A stretch of 39,861 nucleotides of DNA, taken from assembly GCA_025057415.1 (NCBI GenBank), contig JANWXI010000016.1:1-39861 (forward strand), read 5' to 3'. Below the pieces are notes generated by a model. That model searched no databases. It saw only the letters and a list, made by a program, of their open reading frames with translations, and was not told the DNA's origin. A program made the position numbers and the translations under genes. This document shows positions 1 to 39,861 of the stretch, piece after piece (within the stretch, counting starts at the first letter, position 1; each line of letters starts with the position of its first letter). This DNA is from Chitinophagales bacterium. Lineage in GTDB: Bacteria > Bacteroidota > Bacteroidia > Chitinophagales > LD1.

Positions 1-2912
1 GAAATGTATTGATTTGCATCTTCTTTACCGCGGTTTGCATTTGTCCATCCGGCGGGTATCACTATCACCCACAGCCCTGCCCAATCATAATAGTAGCGCT
101 TAATATCGCGGCCGCGTAAGATGGGCTTGATAATGGCTTCGGTGCGTTTTCTCTCCTCTTTATCCTTACAATTTGCCAGAATTTCATTGCGCTTTTCGGT
201 GCTGATAATAAAGGCCTCGTTCAGGCCGGTTAAAATTCCTCTATAAATATTCACATCCCAATCCTTCAGGGGTTTGCCAAGGCGTTCTATTTTTTCTTTC
301 AGGCGCTGCTCGGCACTGCTGCCAATAAACCATGCCTCAACGGTGAGCTTTTCCAATACCACGGCATTTTGCTGCATGTACTCTTCTATCTTCATCTCTT
401 CTTTGCCGTGTCGGGTAAGGGTCACTGCTTTCAACGGCTGCCGGGCAGGGCTGTTCTTTTTTATCAGTAAGATATTCGTATCTACCGTGGCGTTTTCAAA
501 TACGCCGGGCCCTAAATCTATAAGTAGCAAGGGTTCAAATTGTAAAAAGTATTGACGTAGTTTTTCACCATAGCCGGCGCGCATCCATTTGTTGGAGGTG
601 ATATAACACAGCACACCATTGTCTTTGAGCAACTGTATGCCTTTTTCATAAAACAAAACGTAGATATCTCCCGTTCGTACAAAGGTTTCAAAATTGGCAT
701 TTTGATACAAATTAGCCAGCAGGCCACCATCTCTTTGCAACTGTATGTACGGCGGGTTTCCAATCACAATATCAAATCCGCCATTGTCAAACACATCTTT
801 GTACCACACGTGCCATAAGAAGAAGGGCTTATCATCGGTATTTTGGAGGGCTATCAGTTTTTCCTCTATGGTATTCAGTTGTTTCAACTGTTTGTTCCAC
901 GCCTCATATTGTTTATACTCATTCGATTTTTTGTTTAATCGGTCGCGGGAAGAAATTCCGACATCTCTCCACAGCTTTTCTCTGTTCTCAATCTTGTTTT
1001 GTAAATCTCTTCCACATTTTAAAATATAGGCATGAATTTTTCCTTCCAAAAAGTCATTGATTTTTCGCTTTATTTCATCTTTTTCTATGTTCTCTCCCGA
1101 TTGTCTGTTCCAATCGTCAGGGTCAAAATATTGTTTTATCAGTGCGAAAAGCTCTTGTTTGGCGGCTTTGCTGAATACAGTGATTTGTTTGGGTTCAAAT
1201 TCCGCGCCCAGGGTTAATTGTTTTTTTTCTTCTACCATCACCTCATCATCATTCAAGAGGTTTTGCAGGTCTATACCTTCAAAACTTTCCAGCAAGCTGT
1301 TGCCCTGCATGATTTTGTAATCTAAGTTGGGCAGTGGCTGCGGAGTGGGTTCGTCCACCACCAGCGCCAGCCAAAAGCGCAGGCGGGCAATTTCCACGGC
1401 GCCGGTTTCAATGTCCACCCCGTAAATGTTGTTTTGTATGATTTCCTTTTTTACCAGGGCCGGGTCAAACGGTTGGTTTATGTGCAGGTATCCGTAGAGC
1501 AGGCGGCGGCACTCAAAAATTTCTTTCAGTAATCCCATCGGAAAAGCGCCCGAGCCGATGGCAGGGTCGCAGATTTTTACTTCCTGCAAGGCGCGGTTTA
1601 CATCATTGGCGGCTTTGTAACCGGCAAGCGTGGGCGTAACAAAGTTGTTGCGCACCAGTTGCTCAAAATCCTCTACCGCGTATTGCGGCAAACGGGTGTG
1701 CAGGTATGCTATTAAACTTTCGCGGCACATGTAGTGCACAATCTCCTTGGGAGTGTAAAAGGCGCCCTTTTCGCGGTTTTCTTCCAGCAGGTTTTCAAAA
1801 ATGTGGCCCAGCATTTCGGGGTCAATGCCCACTTCGCTGTCGTAAGGGTCGTTTTCGTCAATGGTAAAGTTGTACTGTTCAAAAAAATCGAGCAACTGCC
1901 CCATCAGTTCGGCAGGGAAATCAATGGCATTTCTATAAGAGATATCCTTATCAAACAAACCGCCGTTCAGGTAAGGAATTTTGATGTGGCTGCCCAGCGC
2001 AGAGGGCGCCAGGTCGTTCTTTCGTTTGGTATTGAGGGTTTCAAAAAAGAGGGTTCTCAGTTCGCGGCTGTGGAATTTTTTCCGGTCAGGGCTGCGCTGA
2101 AAGAGGTTTTGCACAAAGCTTGGGTCGCCACCGCTCCAGTCGTTGCGGTTTGCGGGCACGCCCATCCAGCCCTTTTTTTCCAGAAACTGCAAAAACACTA
2201 AGCGGCCGAGGAGTATTTTCACAAAGTCGCGTATGGGCTTGGCGGCATCGTCCTGCCAGCCCCTTTGCAGGGCTTTGTCGCTGCCGAGAAACAGTTTGCG
2301 GTACGTCTTGTTCTCAGCCAGGTGGTCACAGAATTTTTCAAAGTGCGCTTTGTATTGTTGGAAAAATTCTTTGTTGAGTTTTTCAACGGAGAAGGCATCA
2401 AAGAGGTCGTTAAGGTGTATGTCCTTGCCTTTCAGTTTTTCAAAACGCTCGGCAGCGGTGCGTACACTCTCTCCGGGGCCCAACACGTAAGTATAGCGCT
2501 TGGGCTCGGTTTGTACCGGTTGGAAATTTCCGTCGGCATCAAATCCCGTTAGCTCAGATACATAGCTGAAGCGCCACATGGGTTGGCCTGCCTGATAAAA
2601 CACAATAAAGGCGCCATCAATATTACGCCAGTGTTTGCGCAGCAGGTTTCTGAGACCTACGCGGTTTCGTTCCAGCACAATTCCGGGCTGCAACTGTACT
2701 TCGTACACGGCTACGGAGCGCTCAGTACCATCTTCATTTAATATAATATTGCCCAATTGATAAGCCCTTGTAGCTATTTCGTGGTTCATTTCGTTGATTG
2801 GTTGCGGCCGTTCAAAAAGTTGCGCTCCCGGAAAGATTTCGGCTAAAAAGGATATCCAACTCCTTTGGCTGTAGGTGGTGTTAAAAAGCTGCTTAATTTG
2901 TTCCCGTGTCAT
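1..2912 (-). CDS. Eco57I/TaqI-like adenine-specific DNA methyltransferase (putative type IIG restriction-modification enzyme), 3' end cut by window
   Basis: One reading frame stays open from an ATG at 2912-2910 to the left edge, about 970 codons, so the C-terminus is missing. I checked the frame at several points and saw no stop or shift. Residues 449-457 read DPAIGSGAF (SAM-binding motif I) and residues 719-722 read NPPY (catalytic motif IV of N6-adenine methyltransferases). Near residues 932-942 the sequence ILRGRDIKRY is typical of the region joining the methylase to a TaqI-type target-recognition domain. A roughly 400-residue N-terminal region precedes the methylase. It contains YEVQL and a WRFSY stretch that could be a degenerate or atypical nuclease fold; this is inference. 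Established family role: sequence-specific adenine methylation, often with restriction in the same chain. It is the last gene of a three-gene co-directional set with the AlbA_2 protein and the PLD-helicase, separated from them by 150 bp of repeats. Confidence 0.85.
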   Translation of the reverse strand, partial: MTREQIKQLFNTTYSQRSWISFLAEIFPGAQLFERPQPINEMNHEIATRAYQLGNIILNEDGTERSVAVYEVQLQPGIVLERNRVGLRNLLRKHWRNIDGAFIVFYQAGQPMWRFSYVSELTGFDADGNFQPVQTEPKRYTYVLGPGESVRTAAERFEKLKGKDIHLNDLFDAFSVEKLNKEFFQQYKAHFEKFCDHLAENKTYRKLFLGSDKALQRGWQDDAAKPIRDFVKILLGRLVFLQFLEKKGWMGVPANRNDWSGGDPSFVQNLFQRSPDRKKFHSRELRTLFFETLNTKRKNDLAPSALGSHIKIPYLNGGLFDKDISYRNAIDFPAELMGQLLDFFEQYNFTIDENDPYDSEVGIDPEMLGHIFENLLEENREKGAFYTPKEIVHYMCRESLIAYLHTRLPQYAVEDFEQLVRNNFVTPTLAGYKAANDVNRALQEVKICDPAIGSGAFPMGLLKEIFECRRLLYGYLHINQPFDPALVKKEIIQNNIYGVDIETGAVEIARLRFWLALVVDEPTPQPLPNLDYKIMQGNSLLESFEGIDLQNLLNDDEVMVEEKKQLTLGAEFEPKQITVFSKAAKQELFALIKQYFDPDDWNRQSGENIEKDEIKRKINDFLEGKIHAYILKCGRDLQNKIENREKLWRDVGISSRDRLNKKSNEYKQYEAWNKQLKQLNTIEEKLIALQNTDDKPFFLWHVWYKDVFDNGGFDIVIGNPPYIQLQRDGGLLANLYQNANFETFVRTGDIYVLFYEKGIQLLKDNGVLCYITSNKWMRAGYGEKLRQYFLQFEPLLLIDLGPGVFENATVDTNILLIKKNSPARQPLKAVTLTRHGKEEMKIEEYMQQNAVVLEKLTVEAWFIGSSAEQRLKEKIERLGKPLKDWDVNIYRGILTGLNEAFIISTEKRNEILANCKDKEERKRTEAIIKPILRGRDIKRYYYDWAGLWVIVIPAGWTNANRGKEDANQYI

Positions 2913-2934
2913 CTTTTGGTTTTTTTATTTTTCG

Positions 2935-3071
2935 TTTATTTGACAAAGGCGCCATTTTTTCCCCCCTGTTTTGTCAAATAAAAGTTATTGATAATCAGCA
3001 TTTTATGTTTTTTTATTTGACAAATGTCAAAAAAAATAACCCCGATTTCCCCCCAAAATTTGTCAAATAAA
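2935..3071. repeat. Duplicated inverted-repeat element between the AlbA_2 gene and the methyltransferase gene
   Basis: The 13-mer TTTATTTGACAAA occurs at 2935-2947 and 3012-3024, and its exact reverse complement at 2970-2982 and 3059-3071. This makes two dyads with 22- and 34-nt spacers. On the minus strand each dyad starts with the 13-mer, then 3-4 nt, then a run of six G and AAA, so the two units look like diverged copies. TTTGACA-AA-TGTCAAA (3016-3031) is a further near-perfect palindrome inside one unit. The right-most arm overlaps the TGA stop of the AlbA_2 gene. An operator, an attenuator or a small mobile repeat are all possible. Confidence 0.8.
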
Positions 3072-4694
3072 ATATATCCGATCTCTTGTTATTCCTTTAG
3101 ATTGTATTTTGCCTGATTTGGACAAAAGGATCAGCACCCTTCTTAATTTTCTTAATGGAATTTCTTTACCGATTCTTTCATGGATTTGTTTGCTGGAGCT
3201 CCTGCCAAATCTTTCCAAATCGGTTATAACTAACGCTTCCAGTCGGTGGTATTCAATATGCTTTAAACTTGTTTTTTTAAGATTTTCTGTCTTAGTAAGG
3301 TATTCGGGATTAATAAAATACTCTGTTCCTTTTGTTCTCCCTTTGGTTTTTACGATGTTGAGCTCCAATAACTTGCCCAGCCAGTTTTTTATTTGCTTAT
3401 CGTTATGGGTTTGCAAAATGGACGAAAACTCAGTGGCTAAAATAGATTGATGTTGGGCGATAATGCCCAGGCAAATAATTTCTTTTTGGGTCAGGTAAAA
3501 ATGCTTTTTCATCTCTTCTATAAACCGTATAATGTCCACCGACTTGATTTGCTTGTGCAGGGTAACCGTTACACGGTCATTACCTTCTTCTACCTCAGGT
3601 ACGGCTTTGGCTTCGGAAGATTGGATTTCATACATTTTGTCGTAACCGCTTCCTTCGCGCTCCATCAGCCCGAGGTCATAAAAGATTTTTGTGAGGTGTT
3701 CGTTTCTTTTTACCGATTGATGCAGGATATTGTGAGGCGTAACGCCCAAAGGCAAAAGACCCGGATTGTGAATTTCCAAACGGTCAGGGTATAAGTTAAT
3801 GAAAATATCTCCCCGTGTGGTGTATGGGCGATGCACAAGCGCATTGGCCAAAAGTTCTCTCACAACATTTTCGTTGTAATGATAAATGATACGTCTGCCC
3901 AAAATCCCTTCCGATATTTCAACGCCTTCTTTCCACTCGGGAATTTTATTCCAAATGTCTTCAATCAATTCTTTAGGATTCATTGAGAAGTCATCCCAAA
4001 CTTCTTTGCGCACTTTTCTGTGCTGTTCGTCATATTTAATAAACTGCACTATCGGGGCGTACAGTAAATTGGCTCGCTGATCTCTTTTGCCTGTCCATAG
4101 CACGCCTAAATTGGTAAGGAAGGGGCCATTTGTAAGAAAGTAATACGACAACTGTTCTTCATCCGATTTTTCCTTGATAAAAGGGCTGACGCGTGGTGAC
4201 TGCCGGATATCTGTCAGGAACTGGTTCAATTTCATTTGGTCGCACTGGTCAATTCTGATTTTTTGAACCACTTTGGTTTCCCACACGTAGGCCGGCTTAT
4301 CGGTAAATAGTCGGCTCAATTCATCGGGAAGTACGGGTTTGCAATGATCGGCTATACGTATGTAATACTGTCCGTCGGTAGTAGATGCGATGGTGGACTG
4401 AGAAGGCAGCACTTCAATTTTTATCCATTCTCCCCGGTTGTTTGCTTTTTCCTTGCTTACTTTTACCGCAACATTTATACAAAGTTCACTGATGCGTTTA
4501 CGAATGGTTTCCGGTAAATCATCAGGTATGATTTGATCGGTCGGGGGCAAATCCCGGTTATTCTCTATTCCGATAGCAATAATGCCCCCTCTTGCATTAG
4601 CCAGGCAGACGCAGTCCCTGGCTAATTCCCGCCAATCGGGATTTTTGCTTAATAGCGTTTGCAGCGATTTTTTTTCAAAAATCTGATTTTCCAT
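3063..4694 (-). CDS. AlbA_2 (Schlafen-type) / HATPase domain protein, putative regulator of the defence module
   Basis: This 543-residue protein resembles the 'divergent AAA / AlbA_2' predicted transcriptional regulators (COG2865 type). The N-terminal AlbA_2 domain carries LANARGGIIAIGIEN at 31-45. A GHKL/HATPase_c_4-like region follows, with RELLANALVH (E280, N284), IHNPG at 308-312 and a glycine-rich GLMEREGSG near 342-350. The C-terminal 150 residues look like winged-helix DNA-binding domains. Such proteins recur in defence islands; their biochemical role is poorly known and could be regulation, nucleic-acid binding or a Schlafen-like effector. The ATG at 4694 lies 2 nt after the stop of the upstream helicase gene, so the two are almost certainly co-transcribed and probably translationally coupled. 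The stop codon falls inside the inverted-repeat element described at 2935-3071. Confidence 0.82.
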   Translation of the reverse strand: MENQIFEKKSLQTLLSKNPDWRELARDCVCLANARGGIIAIGIENNRDLPPTDQIIPDDLPETIRKRISELCINVAVKVSKEKANNRGEWIKIEVLPSQSTIASTTDGQYYIRIADHCKPVLPDELSRLFTDKPAYVWETKVVQKIRIDQCDQMKLNQFLTDIRQSPRVSPFIKEKSDEEQLSYYFLTNGPFLTNLGVLWTGKRDQRANLLYAPIVQFIKYDEQHRKVRKEVWDDFSMNPKELIEDIWNKIPEWKEGVEISEGILGRRIIYHYNENVVRELLANALVHRPYTTRGDIFINLYPDRLEIHNPGLLPLGVTPHNILHQSVKRNEHLTKIFYDLGLMEREGSGYDKMYEIQSSEAKAVPEVEEGNDRVTVTLHKQIKSVDIIRFIEEMKKHFYLTQKEIICLGIIAQHQSILATEFSSILQTHNDKQIKNWLGKLLELNIVKTKGRTKGTEYFINPEYLTKTENLKKTSLKHIEYHRLEALVITDLERFGRSSSKQIHERIGKEIPLRKLRRVLILLSKSGKIQSKGITRDRIYFI

Positions 4695-4696
4695 AG

Positions 4697-7600
4697 TTAA
4701 ACAAACGATTCTGAAAGAATAATCACAGGCCGGCCTGATGCCGGTTTTAGTGTTTCTTCCATAACAGCGTCTTCTATATCATATTTTTTGACAATTTTTT
4801 CTATTTCGAGCAGAGCGGCCTGCATATTCGGCCTCTTCTTCTGCAGCCTGTCAATTTCGGTTGGCAGGTTGGTATATTTCCCCAGGTCTATTAACTCAAC
4901 CATTTTTCTTATAGTATGGGCTTGTTTGTCTGATAGCCGGGCGTACCGGGTTAAGTCATTGAGGAATTTTTTTGCGCGCTGTGCTACACCGCCTAAGGCC
5001 TCAGGTTCTGACCGGGAAGCCGATAGGGTAATTTCCTGTGTTTCGAAATGATGAATAGCAGCCGACACATGTTCGTAATGGTTATCCGGTAAAGGGCAAG
5101 CCGGTTCATCGGGCTGCGCCTCAAAAATTTTAATGGCTTCAAGCGGGGTGATTTCGTTCGGCTGGTTGCGGCTATCAACCCGGTAAAATTCAAACTTCTG
5201 ATTGTTTTTTAAAAACACGACGGTACTGTTTTGCCATTTCGGTTTTCGTATAGCCGATGCGTTACGTCCTGTTCGTGCTTTCAAAGGAATTTTTTTGATT
5301 TTATCAAACCATTCTTTATTTTCTTTTCTGAAATTACGAAGGTAGTGCAGGTATTTCAGCCGTTCGTCTTCTTCTTCCTTAATGGCATCTGCATTGAACA
5401 GTTTCGCTTCATCCAAAATTTCCTGCTCGGAATACACCTGGTTGTCTTCACCAAATGCGGTGTGGAATGCCTGTATTTTCATTAAGGCAGTACGGTTTAA
5501 CCTGAGTTCGTTATCGCCCTGCGCTGACGGGTAAAACACATAGTTGTAAATTTCTTCGGCCCGGGTACCGATTCGGTTTACCCTTCCTATCCGTTGCATT
5601 AATCGGGTGGAATTCCAGGGTGTGTCGTAGTGTACAATTACATTGGAGCGGTGAAGGTTTACGCCTTCGGCTAACACTTCGGTGGTTATAAGAATATTGT
5701 AATCATTTCGCTGAGCTTCTTTTTTAACATTCGCATCAAAATTGGCAAGTATCTTTTCATAAAGTTCTTCTCGATTTTCTGCAGAAACGATAAGCACATC
5801 TTTTCTGCCTTTTTCTTTCAGTTTGGCCTGTAAATAGTTGACCGTTTCTTTTGATTCGGAGAAAATGACCAGTTTACCCTCCCGATTGGTTTCCTTATTC
5901 AGAAATTTACTGTTGAGGTGGTCCATAAATACGTTCAGTTTCGGGTCATAGTCAATGTTGTTCCAGGCATTCATCAGTTCGTCAATCAGTTCTTTGTCAC
6001 GTTTTAGCGATTCGATAAACTCCGGTTTAAAATCTGTGGCTTTAAAGGTTTTGTTTTTAGGGTTATTCTCGCTGAGTCGTTCAATTTCTTTTTCAATTTC
6101 TTCTTCACTCCAGCCCTTGTCTAAAAGTTTGTTTACATCAGTATCGGGCGCAATGAACACTTTATCATTTTCGAACATTTCAATCATTCGGTGGGTGGCT
6201 TTTTGGAAGTTTTCCAACGTCTTTTTGAAAGCATAAAAGCTGCTTTCCAGTCGTTTTATCAGTTGGGTTTTCATGATAAAGGCCAAAGATTTAGAAACCA
6301 ATTCCGCATTTTCATACAGCCCGTTTGCCACTTCGGGTTTCAAGCCGGCTATTGCCTGATAGCGGGCGTACGAGATTTTGTCTTCATCTATCAGATACGA
6401 AACCGTTCTGTGAAACAGTTCGTTGAGTTTCCGGTCTAACACATATTCAATCCTTTGGGGTGGTTGTACCTTGGGAAACCGAATGCCCTGCTCTTTTAAA
6501 TCCTGCAAATACTCAGGAACGTTTTCCAGGTCTTTTCTCGTTCTTCGGATGGTTATCGGCTCAATAACAACACGCCTGATGCGTTGATAAATTTCTCTGA
6601 GCCGTGTGATGTCTAAGGTATCAAATCGTCTGAGTCGTTTGTATTCTTCTATGATGGGTGCGAAAAACGATGTAAGATTGGTTACCGGGAGTGTAGATTG
6701 TCTCACATCCTGAAACATTTGTATCTGGTATAAAATATCTTCCGGTTTGTTATTCAGCGGAGTAGCCGTAACCAATATCACTTTTTTCTGTCGCCCTTCT
6801 ATAAACCCATGATTGGCTCTCGGACTTTTACAAATCAGTTGTAAATTCTGGAATGCTTCCGAGGTATGATTTCTGAATTTATGCGCCTCGTCAACAATAA
6901 CCAAGTCGTATTCCTCTTTGTTCCAATAGTCGGTGTGGCCTTCTGTTATTTTTCTTAAACTGCCGTTTGTAATAAACTTGGCGTATTTATCAATTTGGAA
7001 ATACCTGAATGTGTTTTTCCAGTTTTTCTCAACGGCAGGTGGATACACTACTAATATTTTGGTGCGGTCTTTGCCGTTTTGCACTATAAACTTTTTGGCG
7101 ACCATAGTGGCAATGACCGTTTTCCCCAGTCCTACTACATCAGCCAGCACAAAACCGTTGTGATTGAGCAGCATATTAAATCCTTCATTTACTGCGTCAA
7201 TCTGATAGGATAGTTTTTTGAAATTTTGAGGCAAATCACCAATAGAGTCCGGGTCGTAATCTATACTTTTACCGAAGTATTCTATCAGCAATTTGATGTA
7301 AAGCTCATAAGGTGTAAAGGTTTGTCCGATATGCGTTTTTTGTTTGAACTGCTGAATGTCGGCCGGTAAAATAGGGGTGGATTCTTCCCACAGTTTTTCA
7401 AATTCCTGTTTGGCAAAGTGCACATCGTCATAATCCTTCAAAGCAATGTTCAGTTCGTAATTGGGCGATTGTTTGATACCGAGTCCTGCTTCGGTGAGGT
7501 TAGACGAGCCCATAATCACCCAACCGTCTGAGTGCGGGCTGTGATGTTCGGGCAGAAACAGATAAAATTTTGCATGAAGTGTTTTAGAAGTGTGCGCCCT

Positions 7601-7969
7601 TACCTCAATGCGCCCGTCAATCAAATCCTGTACAAACTGCAGAATACCGTCTTCCACTTCTTTAGCGTATTTTGCTTCGCGGATATCCTGCACAAACCAG
7701 TTCAGAAATTCTTCTTTGGTTTTTATAGCATCACCAAAGAACATAAGCCCTTTGCGGTGCGCTTCGGCAAACATTTGATCTACATTAATGCCCACCAGAA
7801 TTTTAATTTGTTTCACATTCTTCAGATAGGGCTGCAGAGCAAAGTACCCTGAAGAACGGAAATAAGCGACTACGGCATAAAAGGCATACAGCCCCTTCAT
7901 GTTTTCGATGATGCCGCAAAACTTATCAAACAGATTTCGCTGGTTGTTATTGAAAAATTTAGATGACAT
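4697..7969 (-). CDS. Fused phospholipase D-like nuclease and SNF2/SF2 helicase, defence-associated
   Basis: The protein has 1090 residues. The N-terminal PLD-like (HKD nuclease) domain has LHAKFYLF with H132 and K134, followed by GSSNLTEAGL at 154-163. The canonical Asp of HxKx4D is not in its usual place, as is common in nuclease-type PLD proteins. The helicase has Walker A DVVGLGKT (277-284), DEAH (360-363), TATPLNN (401-407), motif V TTEVLAEGVNLH (762-773) and motif VI QRIGRVNRIG (792-801). A long C-terminal extension has no assignable domain. The family is ATP-driven DNA translocation coupled to cleavage, as in NgoFVII-like and DISARM-associated proteins (DrmC PLD, DrmD SNF2, separate there). 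It is the first gene of a minus-strand operon with the AlbA_2 gene and the methyltransferase. The region reads AT-richer than the pcrA gene on its other side, which fits acquisition by transfer; I did not compute this. Confidence 0.9.
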   Translation of the reverse strand: MSSKFFNNNQRNLFDKFCGIIENMKGLYAFYAVVAYFRSSGYFALQPYLKNVKQIKILVGINVDQMFAEAHRKGLMFFGDAIKTKEEFLNWFVQDIREAKYAKEVEDGILQFVQDLIDGRIEVRAHTSKTLHAKFYLFLPEHHSPHSDGWVIMGSSNLTEAGLGIKQSPNYELNIALKDYDDVHFAKQEFEKLWEESTPILPADIQQFKQKTHIGQTFTPYELYIKLLIEYFGKSIDYDPDSIGDLPQNFKKLSYQIDAVNEGFNMLLNHNGFVLADVVGLGKTVIATMVAKKFIVQNGKDRTKILVVYPPAVEKNWKNTFRYFQIDKYAKFITNGSLRKITEGHTDYWNKEEYDLVIVDEAHKFRNHTSEAFQNLQLICKSPRANHGFIEGRQKKVILVTATPLNNKPEDILYQIQMFQDVRQSTLPVTNLTSFFAPIIEEYKRLRRFDTLDITRLREIYQRIRRVVIEPITIRRTRKDLENVPEYLQDLKEQGIRFPKVQPPQRIEYVLDRKLNELFHRTVSYLIDEDKISYARYQAIAGLKPEVANGLYENAELVSKSLAFIMKTQLIKRLESSFYAFKKTLENFQKATHRMIEMFENDKVFIAPDTDVNKLLDKGWSEEEIEKEIERLSENNPKNKTFKATDFKPEFIESLKRDKELIDELMNAWNNIDYDPKLNVFMDHLNSKFLNKETNREGKLVIFSESKETVNYLQAKLKEKGRKDVLIVSAENREELYEKILANFDANVKKEAQRNDYNILITTEVLAEGVNLHRSNVIVHYDTPWNSTRLMQRIGRVNRIGTRAEEIYNYVFYPSAQGDNELRLNRTALMKIQAFHTAFGEDNQVYSEQEILDEAKLFNADAIKEEEDERLKYLHYLRNFRKENKEWFDKIKKIPLKARTGRNASAIRKPKWQNSTVVFLKNNQKFEFYRVDSRNQPNEITPLEAIKIFEAQPDEPACPLPDNHYEHVSAAIHHFETQEITLSASRSEPEALGGVAQRAKKFLNDLTRYARLSDKQAHTIRKMVELIDLGKYTNLPTEIDRLQKKRPNMQAALLEIEKIVKKYDIEDAVMEETLKPASGRPVIILSESFV

Positions 7970-8329
7970 AATCTTTAGGGGGAGTTACATAAAAATTAAA
8001 TATATGATTAAAAAAAATTTTAGCGCGTTCTCCGTAATGAAAAACCTTTCGCTTTGCTGGCAAATTGAATATGTTTTCAGGAATAACACGCATTAGCTTA
8101 TTGCCATTTATCTCAAAAATACATCCATCACATTCGGATACAAACCTGTACCACAGCATCTGAGGAGTTTTTTTGGCAGCGCCCGCATCATGCTGTGCGC
8201 TTTTTGGAAATTATTACAGTTGTGATGTACGGCTATGTTTCGCCCCTTACAATTGCAAACAGGCGCCGGTTGTAATGACATCACACCGGGGTACATCTGC
8301 CGCAACAATCAAGTTCCGTACGGTTATTA
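7970..8329. other. Intergenic region upstream of the defence operon; no gene supported
   Basis: This 360-nt stretch lies between the MtfA-like gene and the helicase gene, both on the minus strand. It must hold the promoter of the defence operon, but I see no convincing paired TTG/TAnnTTTG site. The 80 nt next to the helicase start are very AT-rich. A 66-codon minus-strand frame (7959-8159) overlaps the helicase start by 11 nt; it has no recognisable domain and I do not call it a gene. Confidence 0.6.
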
Positions 8330-9130
8330 CTAATTTTTTCTTATCCGTCTCCAACGCTCAGCCATATCCTGCAGCAATAGTTTGCGCATCAAATTGTACA
8401 ACTCCGGGTGTTCTACCTCAAACCTGAGTGGTGACTCAAAGAAAATTTCCACGCAGCAAGCCCAAAATTCCTGGTCGTCTGTGAAGGCGTAATCCCTGAA
8501 CAGAGGGTCGCTTTCCGGTGTGTTTTGCCGGATGGTTTGGCGGTGCAGGCGAAGTTTCAGCAGCGCTATATCAGTAAAATCGCTGTTGAGGTATTGCATG
8601 TAGGTCCACAGGGAGTGTGACAATTCATGCAGGCCCAGATTAATGCCATCGGTAGCCGAGGCATAACCCTTGCAGAAATCGGGCCAGGAGAGCATGAGTG
8701 TGTGTGAGTCAATACTCAGCCCTTTTACTTGTACCTGCAGGCGCTTTGAGAAAAAAGGACCCGGATACAGATATATCGCTACCAAACGCGGCAAACTGTA
8801 TTGGCTATAACCGAAAGTCAGTTGTGCCAGGGCTGCGCAAACGAGCACCTTCATTTGGGGGGTTATTTTCAACCCCTCCCGTCCTACAAACAATTTGTTT
8901 TTCGTAAGATAAAATACGCGGTACAGAAATTCCTCCTGTTCGTGCGGTAAGAGCAAGAGGTAAAAACCCATGTGCTGCAATTCGTTGCGGCACAAGTCAA
9001 AATCGCCACGATACACCCACCGCAGGTATCTGCGCAATATCGGAGCGCGTATGTTTGCCGAAACCAACAGAATCCGATGTAACCCTGCCAAAACAATCCC
9101 TACGAGCAGGAATATGATGATGTAAATCAC
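8330..9130 (-). CDS. MtfA-like zinc metallopeptidase (peptidase family M90)
   Basis: This is a 266-residue protein with one hydrophobic N-terminal segment (about residues 2-16) followed by a soluble domain. The zinc site HELSH (168-172, HExxH) and EFWACCVEIFF (221-231) match the two signature motifs of the glucose-regulated metallopeptidase / MtfA family, where a downstream Glu completes the metal site. In Enterobacteria MtfA binds the glucose regulator Mlc and acts as an aminopeptidase; that partner is not expected in Bacteroidota, so only the peptidase role carries over. The N-terminal segment suggests a membrane-anchored form. It is divergent from pcrA with only 79 nt between the start codons, so the promoters must lie in that short gap. 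Confidence 0.8.
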   Translation of the reverse strand: MIYIIIFLLVGIVLAGLHRILLVSANIRAPILRRYLRWVYRGDFDLCRNELQHMGFYLLLLPHEQEEFLYRVFYLTKNKLFVGREGLKITPQMKVLVCAALAQLTFGYSQYSLPRLVAIYLYPGPFFSKRLQVQVKGLSIDSHTLMLSWPDFCKGYASATDGINLGLHELSHSLWTYMQYLNSDFTDIALLKLRLHRQTIRQNTPESDPLFRDYAFTDDQEFWACCVEIFFESPLRFEVEHPELYNLMRKLLLQDMAERWRRIRKN

Positions 9131-9209
9131 GTATCAAATAATTGTCAATATACAAACATTGTGCATAATTACGGAATTTTGCAGCTCTGCGCCCTTTTAT
9201 TTTCACTCC

Positions 9210-11483
9210 ATGAACTACTTAGAAGAACTGAATGATGTGCAGCGCGAAGCGGTGTTAAGCACCGAGGGCCCTACGCAGATTATTGCCGGCCCCGGCTCGG
9301 GTAAAACGCGCGTGCTAACCTACCGCATTGCCCACCTGATCAATATCGGAGTAGATCCGTTCAGTATTCTGGCGCTCACTTTCACCAATAAAGCAGCCGA
9401 AAACATGCGCCGCCGCATTGAGAGCATCTGCGGCGCCAAAGCGAGGGGGCTTTTTATGGGCACATTCCACTCTGTGTTTGCCCGCGTGCTTCGCGTAGAG
9501 GCCCCCAAAATGGGTTACCCCCCCGACTTTACCATCTACGATACCGATGACTCGCGTTCCCTCATCAAATCTATCATCAAAGAAAGAAACCTGGATGATA
9601 AAATCTACAAGCCCGCGTTGGTGCAATGGCGCATATCTGCAGCTAAAAACTCCCTTATCACCCCCGACATGTATGCCGCTGACCCCGACCTGCGCATAGA
9701 AGACGAGCGCCAGCGCAGGCCGGAAACCTCTCTCCTCTACAAGATGTATTGCGACCGCTGCTTCAAAGCCGGAGCGATGGACTTTGATGACCTGCTGCTC
9801 AACACACACCTCATCCTCGACAAATTTCCCGAGGTGCTGTACAAATACCAGCACAAATTCCGGTATGTATTGATTGATGAGTTTCAGGACACAAACTTCG
9901 TGCAATACGATATCGTAAGGCGTATTGCCGATGTGTTTCACAACATTACCGTAGTGGGCGATGATGCACAAAGCATTTACGCCTTTCGCGGTGCAACGAT
10001 TGACAACATCCTGCACTTTACGCGCGATTACCCCGATTGTAAAGTGTTTAAGCTGGAGCAGAACTACCGCAGTACACAGGTAATCGTAAAAGCCGCCAAT
10101 GAGTTAATCCACAACAACAAAAACCAGCTTCAAAAAGAAATATGGACCCGCAACGAAAAAGGCGAACCGATAAAAATCATCAAAACACCTTCCGATAATG
10201 ACGAAGGCCGCTGGGTCACCGACAGTATCCTCGAGCTCTGCATGCGCGACCACTACCGCTACAGCGATTTTGCGATTCTGTACCGCACCAATGCGCAAAG
10301 CCGCGCTTTTGAAGAAGCCCTGCGCCGGCACAATGTGCCTTACCGCATCTACGGCGGTATGAGCTTCTATCAGCGCAAAGAAATCAAGGACTACCTCGCG
10401 TATCTAAAACTTACCATCAATCCCCACGATGAGGAAGCGCTGAAAAGAATAATCAACTATCCGGCGCGCGGTATCGGCCAAACCACCATAGATAAAATTA
10501 CCATCACGGCCGTTAACGAAAACAAAAGTATGTGGGATGTTATTGCCAACATCCGGGCGTACAACGTAGCCCCGCGCACGCTGAACGCCATCGAAGAATT
10601 TGCTCTGATGATAAACAGTTTCCGGGCGTTGCTTTCCAAAATGAATGCGTATGACCTCGCCCTGCACATCGGCAAAACCACGAAACTCATCGCTGAACTG
10701 TACAGCGATAAAACCGTTGAAGGAGTAAACCGCTACGAAAACGTGCAGGAGTTGCTCAACTCTATCAAAGAGTTTACCGAAGATGACGAAGTTACATCAG
10801 ACGATGCGCTGCCAGCCGACAAAGGCCTGGGTGCATTTTTGCAAAATGTAGCGCTGCTAACAGGCGATGAAAAGGAAAAAAGCAACACCGATACCGTAAA
10901 GCTGATGACAGTGCATGCGGCAAAAGGGTTAGAGTTTCCGGTGGTGTATGTGGTAGGTCTGGAAGAGAACCTCTTTCCCTCCATGCAGTCGCTTTACAGC
11001 GCTGAAGATCTGGAGGAAGAACGCCGGCTCTTTTATGTGGCTATCACGCGTGCAGAGAAAAAACTGTTTTTGACGTATGCCAACACCCGCTATCGCAACG
11101 GGCAGTTACACTTCAGCGAGCCCAGCCGCTTTATTGACGAAATACCGCGTGAACTGACCAATTATGCCGGCATAGCAGCCGATAAAAACTATGGCCCCGC
11201 CGTACCATCGTGGCGCAATTCTACCCCTCCGCGTGCAAATACTTCACACACGTCTTCTGCGCGTACACACACGCCGCCCGCAGAGGGACCGTTCACAGCA
11301 GACGATCCGGCGCTGCTGCAAGCAGGCATGGAAGTGTTCCATGAAAAATTTGGCGAGGGCAAGATAATCGCCATTGAGGGCGCGGGAACAAACCGCATAG
11401 CCGCCGTTCAGTTTGCCGATTTGGGGATTAAAAAAATTATGCTCAAGTTTGCCAGGCTGAAAATCATCCGCAGCGGCGTGTAA
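9210..11483 (+). CDS. pcrA: UvrD/PcrA-type superfamily 1 DNA helicase
   Basis: ATP-dependent 3'-5' DNA helicase of repair and replication-fork maintenance. I choose the ATG at 9210, giving 757 residues that open MNYLEELNDVQREAV, which matches the family start. An ATG at 9159 would add a 17-residue tail unlike the family. Visible motifs are Walker A AGPGSGKTR (26-34), Walker B DEFQDT (223-228), GDDAQSIYAFRG (250-261), QNYRST (284-289), VHAAKGLEF (motif V) and FYVAITRAEKK (motif VI). The final 60 residues, including FGEGKIIAIEG and KIMLKFARLKII, correspond to the Tudor-like tail known in PcrA/UvrD to contact RNA polymerase. A Ser/Thr/Pro-rich linker precedes that tail. Length is normal for PcrA. 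A 98-nt gap separates it from the co-directional DUF4290-like gene. Confidence 0.95.
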   Translation: MNYLEELNDVQREAVLSTEGPTQIIAGPGSGKTRVLTYRIAHLINIGVDPFSILALTFTNKAAENMRRRIESICGAKARGLFMGTFHSVFARVLRVEAPKMGYPPDFTIYDTDDSRSLIKSIIKERNLDDKIYKPALVQWRISAAKNSLITPDMYAADPDLRIEDERQRRPETSLLYKMYCDRCFKAGAMDFDDLLLNTHLILDKFPEVLYKYQHKFRYVLIDEFQDTNFVQYDIVRRIADVFHNITVVGDDAQSIYAFRGATIDNILHFTRDYPDCKVFKLEQNYRSTQVIVKAANELIHNNKNQLQKEIWTRNEKGEPIKIIKTPSDNDEGRWVTDSILELCMRDHYRYSDFAILYRTNAQSRAFEEALRRHNVPYRIYGGMSFYQRKEIKDYLAYLKLTINPHDEEALKRIINYPARGIGQTTIDKITITAVNENKSMWDVIANIRAYNVAPRTLNAIEEFALMINSFRALLSKMNAYDLALHIGKTTKLIAELYSDKTVEGVNRYENVQELLNSIKEFTEDDEVTSDDALPADKGLGAFLQNVALLTGDEKEKSNTDTVKLMTVHAAKGLEFPVVYVVGLEENLFPSMQSLYSAEDLEEERRLFYVAITRAEKKLFLTYANTRYRNGQLHFSEPSRFIDEIPRELTNYAGIAADKNYGPAVPSWRNSTPPRANTSHTSSARTHTPPAEGPFTADDPALLQAGMEVFHEKFGEGKIIAIEGAGTNRIAAVQFADLGIKKIMLKFARLKIIRSGV

Positions 11484-11581
11484 AGCCGGAAGTAAGGGGC
11501 AGCCCCCCGCTCCTCAGGTTCGCCCGTGGTACCCTAAACAATGCAACGCGACAATATTTGATTTTACATTAATTTATCAGC

Positions 11582-12220
11582 ATGGAATACAACACCGCGC
11601 GTCCCAAACTTGTGCTCAAAGAGTACGGCCGTCACGTACAAAAGATTGTTCAAAATTGCGTAGCTACTGCTGACCCTGTGCGCAGAAATCAATTTGCTCG
11701 CGAAATCATTGAATTGATGGGCCAACTCAATCCGCAGCTCCGTCATATTGAGGATTTTCGCCATAAATTGTGGGATCAGCTCTTCATCATCAGCGATTTC
11801 AAACTTGAGGTAGATGCGCCCTATCCTATCGTAAAGCGCGAGGAGTTATACAAAAAACCGGAGCGCCTCCCGTATCCGCAAAGCAAGATTCGCTTCAAAC
11901 ATTATGGTAAATACGTGGAGCGCCTCGTGGAAAAATGCATCGCCACCGAAGACCCCGAAAAGCAAGCTGCCTTTACCCAGTGTATCGGAAACTTTATGAA
12001 AATGGTCTATCAGAACTGGAGTAAAGAAGAAGTAAACGACCTCACCATCAAAAACGACCTCCTCATCCTCTCTGATGGTAAACTGCAAATTACCGAAGAT
12101 CAGGACATCAGTTCGCTGGCGCGCGCCAACAAATTCAAACCGGCGCACCTGATGAACAACGGCAACGGCAACCGCAAAAAGCGCCACAACCGCAATAAAA
12201 TTTTCAGAAAACGCAGATAA
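11582..12220 (+). CDS. DUF4290-like protein, conserved in Bacteroidota
   Basis: A 212-residue basic, probably cytoplasmic protein with no signal peptide or membrane segment. The opening MEYNTARPKLVLKEYGRHVQ is characteristic of the DUF4290 family as I remember it, a Bacteroidota-restricted family of unknown function. The sequence shows an internal similarity: LVLKEYGRHVQKIVQNCVAT (about 11-30) and FKHYGKYVERLVEKCIAT (about 105-122). This suggests two related halves, each followed by 'DP..R/K..F...I...M'. The extreme C-terminus is rich in Asn, Lys and Arg (about 185-212), consistent with nucleic-acid contact, though that is inference. It follows pcrA on the same strand and may share its transcript. 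Function is unknown. Confidence 0.8.
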   Translation: MEYNTARPKLVLKEYGRHVQKIVQNCVATADPVRRNQFAREIIELMGQLNPQLRHIEDFRHKLWDQLFIISDFKLEVDAPYPIVKREELYKKPERLPYPQSKIRFKHYGKYVERLVEKCIATEDPEKQAAFTQCIGNFMKMVYQNWSKEEVNDLTIKNDLLILSDGKLQITEDQDISSLARANKFKPAHLMNNGNGNRKKRHNRNKIFRKRR

Positions 12221-12385
12221 TCACTTAGTGCAAACTGTTTAACTAGAGCAAGTAATCGCTAAGCGCCTGTATTCGTTCAATTGCCTTCACACCGCTGTTA
12301 ATGCCGCGTTAGTTTTTACATCAGCTTTCTATAATTTATTTCACTGCGAGGCAATTAATTTTCTGATTTAATTATTGTGGGGTGC

Positions 12386-12426
12386 CCCCGCTGCTGCGCT
12401 TCGCACAGCTACGCGCAGCAGCGGGG
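12386..12426. repeat. 14-bp perfect inverted repeat (hairpin) in GC-rich intergenic element
   Basis: CCCCGCTGCTGCGC at 12386-12399 is the exact reverse complement of 12413-12426, with a 13-nt loop. It marks the left edge of the GC-rich core. No T-run follows, so it is not a classical terminator. Confidence 0.9.
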
Positions 12427-12546
12427 TCGGGCTTGCTACGGGGTACGCTGTCGCTCCCGCCGCGCCCGCGCGTGGATTGCTTTTCAACGGTGCGGGCGCG
12501 GCCGCTTCGCTGCGCTCGCGCCCTCCGCATCCCTCACCCGAAACGA

Positions 12547-12585
12547 TACAGTGGCCATACAACTTCATCTCGTCCAACCACTGTA
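12547..12585. repeat. 8-bp inverted repeat within the intergenic element
   Basis: TACAGTGG at 12547-12554 pairs with CCACTGTA at 12578-12585, loop 23 nt. It sits in the less GC-rich middle of the element, next to another GC-rich pairing (GGGCGCG at 12494-12500 with CGCGCCC at 12517-12523). Confidence 0.75.
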
Positions 12586-12667
12586 GTGTTCAGGTCATTA
12601 TTGTCCACTTCGCGCCCGCGCCCCGGGCGCAAAGACAAGGCACATCACAAAAATTTTGCACAACCTC

Positions 12668-12699
12668 GCGGGTCGCCCGCCCCCGGGCGGGCGACCCGC
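12668..12699. repeat. 32-nt near-perfect GC palindrome at the right end of the intergenic element
   Basis: Positions 12668-12682 and 12685-12699 are exact reverse complements (15-bp arms) around two central bases, all G/C except one A-T pair. It would form a very stable stem or cruciform. The plus-strand sequence after it is A-rich, not T-rich. Confidence 0.9.
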
Positions 12700-12915
12700 A
12701 TAAAACCAAATCCCTGCAAACTCATAACCCTTAACTTTTGCTCCAACACTACGTTACTTCTAAATATAGAAACACTTTCCAAATAATCAGGATATATCAA
12801 GAATGTAAATTTCACCGAGGTAACTAAACGATTACTTCAATAACATTATTACTTAATCAACGTTGATTACCCGGCTGAATGTGATGCCTGCGTTAAAAAC
12901 AGCGGCGCCTTCCCG

Positions 12916-14166
12916 TTATTTTTGAAGGTATAATTTACCGCTGTAAAAACTTCCGCCAGTACCGGTTAAGAGATAATAAAACAGTCCGCTGCCTCCTGTA
13001 AAAGGCACAAGCCCATCCGTAGTGCCCGGTTCGTAACTTTGTACTAATCGGCCGGCTGTGTCGAAAATGCGCAAGGTTAGTTTTTCGCTGTGCTGCCAGC
13101 CCAACGGATACATGATTTGTATAAAATTATCATGTAAAATAATTTTAATATTTTCGGAGATTTCTGCAGTAGTGCCGCTCGTGGACGAAGGAGTAACTAC
13201 CAACTTTTTTACGGGAACTCCGTCGCTCCAATACCCCATGCCGTGCTGGTTGGGCGTATCGCCAAAAGCATAATCGCAATTTTGGTTGTGCAGGGCGCAG
13301 TCCATCAAGGCATCCTGCAGTTTCCAGAAGCAGAAGTAATCCACTGCGTCCACTTTGCCGTTAGTAAACTGAATAAAAAGGTTGGTTTCTCCGTTGTCAA
13401 AGTCGTTATCGGGCGCGCCTGGCTCATCGTGGGTGGCTGTAATAGGAGGCGAGCCGTGGTTATCTGCCACGTGTTTAATTAGATTTTTATGTGTAGTAGG
13501 CGCCTGAGTGGTTTGATTGTAGAGCGTTTGCCCCGGACCGGTACCCACAATGATATCATTTTCACCTACGGCAATCAGATATTTTACATCGGGCGGAAAT
13601 GCCGCATAACTGCTCATTAAAAAGGAAGAGGCGCCGGGCTGCATGCTGAATGCCGTAAGCGGTTTGGGCAGGCCGTACTGCTGATGCAGCATAGTCATAT
13701 TTGCGGTGAGGATACCACCCACCGAGTGGCCAAGGATGAAAAAATTTTGCAGGCGCGGTTTTACATGGCCGGGCAATTTGAGCGTGTCTAATGCGCGCAG
13801 GATCCCTTTGGCGCAGCTATCGTTAAATGTGGAGTTACTGCTGGTGAGGTCTTTCTGGTAGCGCGGGTAGATGACAATATTTCCTTTGCGTACTAAATGT
13901 TTGATGAATGCGCCGTAGTATTTGGGGTTTGTCATACCCAGGCCGTGAATAAACACCACTACGTTGGCTGAATCAGGCGTGGGATTGGCAGGTTCGTACA
14001 GCCAGAAGTCACTGCCATTACCGTTGGTGCCGTAATCGTAAATGGTGACACTGCCGTGTATGTAATCTTTACCGCCCGGGCCGCTCAGCGGTTGTGAGGG
14101 CTGGCTGATTTGCGCTTGCACAAAAAGCAGCGCAAAACATCCTGTGAACAGATATATAATTTTCAT
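12916..14166 (-). CDS. Secreted alpha/beta hydrolase with T9SS type A sorting domain
   Basis: A 416-residue exported enzyme. Residues 1-19 form a signal peptide ending AQ. The hydrolase core shows the oxyanion-hole motif HGLG (74-77) and the nucleophile elbow GHSVGG (146-151, Ser148). A likely acid lies in VGENDII near 201-207, with a His-containing stretch ADNHG further on. The substrate cannot be read from the sequence; lipids, esters or a polymer are possible. The last 75 residues (FDTAGRLVQSY, then GLFYYLLTGTG and a lysine at the end) have the beta-sandwich pattern of a T9SS type A signal, so the protein is probably delivered to the cell surface or medium. A -7-like TACTTTTA lies at 14193-14186, giving a leader of about 15 nt. 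It is convergent with the DUF4290-like gene. Confidence 0.88.
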   Translation of the reverse strand: MKIIYLFTGCFALLFVQAQISQPSQPLSGPGGKDYIHGSVTIYDYGTNGNGSDFWLYEPANPTPDSANVVVFIHGLGMTNPKYYGAFIKHLVRKGNIVIYPRYQKDLTSSNSTFNDSCAKGILRALDTLKLPGHVKPRLQNFFILGHSVGGILTANMTMLHQQYGLPKPLTAFSMQPGASSFLMSSYAAFPPDVKYLIAVGENDIIVGTGPGQTLYNQTTQAPTTHKNLIKHVADNHGSPPITATHDEPGAPDNDFDNGETNLFIQFTNGKVDAVDYFCFWKLQDALMDCALHNQNCDYAFGDTPNQHGMGYWSDGVPVKKLVVTPSSTSGTTAEISENIKIILHDNFIQIMYPLGWQHSEKLTLRIFDTAGRLVQSYEPGTTDGLVPFTGGSGLFYYLLTGTGGSFYSGKLYLQK

Positions 14167-14573
14167 AGTTTGAAGATAGGTTACCTAAAAGTATAAAAAA
14201 TCCGTAACTTGGAAGAATATGTTATACAAGCTGTAGGAGGGCTTGACACAAATAAGAAACCTGCCAAACGAACATGTGTACTTTACAGATTGTATCTGTT
14301 TACGTTCACTTTTTGCTGACACTCTACACTCCGGCGCTGTTCTTACAGAGATAAAAAGCACAAAATACAGTTTACCGGTGCGCTGCCGGTAATGGCGCGA
14401 GTGGCAAATTTGCCGAGAGTTGCGGTTGGTTATAGCACAGATAGCCCGGCAAAATGTTCCCGGGTATTACGACCTGTTGAATACTCAAATCGTTCAATGA
14501 ACTATCTACATGATGATAGCGAAACCATCTCTGTTCTAAAATATCAGCTTTTACATGTTCTGTTGACAGAGAT
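14167..14573. other. Intergenic region between two secreted-protein genes; no gene supported
   Basis: These 407 nt separate two minus-strand genes. Short frames on both strands near 14372-14584 overlap each other, lack family resemblance and look fortuitous. The 12-bp perfect palindrome GGCAAATTTGCC lies at 14403-14414. The right-hand part contains the downstream untranslated region of the PKD-protein gene, without a clear terminator hairpin. Confidence 0.6.
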
Positions 14574-15728
14574 TTAATAAACATGTTTCACAAACTTTGC
14601 ACGGTATATTACAGGATGTGACTGAGTATGTTGCGAAGTAAGTTTTATCTCCAAGAAATATATTCCGGCTTGCAGGTGTCGTATATCTAACTGATTAGCT
14701 CCCTGTCCTTCTACACTTCCTAAAATGGCTCCGTTTGCATCCATCATTACTATGCGCTCTACAGTGTGGTTATTTACGGATATAGTTACATAGCTATCCG
14801 CAGGATTGGGATACACAAGGATTGAGGTTGGATTTGCATCAAGTGTTTCGTGAACCATTACCGGAACCTGAAAACTATCCGGTAGTATCACCAGTTGAGA
14901 TATGTTGCTATCGGTCGGATTGTTTAGGTAAAAAGTGCTGTCACAGTAAGTACTGACACACCCCAATGTGTCACTTACAGTAAGGCAAATAGTGTAATTT
15001 CCTGGTGTATTATATATATGTACAGGATACGGAAGATTTGAGGAATTTCCATCACCAAAAGTCCAGTGATACGAAAGTCCGTTACCTATGCTTAAGTTCT
15101 GCCCTAAGAAGTAGCCGGTGTGGGGCTGATAGACCTGAAGGTTGAAATATGCTTCACAGGATTTTTCGGGTGTGAAACGAATATTGTCTATGGCTACATC
15201 TATGTAACCGTATGACATAAAAGGTAAGTAAGTAGGTTGTATTTCGAAAATTAAGTTGATGTTATTGGTAGTCGGATGTAGTTGCAGAGGTATGGAAGCA
15301 TGATTTAAAACACCGATAGCAGTAGGTGGAATAGACCAGATGGCGACATTATTGATTAAAAGTTTGAGGTTGGCGCCCGCCAGGTAATTCAGCAACTTGT
15401 AATCAAAATGTAAGGTGTCCATATAAATTTTGTACGGGAAGGTTTGACTTAGTGAAGCTGGACCTGGTCCTTCAAAATAAGGAGCCGAATTACGAAATCT
15501 TGCTGCGTATATTCCATCTGTCAGCGCCGGAAATGTATCGGTTGGCTTTAGAGAGTCAATGATAGGTATAGGTAAAACCTGGCATGTTGCATTCCAACTG
15601 GTGGGTTTATAGCACGGTGGGTCGCTATACCAGGTTTCGAAACTTGGGTTGAGAAGCTGTGCCTGACATGGATTTACATAAATAAATGACGCACAGTGAA
15701 GCATAGCGGTAATCAGATAGCTACGCAT
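14574..15728 (-). CDS. Secreted PKD-domain protein with T9SS type A sorting domain
   Basis: A 384-residue exported protein. Residues 1-24 form a signal peptide ending QAQ. Residues 25-190 begin LLNPSFETW, a common opening of Bacteroidota secreted proteins with a jelly-roll, carbohydrate-binding-like module; I assign no ligand. A PKD domain covers about 190-268, with the diagnostic YHWTFGDGNSS (220-230) and a closing YTICLTVSDTLGC. The type A sorting domain runs from about 303, with VYPNPADSYVTI, MMDANGAIL and LQAGIYFLEI. These features predict T9SS export and surface attachment or release. Nothing indicates catalysis. A promoter-like site lies just upstream (15746-15774). The gene stands alone, with a 407-nt gap below and 216 nt above. 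Confidence 0.88.
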   Translation of the reverse strand: MRSYLITAMLHCASFIYVNPCQAQLLNPSFETWYSDPPCYKPTSWNATCQVLPIPIIDSLKPTDTFPALTDGIYAARFRNSAPYFEGPGPASLSQTFPYKIYMDTLHFDYKLLNYLAGANLKLLINNVAIWSIPPTAIGVLNHASIPLQLHPTTNNINLIFEIQPTYLPFMSYGYIDVAIDNIRFTPEKSCEAYFNLQVYQPHTGYFLGQNLSIGNGLSYHWTFGDGNSSNLPYPVHIYNTPGNYTICLTVSDTLGCVSTYCDSTFYLNNPTDSNISQLVILPDSFQVPVMVHETLDANPTSILVYPNPADSYVTISVNNHTVERIVMMDANGAILGSVEGQGANQLDIRHLQAGIYFLEIKLTSQHTQSHPVIYRAKFVKHVY

Positions 15729-15745
15729 AAGTTTGATATTAGAAG

Positions 15746-15774
15746 TAAAGGTAAAAGAGTTTACTGAACAACAA
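15746..15774 (-). promoter_or_regulatory. Putative Bacteroidota promoter of the PKD-protein gene
   Basis: On the minus strand TTG (15774-15772), an 18-nt spacer and TACCTTTA (15753-15746) approximate the Bacteroidota consensus TTG-N19-TAnnTTTG, with the last base deviating. The predicted start is near 15740, giving a leader of about 12 nt. Confidence 0.4.
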
Positions 15775-15944
15775 GCTGGGAATCAATCAAAAACCTTTTC
15801 ATGATAGGAACAGTACCAAGGCGCCCCACGTACATACATGGTTTACAGTAAACATTGAGAAAATAAGTATAAAATCTTTTACCGGAACGGGTTGATTTCA
15901 ACGTTTGTGGCTTTACATAACGCGCTAATCAGATAGTGTAACCG

Positions 15945-16571
15945 TTAACCGTAAAAAATCTTTTCAATTTCTTGACGCAGCGTAAATAAATCAATAGTTT
16001 CCGCATTGGGTTCTAAATCGTCTATACTAGCAAAATCAATACCCCCGATACAAGTCATCACGTTATATTCACCTACGTAATGATCCAATGCCAAAAAACC
16101 GAGATGCCCGTATCGCTCATCCATCGGATCAAACTCTTTCATCAGCAGGGCAATGTGCATTTTATGGCTTTCTTTATCATACTCCCGAAGCACCTTAAAG
16201 TCATCATATTGCAAAGAAATGCCTTGGAACTTGATTTCTACCCTATCATTGGTGGGTTTGCGGTATTTGCGTACCTCCCAGCGGGGTATCACAGGGGCAC
16301 AGGAAACAATCTTTTCGGTTGGCTCTATACCATTACGAATACCGTTGGGTGTAATGACGATTACATAATTACCTGTTTCTTTGTTGTATGTAAACTCTGC
16401 ATAAAGTGCAGGATCAAACTCCTTGAGTTTTTCTGTCGTATCACGAAAGAAAGTTAAGTCGTTGTTCTCTGTACCCAGATTGTCTATCATTTTTTCCAGT
16501 TGGGTTTTATTATTCACAAACCACTCCCAGAAGATTTGCCCTTTGTCTTTTTTACAGAAGAAAGAAAACAT
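15945..16571 (-). CDS. Conserved hypothetical protein of unknown function
   Basis: A 208-residue acidic, soluble protein with no signal peptide or membrane segment. The opening MFSFFCKKDKGQIFWEWFVN followed by a helical region and alternating strands resembles small Bacteroidota proteins beginning 'FW.WF..N', which I know only as hypothetical. Notable stretches are YVIVITPNGI, APVIPRWEVRKYRKP and LALDHYVGEYNVMTCIGGIDF. The final helix reads LFTLRQEIEKIF. No catalytic motif is visible and I assign no function. It is monocistronic: 216 nt separate it from the PKD gene downstream and 214 nt from lysS, which is divergent. The intervening DNA holds no other gene. Confidence 0.7.
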   Translation of the reverse strand: MFSFFCKKDKGQIFWEWFVNNKTQLEKMIDNLGTENNDLTFFRDTTEKLKEFDPALYAEFTYNKETGNYVIVITPNGIRNGIEPTEKIVSCAPVIPRWEVRKYRKPTNDRVEIKFQGISLQYDDFKVLREYDKESHKMHIALLMKEFDPMDERYGHLGFLALDHYVGEYNVMTCIGGIDFASIDDLEPNAETIDLFTLRQEIEKIFYG

Positions 16572-16785
16572 GTGCGTGATATTTACGAAAAGGTGAAGAG
16601 GGTTTCTGGAGTTACTTTTTGAATTTTATCGGCTCAATGATGAAGCAATTTCCAAACAAAAATGAAAATAAGATTTTAAAAATTAAAAATATATCAGCAA
16701 AATTAAGGGTTTGGTAATATGTGGATTTATCTCAACATGTACGGTGAATGATTTTGTTATTTTCGCGGGCTGACAGAATAAACTT

Positions 16786-18315
16786 ATGAATGCCACACTG
16801 AGTGAACAGGAGATTATCCGCCGCGAAAAGCTCAAAGAGTTGGAACGGCTCGGTATAAATCCTTATCCGGCTGCTGCTTTTGAAGTAAACTGTAACACTC
16901 GCCAGATACTGACACACTATGATGAAAATACTAAAAATTTTGAGCATGTAAGCATTGCGGGCCGTGTTATGGCAATTCGCCTGATGGGGAAAGCCGCCTT
17001 TATGCACCTGGAAGATCAACACGGTAAAATTCAACTCTACGTTTCGCGTAATGACCTGATGAACGGAGAAACGGCTCCGCTTTTTGATGAAGTAGTAAAA
17101 AAACTTTTAGACATTGGAGATATCATCGGGGTGAAAGGTTTTGTTTTTAAAACAAAAACCGGTGAAATAACCATTCACGTAAAAGAGTTTACCTTCTTAG
17201 CAAAAGCGCTGCGCCCCCTACCGGTGGTGAAAGAAACCAAAGATGAAAATGGCAATATCGTAGTGCATGACGCATTTGCAGATCCGGAGCTCCGCTATCG
17301 CCAGCGATATGTAGATTTAATCGTGAACCCCGGTGTACGCGATACTTTTTTAAAGCGTACGCAGATGATTCAAACCATACGCGATTTTTTGAACGAGCAC
17401 GGAGGTATAGAGGTGGATACGCCTGTGTTGCAAACCATCCCCGGCGGCGCGGCAGCGCGCCCGTTTGTTACCCATCACAATGCGCTGGATATTCCCCTTT
17501 ACCTCCGTATCGCCAACGAGCTTTACCTGAAACGCCTCATCGTAGGAGGTTTTGATTTTGTGTATGAATTCAGCCGCAATTTTCGAAACGAAGGCATGGA
17601 CCGAACACATAACCCCGAGTTTACGGTGTTGGAGTTCTATGTGGCATATAAAGATTATTTCTGGATGATGGAATTCACCGAAAAACTTTTCGAAAAAATC
17701 GCGCTGGCGCTGCATGGTACTACGGAAATAAAAGTGGGAGAGCATGTAATAAGTTTTAAAGCTCCTTTCAGGCGCATCGGCATACTGGATGCCATTCGCG
17801 AAGCTACGGGTGAAGATGTGAGTGCGATGAGCGAAGAAGAATTGCGAGCGCTTTGCCGGAAACATCATATTGAAACAAACCCCGCCATGGGCAGAGGCAA
17901 ATTGATTGATGAACTTTTCAGTGAATTGTGTGAGAAAAAATTCATACAACCCACATTTGTGATGGACTACCCGATTGAGATGAGTCCGCTCACCAAAAAA
18001 CACCGCAGCAAGCCCGGCCTGGTGGAACGTTTTGAGCTGATGATAAACGGCAAGGAGCTGGCAAACGCATACAGCGAGTTGAACGACCCGATTGACCAGC
18101 GCGCGCGTTTCGAAGAGCAAATGAAACTGATGGAGCGGGGCGATGATGAAGCTATGTATATAGATTACGATTTCCTGCGCGCGTTGGAATACGGCATGCC
18201 GCCCACCTCAGGTATTGGTATTGGCATAGACCGGTTGGCTATGCTCATGACCAATCAGCCGAGCATACAGGAAGTTCTCCTCTTTCCGCAGATGCGCCCG
18301 GAGAAGATAGAATAA
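16786..18315 (+). CDS. lysS: Lysyl-tRNA synthetase, class II
   Basis: A 509-residue enzyme that charges tRNA-Lys with lysine using ATP. The N-terminal anticodon-binding OB-fold covers about residues 50-150 (VSIAGRVMAIRLMGKAAFMH, then IIGVKGFVFKTKTGEITI). The class II catalytic core follows, with RTQMIQTIRDFLNEHGGIEVDTP (motif 1 region), FRNEGMDRTHNPEFTVLEFY (motif 2) and GIGIGIDRLAMLMT (motif 3, arginine present). PIEMSPLTKKHR and ELANAYSELNDP are typical LysS substrate-site stretches. Length is ordinary for bacterial LysS. A -7-like TATTTTCG at 16759-16766 lies 19 nt before the ATG, implying a short leader. The gene is divergent from the unknown gene to its left. Confidence 0.97.
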   Translation: MNATLSEQEIIRREKLKELERLGINPYPAAAFEVNCNTRQILTHYDENTKNFEHVSIAGRVMAIRLMGKAAFMHLEDQHGKIQLYVSRNDLMNGETAPLFDEVVKKLLDIGDIIGVKGFVFKTKTGEITIHVKEFTFLAKALRPLPVVKETKDENGNIVVHDAFADPELRYRQRYVDLIVNPGVRDTFLKRTQMIQTIRDFLNEHGGIEVDTPVLQTIPGGAAARPFVTHHNALDIPLYLRIANELYLKRLIVGGFDFVYEFSRNFRNEGMDRTHNPEFTVLEFYVAYKDYFWMMEFTEKLFEKIALALHGTTEIKVGEHVISFKAPFRRIGILDAIREATGEDVSAMSEEELRALCRKHHIETNPAMGRGKLIDELFSELCEKKFIQPTFVMDYPIEMSPLTKKHRSKPGLVERFELMINGKELANAYSELNDPIDQRARFEEQMKLMERGDDEAMYIDYDFLRALEYGMPPTSGIGIGIDRLAMLMTNQPSIQEVLLFPQMRPEKIE

Positions 18316-18385
18316 TCCACAAAACATACCGCACCATACAAATCTGTATTCACCTATCGTAATGTATTAGAAAATTAACTGTACG

Positions 18386-20152
18386 ATGAAGCGTTTCATA
18401 CATACATTGCTCTTGTGTTTTTGCGCAGCAGGCGCTATAGCGCAGAGCAATAAAATTTTTACCGAGGACGACTGGAACAAACTGTCGCCTGCCGAAAGGG
18501 ACTCCATAAACAAAATCATATTCAAAAAATTTGAAGCCGCCCGCAAAGCCGCTGAAGATGCCAATGAAATTAACGCCAACCGCCGTATTGATGAGGCGCT
18601 CAGCAATATTGCCGGTACCACATCGCTGCGTATTGAAAACTATCCCAAACCCCTGTTGCGGGATGACATTAAGAAACTGGTTAACCTCTCGTCTTTCACC
18701 TGTGAGCGATGCAAAAAGCTTGATTTGTACGAACTGTTTGAACAACTGGCTACTCTGCCCAAATTAACCCATCTGAGTTTAGAAGATTGTGAGCTGAAAA
18801 ATTTGCCTGCAAACATCAAAAAGCTCACCGGACTACGCGAACTCAATCTTAAAAACAATCATTTCACCACACTGCCCGACTCCTTTATTTATCTCAAAAA
18901 TTTACGCACTCTCAACCTTGAACACAACAGTTACTTGTATGACGATGAGGTGTTTGAGCGGTTACAATACATGCACGTAGAATATTTAAACTTCTCTTAC
19001 AGCGGATTACTGTCGTTAAGCGATAAAATCGGAAAAGTAAAATCTCTTCAACGACTGAACCTGGCGGTAAACGACATCCGCGAACTACCGCCTTCTTTTA
19101 CTAACCTGCAACAGTTAAGACACCTTAATCTGTCTGAAAACCTTTCACTTAATCTCAGTCAGGTAGTCGGCATACTCAGCCGCATACCGGGCTTAACAGA
19201 GTTGATTCTGCAACAGTGCCTTCTGGAAAATCTGCCGGTAGATATTGGTAAACTCACTGCACTTAAAGTCCTGAACCTAAAGGCAAATCGCCTTACTGCA
19301 CTACCTGTTAGCATCAGCAATCTTACAAACCTGGAAGTGTTAGACCTTAGTTATTATGAAATGGGTTTGCGCATGAATCAAATTACAGACCTCGGCCCTG
19401 GCCTCGGCAATCTGAAAAAACTCCGCACCTTGCATCTCTCCGGTAATCAGCTGAGCGCCTTACCAGAGTATTTTTCGGCACTTACACAACTAGAAACACT
19501 CACGGTCAACCTAAATAAACTCACCGCTTTCCCGCCTTCCATTACTAAAATTCCCACCCTCAAATATTTAGATCTATCACTCAACGCCATCAGCGAAGTA
19601 ACACCCGAAATCGGACAACTCACATCGCTGGAATATCTGAATTTAGATAACAACTTTTTCAACCGCAGAGAGAATAAAATCAAATCGCTGCCTGATGAAA
19701 TCTGCAAACTAACCCGATTGCATACCCTCTCGCTGCGCGATAATGTGATTGAACAACTCCCGGCATGTATAGATCTTCTTGTATCGCTCAAAAAACTCGA
19801 TTTGCGCGATAACCTCATCACCACCCTGCCAACCAATATCGTACGATTAAAAAATCTGGAATATCTAAATCTAAAAGCAAACGATATAGATAAACTCCCT
19901 GAAGGTTTTGAGCAACTAAACGGGCTTCGGTATTTGAATTTAGCCATGAACCTGCGATGGGCTTTCGAAACCGATAAATTGAAATTGTACCAAATGAAAA
20001 ACCTGAAAGAGCTGGATGTCAGCTACAATAACATCAACGAAAATGCCACCATCACGCTCAGTAAAAATCTGCCAACGTGTAAAGTGATTAATCAGGATTA
20101 TAGTAACCGTTCTATTACGGATAGTCAACGAAAAATGCCCGGTGACCGTTAG
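18386..20152 (+). CDS. Exported leucine-rich repeat protein
   Basis: A 588-residue protein with a signal peptide at 1-19 (MKRFIHTLLLCFCAAGAIAQ; cleavage before Gln20 likely). A charged helical segment lies at about 20-75. From about 85 to 570 it is nearly continuous leucine-rich repeats with a 23-residue spacing of the 'LxxLxLxxNxLxxLPxxIxxL' type. Irregular repeats occur near 175-190 and 330-350. LRR solenoids bind proteins or other ligands, so this is probably a periplasmic or surface adhesion or recognition protein. No T9SS sorting domain or lipobox is visible, so final location is uncertain. Its TAG stop at 20150-20152 directly abuts the stop of the convergent MazG-like gene, leaving no room for a terminator between them. 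Confidence 0.87.
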   Translation: MKRFIHTLLLCFCAAGAIAQSNKIFTEDDWNKLSPAERDSINKIIFKKFEAARKAAEDANEINANRRIDEALSNIAGTTSLRIENYPKPLLRDDIKKLVNLSSFTCERCKKLDLYELFEQLATLPKLTHLSLEDCELKNLPANIKKLTGLRELNLKNNHFTTLPDSFIYLKNLRTLNLEHNSYLYDDEVFERLQYMHVEYLNFSYSGLLSLSDKIGKVKSLQRLNLAVNDIRELPPSFTNLQQLRHLNLSENLSLNLSQVVGILSRIPGLTELILQQCLLENLPVDIGKLTALKVLNLKANRLTALPVSISNLTNLEVLDLSYYEMGLRMNQITDLGPGLGNLKKLRTLHLSGNQLSALPEYFSALTQLETLTVNLNKLTAFPPSITKIPTLKYLDLSLNAISEVTPEIGQLTSLEYLNLDNNFFNRRENKIKSLPDEICKLTRLHTLSLRDNVIEQLPACIDLLVSLKKLDLRDNLITTLPTNIVRLKNLEYLNLKANDIDKLPEGFEQLNGLRYLNLAMNLRWAFETDKLKLYQMKNLKELDVSYNNINENATITLSKNLPTCKVINQDYSNRSITDSQRKMPGDR

Positions 20153-20479
20153 CTATTTGAGCTTTTCGTTTTTTATATGCCTATCTGCATCGCGCGTTGT
20201 TTTTTTGGCAATATTTCGCTGAAACGCCTCCGTAAGATCTACCCCTGTCTGGTTTGCCAGGCAAATCAGCACCCACAATACATCGGCAAGCTCATCTGCC
20301 AATTCATTTCGGGCATCGCCTTCTTTGAAACTCTGCTCTCCATATTTACGGGCAATGAGGCGAGCCACTTCTCCAACTTCCTCGGTGAGAATTGCCATAT
20401 TGGTTAGTTCATTGAAATAACGCACGCCGCGCTCTTGTATCCACCGGTCAACAGTTTGCTGGGCTTCCTGTATTGTCAT
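20153..20479 (-). CDS. MazG-like nucleotide pyrophosphohydrolase
   Basis: A 108-residue single-domain protein of the all-alpha NTP pyrophosphohydrolase (MazG) superfamily, which hydrolyses nucleoside triphosphates to the monophosphate and PPi. The metal-binding acidic motifs are EEVGEVAR (about 33-40) and DELADVLW (about 62-69), matching the ExxE...ExxD pattern. Substrate specificity cannot be read from sequence; house-cleaning of damaged dNTPs is the usual role of such short forms. It starts 37 nt after the stop of the methyltransferase gene on the same strand, so the two may be one transcript. Its stop abuts the stop of the LRR gene with no spacer. Confidence 0.88.
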   Translation of the reverse strand: MTIQEAQQTVDRWIQERGVRYFNELTNMAILTEEVGEVARLIARKYGEQSFKEGDARNELADELADVLWVLICLANQTGVDLTEAFQRNIAKKTTRDADRHIKNEKLK

Positions 20480-20516
20480 ATAGTGATGTTTTTATTTTGA
20501 GCAAATTGTAATTTGT

Positions 20517-21683
20517 TTAAAGACCGTGCAGTTGCAGCATAACTTCCAACGCATGGGTCTGAACTCCGTAATAATTTTTCAGCAGTCGTATTTTTTCCAG
20601 AATTTCTTCATCGGGTTGTGTCATTTCGCGTTTGCGCGAGGCCGTTATGAGCAGATTTTTGGCAGTGTGCTCCGCACTCACAAACTCCATTACTTTAGTT
20701 TGATACCCGAATGCCTGTAGCATCATAGCCCGGATTGTATCGGTAAGCATTTCGGCTAATCGCTCTTCCAGAATGTTGAATTGCGTTATACAGGTATGGG
20801 GAAATGTGGGATGGTATTCCCGCCGCAGTTGTTTATGGCAACAAGGTGCGCACACGATTAATTTACATTTGTTTCGGATACCGGCAGCGATGGCGCTATC
20901 GGTTGCTGTGTCGCAGGCATGCAGCGCGATAACCACATCTGCACCGGCAGCGTAGGCATCGCATATTTGCCCCACCTCAAATCTGAGTTCCGAAAATCCG
21001 GAGCGCTCAGCCAAATCGTTACATTTTTTTACCAACTCTTCGCGCATCTCTACACCGGTAACTTTTGCCGGTTTGCCAAGTTGATGAACCAGGTAATCAT
21101 ATAAAGCAAAAGTCAGGTATCCCTTGCCGCTCCCCATGTCGGTAATTCGTAACCTTGTGCCGCCCGGGAGTGCAGAAAGTTCAGGAGTCAGTAACTCCAG
21201 ATAACGCACAATTTGTCTGTATTTATGAAACATTGCCTGTCGTACTTCTCCGGTTTTGGTTGTTATCCCCAATGCATATAGGTAAGGCCTGTCGGGAGAA
21301 ATGACTGTATGTTTTTGCCTATCGTGCAAAGTATTGACGGTGCGGGCCCCATCTTTCTTTTCCCGCCACAGCCATTTTCCGTTTGGATATTGAATAATCC
21401 GGCATACTTCCCCGGTAGTGAGCAAAGTGGCTTCATAAAAATCTGTACTTATAAGTTTTGTGATTTCCTGAATGGCTTCCTCCGGAGCGTAATTTTTTGT
21501 CACATCTCTCTTAGTATAACGATACACTGCCTGCCACTTCGTTCCGGATTTCAATATAACGGGTCTGAAATAGACATTTTTAAGTTCAACATCGGTACGC
21601 CTTGGTTTTGACAAAGTAAGTTTTACGAAGCAGTGGTGCTCAAAAGCAAAACGCAAACGCCCGATAATTTTTTCTATGCCCAT
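20517..21683 (-). CDS. METTL25/RRNAD1-like SAM-dependent methyltransferase
   Basis: A 388-residue cytoplasmic protein. The N-terminal 130 residues are a separate alpha/beta region with no family I can name. The Rossmann methyltransferase domain starts near 175 with DMGSGKGYLTFAL (182-194), the SAM-binding loop, and VTGVEMR for the acidic ribose contact. HACDTATD (255-262) and CAPCCHKQLR (278-287) are the distinguishing motifs of the Methyltransf_32 family (PF13679), which includes eukaryotic METTL25 and RRNAD1. The paired cysteines and the histidine may bind metal or line the active site; this is inference. The substrate is not known, with rRNA, tRNA or protein possible. It probably heads a two-gene transcript with the MazG-like gene. 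Confidence 0.82.
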   Translation of the reverse strand: MGIEKIIGRLRFAFEHHCFVKLTLSKPRRTDVELKNVYFRPVILKSGTKWQAVYRYTKRDVTKNYAPEEAIQEITKLISTDFYEATLLTTGEVCRIIQYPNGKWLWREKKDGARTVNTLHDRQKHTVISPDRPYLYALGITTKTGEVRQAMFHKYRQIVRYLELLTPELSALPGGTRLRITDMGSGKGYLTFALYDYLVHQLGKPAKVTGVEMREELVKKCNDLAERSGFSELRFEVGQICDAYAAGADVVIALHACDTATDSAIAAGIRNKCKLIVCAPCCHKQLRREYHPTFPHTCITQFNILEERLAEMLTDTIRAMMLQAFGYQTKVMEFVSAEHTAKNLLITASRKREMTQPDEEILEKIRLLKNYYGVQTHALEVMLQLHGL

Positions 21684-21806
21684 GGTACAATGTTACGATA
21701 ATTAACAGTAACGCGCCTGTCTTCACATACATTATTCATTTTTAACTTACTAATTATACATATTGCATTAACCTTGCTGCGTTGTTACATGAGAAATTTC
21801 GTGTAG

Positions 21807-22967
21807 ATGTTACGTTATTTTTTAAGCTTTACATTGTTATTTGCTTGCTTTATTTCAACAGCCCAGTACTTTACCGGCAATAAGCTACTTTTCCCTTTGG
21901 GGAAAAAAAGAAACGGTGAAGAGCACAAACGTTTTAATTTCTTTTGGCGATTAGACCCAACCGGTGCGAACACTCATGCCGGAATTCAAATCGGTTTCCG
22001 GGGCGATATGATTGATACGGTTTTCGTGGCCGGTCATAACTGTGAAGTTAACGGTATTAAATTCAGAGAGTACGAAGCGGATTTCCCATACAAGATAAAA
22101 ATTATTATGCCGCCTGATACTCTCCTTAGCAGGTTTAATGGTGGTACATTTTTAGCAAACGATTTACTGCTTGCAGTTGCGCCTCCACATGCCGCGCTGA
22201 TAAAGTTCTACCGAAAAGATACGATTGAATGGATTAAATTTTTCAGCTATACGAGTGACCTGGCGGTGTATAATACGAACACTCCATCACCCTCTTTTTC
22301 GGAAAACAACAGCACTGGTGTTTCTGGTTCAAGTTCACGGCGCACAAGCTTGAATAAAACTACAGGTCGTACAACTTCCCCAGTGCCCGGAAACGAGCTG
22401 AAAGATGAAGCAGCAACCCTTTCCAAAGCGGACAGCGCGCGAAGTGCCATGGAGAAAAAAATTTTTTCTGCTACAGGCGATAAGCACGCCCCCCGGCAGG
22501 CAATACCCATACCCAAAACCCCTATGCAAAAAGCCATTTTGGAAATTTTTCAGGCCTACCGCGAGAGTAATCTGGCAAGCATTCGCGGTGGTGCGTTATC
22601 CTCGCTCAACCCCTGGTATTACCGATATACTTATGCCTCTAAAGTTACGATTCCCGGTGCATCATATACAATGCTGTACAGATTCCCTTTTGAAGACTCG
22701 CAACTAGATGTAGTGGCTGTGGTAGGGGAGTCTGGTAACTATGATGAGGAGCTGATATCAAAACAAAAAATTTTTGCTCAGACCCTCAAAAACGAATTAA
22801 AGTCAGAAGACGGTTGGGTGGTGAGTAAAATACCGGATAAAGACAACACCCCTCTGGACGACCTTGAGTTTCGTCACCCCAAACTCGGCTCTGTAATATT
22901 AGACAGCGCCCGGGGCAAAGGCGACCGACCGGTGGTTTATGTCCGGTTTTTATTTTACGGGAATTGA
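21807..22967 (+). CDS. Exported protein of unknown function
   Basis: A 386-residue protein with a clear signal peptide (1-19, MLRYFLSFTLLFACFISTAQ). Residues 20-160 form a beta-rich domain (FNFFWRLDPTGANTHAGIQI, then GFRGDMIDTVFVAGHNCEV). A low-complexity Ser/Thr/Lys-rich linker follows (about 155-240). The C-terminal domain (about 245-386) contains ALSSLNPWYYRYTYASKV and DDLEFRHPKLGSVILDSA. I recognise neither domain. No lipobox, T9SS tail or enzymatic motif is visible, so periplasmic or outer-membrane-associated is the best guess. Its last 29 nt overlap the start of rnc, implying co-transcription and possible translational coupling. Confidence 0.72.
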   Translation: MLRYFLSFTLLFACFISTAQYFTGNKLLFPLGKKRNGEEHKRFNFFWRLDPTGANTHAGIQIGFRGDMIDTVFVAGHNCEVNGIKFREYEADFPYKIKIIMPPDTLLSRFNGGTFLANDLLLAVAPPHAALIKFYRKDTIEWIKFFSYTSDLAVYNTNTPSPSFSENNSTGVSGSSSRRTSLNKTTGRTTSPVPGNELKDEAATLSKADSARSAMEKKIFSATGDKHAPRQAIPIPKTPMQKAILEIFQAYRESNLASIRGGALSSLNPWYYRYTYASKVTIPGASYTMLYRFPFEDSQLDVVAVVGESGNYDEELISKQKIFAQTLKNELKSEDGWVVSKIPDKDNTPLDDLEFRHPKLGSVILDSARGKGDRPVVYVRFLFYGN

Positions 22968-23718
22968 TACTTTAGCGTATGCTTTAGAATCAACATCACA
23001 CAACTTGATAAGAAAAGTTTACAACCGGTTATTTTCTTCAAAAAAAGAACTGGCATCCTTTATCGAGTCAGTCACGGGTATTGTACCCTCGCAGCTCAAA
23101 TTATACGAGGTGGTGTTCCAGCACCGCTCTCTTTTTGCTGACCCAAAAGAGAATAACGAACGTCTTGAACTGCTGGGCGACTCTGTACTGGATGCCATTA
23201 TCTGCGATTACCTTTACAAAAAATATCCCTATAAAGAAGAGGGGTTTATCACCGAACTTCGCTCACGCATCGTGAACAGGGCTACGCTCAATGAAATTGG
23301 TGAACGGCTCGGCCTCTTGGAAAAGTTGAAATACAACCGAAAGGGTATGAGCGATAGCGCCAAGGATCTTGCCGGCAACACTTTTGAGGCACTCGTAGGT
23401 GCCGTTTATCTGGATGCGGGTTTTGACAAAACGGCTCGCTTTATCAAAAAAAGAATCCTGCAAAACATGCTGGATGTGGACGCATTGCAGGAAACAAACA
23501 CTGACTATAAAAGCCGTATTTATCACTATGTGCAACGCGAGGGGAAGAGCATCCGCTTTCGCGTTGCTCAAGAAAAACAAAAAAACAAAAAGGCGTATTT
23601 TGTTATACATCTGGAGATAGACGGGCGATTAGTTGCACAGGGTGAGGGGTATAGCAAAAAAGCAGCCGAACAGGCAGCTGCTATGAAAGCACTCGTTTCG
23701 TTAGGTGAAATTGCATAG
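22939..23718 (+). CDS. rnc: Ribonuclease III
   Basis: A double-stranded RNA endonuclease that processes rRNA precursors and regulatory RNAs. The catalytic signature [12 protein letters not shown] (74-85) and the second acidic segment [16 protein letters not shown] (about 143-158) supply the Mg-binding residues. The C-terminal dsRNA-binding domain spans about 188-258, ending [19 protein letters not shown]. The ATG at 22939 gives 259 residues but overlaps the upstream gene by 29 nt. The family-like sequence begins only at [10 protein letters not shown] (residue 23), so a TTG start at 23005 is an alternative. In many Bacteroidota rnc follows acpP and fabF; here it follows an exported unknown instead. 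Confidence 0.93.
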
Positions 23719-23742
23719 GGTCCTCCTTAGAATTTGCTGGTG

Positions 23743-23772
23743 TTGTACGGGAAATCGCTTTTGCTATTTTCA
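23743..23772 (+). promoter_or_regulatory. Putative metK promoter
   Basis: TTG (23743-23745), a 19-nt spacer and TATTTTCA (23765-23772) approximate the Bacteroidota TTG-N19-TAnnTTTG pattern, deviating in the last two bases. The expected start is near 23779, about 14 nt before the metK ATG. A similar TATTTTCG precedes lysS. Confidence 0.4.
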
Positions 23773-23792
23773 CCGCTCCAAAATTCAGAAAT

Positions 23793-25055
23793 ATGTCATA
23801 TTTTTTTACATCAGAGTCGGTTTCAGAGGGGCACCCCGATAAGGTGGCTGACCAGATCTCGGATAATTTGATAGATTATTTTCTCGCATATGACCCGCAA
23901 AGCAAGGTTGCTTGTGAAACGCTCGTCACTACCGGTCAGGTTGTGTTGGCGGGCGAGGTTAAGTCAAAGGCATTTCTGGATGTACAGGAAATAGCCCGTG
24001 AAGTGATTCGAGAGATTGGCTACACCAAGGCAGAGTATATGTTTGATGCCAACAGTTGCGGAATACTCTCTGCCATCCACGAGCAGTCGAGTGATATCAG
24101 TCAGGGGGTGGAGCGCAAAAGACCTGAGGACCAGGGCGCCGGTGACCAGGGGATGATGTTCGGCTACGCATGCCGTGAAACAGACAACTACATGCCTCTT
24201 CCTTTAGAGTTAGCACACACGATCCTTCGTGAGCTTTCAGCCATTCGCAGAGAGGGTAAGGTAATGACCTACCTGCGCCCCGATGCCAAAAGCCAGGTAA
24301 CCGTTGAATACAGCGATGATAACAAACCTTTGCGCATTGATACCATCGTGGTATCAACCCAACACGATGAGTTTGATAAAGATGCTGCTATGCTCAAAAA
24401 AATCAAAGAGGACATTATCCATATTCTCATCCCCCGCGTTAAATCAAAATTACCTAAACGGCTGCAGTCGCTATTCAATGATAAAATCAAATATCATATC
24501 AACCCTACGGGTAAATTTGTAATAGGCGGGCCGCATGGAGATACCGGCTTAACCGGTCGTAAAATTATTGTGGACACGTATGGTGGCAGAGGTGCACATG
24601 GTGGGGGGGCTTTCAGTGGTAAAGACCCCAGTAAAGTAGATCGCTCTGCTGCTTATGCCACCCGGCATATCGCCAAGCATCTCGTTGCTGCCGGGGTTTG
24701 TGACGAGGCGCTCGTACAGGTGGCTTATGCCATTGGGGTGGCAAAACCCATGGGGCTGTATGTAAATACTTACGGTACATCAAAAGTGAAAATGAGCGAT
24801 GGAGAAATCGCGCGAATCCTGCTGCAAATGCCCGAGTTTGATATGCGCCCTTACTTTATCGAGCAACGTTTCAACCTGCGCACACCTATTTACAAAGAAA
24901 CAGCCAGCTACGGCCACATGGGGCGTACCCCACGCGAAGTGGTAAAAGTGTTTAATAAAGGCAAACACAACGAGAAAAAGATGAAAGTAAAACTCTTTCC
25001 ATGGGAAGAGTTAAATGCCATAAATGCCGTGAAAAAGGCCTTTGGTGTTAAATAA
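23793..25055 (+). CDS. metK: S-adenosylmethionine synthetase
   Basis: A 420-residue cytoplasmic enzyme that makes SAM from methionine and ATP. It supplies the cofactor for the several methyltransferases in this window. The ATP-binding GHPDK motif is at 13-17, GAGDQG at 115-120, and the glycine-rich phosphate loop [20 protein letters not shown] in the C-terminal half. Length is slightly above the common ~385-400 residues because of a longer C-terminal part (about 380-420, with [19 protein letters not shown]), seen in Bacteroidetes homologues. A strong terminator follows at 25072-25101. The site upstream (23743-23772) and this terminator mark it as a single-gene unit. No SAM riboswitch is visible in the short 5' region. 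Confidence 0.97.
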
Positions 25056-25071
25056 TCTATGCGTTAATATG

Positions 25072-25101
25072 AAAACCTCGCTTACGTTCAGGCGAGGTTT
25101 T
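25072..25101 (+). terminator. Rho-independent terminator of metK
   Basis: AAAACCTCGC (25072-25081) pairs with GCGAGGTTTT (25092-25101) around a 10-nt loop, followed by more T. It begins 16 nt after the metK stop. The A-run on the left also gives a weaker reverse-direction terminator. Confidence 0.88.
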
Positions 25102-25129
25102 TATTTGTGAGTTGCACATGTAAAGCTGC

Positions 25130-26065
25130 ATGAGAAAATTATTTCTGTATCCTGTAGGTGCTCTCGTAACACTCGCCACAGCGGTCATAATTATCGGCTT
25201 TTTTCGCCCGAGTTTAATACACAACAAAAACTACGTTAAAGAAAAGTTTACCACTCCTCATTCTCATTATTTAAAGTGGCGTGATGCAGAAATTCATTAC
25301 ATTGACGAGGGTGAGGGCACACCGCTGCTGCTGATCCATGGCTTCGGAGGCAATCACCGCAATTTCAATAAGATTACCGAAAAACTCAAAACGCGTTATC
25401 GTGTCATTCGGGTTGACTTACCGGGGTTTGGCCTCAGCGATTGCCCTGCGGTGAATGAAGAAAAACCCGAGTTTGCGCAACTGTACAAAGATTTCTTCCG
25501 GTTTTTCCTGGATACACTGCGGTTAGATACATTTTATGTGGCAGGCAATTCCATGGGAGGGATGATGGCCTGGCATCTTGCTGCCGAGCATCCCGCGCGC
25601 GTCAAAAAACTTGTTTTGCTCGCCAGTGCCGGTTATGATCTGGAAAAAACAGCCAAAGGGCTTTTTATTATTCGTTTTCGGTGGCTTTCCCGATGGATGG
25701 AGAAAGGTTTGCCGGAGTGGGCAAGTTGGGGAGGGGCACGCAGATGCTATGCTGATGACACTAAAATAGATGCACGCGAAGTAGAATATCTCAACATCCT
25801 CACGAACCGGGAAGGAAACATCCGCCACATGCTGCGCATGGCGGGCGATACGAATTACCCCGATACGACTTTAATAAAACGAATCTCCTGTCCTACGCTA
25901 ATTATATGGGGCAAGCAGGATGCCATTGTACCGGCCGAGCACGCGTACCGGTTTGCCCGCGATATTCCGCATGCGCAGCTATCACTGTTAGACAACTGTG
26001 GTCATGTACCTATGATAGAATGTACTGATACTACTTCGGCATTGATGTTGGATTTTTTGAAGTAA
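25130..26065 (+). CDS. Membrane-anchored alpha/beta hydrolase
   Basis: A 311-residue protein with an N-terminal hydrophobic segment (about 4-25), probably an uncleaved anchor holding the enzyme on the periplasmic face. The hydrolase fold has LLIHGFGG (67-74, oxyanion hole), GNSMGG (139-144, nucleophile Ser141), WGKQDAIVP (260-268, Asp264) and NCGHVPMIE (289-297, His292), a complete catalytic triad. It resembles the haloalkane-dehalogenase/epoxide-hydrolase/meta-cleavage branch, but a Ser nucleophile favours an ester or C-C bond hydrolase or a lipase. The substrate is unknown. It follows metK on the same strand, but the terminator between them makes it a separate unit. Confidence 0.88.
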   Translation: MRKLFLYPVGALVTLATAVIIIGFFRPSLIHNKNYVKEKFTTPHSHYLKWRDAEIHYIDEGEGTPLLLIHGFGGNHRNFNKITEKLKTRYRVIRVDLPGFGLSDCPAVNEEKPEFAQLYKDFFRFFLDTLRLDTFYVAGNSMGGMMAWHLAAEHPARVKKLVLLASAGYDLEKTAKGLFIIRFRWLSRWMEKGLPEWASWGGARRCYADDTKIDAREVEYLNILTNREGNIRHMLRMAGDTNYPDTTLIKRISCPTLIIWGKQDAIVPAEHAYRFARDIPHAQLSLLDNCGHVPMIECTDTTSALMLDFLK

Positions 26066-26250
26066 TGCACGTGTTCTTATTGAAGTTTTGCTACAAAATG
26101 TTTAAAAATCGCACTTATGAATTTTGTGCACTTCTGCATTATATTCTTTGTAACGAATTGCAAGTTATTCCTGTTGAGTATGACCATGAGGCGGATGTCA
26201 GCTGTTTGATAAATACATAAGTTATCGACCGCTTCTTCACATTCAATCTG

Positions 26251-26290
26251 AAAAAAAGGGGAGACGCCCCGGCTACAGGAGGCGCTCCCC
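26251..26290 (-). terminator. Rho-independent terminator of the short T9SS-domain gene
   Basis: On the minus strand GGGGAG (26290-26281 region) with GGCG pairs with CGCC and CTCCCC at 26268-26258, with one bulged base, followed by seven T (26257-26251). It lies 22 nt beyond the stop of the 89-residue gene, so that gene is probably transcribed as a unit. Confidence 0.82.
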
Positions 26291-26312
26291 GTCTAAAACC
26301 CACTAATACAAT

Positions 26313-26582
26313 TTAGTGTTTTACAATCAGTTGTTGGATAAATTGCGTGCCATCTGTATCGCAAACGCTTACATAATAAATATTTGGTTCCAGTTCGCTG
26401 GTATCTAATGTTATTTCATTAACACCGGTGTTTATCAAAAATTTTTGACAAGTTACTATTCGACCCCACACATTGTGTAATTGCAGGGTGGCCTCTTTTG
26501 TGGTGTAGCTTTTCCAACTCAACGTAGCATATTTGTGTGCGGGGTTGGGAGTCAGGGTCGGATGAGAAATAATTGGCTTCAT
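26313..26582 (-). CDS. Stand-alone T9SS type A sorting domain, no cargo or signal peptide
   Basis: An 89-residue frame that is almost wholly a T9SS type A C-terminal domain: TPNPAHKYATLSW (about 11-23), ATLQLHNVWGRIV, NEITLDTSELEPNIYYVSV and a terminal IQQLIVKH. Normally this module sits at the end of a much larger exported protein and needs an N-terminal Sec signal. Here neither is visible: upstream codons give no cargo in frame. It could be the 3' remnant of a degraded cargo gene, or a free domain. A proper terminator follows it, and a perfect -7-like TAAATTTG (26730-26723 minus) lies 141 nt before its ATG. That gives some support to active expression. Confidence 0.6.
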   Translation of the reverse strand: MKPIISHPTLTPNPAHKYATLSWKSYTTKEATLQLHNVWGRIVTCQKFLINTGVNEITLDTSELEPNIYYVSVCDTDGTQFIQQLIVKH

Positions 26583-26701
26583 AGTGAATCGTTTTAGGGT
26601 TTAAAGAAGGATTTTAACAGGTTTGTAAAGAGTAATTTTCACAGTTTAAAAGTACGGCGGCCTTGAGGGCAATGTAATGGACAACCACCCTACAAATTGT
26701 G

Positions 26702-26720
26702 GGACAAAAGTTTGGACAAA
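26702..26720. repeat. Paired GGACAAA direct repeats (site 1)
   Basis: GGACAAA occurs at 26702-26708 and 26714-26720, 12 bp apart. It lies just downstream of the minus-strand -7-like TAAATTTG, where a bound protein could affect initiation of the short T9SS-domain gene. Confidence 0.5.
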
Positions 26721-27137
26721 GGCAAATTTATAAACATAAATAGTTGATAATGAGCATTTTAAACAAAATACAATGCCCAAAAAGATGACGGGCAATATGC
26801 ATGGTAGGAATTTTTGCAGTTTAATCTGGAATAATTCATCAGTAACCCTGATTACAAATAGGTTTTTCCGGAATTATTACGTTCGGATTGGGATGTTACA
26901 CAAGCGTCAAGAACTTCATGCGGAACATACAGGTTGCAGGGAGAGGGGGAAGGTATTTCACTGGTGTGCAAATTCACCGGCCATGTAATCGTTTTTTCAG
27001 ATTTTTCGATATTTTGACGATTTAAGCCGGGGAACATAACAGGCAGGTTAACAGTAGGCATGTTGCATATAATTTTGGCATACGAACTTACGTTTGAACT
27101 CTCCGGTAAGGAATGGACACTACAGCCGCAAAATATC

Positions 27138-27155
27138 GGACAAAATTCCGGACAA
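27138..27155. repeat. Paired GGACAA direct repeats (site 2)
   Basis: GGACAAA at 27138-27144 and GGACAA at 27150-27155 repeat the 12-bp phase of site 1. It lies 37 nt beyond the stop codon of the LuxR-type regulator gene. Confidence 0.45.
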
Positions 27156-27191
27156 GTTGTATGGCGAGGTAAAAATCTGATAATTAACGGG

Positions 27192-28868
27192 TTAGAATTT
27201 TTCCAGCAGAATAGCATCGATAGATGCCTCGTTCTCCAGATTCATGCGCTTGCGTAGCCGATAACGGGTTTTGTATATAGTTTCTTCTGAAACACCCAGC
27301 ATGGCGGCCATTTCGCGGTTGCTCAGCTTCAGTTTAATCAGCGCAGCCAGCCGCATTTCAGCATTGGTTATATCTGGGTATAATTCTTTCAGGCGCACGA
27401 AAAATGTGCGGTGTACGGCTTCAAATTTTTTGCGAAACTCATTCCACTGTTCCTCGGTAAGTAGCTGCGAGTCAATCAGCTCTTTGATTTTCTCCAGCTT
27501 TTCGTCAGTGGCTTTTTCGGTGGTAGAGTTCAATTGCGAAATTTTCATTTTCAGTTCTTCCAGTAGCATGTTTTTCTCAATGATAGCACGGGTACTGCTT
27601 TCCAGTTGATTTTTCTGATGTTCTATTTCGCGTTCGGCTGCCTGAAGTTTTGTTTCGGCAAGAATTTTCTCGGTTTTAAGGAGGGCTTCGCTCTTTTCAA
27701 ACAATTCGCGGTCGCGCTTGCGGATGGCCAACTGCCTTTTGTATAATATAAAAGCAAATGCAACCGTGAGCAGGGTGATAATGAGGAGCGCTAATTTTTG
27801 ACGTGTATCTAGTTTTTTTTGCAGATTAAGATTTTCGATTTCCTGATTTTTTTTGTACGTTTCATAGCGGATATTCAAATCCTCAATCATTTTGATGTGC
27901 TCCTGGCCCAGCACAGAGTCGTTGAGGATTTCAGCTTTTTTATATGTTTCCAGCGAAGCTTTGTAGTTGCCCGTAACCTCATAAAGATAGCTGAGGTGAT
28001 TGAGCGCCACGTTTTGCATAGAAACGGAGTTGATAGCCGTAGAAAGTTTGAAAGCGTCTTGCGCATATTGCATGGCAGTAGTGTAATCTTTTTTATTAAT
28101 GTAAAATTTAGATATATAGATGAGAGTTTGGACTCGCATCCTGGGATCTAATTTTTCCAGCGCACGCCCGATTTCCGGCAGCATATTCTCTGCCTCCCGG
28201 TACATTCCTGCATTGATTAAGGATATAAAATAGTTGCCGCGTATTTTGGGTAGCATTACCGTATCTCCTCCCTCTAGGGCAAAAACGTAAGCTTTACTGA
28301 TGTACAACAACGCTGAATCGTGTTTTTTCAAGTCGTCATATAAAATACCCACATTCATGAGATAACGCCATATTTTGGATTCGATTGGGTGTTTATACAT
28401 TATCTCGAATCCTTTGTTGTAATACTCAAATGCTTTTTCGAATTGGTTCATGCTGCGGTATGTTACACCGGTGCTCATGAGCAACTCTGCGCGCATTACC
28501 GGGGAATCTATTCTGTCACAAATTTTGAGTGCTTTTAAAATACAATCAATGGCGTTTTCAAAGTCGCCAATAAAATAATATACACCGTATAAACTAGCCA
28601 ACGCACTTACATGTAATGAGTCATTCCCAAGCTTTTCGGCCACACTTACCATAGTGCGGCCTGCCAGGATTGCGTTTTCTGGGTGAGCATAATCCTGCAT
28701 CCTGATGATACTTTCACAAAAGTTATATTTCGTGATATTGTCGGGCATAGACGACAACACCCGCGCTAAGCTATCAGTGTTGCTCACGGCGCCGGCGGCT
28801 GCGGCGTGCATTCCCGTTACCAAACAAAGGATGGTTGCTGCGCTTGATAATGAGTATTTGCTAACCAT
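27192..28868 (-). CDS. TPR, membrane-spanning, LuxR-type HTH transcriptional regulator
   Basis: A 558-residue one-component regulator of a layout common in Bacteroidota. An N-terminal signal peptide or anchor covers about 1-26. TPR-like helical repeats run from about 35 to 330 (LYGVYYFIGDFENAIDCILK, then YLYEVTGNYKASLETYKKAE). One membrane segment lies at about 359-376 (LALLIITLLTVAFAFILY), and a long coiled coil at about 380-460. The C-terminal helix-turn-helix covers about 499-545 with LSNREMAAMLGVSEETIYKT. The topology puts the TPR sensor in the periplasm and the HTH in the cytoplasm. There is no kinase or receiver domain. The ligand and target are unknown. It is divergent from the M16-like gene and may bind sites in the adjoining intergenic regions. 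Confidence 0.88.
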   Translation of the reverse strand: MVSKYSLSSAATILCLVTGMHAAAAGAVSNTDSLARVLSSMPDNITKYNFCESIIRMQDYAHPENAILAGRTMVSVAEKLGNDSLHVSALASLYGVYYFIGDFENAIDCILKALKICDRIDSPVMRAELLMSTGVTYRSMNQFEKAFEYYNKGFEIMYKHPIESKIWRYLMNVGILYDDLKKHDSALLYISKAYVFALEGGDTVMLPKIRGNYFISLINAGMYREAENMLPEIGRALEKLDPRMRVQTLIYISKFYINKKDYTTAMQYAQDAFKLSTAINSVSMQNVALNHLSYLYEVTGNYKASLETYKKAEILNDSVLGQEHIKMIEDLNIRYETYKKNQEIENLNLQKKLDTRQKLALLIITLLTVAFAFILYKRQLAIRKRDRELFEKSEALLKTEKILAETKLQAAEREIEHQKNQLESSTRAIIEKNMLLEELKMKISQLNSTTEKATDEKLEKIKELIDSQLLTEEQWNEFRKKFEAVHRTFFVRLKELYPDITNAEMRLAALIKLKLSNREMAAMLGVSEETIYKTRYRLRKRMNLENEASIDAILLEKF

Positions 28869-29001
28869 ACCTCCAAATATTGCAATGATATTTAATATTC
28901 GCTAAAAACCATAGCACTACAAACTTGTGCAACTCATTTGTTACAACGAGTCATCCGGTATTTACAATGTACTCTGCAGTGGCTACTGTCTGAAATTATA
29001 G

Positions 29002-29009
29002 TACGTTTG
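29002..29009 (+). promoter_or_regulatory. Perfect -7 element just before the M16-like gene
   Basis: TACGTTTG matches the Bacteroidota TAnnTTTG -7 consensus exactly; a clear upstream TTG at 19-20 nt is lacking. The ATG is at 29018, so transcription would begin about 2-4 nt before it, predicting a nearly leaderless mRNA. Confidence 0.45.
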
Positions 29010-29017
29010 CACCCTGT

Positions 29018-30286
29018 ATGCCAAACCGCACGGTAGCTCCGCCTGTACAACCCATTACAGAACTTTCGTTACTTCCGGTTCATACCTTTACACTTGATAA
29101 CAAGGTACCGGTGTATGCTGTTAGCGCAGGTGAGCAGGATGTAGTCAAAATTGAATTGTTTTACCGGGCCGGCTTGTGGTATGAACCTGCCAAGCTCATC
29201 AGCCAGCTGACCAATCGCATGCTCCGCGAAGGCACAAGATCCCATACCGGTAAAGAACTGGCTGATAACTTAGAGTACTATGGCGTTAACCTCGATTATG
29301 CCTGCGGAGTTGAAACTGCAGGCGCGACTCTTTTTGGTCTCAGCAGGCACATCCCGGAGGTACTCCCCCTTCTTGCCGAAATCTTTACAGAGCCGGCGTT
29401 TCCGGATGAAGAGTTGGCAACTGTTACCCGCAATCAGAAGCAGCGCCTTCTGGTTAATCTCCAAAAAAACGACTTTGTGGCGGGCCGAGAGTTTCACCGG
29501 GCGCTCTTTGGTCATCAGCATCCCTACGGCAAATCGGCAGACCCGGAAGATTATGACAGTGTATGCAGGGATGATTTAAATCGTTTTTTTCAAACGCATT
29601 ACCATACGGGAAATCTGCAAATCATACTGGCCGGTAAACTCGATGATTCAATCTATTCAGCCGTAAACCGTTATTTTGGTCAACTACCGGTTGCCCGGCC
29701 CCCGATACCTGCCGAACACACCGTATCGCCCAGCCAGCAACAGTACATCCACCTCTCCAGGCATGATTCCGTTCAGTCAAGCATTGCGATGGGCCACCTC
29801 AGCATCTCCAAAACGCATCCCGATTTTCTGGAATTAAGTGTAGTGAATACCCTGCTGGGGGGTTATTTCGGTTCCCGGTTAATGAAGAACATCCGCGAGG
29901 AGAAAGGTTATACCTACGGAATTTTTTCTTCTCTGGTTTCATATCCGCGCGCCGGTTATTGGGAAATAACTGCCGATGTAGGCAAAGAAGTATGCCATGC
30001 TGCGATAGAAGAAATACAAAATGAAATTCACCTGTTACAAAACGAGCCGGTACCTGAAGATGAGTTACAGACCGTACAAAACTATCTGAGCGGGCGAATA
30101 CTCCGCAGTGTGGACGGACCGTTTAAGTATGCCGAAACATTAAAAAATTTAATTATTTACAATCTGAATACTGATTATATTCATCAGACATTGCACGCGG
30201 TACGTTCCATTACTCCGGCGCGTATCATGCAGTTATCTAACCAGTACCTTAATCCGGAGAAGATGTATCGGGTTATTGTCGGCTAA
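29018..30286 (+). CDS. Catalytically inactive M16 (insulinase-like) peptidase homologue
   Basis: A 422-residue protein with the two-lobed M16 fold and no signal peptide. The usual zinc site HxxEH is replaced: in the aligned position before MLREGT, residues 63-67 read QLTNR, so no metal ligand remains. The second-lobe substrate-binding motif is kept in GSRLMKNIREEKGYTYGIFS (about 287-306). That pattern is typical of the non-catalytic partner subunit in M16B heterodimers, whose active partner is usually encoded next door. Here the neighbours are a regulator gene and a surface-protein gene, and no active subunit occurs in the window. It may pair with a subunit encoded elsewhere or have another role. 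The -7 element at 29002-29009 suggests a nearly leaderless transcript. Confidence 0.87.
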   Translation: MPNRTVAPPVQPITELSLLPVHTFTLDNKVPVYAVSAGEQDVVKIELFYRAGLWYEPAKLISQLTNRMLREGTRSHTGKELADNLEYYGVNLDYACGVETAGATLFGLSRHIPEVLPLLAEIFTEPAFPDEELATVTRNQKQRLLVNLQKNDFVAGREFHRALFGHQHPYGKSADPEDYDSVCRDDLNRFFQTHYHTGNLQIILAGKLDDSIYSAVNRYFGQLPVARPPIPAEHTVSPSQQQYIHLSRHDSVQSSIAMGHLSISKTHPDFLELSVVNTLLGGYFGSRLMKNIREEKGYTYGIFSSLVSYPRAGYWEITADVGKEVCHAAIEEIQNEIHLLQNEPVPEDELQTVQNYLSGRILRSVDGPFKYAETLKNLIIYNLNTDYIHQTLHAVRSITPARIMQLSNQYLNPEKMYRVIVG

Positions 30287-30389
30287 CGAGCGATTTTTGC
30301 CGTATATCTGCCGATAACCTGTTAAGGAATGTGATATGAGGCAACCACACGGTTTATTACACAATCTTTATTGTATCATTGCAGATTGT

Positions 30390-32183
30390 ATGGTACGGGC
30401 GTTGTTAAAGCTCCTGTTTGTTCTGTCGGTTTTATTGCCCCGGCAGGTGTTTAGTCAGTTCATTTTGCCGCCCGACCTGCAGTGTGTACGCAAAGATGCT
30501 TCCAATAACAACGTAACACTGGAATGGACAAACATCCCTAATACATGCGGCCCGTTTGTTAGCTACACCATCTATTACGCTACATCACCCAACGGCCCCT
30601 ATAACCAATTGGTACAAATAACAAATCCCACACAAACCAACTACGTACACACAGGTGGCGCTGCGTTAGGTCAAACACTTTACTATTACATAGTACCCGA
30701 TTTCAATTGTCCGGGCTTTACGCCTCTACATTCCGATACGGTGAGCACAGACCCGCCATCGCCTCCGCAAATAGTAAACGTAACAGTTCAAAACGGTCAA
30801 TCCATCATCAACTGGATACCCAGTACTTCCCCGCAAACGCACGGTTACGTCATTTATTATTATCTGCCATCCAATCAAACGGCAATCGCTATTGATACCG
30901 TGTATGGTCAGTTTGTCAATACCTATACCGATGCGGTGGGCGATCCTACCACTGAACCGTTGGAATACACCATAGCCGCATTTGACAGTTGCTGGACGTT
31001 CAGCTCGTTTGTAACTAAATATCACAACACAATTCACGTATCTGCAGCTTCCGTCATCTGCCGCAACGAAATCAGTGTGTCGTGGAACAGCTACATACAT
31101 TGGCCGCAGGGTGTAAAAGAATATCAGATATGGAGCAGCGTAAACGGGGGCGCTTTTCAGCAGGTGGGCACAGCCGATACCAGCAACCTCACGTATAGTT
31201 ACACAGGTGGCTTCAACGATGGCGATACGGTTTGTGTTTTTGTGCGTGCTGTAAGCGCTGCCGATACGAATGTAACTTCGGTGAGTAACATCGCCTGCCT
31301 GGTGGCAACTGTGGTGAAAACACCGGCGTACAATTTTATCCTGAATGCTACGGTAAATAACAACCAGCAAATAGAATTTACCTGGATGATTGACTCAACC
31401 GCTGCCCTTATTTATCAGCGGCTCGAACGCAGCGTGAATAACATTACATACTCAACTATTGAGCAATATGCAGCCGTGCCGCCGGTATATCAGTTTAATA
31501 CTTACACCGATCAGTCAGGCGCCGTTCTGCCGCAAAAAAATCCTTACTACTATCAGGTTACCTTATTTGACAGTTGCCAGAACCTTTACACATCTCCTTA
31601 TGTGAAAACCATCTGTCTTAAAGGCGAGTTGTATGATTACTATCTGGCGGTGATGCAATGGAACGATTTTGAACTTCAGCACAGCACCTTGTTGCAGCAA
31701 CGACTCTATCGCAACACCGGCGGCGGGTATCAGTTGGTGCAAATCATGCCGCCGGGCGTAAACGAATATGCCGATACGCTAAAACAATTTTTACATGATC
31801 CGGACGGAGTTTTCTGTTATCGTCTGGAACAGGAGTACGACCTTCAGCTACCGAACGGCTACCGCGATACCCTAAGCAGTTGGAGCAATGAACTGTGTAT
31901 TGTGCACAGGCCCATCATTTACATTCCGAATGCATTTGCCCCTTACGGGAAAAATAACATATTCAAACCTACTATCATATATGGCAATCCCAAGGGATAT
32001 GAAATGCGTATTTACAATCGCTGGGGCGGTTTAGTGTTTATCAGCAACGACCCGAACACAGGTTGGGACGGCACCGACCACGGCAAGCCGGCCGACATGG
32101 GCGGTTATGCTTATCTGATACAATTTACCGCTGAAGACGGTGTGAAGGTAGAGCGCAAAGGAATGGTGTTGCTGGTGAAGTAG
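30390..32183 (+). CDS. Exported fibronectin-type-III-like protein with gliding-type (type B) C-terminal domain
   Basis: I choose the ATG at 30390, giving 597 residues that open MVRALLKLLFVLSVLLPRQV, a good signal peptide ending FSQ. An ATG at 30336 would add 18 residues ahead of it. Several tandem beta-sandwich domains follow, resembling fibronectin type III: VTLEWTNIPNTCGPFVSYTI, IINWIPSTSPQTHGYVIYY and ISVSWNSYIHWPQGVKEYQI. The last 90 residues are the CHU_C / T9SS type B sorting domain with IYIPNAFAPYGKNNIFKP, MRIYNRWGGLVF and GWDGTDHGKPADMGGYAYLI. Expected location is the cell surface, as an adhesin or structural protein. It is convergent with the fasciclin gene, with a terminator hairpin between them. 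Confidence 0.92.
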   Translation: MVRALLKLLFVLSVLLPRQVFSQFILPPDLQCVRKDASNNNVTLEWTNIPNTCGPFVSYTIYYATSPNGPYNQLVQITNPTQTNYVHTGGAALGQTLYYYIVPDFNCPGFTPLHSDTVSTDPPSPPQIVNVTVQNGQSIINWIPSTSPQTHGYVIYYYLPSNQTAIAIDTVYGQFVNTYTDAVGDPTTEPLEYTIAAFDSCWTFSSFVTKYHNTIHVSAASVICRNEISVSWNSYIHWPQGVKEYQIWSSVNGGAFQQVGTADTSNLTYSYTGGFNDGDTVCVFVRAVSAADTNVTSVSNIACLVATVVKTPAYNFILNATVNNNQQIEFTWMIDSTAALIYQRLERSVNNITYSTIEQYAAVPPVYQFNTYTDQSGAVLPQKNPYYYQVTLFDSCQNLYTSPYVKTICLKGELYDYYLAVMQWNDFELQHSTLLQQRLYRNTGGGYQLVQIMPPGVNEYADTLKQFLHDPDGVFCYRLEQEYDLQLPNGYRDTLSSWSNELCIVHRPIIYIPNAFAPYGKNNIFKPTIIYGNPKGYEMRIYNRWGGLVFISNDPNTGWDGTDHGKPADMGGYAYLIQFTAEDGVKVERKGMVLLVK

Positions 32184-32323
32184 TTTGTGGATTTTACAAC
32201 AATTATAGGGGTAAATGGATGTTCTCTGCTATCGTGAATAATTACTGGCAGAAGTATAAAACAGTTGGCAACACATCAAAAAAAAGTTTAAAATACAAAA
32301 CTGTGCTGCACAAAAACACAAAA

Positions 32324-32344
32324 GGGCGGTCAAGTTGACCGCCC
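32324..32344. terminator. Bidirectional terminator hairpin between convergent genes
   Basis: GGGCGGTCAA (32324-32333) pairs with TTGACCGCCC (32335-32344). On the minus strand TTTT and a further T-run follow, closing the fasciclin gene 22 nt after its stop. On the plus strand a T5 run follows a few bases later, so it may also stop transcripts of the surface-protein gene. Confidence 0.75.
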
Positions 32345-32365
32345 CCAGTTTTTACCAAAACCCCA

Positions 32366-32884
32366 CTATGGTAATATCACCTTGTCTATAACATGTATAA
32401 CGCCGTTGCTGCCTTCAATATCAGTGGTAGTAATGTTAGCTACACGGGAATTCTTGTCTGTAATCTTAGCACCACCTGTAAGATTTACCGTAAAGGTAGA
32501 TCCTTGCAAGGTAGTAACCTGCTGCCCGTTGGTGAGAGATGAGGAAAGAACCTTGCCGGACACAACATGGTATTTAAGTACGGCCTCAAGAGTAGCAGCA
32601 GGAATATCATTCAAAGATGATACACCAAGTTCACTCAGCAGAGATGTAAAAGCAGCGTTGGTAGGTGCAAATACCGTAAACGGACCGTCACCACTGAGTA
32701 CATTGGCGTAATTTGTACTTAAATCAGAGCGCGTGAGGGCTTGCACCAGTGTGCTGAATTCTGGCTTTTCTTTGGCGATATCAACAATATTCTTCTTAGG
32801 TTCTTCATCTTTTTTGCAAGAACCGAGTGCAATGGCGAATACAGCGAAAATCACCAGCAGTTTCAATAAGTTAGATTTTGTCAT
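32366..32884 (-). CDS. Fasciclin (FAS1) domain lipoprotein
   Basis: A 172-residue exported lipoprotein. The signal peptide ends in the lipobox ALGSC, with Cys23 as the acylation site, followed by KKDEEPKK, a typical outer-membrane lipoprotein tether. One FAS1 domain covers about 34-172 with both conserved family segments: GPFTVFAPTNAAFTSLL (H1) and GVIHVIDKVILP (H2). FAS1 domains act in adhesion and protein-protein contact; no ligand is predictable. Single-FAS1 lipoproteins are common in Bacteroidota. It is a single-gene unit: a terminator follows, and 274 nt separate it from the divergent Rieske gene. Confidence 0.94.
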   Translation of the reverse strand: MTKSNLLKLLVIFAVFAIALGSCKKDEEPKKNIVDIAKEKPEFSTLVQALTRSDLSTNYANVLSGDGPFTVFAPTNAAFTSLLSELGVSSLNDIPAATLEAVLKYHVVSGKVLSSSLTNGQQVTTLQGSTFTVNLTGGAKITDKNSRVANITTTDIEGSNGVIHVIDKVILP

Positions 32885-33107
32885 AGCGTTTTATTTTTAT
32901 CTAAAACAATTATGTGAGCAATTTGTTTAATATGCAGAATGTGTTCCTCCATTATGTTAACAGCGTGCGCATATAGCTGCATATCATAATTTGTTACAAC
33001 TTAGTGATATGTTTAACCATGGCTACCTAAACGCTGACTTCCGAAGAAATACTTTTAATACCTTGGTATTCCATAAATAATTTCGTTTAAGATTTAGTTG
33101 CAAAATA

Positions 33108-33136
33108 TTGGCAAACTCTTAAACATTTTAACTTTA
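33108..33136 (+). promoter_or_regulatory. Putative promoter of the Rieske-CrtU operon
   Basis: TTG (33108-33110), an 18-nt spacer and TAACTTTA (33129-33136) resemble the Bacteroidota consensus with one mismatch in the -7 box. The ATG at 33159 would leave a leader of about 16 nt. The rest of the 274-nt divergent intergenic region shows nothing further. Confidence 0.42.
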
Positions 33137-33158
33137 TTGCTGTTTATTAACCGTATCA

Positions 33159-34211
33159 ATGAGCACCATAGCTAGTCAATGGTATCTCGTTTGCTTTGAA
33201 GACGAGCTGAAGCCCGGTCAACTCCTGAAACGGAAAATCTGCGGAGAAGAAGTGGTGGCGTATCGCACTGCCTCTGGGCAGGTGGCTGTGTTGGAGGACC
33301 GGTGCTGCCACCGAAACGTACACCTTTCGCTTGGGTATGTGCAAGGTGAGCGTATCAAGTGCGGGTATCATGGGTGGGAGTTTGGCGCAAGCGGACGATG
33401 CGAGCACATCCCTTCGCTGCCGCCCGATGAAAAAATACCGCGAGCAGCTTGTATTAAAAGTTATGAAGTTCAGGTGAAGCACAGGGCCGTGTGGGCATAT
33501 TTTGGCGATGAGCCATTAAAGACCTCCGCGCAAATTCCGCCTTTCAGTGAACTGGACGAATGGCCTATGGTTTACAACTACCACACGCTGAAAGCCAACA
33601 TCCGCCTGGTGGCAGAGAGTTTGTTTGACTCACACCACATTAACCACGTGCATCGCCACAGCATCAAAACCCTCATGGGTAGTTTACGCTACGAAAAACC
33701 CGACTATCATCTGCAAGTTACCGACAAGGCGCTGCAGGGCTGGTATTACCGTGTAAACGATGGCAGCTTTTTTGAAAAACTTTACTTTGGTTTTCAAGAC
33801 AAGGTAGAAACACATTTCGGGTTCTGGTTTCCGCACAGCAGCAAACTCGACATTCACTTTCCGGCACACTTTACCATGCCGGAGCGCCGCTTAGTAATCT
33901 ATGAGCATTTTTACGAGATAGATGCGGAAAATGTGATGATGATACAAATTACTACCTGGAAAAATATATTTCGTTTTAATCCGTGGTTTGCCAAGTGGTT
34001 TATGTTGCGCAAAAGTATGCGCATCGTAGAAGAAGACATCGCATTTCTGGAAAGCAATAAACACTGGCACGACCGCCGCGATGTGCGCGACATGCTCATA
34101 CAAGCCGATGAACTCACCTTTGCGTTTACACGCCTTTGGAACCAAAACCTGAAGCGCCATGCTCCGGACTCTCATCCGCCACAAACTGCAATCATATCGC
34201 ATACCACTTAG
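33159..34211 (+). CDS. Rieske [2Fe-2S] non-haem iron oxygenase, carotenoid locus
   Basis: A 350-residue single-chain oxygenase of the Rieske type. The Rieske cluster ligands are Cys49-x-His51 and Cys68-x2-His71 (CCH, then CGYHGWEF). The mononuclear iron site is D157-x2-H160-x4-H165 in SLFDSHHINHVHRHS. Both metal centres look complete, so the enzyme should hydroxylate or oxidise a C-H bond with O2 and an external electron donor. Its 3' end overlaps the CrtU-like gene by 53 nt, and the carotenoid operon lies beyond, so a carotenoid substrate (ring or methyl group) is likely but not proven. Its overall layout resembles the PaO/Rieske monooxygenases. An aromatic-ring degradation role is the main alternative. 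Confidence 0.88.
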   Translation: MSTIASQWYLVCFEDELKPGQLLKRKICGEEVVAYRTASGQVAVLEDRCCHRNVHLSLGYVQGERIKCGYHGWEFGASGRCEHIPSLPPDEKIPRAACIKSYEVQVKHRAVWAYFGDEPLKTSAQIPPFSELDEWPMVYNYHTLKANIRLVAESLFDSHHINHVHRHSIKTLMGSLRYEKPDYHLQVTDKALQGWYYRVNDGSFFEKLYFGFQDKVETHFGFWFPHSSKLDIHFPAHFTMPERRLVIYEHFYEIDAENVMMIQITTWKNIFRFNPWFAKWFMLRKSMRIVEEDIAFLESNKHWHDRRDVRDMLIQADELTFAFTRLWNQNLKRHAPDSHPPQTAIISHTT

Positions 34212-35655
34212 CCAACCCGATAACACACTACCCGAAAAACTTTCGCAGCCCCGCTCGGTGGCGGTAATTGGCGGAGGCATAGCCGGCATGAGTGCGGCAG
34301 CCAACTTAGCAGAGAGGGGCTTTGAAGTTCACCTGTACGAGAAGGAGCGCTACCTGGGCGGCAAAATCGGCAGTTGGGAGTTTCAATCACACGGGCAAAC
34401 CCTGCGCACCGAACACGGCTTTCACGGATTTTTCAGACAGTATTACAACCTGCGCGAATTTCTGCACAAAATTGGCGCTGACAGGCACCTTATACCGATA
34501 GACGACTACACGATTCTGTACGATAAAAATAAGAAGCAAGGGTTTCGCAATTTAGCCAAAACACCGCTCCTCAATATTCTTTCACTGCGTCGCTACGGCA
34601 TGCTCGATTGGAAAACCTTCGTGCATCCGCGCAGCTTGCCCTTTGTGCATCTGCTCGCTTATCATCCGCAGCGCACTTTTCAAAAGTTTGACGGGGAGAG
34701 TTTTGCCTCCTTTGCCGCGCGTACCGGTATGAACCGATACATGCGTTTGGTGTTCAATTCGTTTGCCCGCGCCTTTTTTGCTGAACCCGAGGATATGAGC
34801 ATGGCAGAGCTTATCAAGAGTTTTCATTTTTATTTTCTGAGCAATGAAGACGGTTTAATTTATGACGTACTGGACAGCGACTTTCAGTACAGTTTTATAT
34901 CTTATGTAGAAAAATTTTTATATAAGTACAACGCTGTAGTTTACTACGCCACACCTGTTGAAACCATCGCAACAGCATCTGACCACGTAATTGTGAATGG
35001 CAGGCGCTATGATTATGCGGTGCTTTGCACCGATGTAAAACACACAAAACGGTTAGTAGAAAACTCGCCCGAATTGAAACGTCACCCGCTTTTATACCGG
35101 CAACTCAGCGCGTTAAAACACTCGGGGCGCTATGCTGTGCTGCGCTTGTGGACCGACCGGTTTGAGGCAGACAAATCGCTGCCGTTTTTCGTTTTTACGG
35201 ACCGCCTGAAGTGTTTAGACAGCGTGACACTTTACCACAAAATGGAACGTGAGTCAGAAGCGTGGAGCCGTGAAAACCAAGGGGGTATTTTTGAATTACA
35301 TTCCTATGCACTGCCGCACGATCTGACCGATGATAGCGAAATACAAGCGTGCCTGCTGCGTGAGTTGTATCATTACTTTCCCGAGTTGGAAGGTATGAAA
35401 ATCCTGCATACGTATTTTCAGCATCGGGATGATTTTCCGGGATTTCACGTAAATCAATACGCCGGTCGCCCCACTGTGAAAACCGAAGCGCCCCGCTTGT
35501 TTTTAGCCGGTGATTGGGTGAAAATGGATAACTGCACCATGTTGATGGAAGCCGCCTATACTTCAGGCGCTCTTGCTGCCAACTACATTATGACGGACGA
35601 AGGACTACGCGAAAATGCGCTGTGGAGTGTTCCCCTCAAAGGGATTTTTGCATAG
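34159..35655 (+). CDS. crtU: CrtU-like FAD-dependent carotenoid desaturase/methyltransferase (putative aromatic-ring forming)
   Basis: A 498-residue protein of the phytoene-desaturase-like FAD superfamily. The dinucleotide fold VAVIGGGIAG lies at about 34-43, with E61 as the ribose contact. HGFHGFFRQYYNLR (86-99) and FARAFFAEPEDMSMAELIKS with the following YFLSNEDGLIYDV closely match what I remember of CrtU (isorenieratene synthase) proteins. Those enzymes convert beta-ionone rings to aromatic phi or chi rings by desaturation and methyl migration. The C-terminal FAD site reads LFLAGDWVKMDN, then MEAAYTSG. The ATG at 34159 is the only sensible start and overlaps the Rieske gene by 53 nt. Which ring is formed cannot be read; a relative with another activity is possible. 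Confidence 0.8.
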   Translation: MLRTLIRHKLQSYRIPLSQPDNTLPEKLSQPRSVAVIGGGIAGMSAAANLAERGFEVHLYEKERYLGGKIGSWEFQSHGQTLRTEHGFHGFFRQYYNLREFLHKIGADRHLIPIDDYTILYDKNKKQGFRNLAKTPLLNILSLRRYGMLDWKTFVHPRSLPFVHLLAYHPQRTFQKFDGESFASFAARTGMNRYMRLVFNSFARAFFAEPEDMSMAELIKSFHFYFLSNEDGLIYDVLDSDFQYSFISYVEKFLYKYNAVVYYATPVETIATASDHVIVNGRRYDYAVLCTDVKHTKRLVENSPELKRHPLLYRQLSALKHSGRYAVLRLWTDRFEADKSLPFFVFTDRLKCLDSVTLYHKMERESEAWSRENQGGIFELHSYALPHDLTDDSEIQACLLRELYHYFPELEGMKILHTYFQHRDDFPGFHVNQYAGRPTVKTEAPRLFLAGDWVKMDNCTMLMEAAYTSGALAANYIMTDEGLRENALWSVPLKGIFA

Positions 35656-35687
35656 CTTGTAATACGCGTATCGTAAAGTTAGTTATG

Positions 35688-36410
35688 TTATCTTTTAGTG
35701 GCTATCACCGAGTGAAGTATGGGCTTGCGCCAACCTGCATGAGGTTGTATGCTCACATCGGTAAAACCGTTTTGCTCCAGAAGGTTTTGTATTTCGGAAG
35801 GGCGTAAAAATTGCATGACACTTTTTATCAGATATAAGTAAATGCCCGCCGTACCGGTGATGAGTGTGCAGAAAGGCACGATAAAACCATAGCCAAGCGC
35901 TGCCCAGTATATTTTGGCAAGCGGGTGATCAGCCAATGAATAATCGTGAATGCAAAGTTTACCGCCTGGCTTTAGCACGCGATGTATTTCGCGAACCGAT
36001 TTTTCGTAGTCGGGCATATTGCGCAAGCCGTAAGCCATAAACACGGCATCAAAAGATTGGTCATCAAAAGTTAGCTGCATGGCGTCTTGCTGCGACAGGC
36101 GTACGCGGCCCTGCTCCAGCTCATGCCGAAGTTTTTCGGCAGCCACCGCGAGCATGCCCTCCGAATTGTCAACGCCCGTAACGCGCCCCTCCGGTAAGTA
36201 GCGCAGGCAGGCAAGGGTTGACTTGCCAGTGCCGCAGCATAAGTCCAGTACATGTTCTTTACCACTGAGGTGCATGCGGCGCACACTCTCCTCCAGGTCA
36301 TACTGGTACCCCTGGCTCATGCCGGTGGCTAAATCGTACCTGCTGGCAATGCGGTCAAAGGCGCGGGGCACCTCGGTTTTGTTATGTATCCATGTACCGG
36401 CTTGCGTCAT
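35688..36410 (-). CDS. UbiE-like SAM-dependent methyltransferase, last gene of the carotenoid operon
   Basis: A 240-residue class I methyltransferase. The SAM motif is DLCCGTG (56-62), followed by VTGVDNSEGML and an FDAVFMAYGLRNM stretch typical of the UbiE/COQ5 group. It departs from true UbiE/MenG in the early 'YDLLNHLLSLG' region, which reads YDLATGMSQGYQYDL here. Its start overlaps the lycopene cyclase gene by 4 nt (ATGA), so it is translated as part of the carotenoid operon. Either it is an atypical menaquinone methyltransferase, or it modifies a carotenoid, for example a hydroxyl group; the context favours the latter but does not prove it. It is convergent with the CrtU-like gene, 32 nt apart. 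Confidence 0.8.
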   Translation of the reverse strand: MTQAGTWIHNKTEVPRAFDRIASRYDLATGMSQGYQYDLEESVRRMHLSGKEHVLDLCCGTGKSTLACLRYLPEGRVTGVDNSEGMLAVAAEKLRHELEQGRVRLSQQDAMQLTFDDQSFDAVFMAYGLRNMPDYEKSVREIHRVLKPGGKLCIHDYSLADHPLAKIYWAALGYGFIVPFCTLITGTAGIYLYLIKSVMQFLRPSEIQNLLEQNGFTDVSIQPHAGWRKPILHSVIATKR

Positions 36411-37135
36411 ACTATGTTTTTTATTAGCGTGTGTGCCATGCGATTTTCACCCTGAGCACAGCGGGCGCTGCGCAGTTTAAAATGCTCGTATAAGCCCACG
36501 TTCATCAGCAGTAAAATGGCGCTGTAAGCAAAATCTTCCACAGGCATGGTAAGTATGCGTATGCCAAGGTTGTGCGCATCGTTATACATCACCACCGGCA
36601 GCCCCGTGAGAAGACCGTTTACCAGCAGCATGGGCACAACGCTGATAAGATACATTATAATAAATTTTTCTAATATTACATTGGACAATAAATATGAAAA
36701 TACGGTGAATGTTATCCCTCCGAAAAACAACACTGAAAATGTGTATGCCTTTGTAAAGGCAACAGGCGAAAGGAGTAACGCTGCAAACCCTATGCTGCGC
36801 AATATTTTTGCGGGAGATAGTTTGATGTACGTACCGCGCAGGAATAAACACACCGTTTCGTAAATGAACGTACAGGCGTAGGGCACAGTAACGAAAAACA
36901 GAATTTCCTCTAAGGGCAGCCCGAATAACTTCACCCCAAGGATGTAACGGTCATTAAATCCCCATACGCCATAGCGTGTTTTGAAGTAATCCCACACCAA
37001 AAAAAACATAGCGGTTATAAAGTTGGCCGGCAGGTAGAATTTCCATTTCGAAACGAAATATATGCGCGGCTCAAATGAGCGCAGCAGGGGTATGGCAATG
37101 GTAAAGACGTTGATAAACAGGTAAACGCTTTTCAT
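36407..37135 (-). CDS. crtYcd: Lycopene beta-cyclase, fused CrtYc-CrtYd type membrane protein
   Basis: A 242-residue integral membrane protein with about seven predicted helices. It carries both halves of the heterodimeric carotenoid cyclase: SFEPRIYF and FLVWDYFKTRYGVWGFNDRY with GLPLEEILFF (PLEE 74-77) form the first, and PVVMYNDAHNLGIRILTMPVEDFAY (PVED 198-201, in shorter pieces) the second. This is the family found in Actinobacteria, Bacteroidota and, fused to CrtB, in fungi. It cyclises lycopene ends to beta-ionone rings, giving gamma- or beta-carotene. It lies 9 nt after crtB and overlaps the methyltransferase gene by 4 nt, which is tight operon packing. Confidence 0.9.
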   Translation of the reverse strand: MKSVYLFINVFTIAIPLLRSFEPRIYFVSKWKFYLPANFITAMFFLVWDYFKTRYGVWGFNDRYILGVKLFGLPLEEILFFVTVPYACTFIYETVCLFLRGTYIKLSPAKILRSIGFAALLLSPVAFTKAYTFSVLFFGGITFTVFSYLLSNVILEKFIIMYLISVVPMLLVNGLLTGLPVVMYNDAHNLGIRILTMPVEDFAYSAILLLMNVGLYEHFKLRSARCAQGENRMAHTLIKNIV

Positions 37136-37144
37136 GAGGCTGCT

Positions 37145-37996
37145 TTAGATAAAGTAAGCCAGGCGAGCACTCACTTGCTGCTGCACCATGGTGCCCGCCA
37201 GCAAAGTAAGTTTTTCATAATCGGGTACGCGAATGCGCTCCTCCATCATGCGGTTGACCGGTACGCGCTTTATTCGCTCAAACAGGCGCAAGTAATAACG
37301 GTAAGCAAGTAACACACCCGCGCGCGCACTTATAGGCAGTTGCATAATACCCCGGTATGCTTCGGCAAAATCGTTTTCAATTTCTGCTTCGATTTTTCGC
37401 TTGCTTTCTTCCCGAAAATTAGTAAAGTCAATTCCCGGAAAATACACACGCCCGCGCTCGTGGTAATCACTTTTCATGTCGCGTAAAAAATTTACCTTCT
37501 GAAAGGCAGCGCCAAGGGCGCGCGCCGGCTTTTGTAAACGCTCGTACAACACCTCGTCACCCTCCGTAAACACTTTCAAACACATAAGCCCCACTACCTC
37601 TGCCGAGCCGTAAATGTATTCCTGATATCCTGCCTCTCCGTAAGCGGTTTCGTACAAGTCCATTTCCATGCTTTTGAAGAACGCCTCTACCAGATGCAGG
37701 GGAATGCCGTAGGTATGTACGGCTCTTTGAAATGAATGAAGCACCGGGTTGAGTGATATGCGTTCCGCAATGGCCTCAAATGTATCGCGCTTAAATTTCT
37801 CAAGCAGTTGTTTTTTGTTATAGTCGTGAAATGTGTCCACAATTTCATCGGCATAACGCACCATGCCGTAGATGGCATAGATGGGTTCGTGAAATTTTTT
37901 GTGGAGCGTTTGAATGCCCAGCGAGAAAGAGGTGCTGTACTCGCGGGTGATGATTTTGCTGCACAAGCCGGCTGTTTTTTCGTAAAGAGAAAACAT
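37145..37996 (-). CDS. crtB: Phytoene synthase
   Basis: A 283-residue prenyl-transferase that condenses two geranylgeranyl diphosphates to phytoene, the first committed carotenoid step. The Mg-binding aspartate motifs are DEIVD (50-54) and DMKSD (173-177), in contexts typical of CrtB: YSTSFSLGIQ, AIYGMVRYADEIVD and LGAAFQKVNFLRDMKSDYH. Squalene synthase-like enzymes share the fold, but the position between crtI and a lycopene cyclase settles the assignment. Length is normal. It starts 19 nt after crtI and ends 9 nt before the cyclase gene, so it is in one operon with both. It is soluble or peripherally membrane-bound. Confidence 0.95.
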   Translation of the reverse strand: MFSLYEKTAGLCSKIITREYSTSFSLGIQTLHKKFHEPIYAIYGMVRYADEIVDTFHDYNKKQLLEKFKRDTFEAIAERISLNPVLHSFQRAVHTYGIPLHLVEAFFKSMEMDLYETAYGEAGYQEYIYGSAEVVGLMCLKVFTEGDEVLYERLQKPARALGAAFQKVNFLRDMKSDYHERGRVYFPGIDFTNFREESKRKIEAEIENDFAEAYRGIMQLPISARAGVLLAYRYYLRLFERIKRVPVNRMMEERIRVPDYEKLTLLAGTMVQQQVSARLAYFI

Positions 37997-38015
37997 AGGG
38001 AGTAGGTTTTTGTGT

Positions 38016-39503
38016 TTACAATTGGTTTTGACGGATGCGTTTATCTATTTCACGGGCTACTATCTGACCCGAGATAATAGAAGGTGGCACGCCCGGACCG
38101 GGCACGGTTAGTTGGCCGGTGTAAAACAAATTGCTCACTTTGGGTGATATCATTTTAGGTTTGAAGACCGCCGTTTGCATCAATGTATTGGCTAATCCGT
38201 AAGCGTTGCCTTTAAAGGCGTGGTAATCCTGCTCAAAATCGCGGATGCAGTAGCTGCGTTTTACGATGATATGGTCAGAAAATTTTTCGCCCAAGCGTGC
38301 TTCGATGCGCTGTATCATCATGCGGAAATATTTTTCGCGCGTGTGCTCGTCATCTGTCAGACCGGGTGCGATGGGCATGAGCAGAAAGAGGTTTTCGCAA
38401 CCCTCGGGCGCTACCGAGTTATCTGTAACCGAAGGAGCGCACACATAAAAGAGGGGCGATGTAGGCCAGCGCGGGTTAGCGTATATTTCTGAAGCGTGTT
38501 GCTCAAAATCGGCATCAAAAAACAGGTTGTGATGCAGCAAACCTTTTAGTTTCTTGCTGATACCTAAGTAGTACAGTAAACAGGATGGAGACATGGTGCG
38601 TGTATCCCAATACTGTTGATTGTACAGCCGAAAGTCGGGGTCTAAGAGCTTTTGTTCGGTAAATTGATAGTCGCTGCCGGCTACTACAAGGTCGGCTTCG
38701 TAGCTCCCCTGGCGGGTGTGTACCAAACGGGCTTTGCCTTTGCGAATTTCAATGCGTACTACTTCTTCGTTGCACTTTATTTGTACGCCTTGCTCCGTAG
38801 CTATTTGCACGAATGCCTTCACAATCCGGTGCATGCCGCCCATCGGGTACCAGGTTCCCAGTTCCAGGTCGGCATAGTTCATCATGCTGTAGAGAGCAGG
38901 AGTTTTATCGGGCGTAGAGCCGAGAAACAGCACCGGAAACTCCAAAATACTGATGAGTTGCGGGTGGCGAAAACGTTTGCGCACTTCATGACGCAACGAG
39001 CGGAACAGATTTAACTGAAGTGATTTAAGAATCAGTTTGATATCGAAAAACTCTGTAAGCGAGTTACCTACGCGGTGCACGTAATCGGTCATGGCTGTGC
39101 GGTATTTGTACTCCGCATCGTTGAGAAACTCATTTAGTTTTTGAGCGCTTCCGGGCTCTTTTTGCTCGAAAAGTTCCAGCAATTCCTGACGTGAGGCGGG
39201 CACATCTACACTTTGCTGGTTACTGAAGAAGACGCGGTAGGAAGGATTGAGGCGTATGAGTGTGTAAAAATCTGAGGCGGTTTTACCGAAGATGTTGTAA
39301 AAATTTTCAAACACCTCGGGCATCCAGTACCAGCTCGGCCCCATGTCAAACACAAAACCATCTTTTTGCCAAGCCCGCGCGCGACCGCCGGGCTGGTCGT
39401 TCTTCTCCAGCACCGTTACCCGATGCCCTTGCTTGGCGAGTGATGAAGCGGCGCTCAGGCCGGCAAAGCCGCTACCGATTACAATGATGCTGCGGGGTTG
39501 CAT
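38016..39503 (-). CDS. crtI: Phytoene desaturase (CrtI type)
   Basis: A 495-residue FAD-dependent enzyme that converts phytoene to lycopene by successive desaturation and isomerisation. The dinucleotide fold is IIVIGSGFAGLSAASSL (GSGFAG 10-15) with VLEKND (E33) and GGRARAW. MGPSWYWMPE and the C-terminal NLFYTGQLTVPGPGVPPSII are hallmarks of the CrtI family. A hydrophobic substrate-binding region lies between. No residue pattern tells how many desaturation steps it makes; the neighbouring lycopene cyclase suggests lycopene as product. It begins 18 nt after the sigma factor gene and ends 19 nt before crtB. Length is typical. Confidence 0.95.
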   Translation of the reverse strand: MQPRSIIVIGSGFAGLSAASSLAKQGHRVTVLEKNDQPGGRARAWQKDGFVFDMGPSWYWMPEVFENFYNIFGKTASDFYTLIRLNPSYRVFFSNQQSVDVPASRQELLELFEQKEPGSAQKLNEFLNDAEYKYRTAMTDYVHRVGNSLTEFFDIKLILKSLQLNLFRSLRHEVRKRFRHPQLISILEFPVLFLGSTPDKTPALYSMMNYADLELGTWYPMGGMHRIVKAFVQIATEQGVQIKCNEEVVRIEIRKGKARLVHTRQGSYEADLVVAGSDYQFTEQKLLDPDFRLYNQQYWDTRTMSPSCLLYYLGISKKLKGLLHHNLFFDADFEQHASEIYANPRWPTSPLFYVCAPSVTDNSVAPEGCENLFLLMPIAPGLTDDEHTREKYFRMMIQRIEARLGEKFSDHIIVKRSYCIRDFEQDYHAFKGNAYGLANTLMQTAVFKPKMISPKVSNLFYTGQLTVPGPGVPPSIISGQIVAREIDKRIRQNQL

Positions 39504-39521
39504 GACAGGGGTTTTTGTTTG

Positions 39522-39861
39522 TTAGTTGTTGGATGAGTTCATGATACCCATTTCGCGCAGGCGCGCCTGCAGCTCTTTTCGGGCAAAAAATATTCTGCTC
39601 TTCACCGTGCCAAGCGGCAGGTTGAGCATGCGGGCTATCTCTTCGTAGTGGTAACCGTTGTAGTACATCAGGAAGGGTTTGGTAAAGGTTTCGCTTACGC
39701 CGTTGAGCGCTTTTTGAAGGTCTTCAGCCAGAAAAGCGCGTTCAGAGCCGTTTTTCTCTACGCGTTTGGTACTGTGGAGCAGGTATTGGTTTTCGGATGT
39801 ATCCACCGTAACGCGGCATAGCTTTTTTCTGCGGTAGCTGTTAATAAATATGTTACGCATG
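39522..39861 (-). CDS. ECF-type RNA polymerase sigma factor, 5' end cut by window
   Basis: The visible part is the C-terminal 112 residues; the frame stays open past the right edge, and the Met at 39860 is probably the internal Met that ends region 2 (MRNIFINSYRRKK), not the start. Region 4 (about 55-105) has FLMYYNGYHYEEIARMLNLP and GTVKSRIFFARKEL, the helix-turn-helix that binds the -35 element. It starts the carotenoid operon, ending 18 nt before crtI. In Myxococcus the ECF factor CarQ controls light-induced carotenogenesis; that comparison is precedent only. No anti-sigma gene follows in this window, so regulation may lie upstream beyond the edge. Confidence 0.9.
   Translation of the reverse strand, partial: MRNIFINSYRRKKLCRVTVDTSENQYLLHSTKRVEKNGSERAFLAEDLQKALNGVSETFTKPFLMYYNGYHYEEIARMLNLPLGTVKSRIFFARKELQARLREMGIMNSSNN

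Follow-up and report, generated by a model that had tools for sequence, protein, structure and literature searches.

The DNA analysed here, a 39,861-nt window from a Chitinophagales bacterium, carries a conserved two-gene core, an HKD(PLD)-SNF2 helicase-nuclease gene and an N6-adenine methyltransferase gene, which is the constant unit of the locus, and the AlbA_2 gene lying between the two is one of several interchangeable inserts and is replaceable. Judging from sequence, the core is probably an ATP-dependent restriction-modification system, comparable to a Type ISP enzyme divided over two proteins and equipped with an HKD nuclease; the pair probably protects against foreign DNA and may serve in phage defence. 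The original prediction had described a defence-like module of three genes; comparative evidence points to the defence-like character, and the constant unit proved to be two genes. On re-checking of the ORF coordinates, the three genes, their positions and the 2-nt gap between the helicase and AlbA_2 genes held. All three lie on the minus strand in one operon, in the order helicase, AlbA_2, methyltransferase, which is the sense in which the first two had been said to point at the third, and 150 nt separate the AlbA_2 and methyltransferase genes. The features, in window positions, are:

3-2912, minus strand: Eco57I-type N6-adenine methyltransferase, 970 aa (Pfam Eco57I, N6_Mtase), truncated by the contig end.
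2936-3070, no strand assigned: array in the AlbA_2-methyltransferase interval, made up of four TTATTTGACAAA sites whose orientation alternates, at 2936-2947 (+), 2970-2981 (-), 3013-3024 (+) and 3059-3070 (-), the last overlapping the end of the AlbA_2 gene.
3063-4694, minus strand: SLFN_AlbA_2 plus HATPase_c_4 protein (Pfam), 543 aa, the embedded accessory gene.
4697-7969, minus strand: HKD(PLD)-SNF2 helicase-nuclease, 1090 aa, the putative restriction (R) component.
7499-7576, minus strand: HKD nuclease motif, H132-x-K134 ... GSSN157, within the helicase protein, invariant in the alignment.
7970-8329, minus strand: intergenic region upstream of the operon; the adjoining Peptidase_M90 gene at 8330-9130 is left outside the system.

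Contig C77 ends at window position 1, where the methyltransferase ORF is still open, and a full-length relative used as query did not find the rest of the gene elsewhere in the genome (3.22 Mb, 93.85% complete). No close helicase relative was found in 17 genomes of the same genus at 1e-100 (best E 3.4e-17), so nothing indicates that the locus has been retained here for long.

The two-gene core was defined by comparison of loci. Peptide patterns of the window protein were used to gather 61 helicase loci, which are therefore close relatives of it. In each of the 48 with the helicase C-terminus present and at least 1.5 kb of downstream sequence, a methyltransferase gene follows in the same orientation at a distance of at most 2.5 kb; the other 13 were set aside because of a contig end or cut gene, the methyltransferase start still being visible in five. 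The pair was also present in all eight loci with room in a separate order-wide sample, one more being cut by a contig end. Recurrence across genomes, which had been suggested as a check of the trio, thus holds for the pair and mostly does not for the trio. Recognition-domain replacement was seen in close pairs of loci, both recognition domains being comparable in 10 of 15. The helicases in these pairs are 91.9-98.5% identical and the first ~600 aa of the methyltransferases 84-100% identical, except for one 150-aa block at 64% in L070/L073, while identity around aa 750-1050 is mostly 17-38% (in L037/L039 the drop begins 150 aa later). Five loci have a resolvase-family gene behind the methyltransferase, with inverted repeats in four of them, as in invertible recognition-domain cassettes; a cassette scan confirmed Resolvase in four loci and TaqI_C in both of the cassettes scanned.

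Pfam confirmed the domains originally read from the sequence, namely PLD and helicase in one chain, an AlbA_2/HATPase protein and an adenine methyltransferase. In the helicase, PLDc_2, SNF2-rel_dom and Helicase_C form a single chain, and H132, K134, G154-SSN157 and E172, as well as Walker A (G280-T284) with D360, E361 and H363, are invariant across 51 aligned sequences. No specificity domain of its own was detected in this protein, and a PDB fold search with an AlphaFold model of its C-terminus (mean pLDDT 73.6) gave no meaningful match. DPAxGSG (449-455) and NPP (719-721) are invariant among 40 aligned methyltransferases. A full-length relative in L046 carries a C-terminal TaqI_C specificity domain; the window copy has no recognition domain because the contig ends inside the gene. 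The earlier label of type IIG-like stands in so far as REase_MTase_IIG was the best PADLOC match (516 bits); the N-terminal region, however, has no clear nuclease motif. A conserved E-x-K was not found there (E71 is present in 31 of 40 sequences, and position 73 is mostly T, E or N, with K in two), nor did an AlphaFold model of the N-terminus (mean pLDDT 78.7) give a meaningful match in a PDB fold search. Since this region lacks a clear nuclease motif, the nuclease of the pair is likely to be the helicase's HKD domain.

We propose that the methyltransferase, with modification and specificity in one chain, would place N6-methyladenine on host DNA at sites set by its recognition domain, and would guide the HKD-SNF2 protein to unmethylated sites. 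The latter would then translocate on DNA using ATP and cleave through its HKD nuclease, making the pair the functional equivalent of a Type ISP enzyme in two chains with HKD in place of Mrr. Type ISP enzymes such as LlaGI and LlaBIII are described as combining a nuclease, translocase, gamma-methyltransferase and C-terminal recognition domain (PMC3874165). The predicted parts are the same, but Type ISP has one chain with an Mrr-like nuclease, whereas the window and its relatives have two genes and an HKD nuclease. An HKD nuclease and SF2 ATPase in one polypeptide, as in the window helicase, are found in SauUSI, for which ATP-driven translocation is reported (PMC7913695); SauUSI recognises methylated DNA through a domain of its own, whereas the window-type helicase has a methyltransferase partner in every locus with room. 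CglI and NgoAVII, also ATP-dependent with a PLD nuclease (PMC7913695, PMC4267653), differ in having nuclease and ATPase on distinct proteins, with a B3 recognition domain in the nuclease chain, in contrast to the one fused chain here. PbeA of the CxC-ABC systems, likewise HKD fused to an SF2 helicase and compared in the literature to Type I/III restriction components (PMC10853773), has ABC-ATPase and DndE-like partners rather than the present methyltransferase. No name for the HKD-SNF2 and methyltransferase pair appeared among the family matches or in the parts of the literature searched.

The AlbA_2-GHKL gene is an embedded accessory filling the slot between R and M. Genes embedded among restriction and modification genes (tgvAB, darTG2, rloA/rloB and prrC) are described for type I and Hma loci (PMC11411939, PMC12255303, PMC2928727, PMC3874165); AlbA_2 is likewise inserted, its host here being the HKD-SNF2 pair. 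A search with AlbA_2 alone gave 20 relatives, of which L110-L114 were left out because the gene was cut or its N-terminus missing. Among the 15 full-length relatives, eight lie in type I operons, one lies beside or behind MmeI, and one (L108) is flanked by an Eco57I methylase and a T5orf172-ResIII helicase. For the remaining five, restriction genes were not found at hand by BLAST against a reference set, in the visible reading frames or by Pfam of one or two ORFs each, and the gene is therefore not strictly a restriction accessory. In L136, a C-5 cytosine methylase fragment lies about 8 kb from the AlbA_2 gene. It is conceivable, and we suggest it tentatively, that the AlbA_2-GHKL gene and its trailing repeat array form a portable cassette that inserts between R and M genes in three or more architectures (type I, MmeI-type and the HKD-SNF2 pair), perhaps with L108 as a fourth, whose members would read their own diverged arrays and control or guard the host system.

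A different role, which we consider rather unlikely, would be that of a suicide nuclease that cleaves tRNA, is kept latent by a guarding restriction complex and fires when a phage blocks restriction. Among 17 aligned AlbA_2 sequences, E at column 2 and D or E at column 7 are present in all and D at column 45 in 16, and this 5/38 spacing of the acids matches that of the Schlafen RNase triad. The window copy alone has N at column 45 (codon 4562-4560), the position of a putative catalytic acid; its residues E2, E7 and N45 do not make up the three acids of a Schlafen RNase, and N45 argues against RNase activity of this copy. The Schlafen domain at the N-terminus could still act as a backup RNase in relatives. 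The C-terminus contains a probable winged helix (weak matches only), and neither the window protein nor any of four relatives had a candidate-defence (PDC) match in PADLOC 2.0.0. The guarding of PrrC by EcoprrI offers a precedent (PMC3874165), Schlafen-kinase-wHTH proteins are reported to be associated with loci of the BREX and BREX-related kinds (PMC12839542), and a PDC-S06/PrrC-like ATPase lies downstream of the methyltransferase in L147; the five relatives away from restriction genes, however, speak against such a role.

The array would, by our proposal, be an operator bound by the AlbA_2 protein or another regulator, placed right after the AlbA_2 stop and ahead of the methyltransferase. 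Four TTATTTGACAAA matches were reached in none of 100 shuffles of the window, and the whole genome contains one additional exact copy. Short repeats of different sequence were found downstream of other AlbA_2 genes more commonly than after neighbouring genes. With window-trained shuffles, which gave the weaker contrast, the first test yielded 5/20 versus 19/232 (K=8), 8/20 versus 22/232 (K=9) and 4/20 versus 15/232 (K=7, 120 bp), the generality having been spotted before testing and in loci reused there; the AlbA_2 upstream side gave 0, 1 and 0 of 20 at the same settings. Stronger figures came from base-content-only shuffles (120 bp). In the second set, all seven loci carry a motif type already known from L157 and L159, and L162 and L163, whose contigs end inside the gene, were left out. 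No repeated 10-mers were found after the AlbA_2 gene in L105, L134, L137, L139 and L158, and the degenerate Raineya array alone was not significant (42/200 shuffles). The L132 array had no DNA match in plasmids; in viral contigs the 20-base pattern was unmatched and the pair pattern matched once, in L156, which has no relative of the three proteins. An 85-aa frame spans the array in L133, but a coding reading was rejected, since the like-oriented window sites are spaced by 89 and 77 nt and the same frame meets a stop in L132 (by eye).

That the array is instead an RNA element, either hairpins or type III antitoxin-like repeat RNA, seems unlikely. Its RNA fold has a z of -4.19, and Raineya keeps one arm pair (1 mismatch in 12) with both arms unlike those of the window. 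Palindromic DNA sites also fold, however, and in nine plasmid and viral-contig loci the half-site positions are nearly fixed whereas the arms pair inconsistently (by eye); the L104 repeats are direct, not inverted. The single Rfam match was far under its gathering score.

The slot between the core genes is variable. Helicase and methyltransferase are directly adjacent in 29 of the 48 loci and more than 300 bp apart in 19, the inserts being YhcG/DUF1016, RhuM, KilA-N, Bro-N, Uma2, PIN, PDDEXK_3 and AlbA_2. Loci that differ in having or lacking an insert can share nearly identical helicases (L072/L077, 97.0%; L026/L028, 96.6%; L050/L041, 96.6%). It is highly improbable that the trio is a single dedicated defence system that requires AlbA_2 as a sensor or effector coupled to the helicase, as the 2-nt spacing might suggest. 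Raineya orbicola has the same gene order with a 75% identical AlbA_2, and in L018 a more distant AlbA_2 gene immediately precedes an HKD-SNF2 gene; yet AlbA_2 is present in one of the 61 other helicase loci and none of the eight order-sample loci with room, and because of these counts, as well as the eight of 15 full-length relatives in type I operons, we reject the trio as a fixed system.

The pair was also compared with other established types. Type-2 BREX-related (BR)/Hma systems are characterized by an HKD-helicase and N6-methyltransferase (PMC12839542), and the window has both, but these systems include a DUF499 ATPase, of which the window genome has no match (it was found anywhere in the genome in four of 39 genomes searched and was absent from 35), and the HmaA profile matches weakly (110.6 bits), so that such a system with its DUF499 gene past the contig end is exceedingly improbable. 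A BREX reading found no support but stays conceivable. In the whole genome PglZ matched only once, in a 545-aa ORF carried by a different contig (C37), and the neighbourhood of the operon left of the contig end is out of view. DUF3780, a protein of Type-2 BREX-related systems, matched in none of 15 genomes, its positive control being silent too. As originally predicted, DUF1998 (PF09369; DrmB) is lacking, and this extends from the window to the entire genome (control positive in 8 of 14 genomes); with the helicase scoring 159.5 bits against a DrmD cut-off of 610, DISARM was rejected on both features. Canonical type I was rejected as well, as the window proteins match neither Methylase_S nor HsdM_N (Pfam); unlike type I with its separate HsdS, L046 has methyltransferase and TaqI_C in one chain.

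Collectively, these data describe a recurring HKD-SNF2 and methyltransferase pair with a simple, testable proposed mechanism, and indicate that identical kinds of accessory gene enter quite different restriction systems at an equivalent position. The array behind AlbA_2 may offer a direct handle on what the poorly understood Schlafen/GHKL proteins recognise.

The window spans an entire contig (G000:C77:1-39861). Three of its genes share one strand:

3-2912, minus strand, Eco57I-type methyltransferase gene, cut by the contig end
3063-4694, minus strand, AlbA_2/HATPase protein gene, heading towards the contig end
4697-7969, minus strand, HKD-SNF2 helicase gene, heading towards the contig end

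A gene for a Peptidase_M90 protein is the next one outside this run. With PADLOC, the helicase matched C3a139 'HKD+Snf2' best (153 bits), followed by DrmD (133) and HmaA (111), the best match of the methyltransferase was REase_MTase_IIG (516 bits), and the AlbA_2 protein gave weak matches only. Elsewhere in the genome (G000; 196 contigs, 93.85% complete), a single PglZ-domain match (G000:C37:3428-4006) was found in a 545 aa ORF, whose size and domain are more consistent with a PorX-like regulator than with BREX.

A scan of genome contigs with peptides of the window helicase, which favors close relatives, gave 61 loci. For all 48 loci that retain the C-terminal end of the helicase and ≥1.5 kb of downstream sequence, a methyltransferase relative was present on the same strand within 2.5 kb. 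In a separate search across the order, 10 of 298 genomes, including the window's own, matched the helicase at 1e-100; one of the other nine loci was cut, and the methyltransferase (272-1166 bits) was present in the 8/8 with downstream sequence. A search of 17 same-genus genomes detected no helicase match at 1e-100. In the tree, which was built by a quick method and has some long branches, Cyanobacteriota form one group, whereas Bacteroidota, Balneolota, Chlorobiota, a Roizmanbacteria bin and others are intermixed. This mixing suggests transfer, although bins may contain foreign contigs. On the opposite strand of one locus (L049:18747-21944, minus strand), there is a further gene of the HKD-SNF2-like kind, which is only distantly related (1065 aa, partial alignment at 24% identity).

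The HKD residues of the helicase (H132, K134, GSSN157 and E172) as well as Walker A and D360, E361 and H363 are invariant across 51 aligned sequences, as are DPAxGSG and NPP across 40 aligned methyltransferases. Given that the alignment revealed no conserved E-x-K in the N-terminal part of the methyltransferase and a predicted structure model of that part gave no useful match, the nuclease of the pair is likely the HKD domain of the helicase.

We compared 15 pairs of close loci, ten of which were usable; in the other five, one partner's methyltransferase was incomplete or broken in the decisive region. Helicase identity within the ten pairs is 91.9-98.5%. Over their first ~600 residues, the methyltransferases reach 84-100% identity, apart from one block of 64% in L070/L073 and the absence of the first ~140 residues in L028. 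The region around 750-1050, in contrast, is mostly 17-38% identical, with the drop beginning 150 residues later for L037/L039. A full-length methyltransferase relative from Raineya orbicola (L046) ends in a TaqI_C specificity domain. Judged from these alignments, the recognition domain is swapped while the helicase remains constant, which argues that the specificity of the helicase most likely comes from the methyltransferase. In addition, five loci (L053, L056, L057, L063 and L073) have a resolvase-family gene beside the methyltransferase. In all of these except L057, which has the recombinase cluster without such a repeat, 24-62 bp inverted repeats link the methyltransferase to an opposite-strand frame behind it; scans of two such frames (L056 and L073) detected TaqI_C in each. 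This is likely the anatomy of specificity switching in the helicase-methyltransferase family.

The gap between the helicase and methyltransferase genes is at most 40 bp in 29/48 loci and exceeds 300 bp in 19/48. As named by Pfam on representatives and by cluster, the 19 gapped loci hold DUF1016/YhcG (6), Uma2 (3), KilA-N (2), Bro-N, RhuM, PIN or AlbA_2 (1 each), or no clear gene (4); a second gene, of a PDDEXK_3 cluster, accompanies one DUF1016/YhcG and one KilA-N insert. All three representatives scanned with PADLOC matched candidate defence genes: YhcG (PDC-S02), RhuM (PDC-S05) and KilA-N (PDC-S22). Helicases from loci without and with an insert can be nearly identical, as seen for L072 versus L077 (KilA-N; 97.0%), L026 versus L028 (YhcG; 96.6%) and L050 versus L041 (Uma2; 96.6%). 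In the order search, 2/8 loci had an insert, both DUF1016-type by BLAST, and 0/8 had AlbA_2.

Other genes were noted around the pair. A 519-689 aa SMC/AAA-type ATPase gene is found behind the methyltransferase in 9/61 loci (L049, L052, L055, L065, L070, L072, L076, L077 and L082), with relatives in 3/8 order-search loci (L143, L144 and L145), and an AAA_13/PDC-S06 protein with a weaker PADLOC match to PrrC is encoded directly behind the pair in L147 (3190-5460, minus strand). In L072, L075, L077, L140, L143 and L145, a small gene for a 92-99 aa helix-turn-helix protein, called XRE-like by eye, has its end at the start of the helicase gene or adjacent to it, and is possibly a regulator of the operon.

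With the AlbA_2 protein as the sole query (E 1e-60), overlapping phylum and class samples, 395 genomes each, yielded 20 relatives in genomes other than that of the window. Fifteen are full-length; the other five, with a short or cut gene, were left out. Eight of the 15 are hosted by type I operons (L104, L105, L106, L107, L109, L132, L133 and L134, with L105 and L133 assigned by BLAST to named neighbors). In one (L138:6895-11222), the AlbA_2 gene is directly behind an MmeI-type enzyme gene, overlapping it by 4 bp; this is a third restriction architecture with an AlbA_2 accessory. In another (L108:4386-13668), AlbA_2 and a second, distant AlbA_2-like gene are enclosed by a T5orf172-ResIII helicase on one side and, two genes upstream, by an Eco57I methylase; this is possibly another nuclease-helicase-methylase locus. 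No restriction gene was seen at hand for the other five (L103, L135, L136, L137 and L139). Among plasmids, 17 records matched AlbA_2 and seven regions were fetched; of four annotated, one is a type I operon (Aeromonas) and three have no annotated restriction genes. In L018 (91-6155), a distant AlbA_2/HATPase gene immediately precedes one HKD-SNF2 gene and one DUF4357 gene, with no methyltransferase behind; the contig begins just ahead of it. Across 17 AlbA_2 sequences, position 2 is E (17/17), position 7 is D or E (17/17) and position 45 is D (16/17), with N in the window copy only. The three positions are spaced like the acids of Schlafen RNases. Genes embedded in type I loci have been described before, among them rloA/rloB (PMC2928727), tgvAB (PMC11411939), darTG2 (PMC12255303) and prrC (PMC3874165).

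Between AlbA_2 and the methyltransferase of the window, TTATTTGACAAA is found four times without mismatch, its orientation alternating from site to site (0.57 expected at ≤1 mismatch; four reached in 0/100 shuffles). The whole genome has five exact copies, these four included. The same sites are found behind the gene in L132 and L133, type I loci of other families with ~70% identical AlbA_2, and an exact inverted TTATTTGACAAA pair was present in 2/395 class genomes (the window's and that of L132), each right behind AlbA_2. The Raineya copies are degenerate, and in other AlbA_2 relatives the equivalent place holds short repeats that differ in sequence. L104 has three full TTTATAGAAAC copies and one partial within 44 bp before hsdR. 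In nine plasmid or viral-contig loci, TTGGNKC sites occupy near-fixed positions (about +1, +101 and -33, and -46 in 5/9), with 3-4 found versus 0.08-0.16 expected for this motif, itself derived from the same nine loci.

Repeats were evaluated against base-content shuffles (120 bp, K=7-10, p≤0.02). For K=7, 8, 9 and 10, the threshold was reached by 8, 9, 10 and 12 of 20 AlbA_2 loci versus 15, 16, 18 and 16 of 101 same-locus, largely non-coding controls; across the full set of 232 controls, the counts were 25, 31, 29 and 26. Rank tests against the 101 gave p=1.2e-4, 2.5e-6, 4.1e-6 and 2.3e-6. Three plasmid loci, L046 and the window itself are counted among the 20, and not all of the 20 are unrelated (window, L132 and L133; L157 and L159). 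A second test with seven later-fetched loci, only partly independent given that all seven have the L157/L159 motif type, gave 3, 2, 3 and 2 of 7, compared with 6, 4, 4 and 3 among 55 controls; the rank test returned p values of 0.0011, 1.8e-5, 0.0016 and 0.043. The array behind AlbA_2 may be a previously undescribed element. We read the arrays as putative protein-binding sites; an action as RNA is possible.

Restriction enzymes of the ATP-dependent HKD kind are already known, and so are embedded genes. The helicase-methyltransferase pair represents a variant of the first kind, and the slot between its two genes exemplifies the second.
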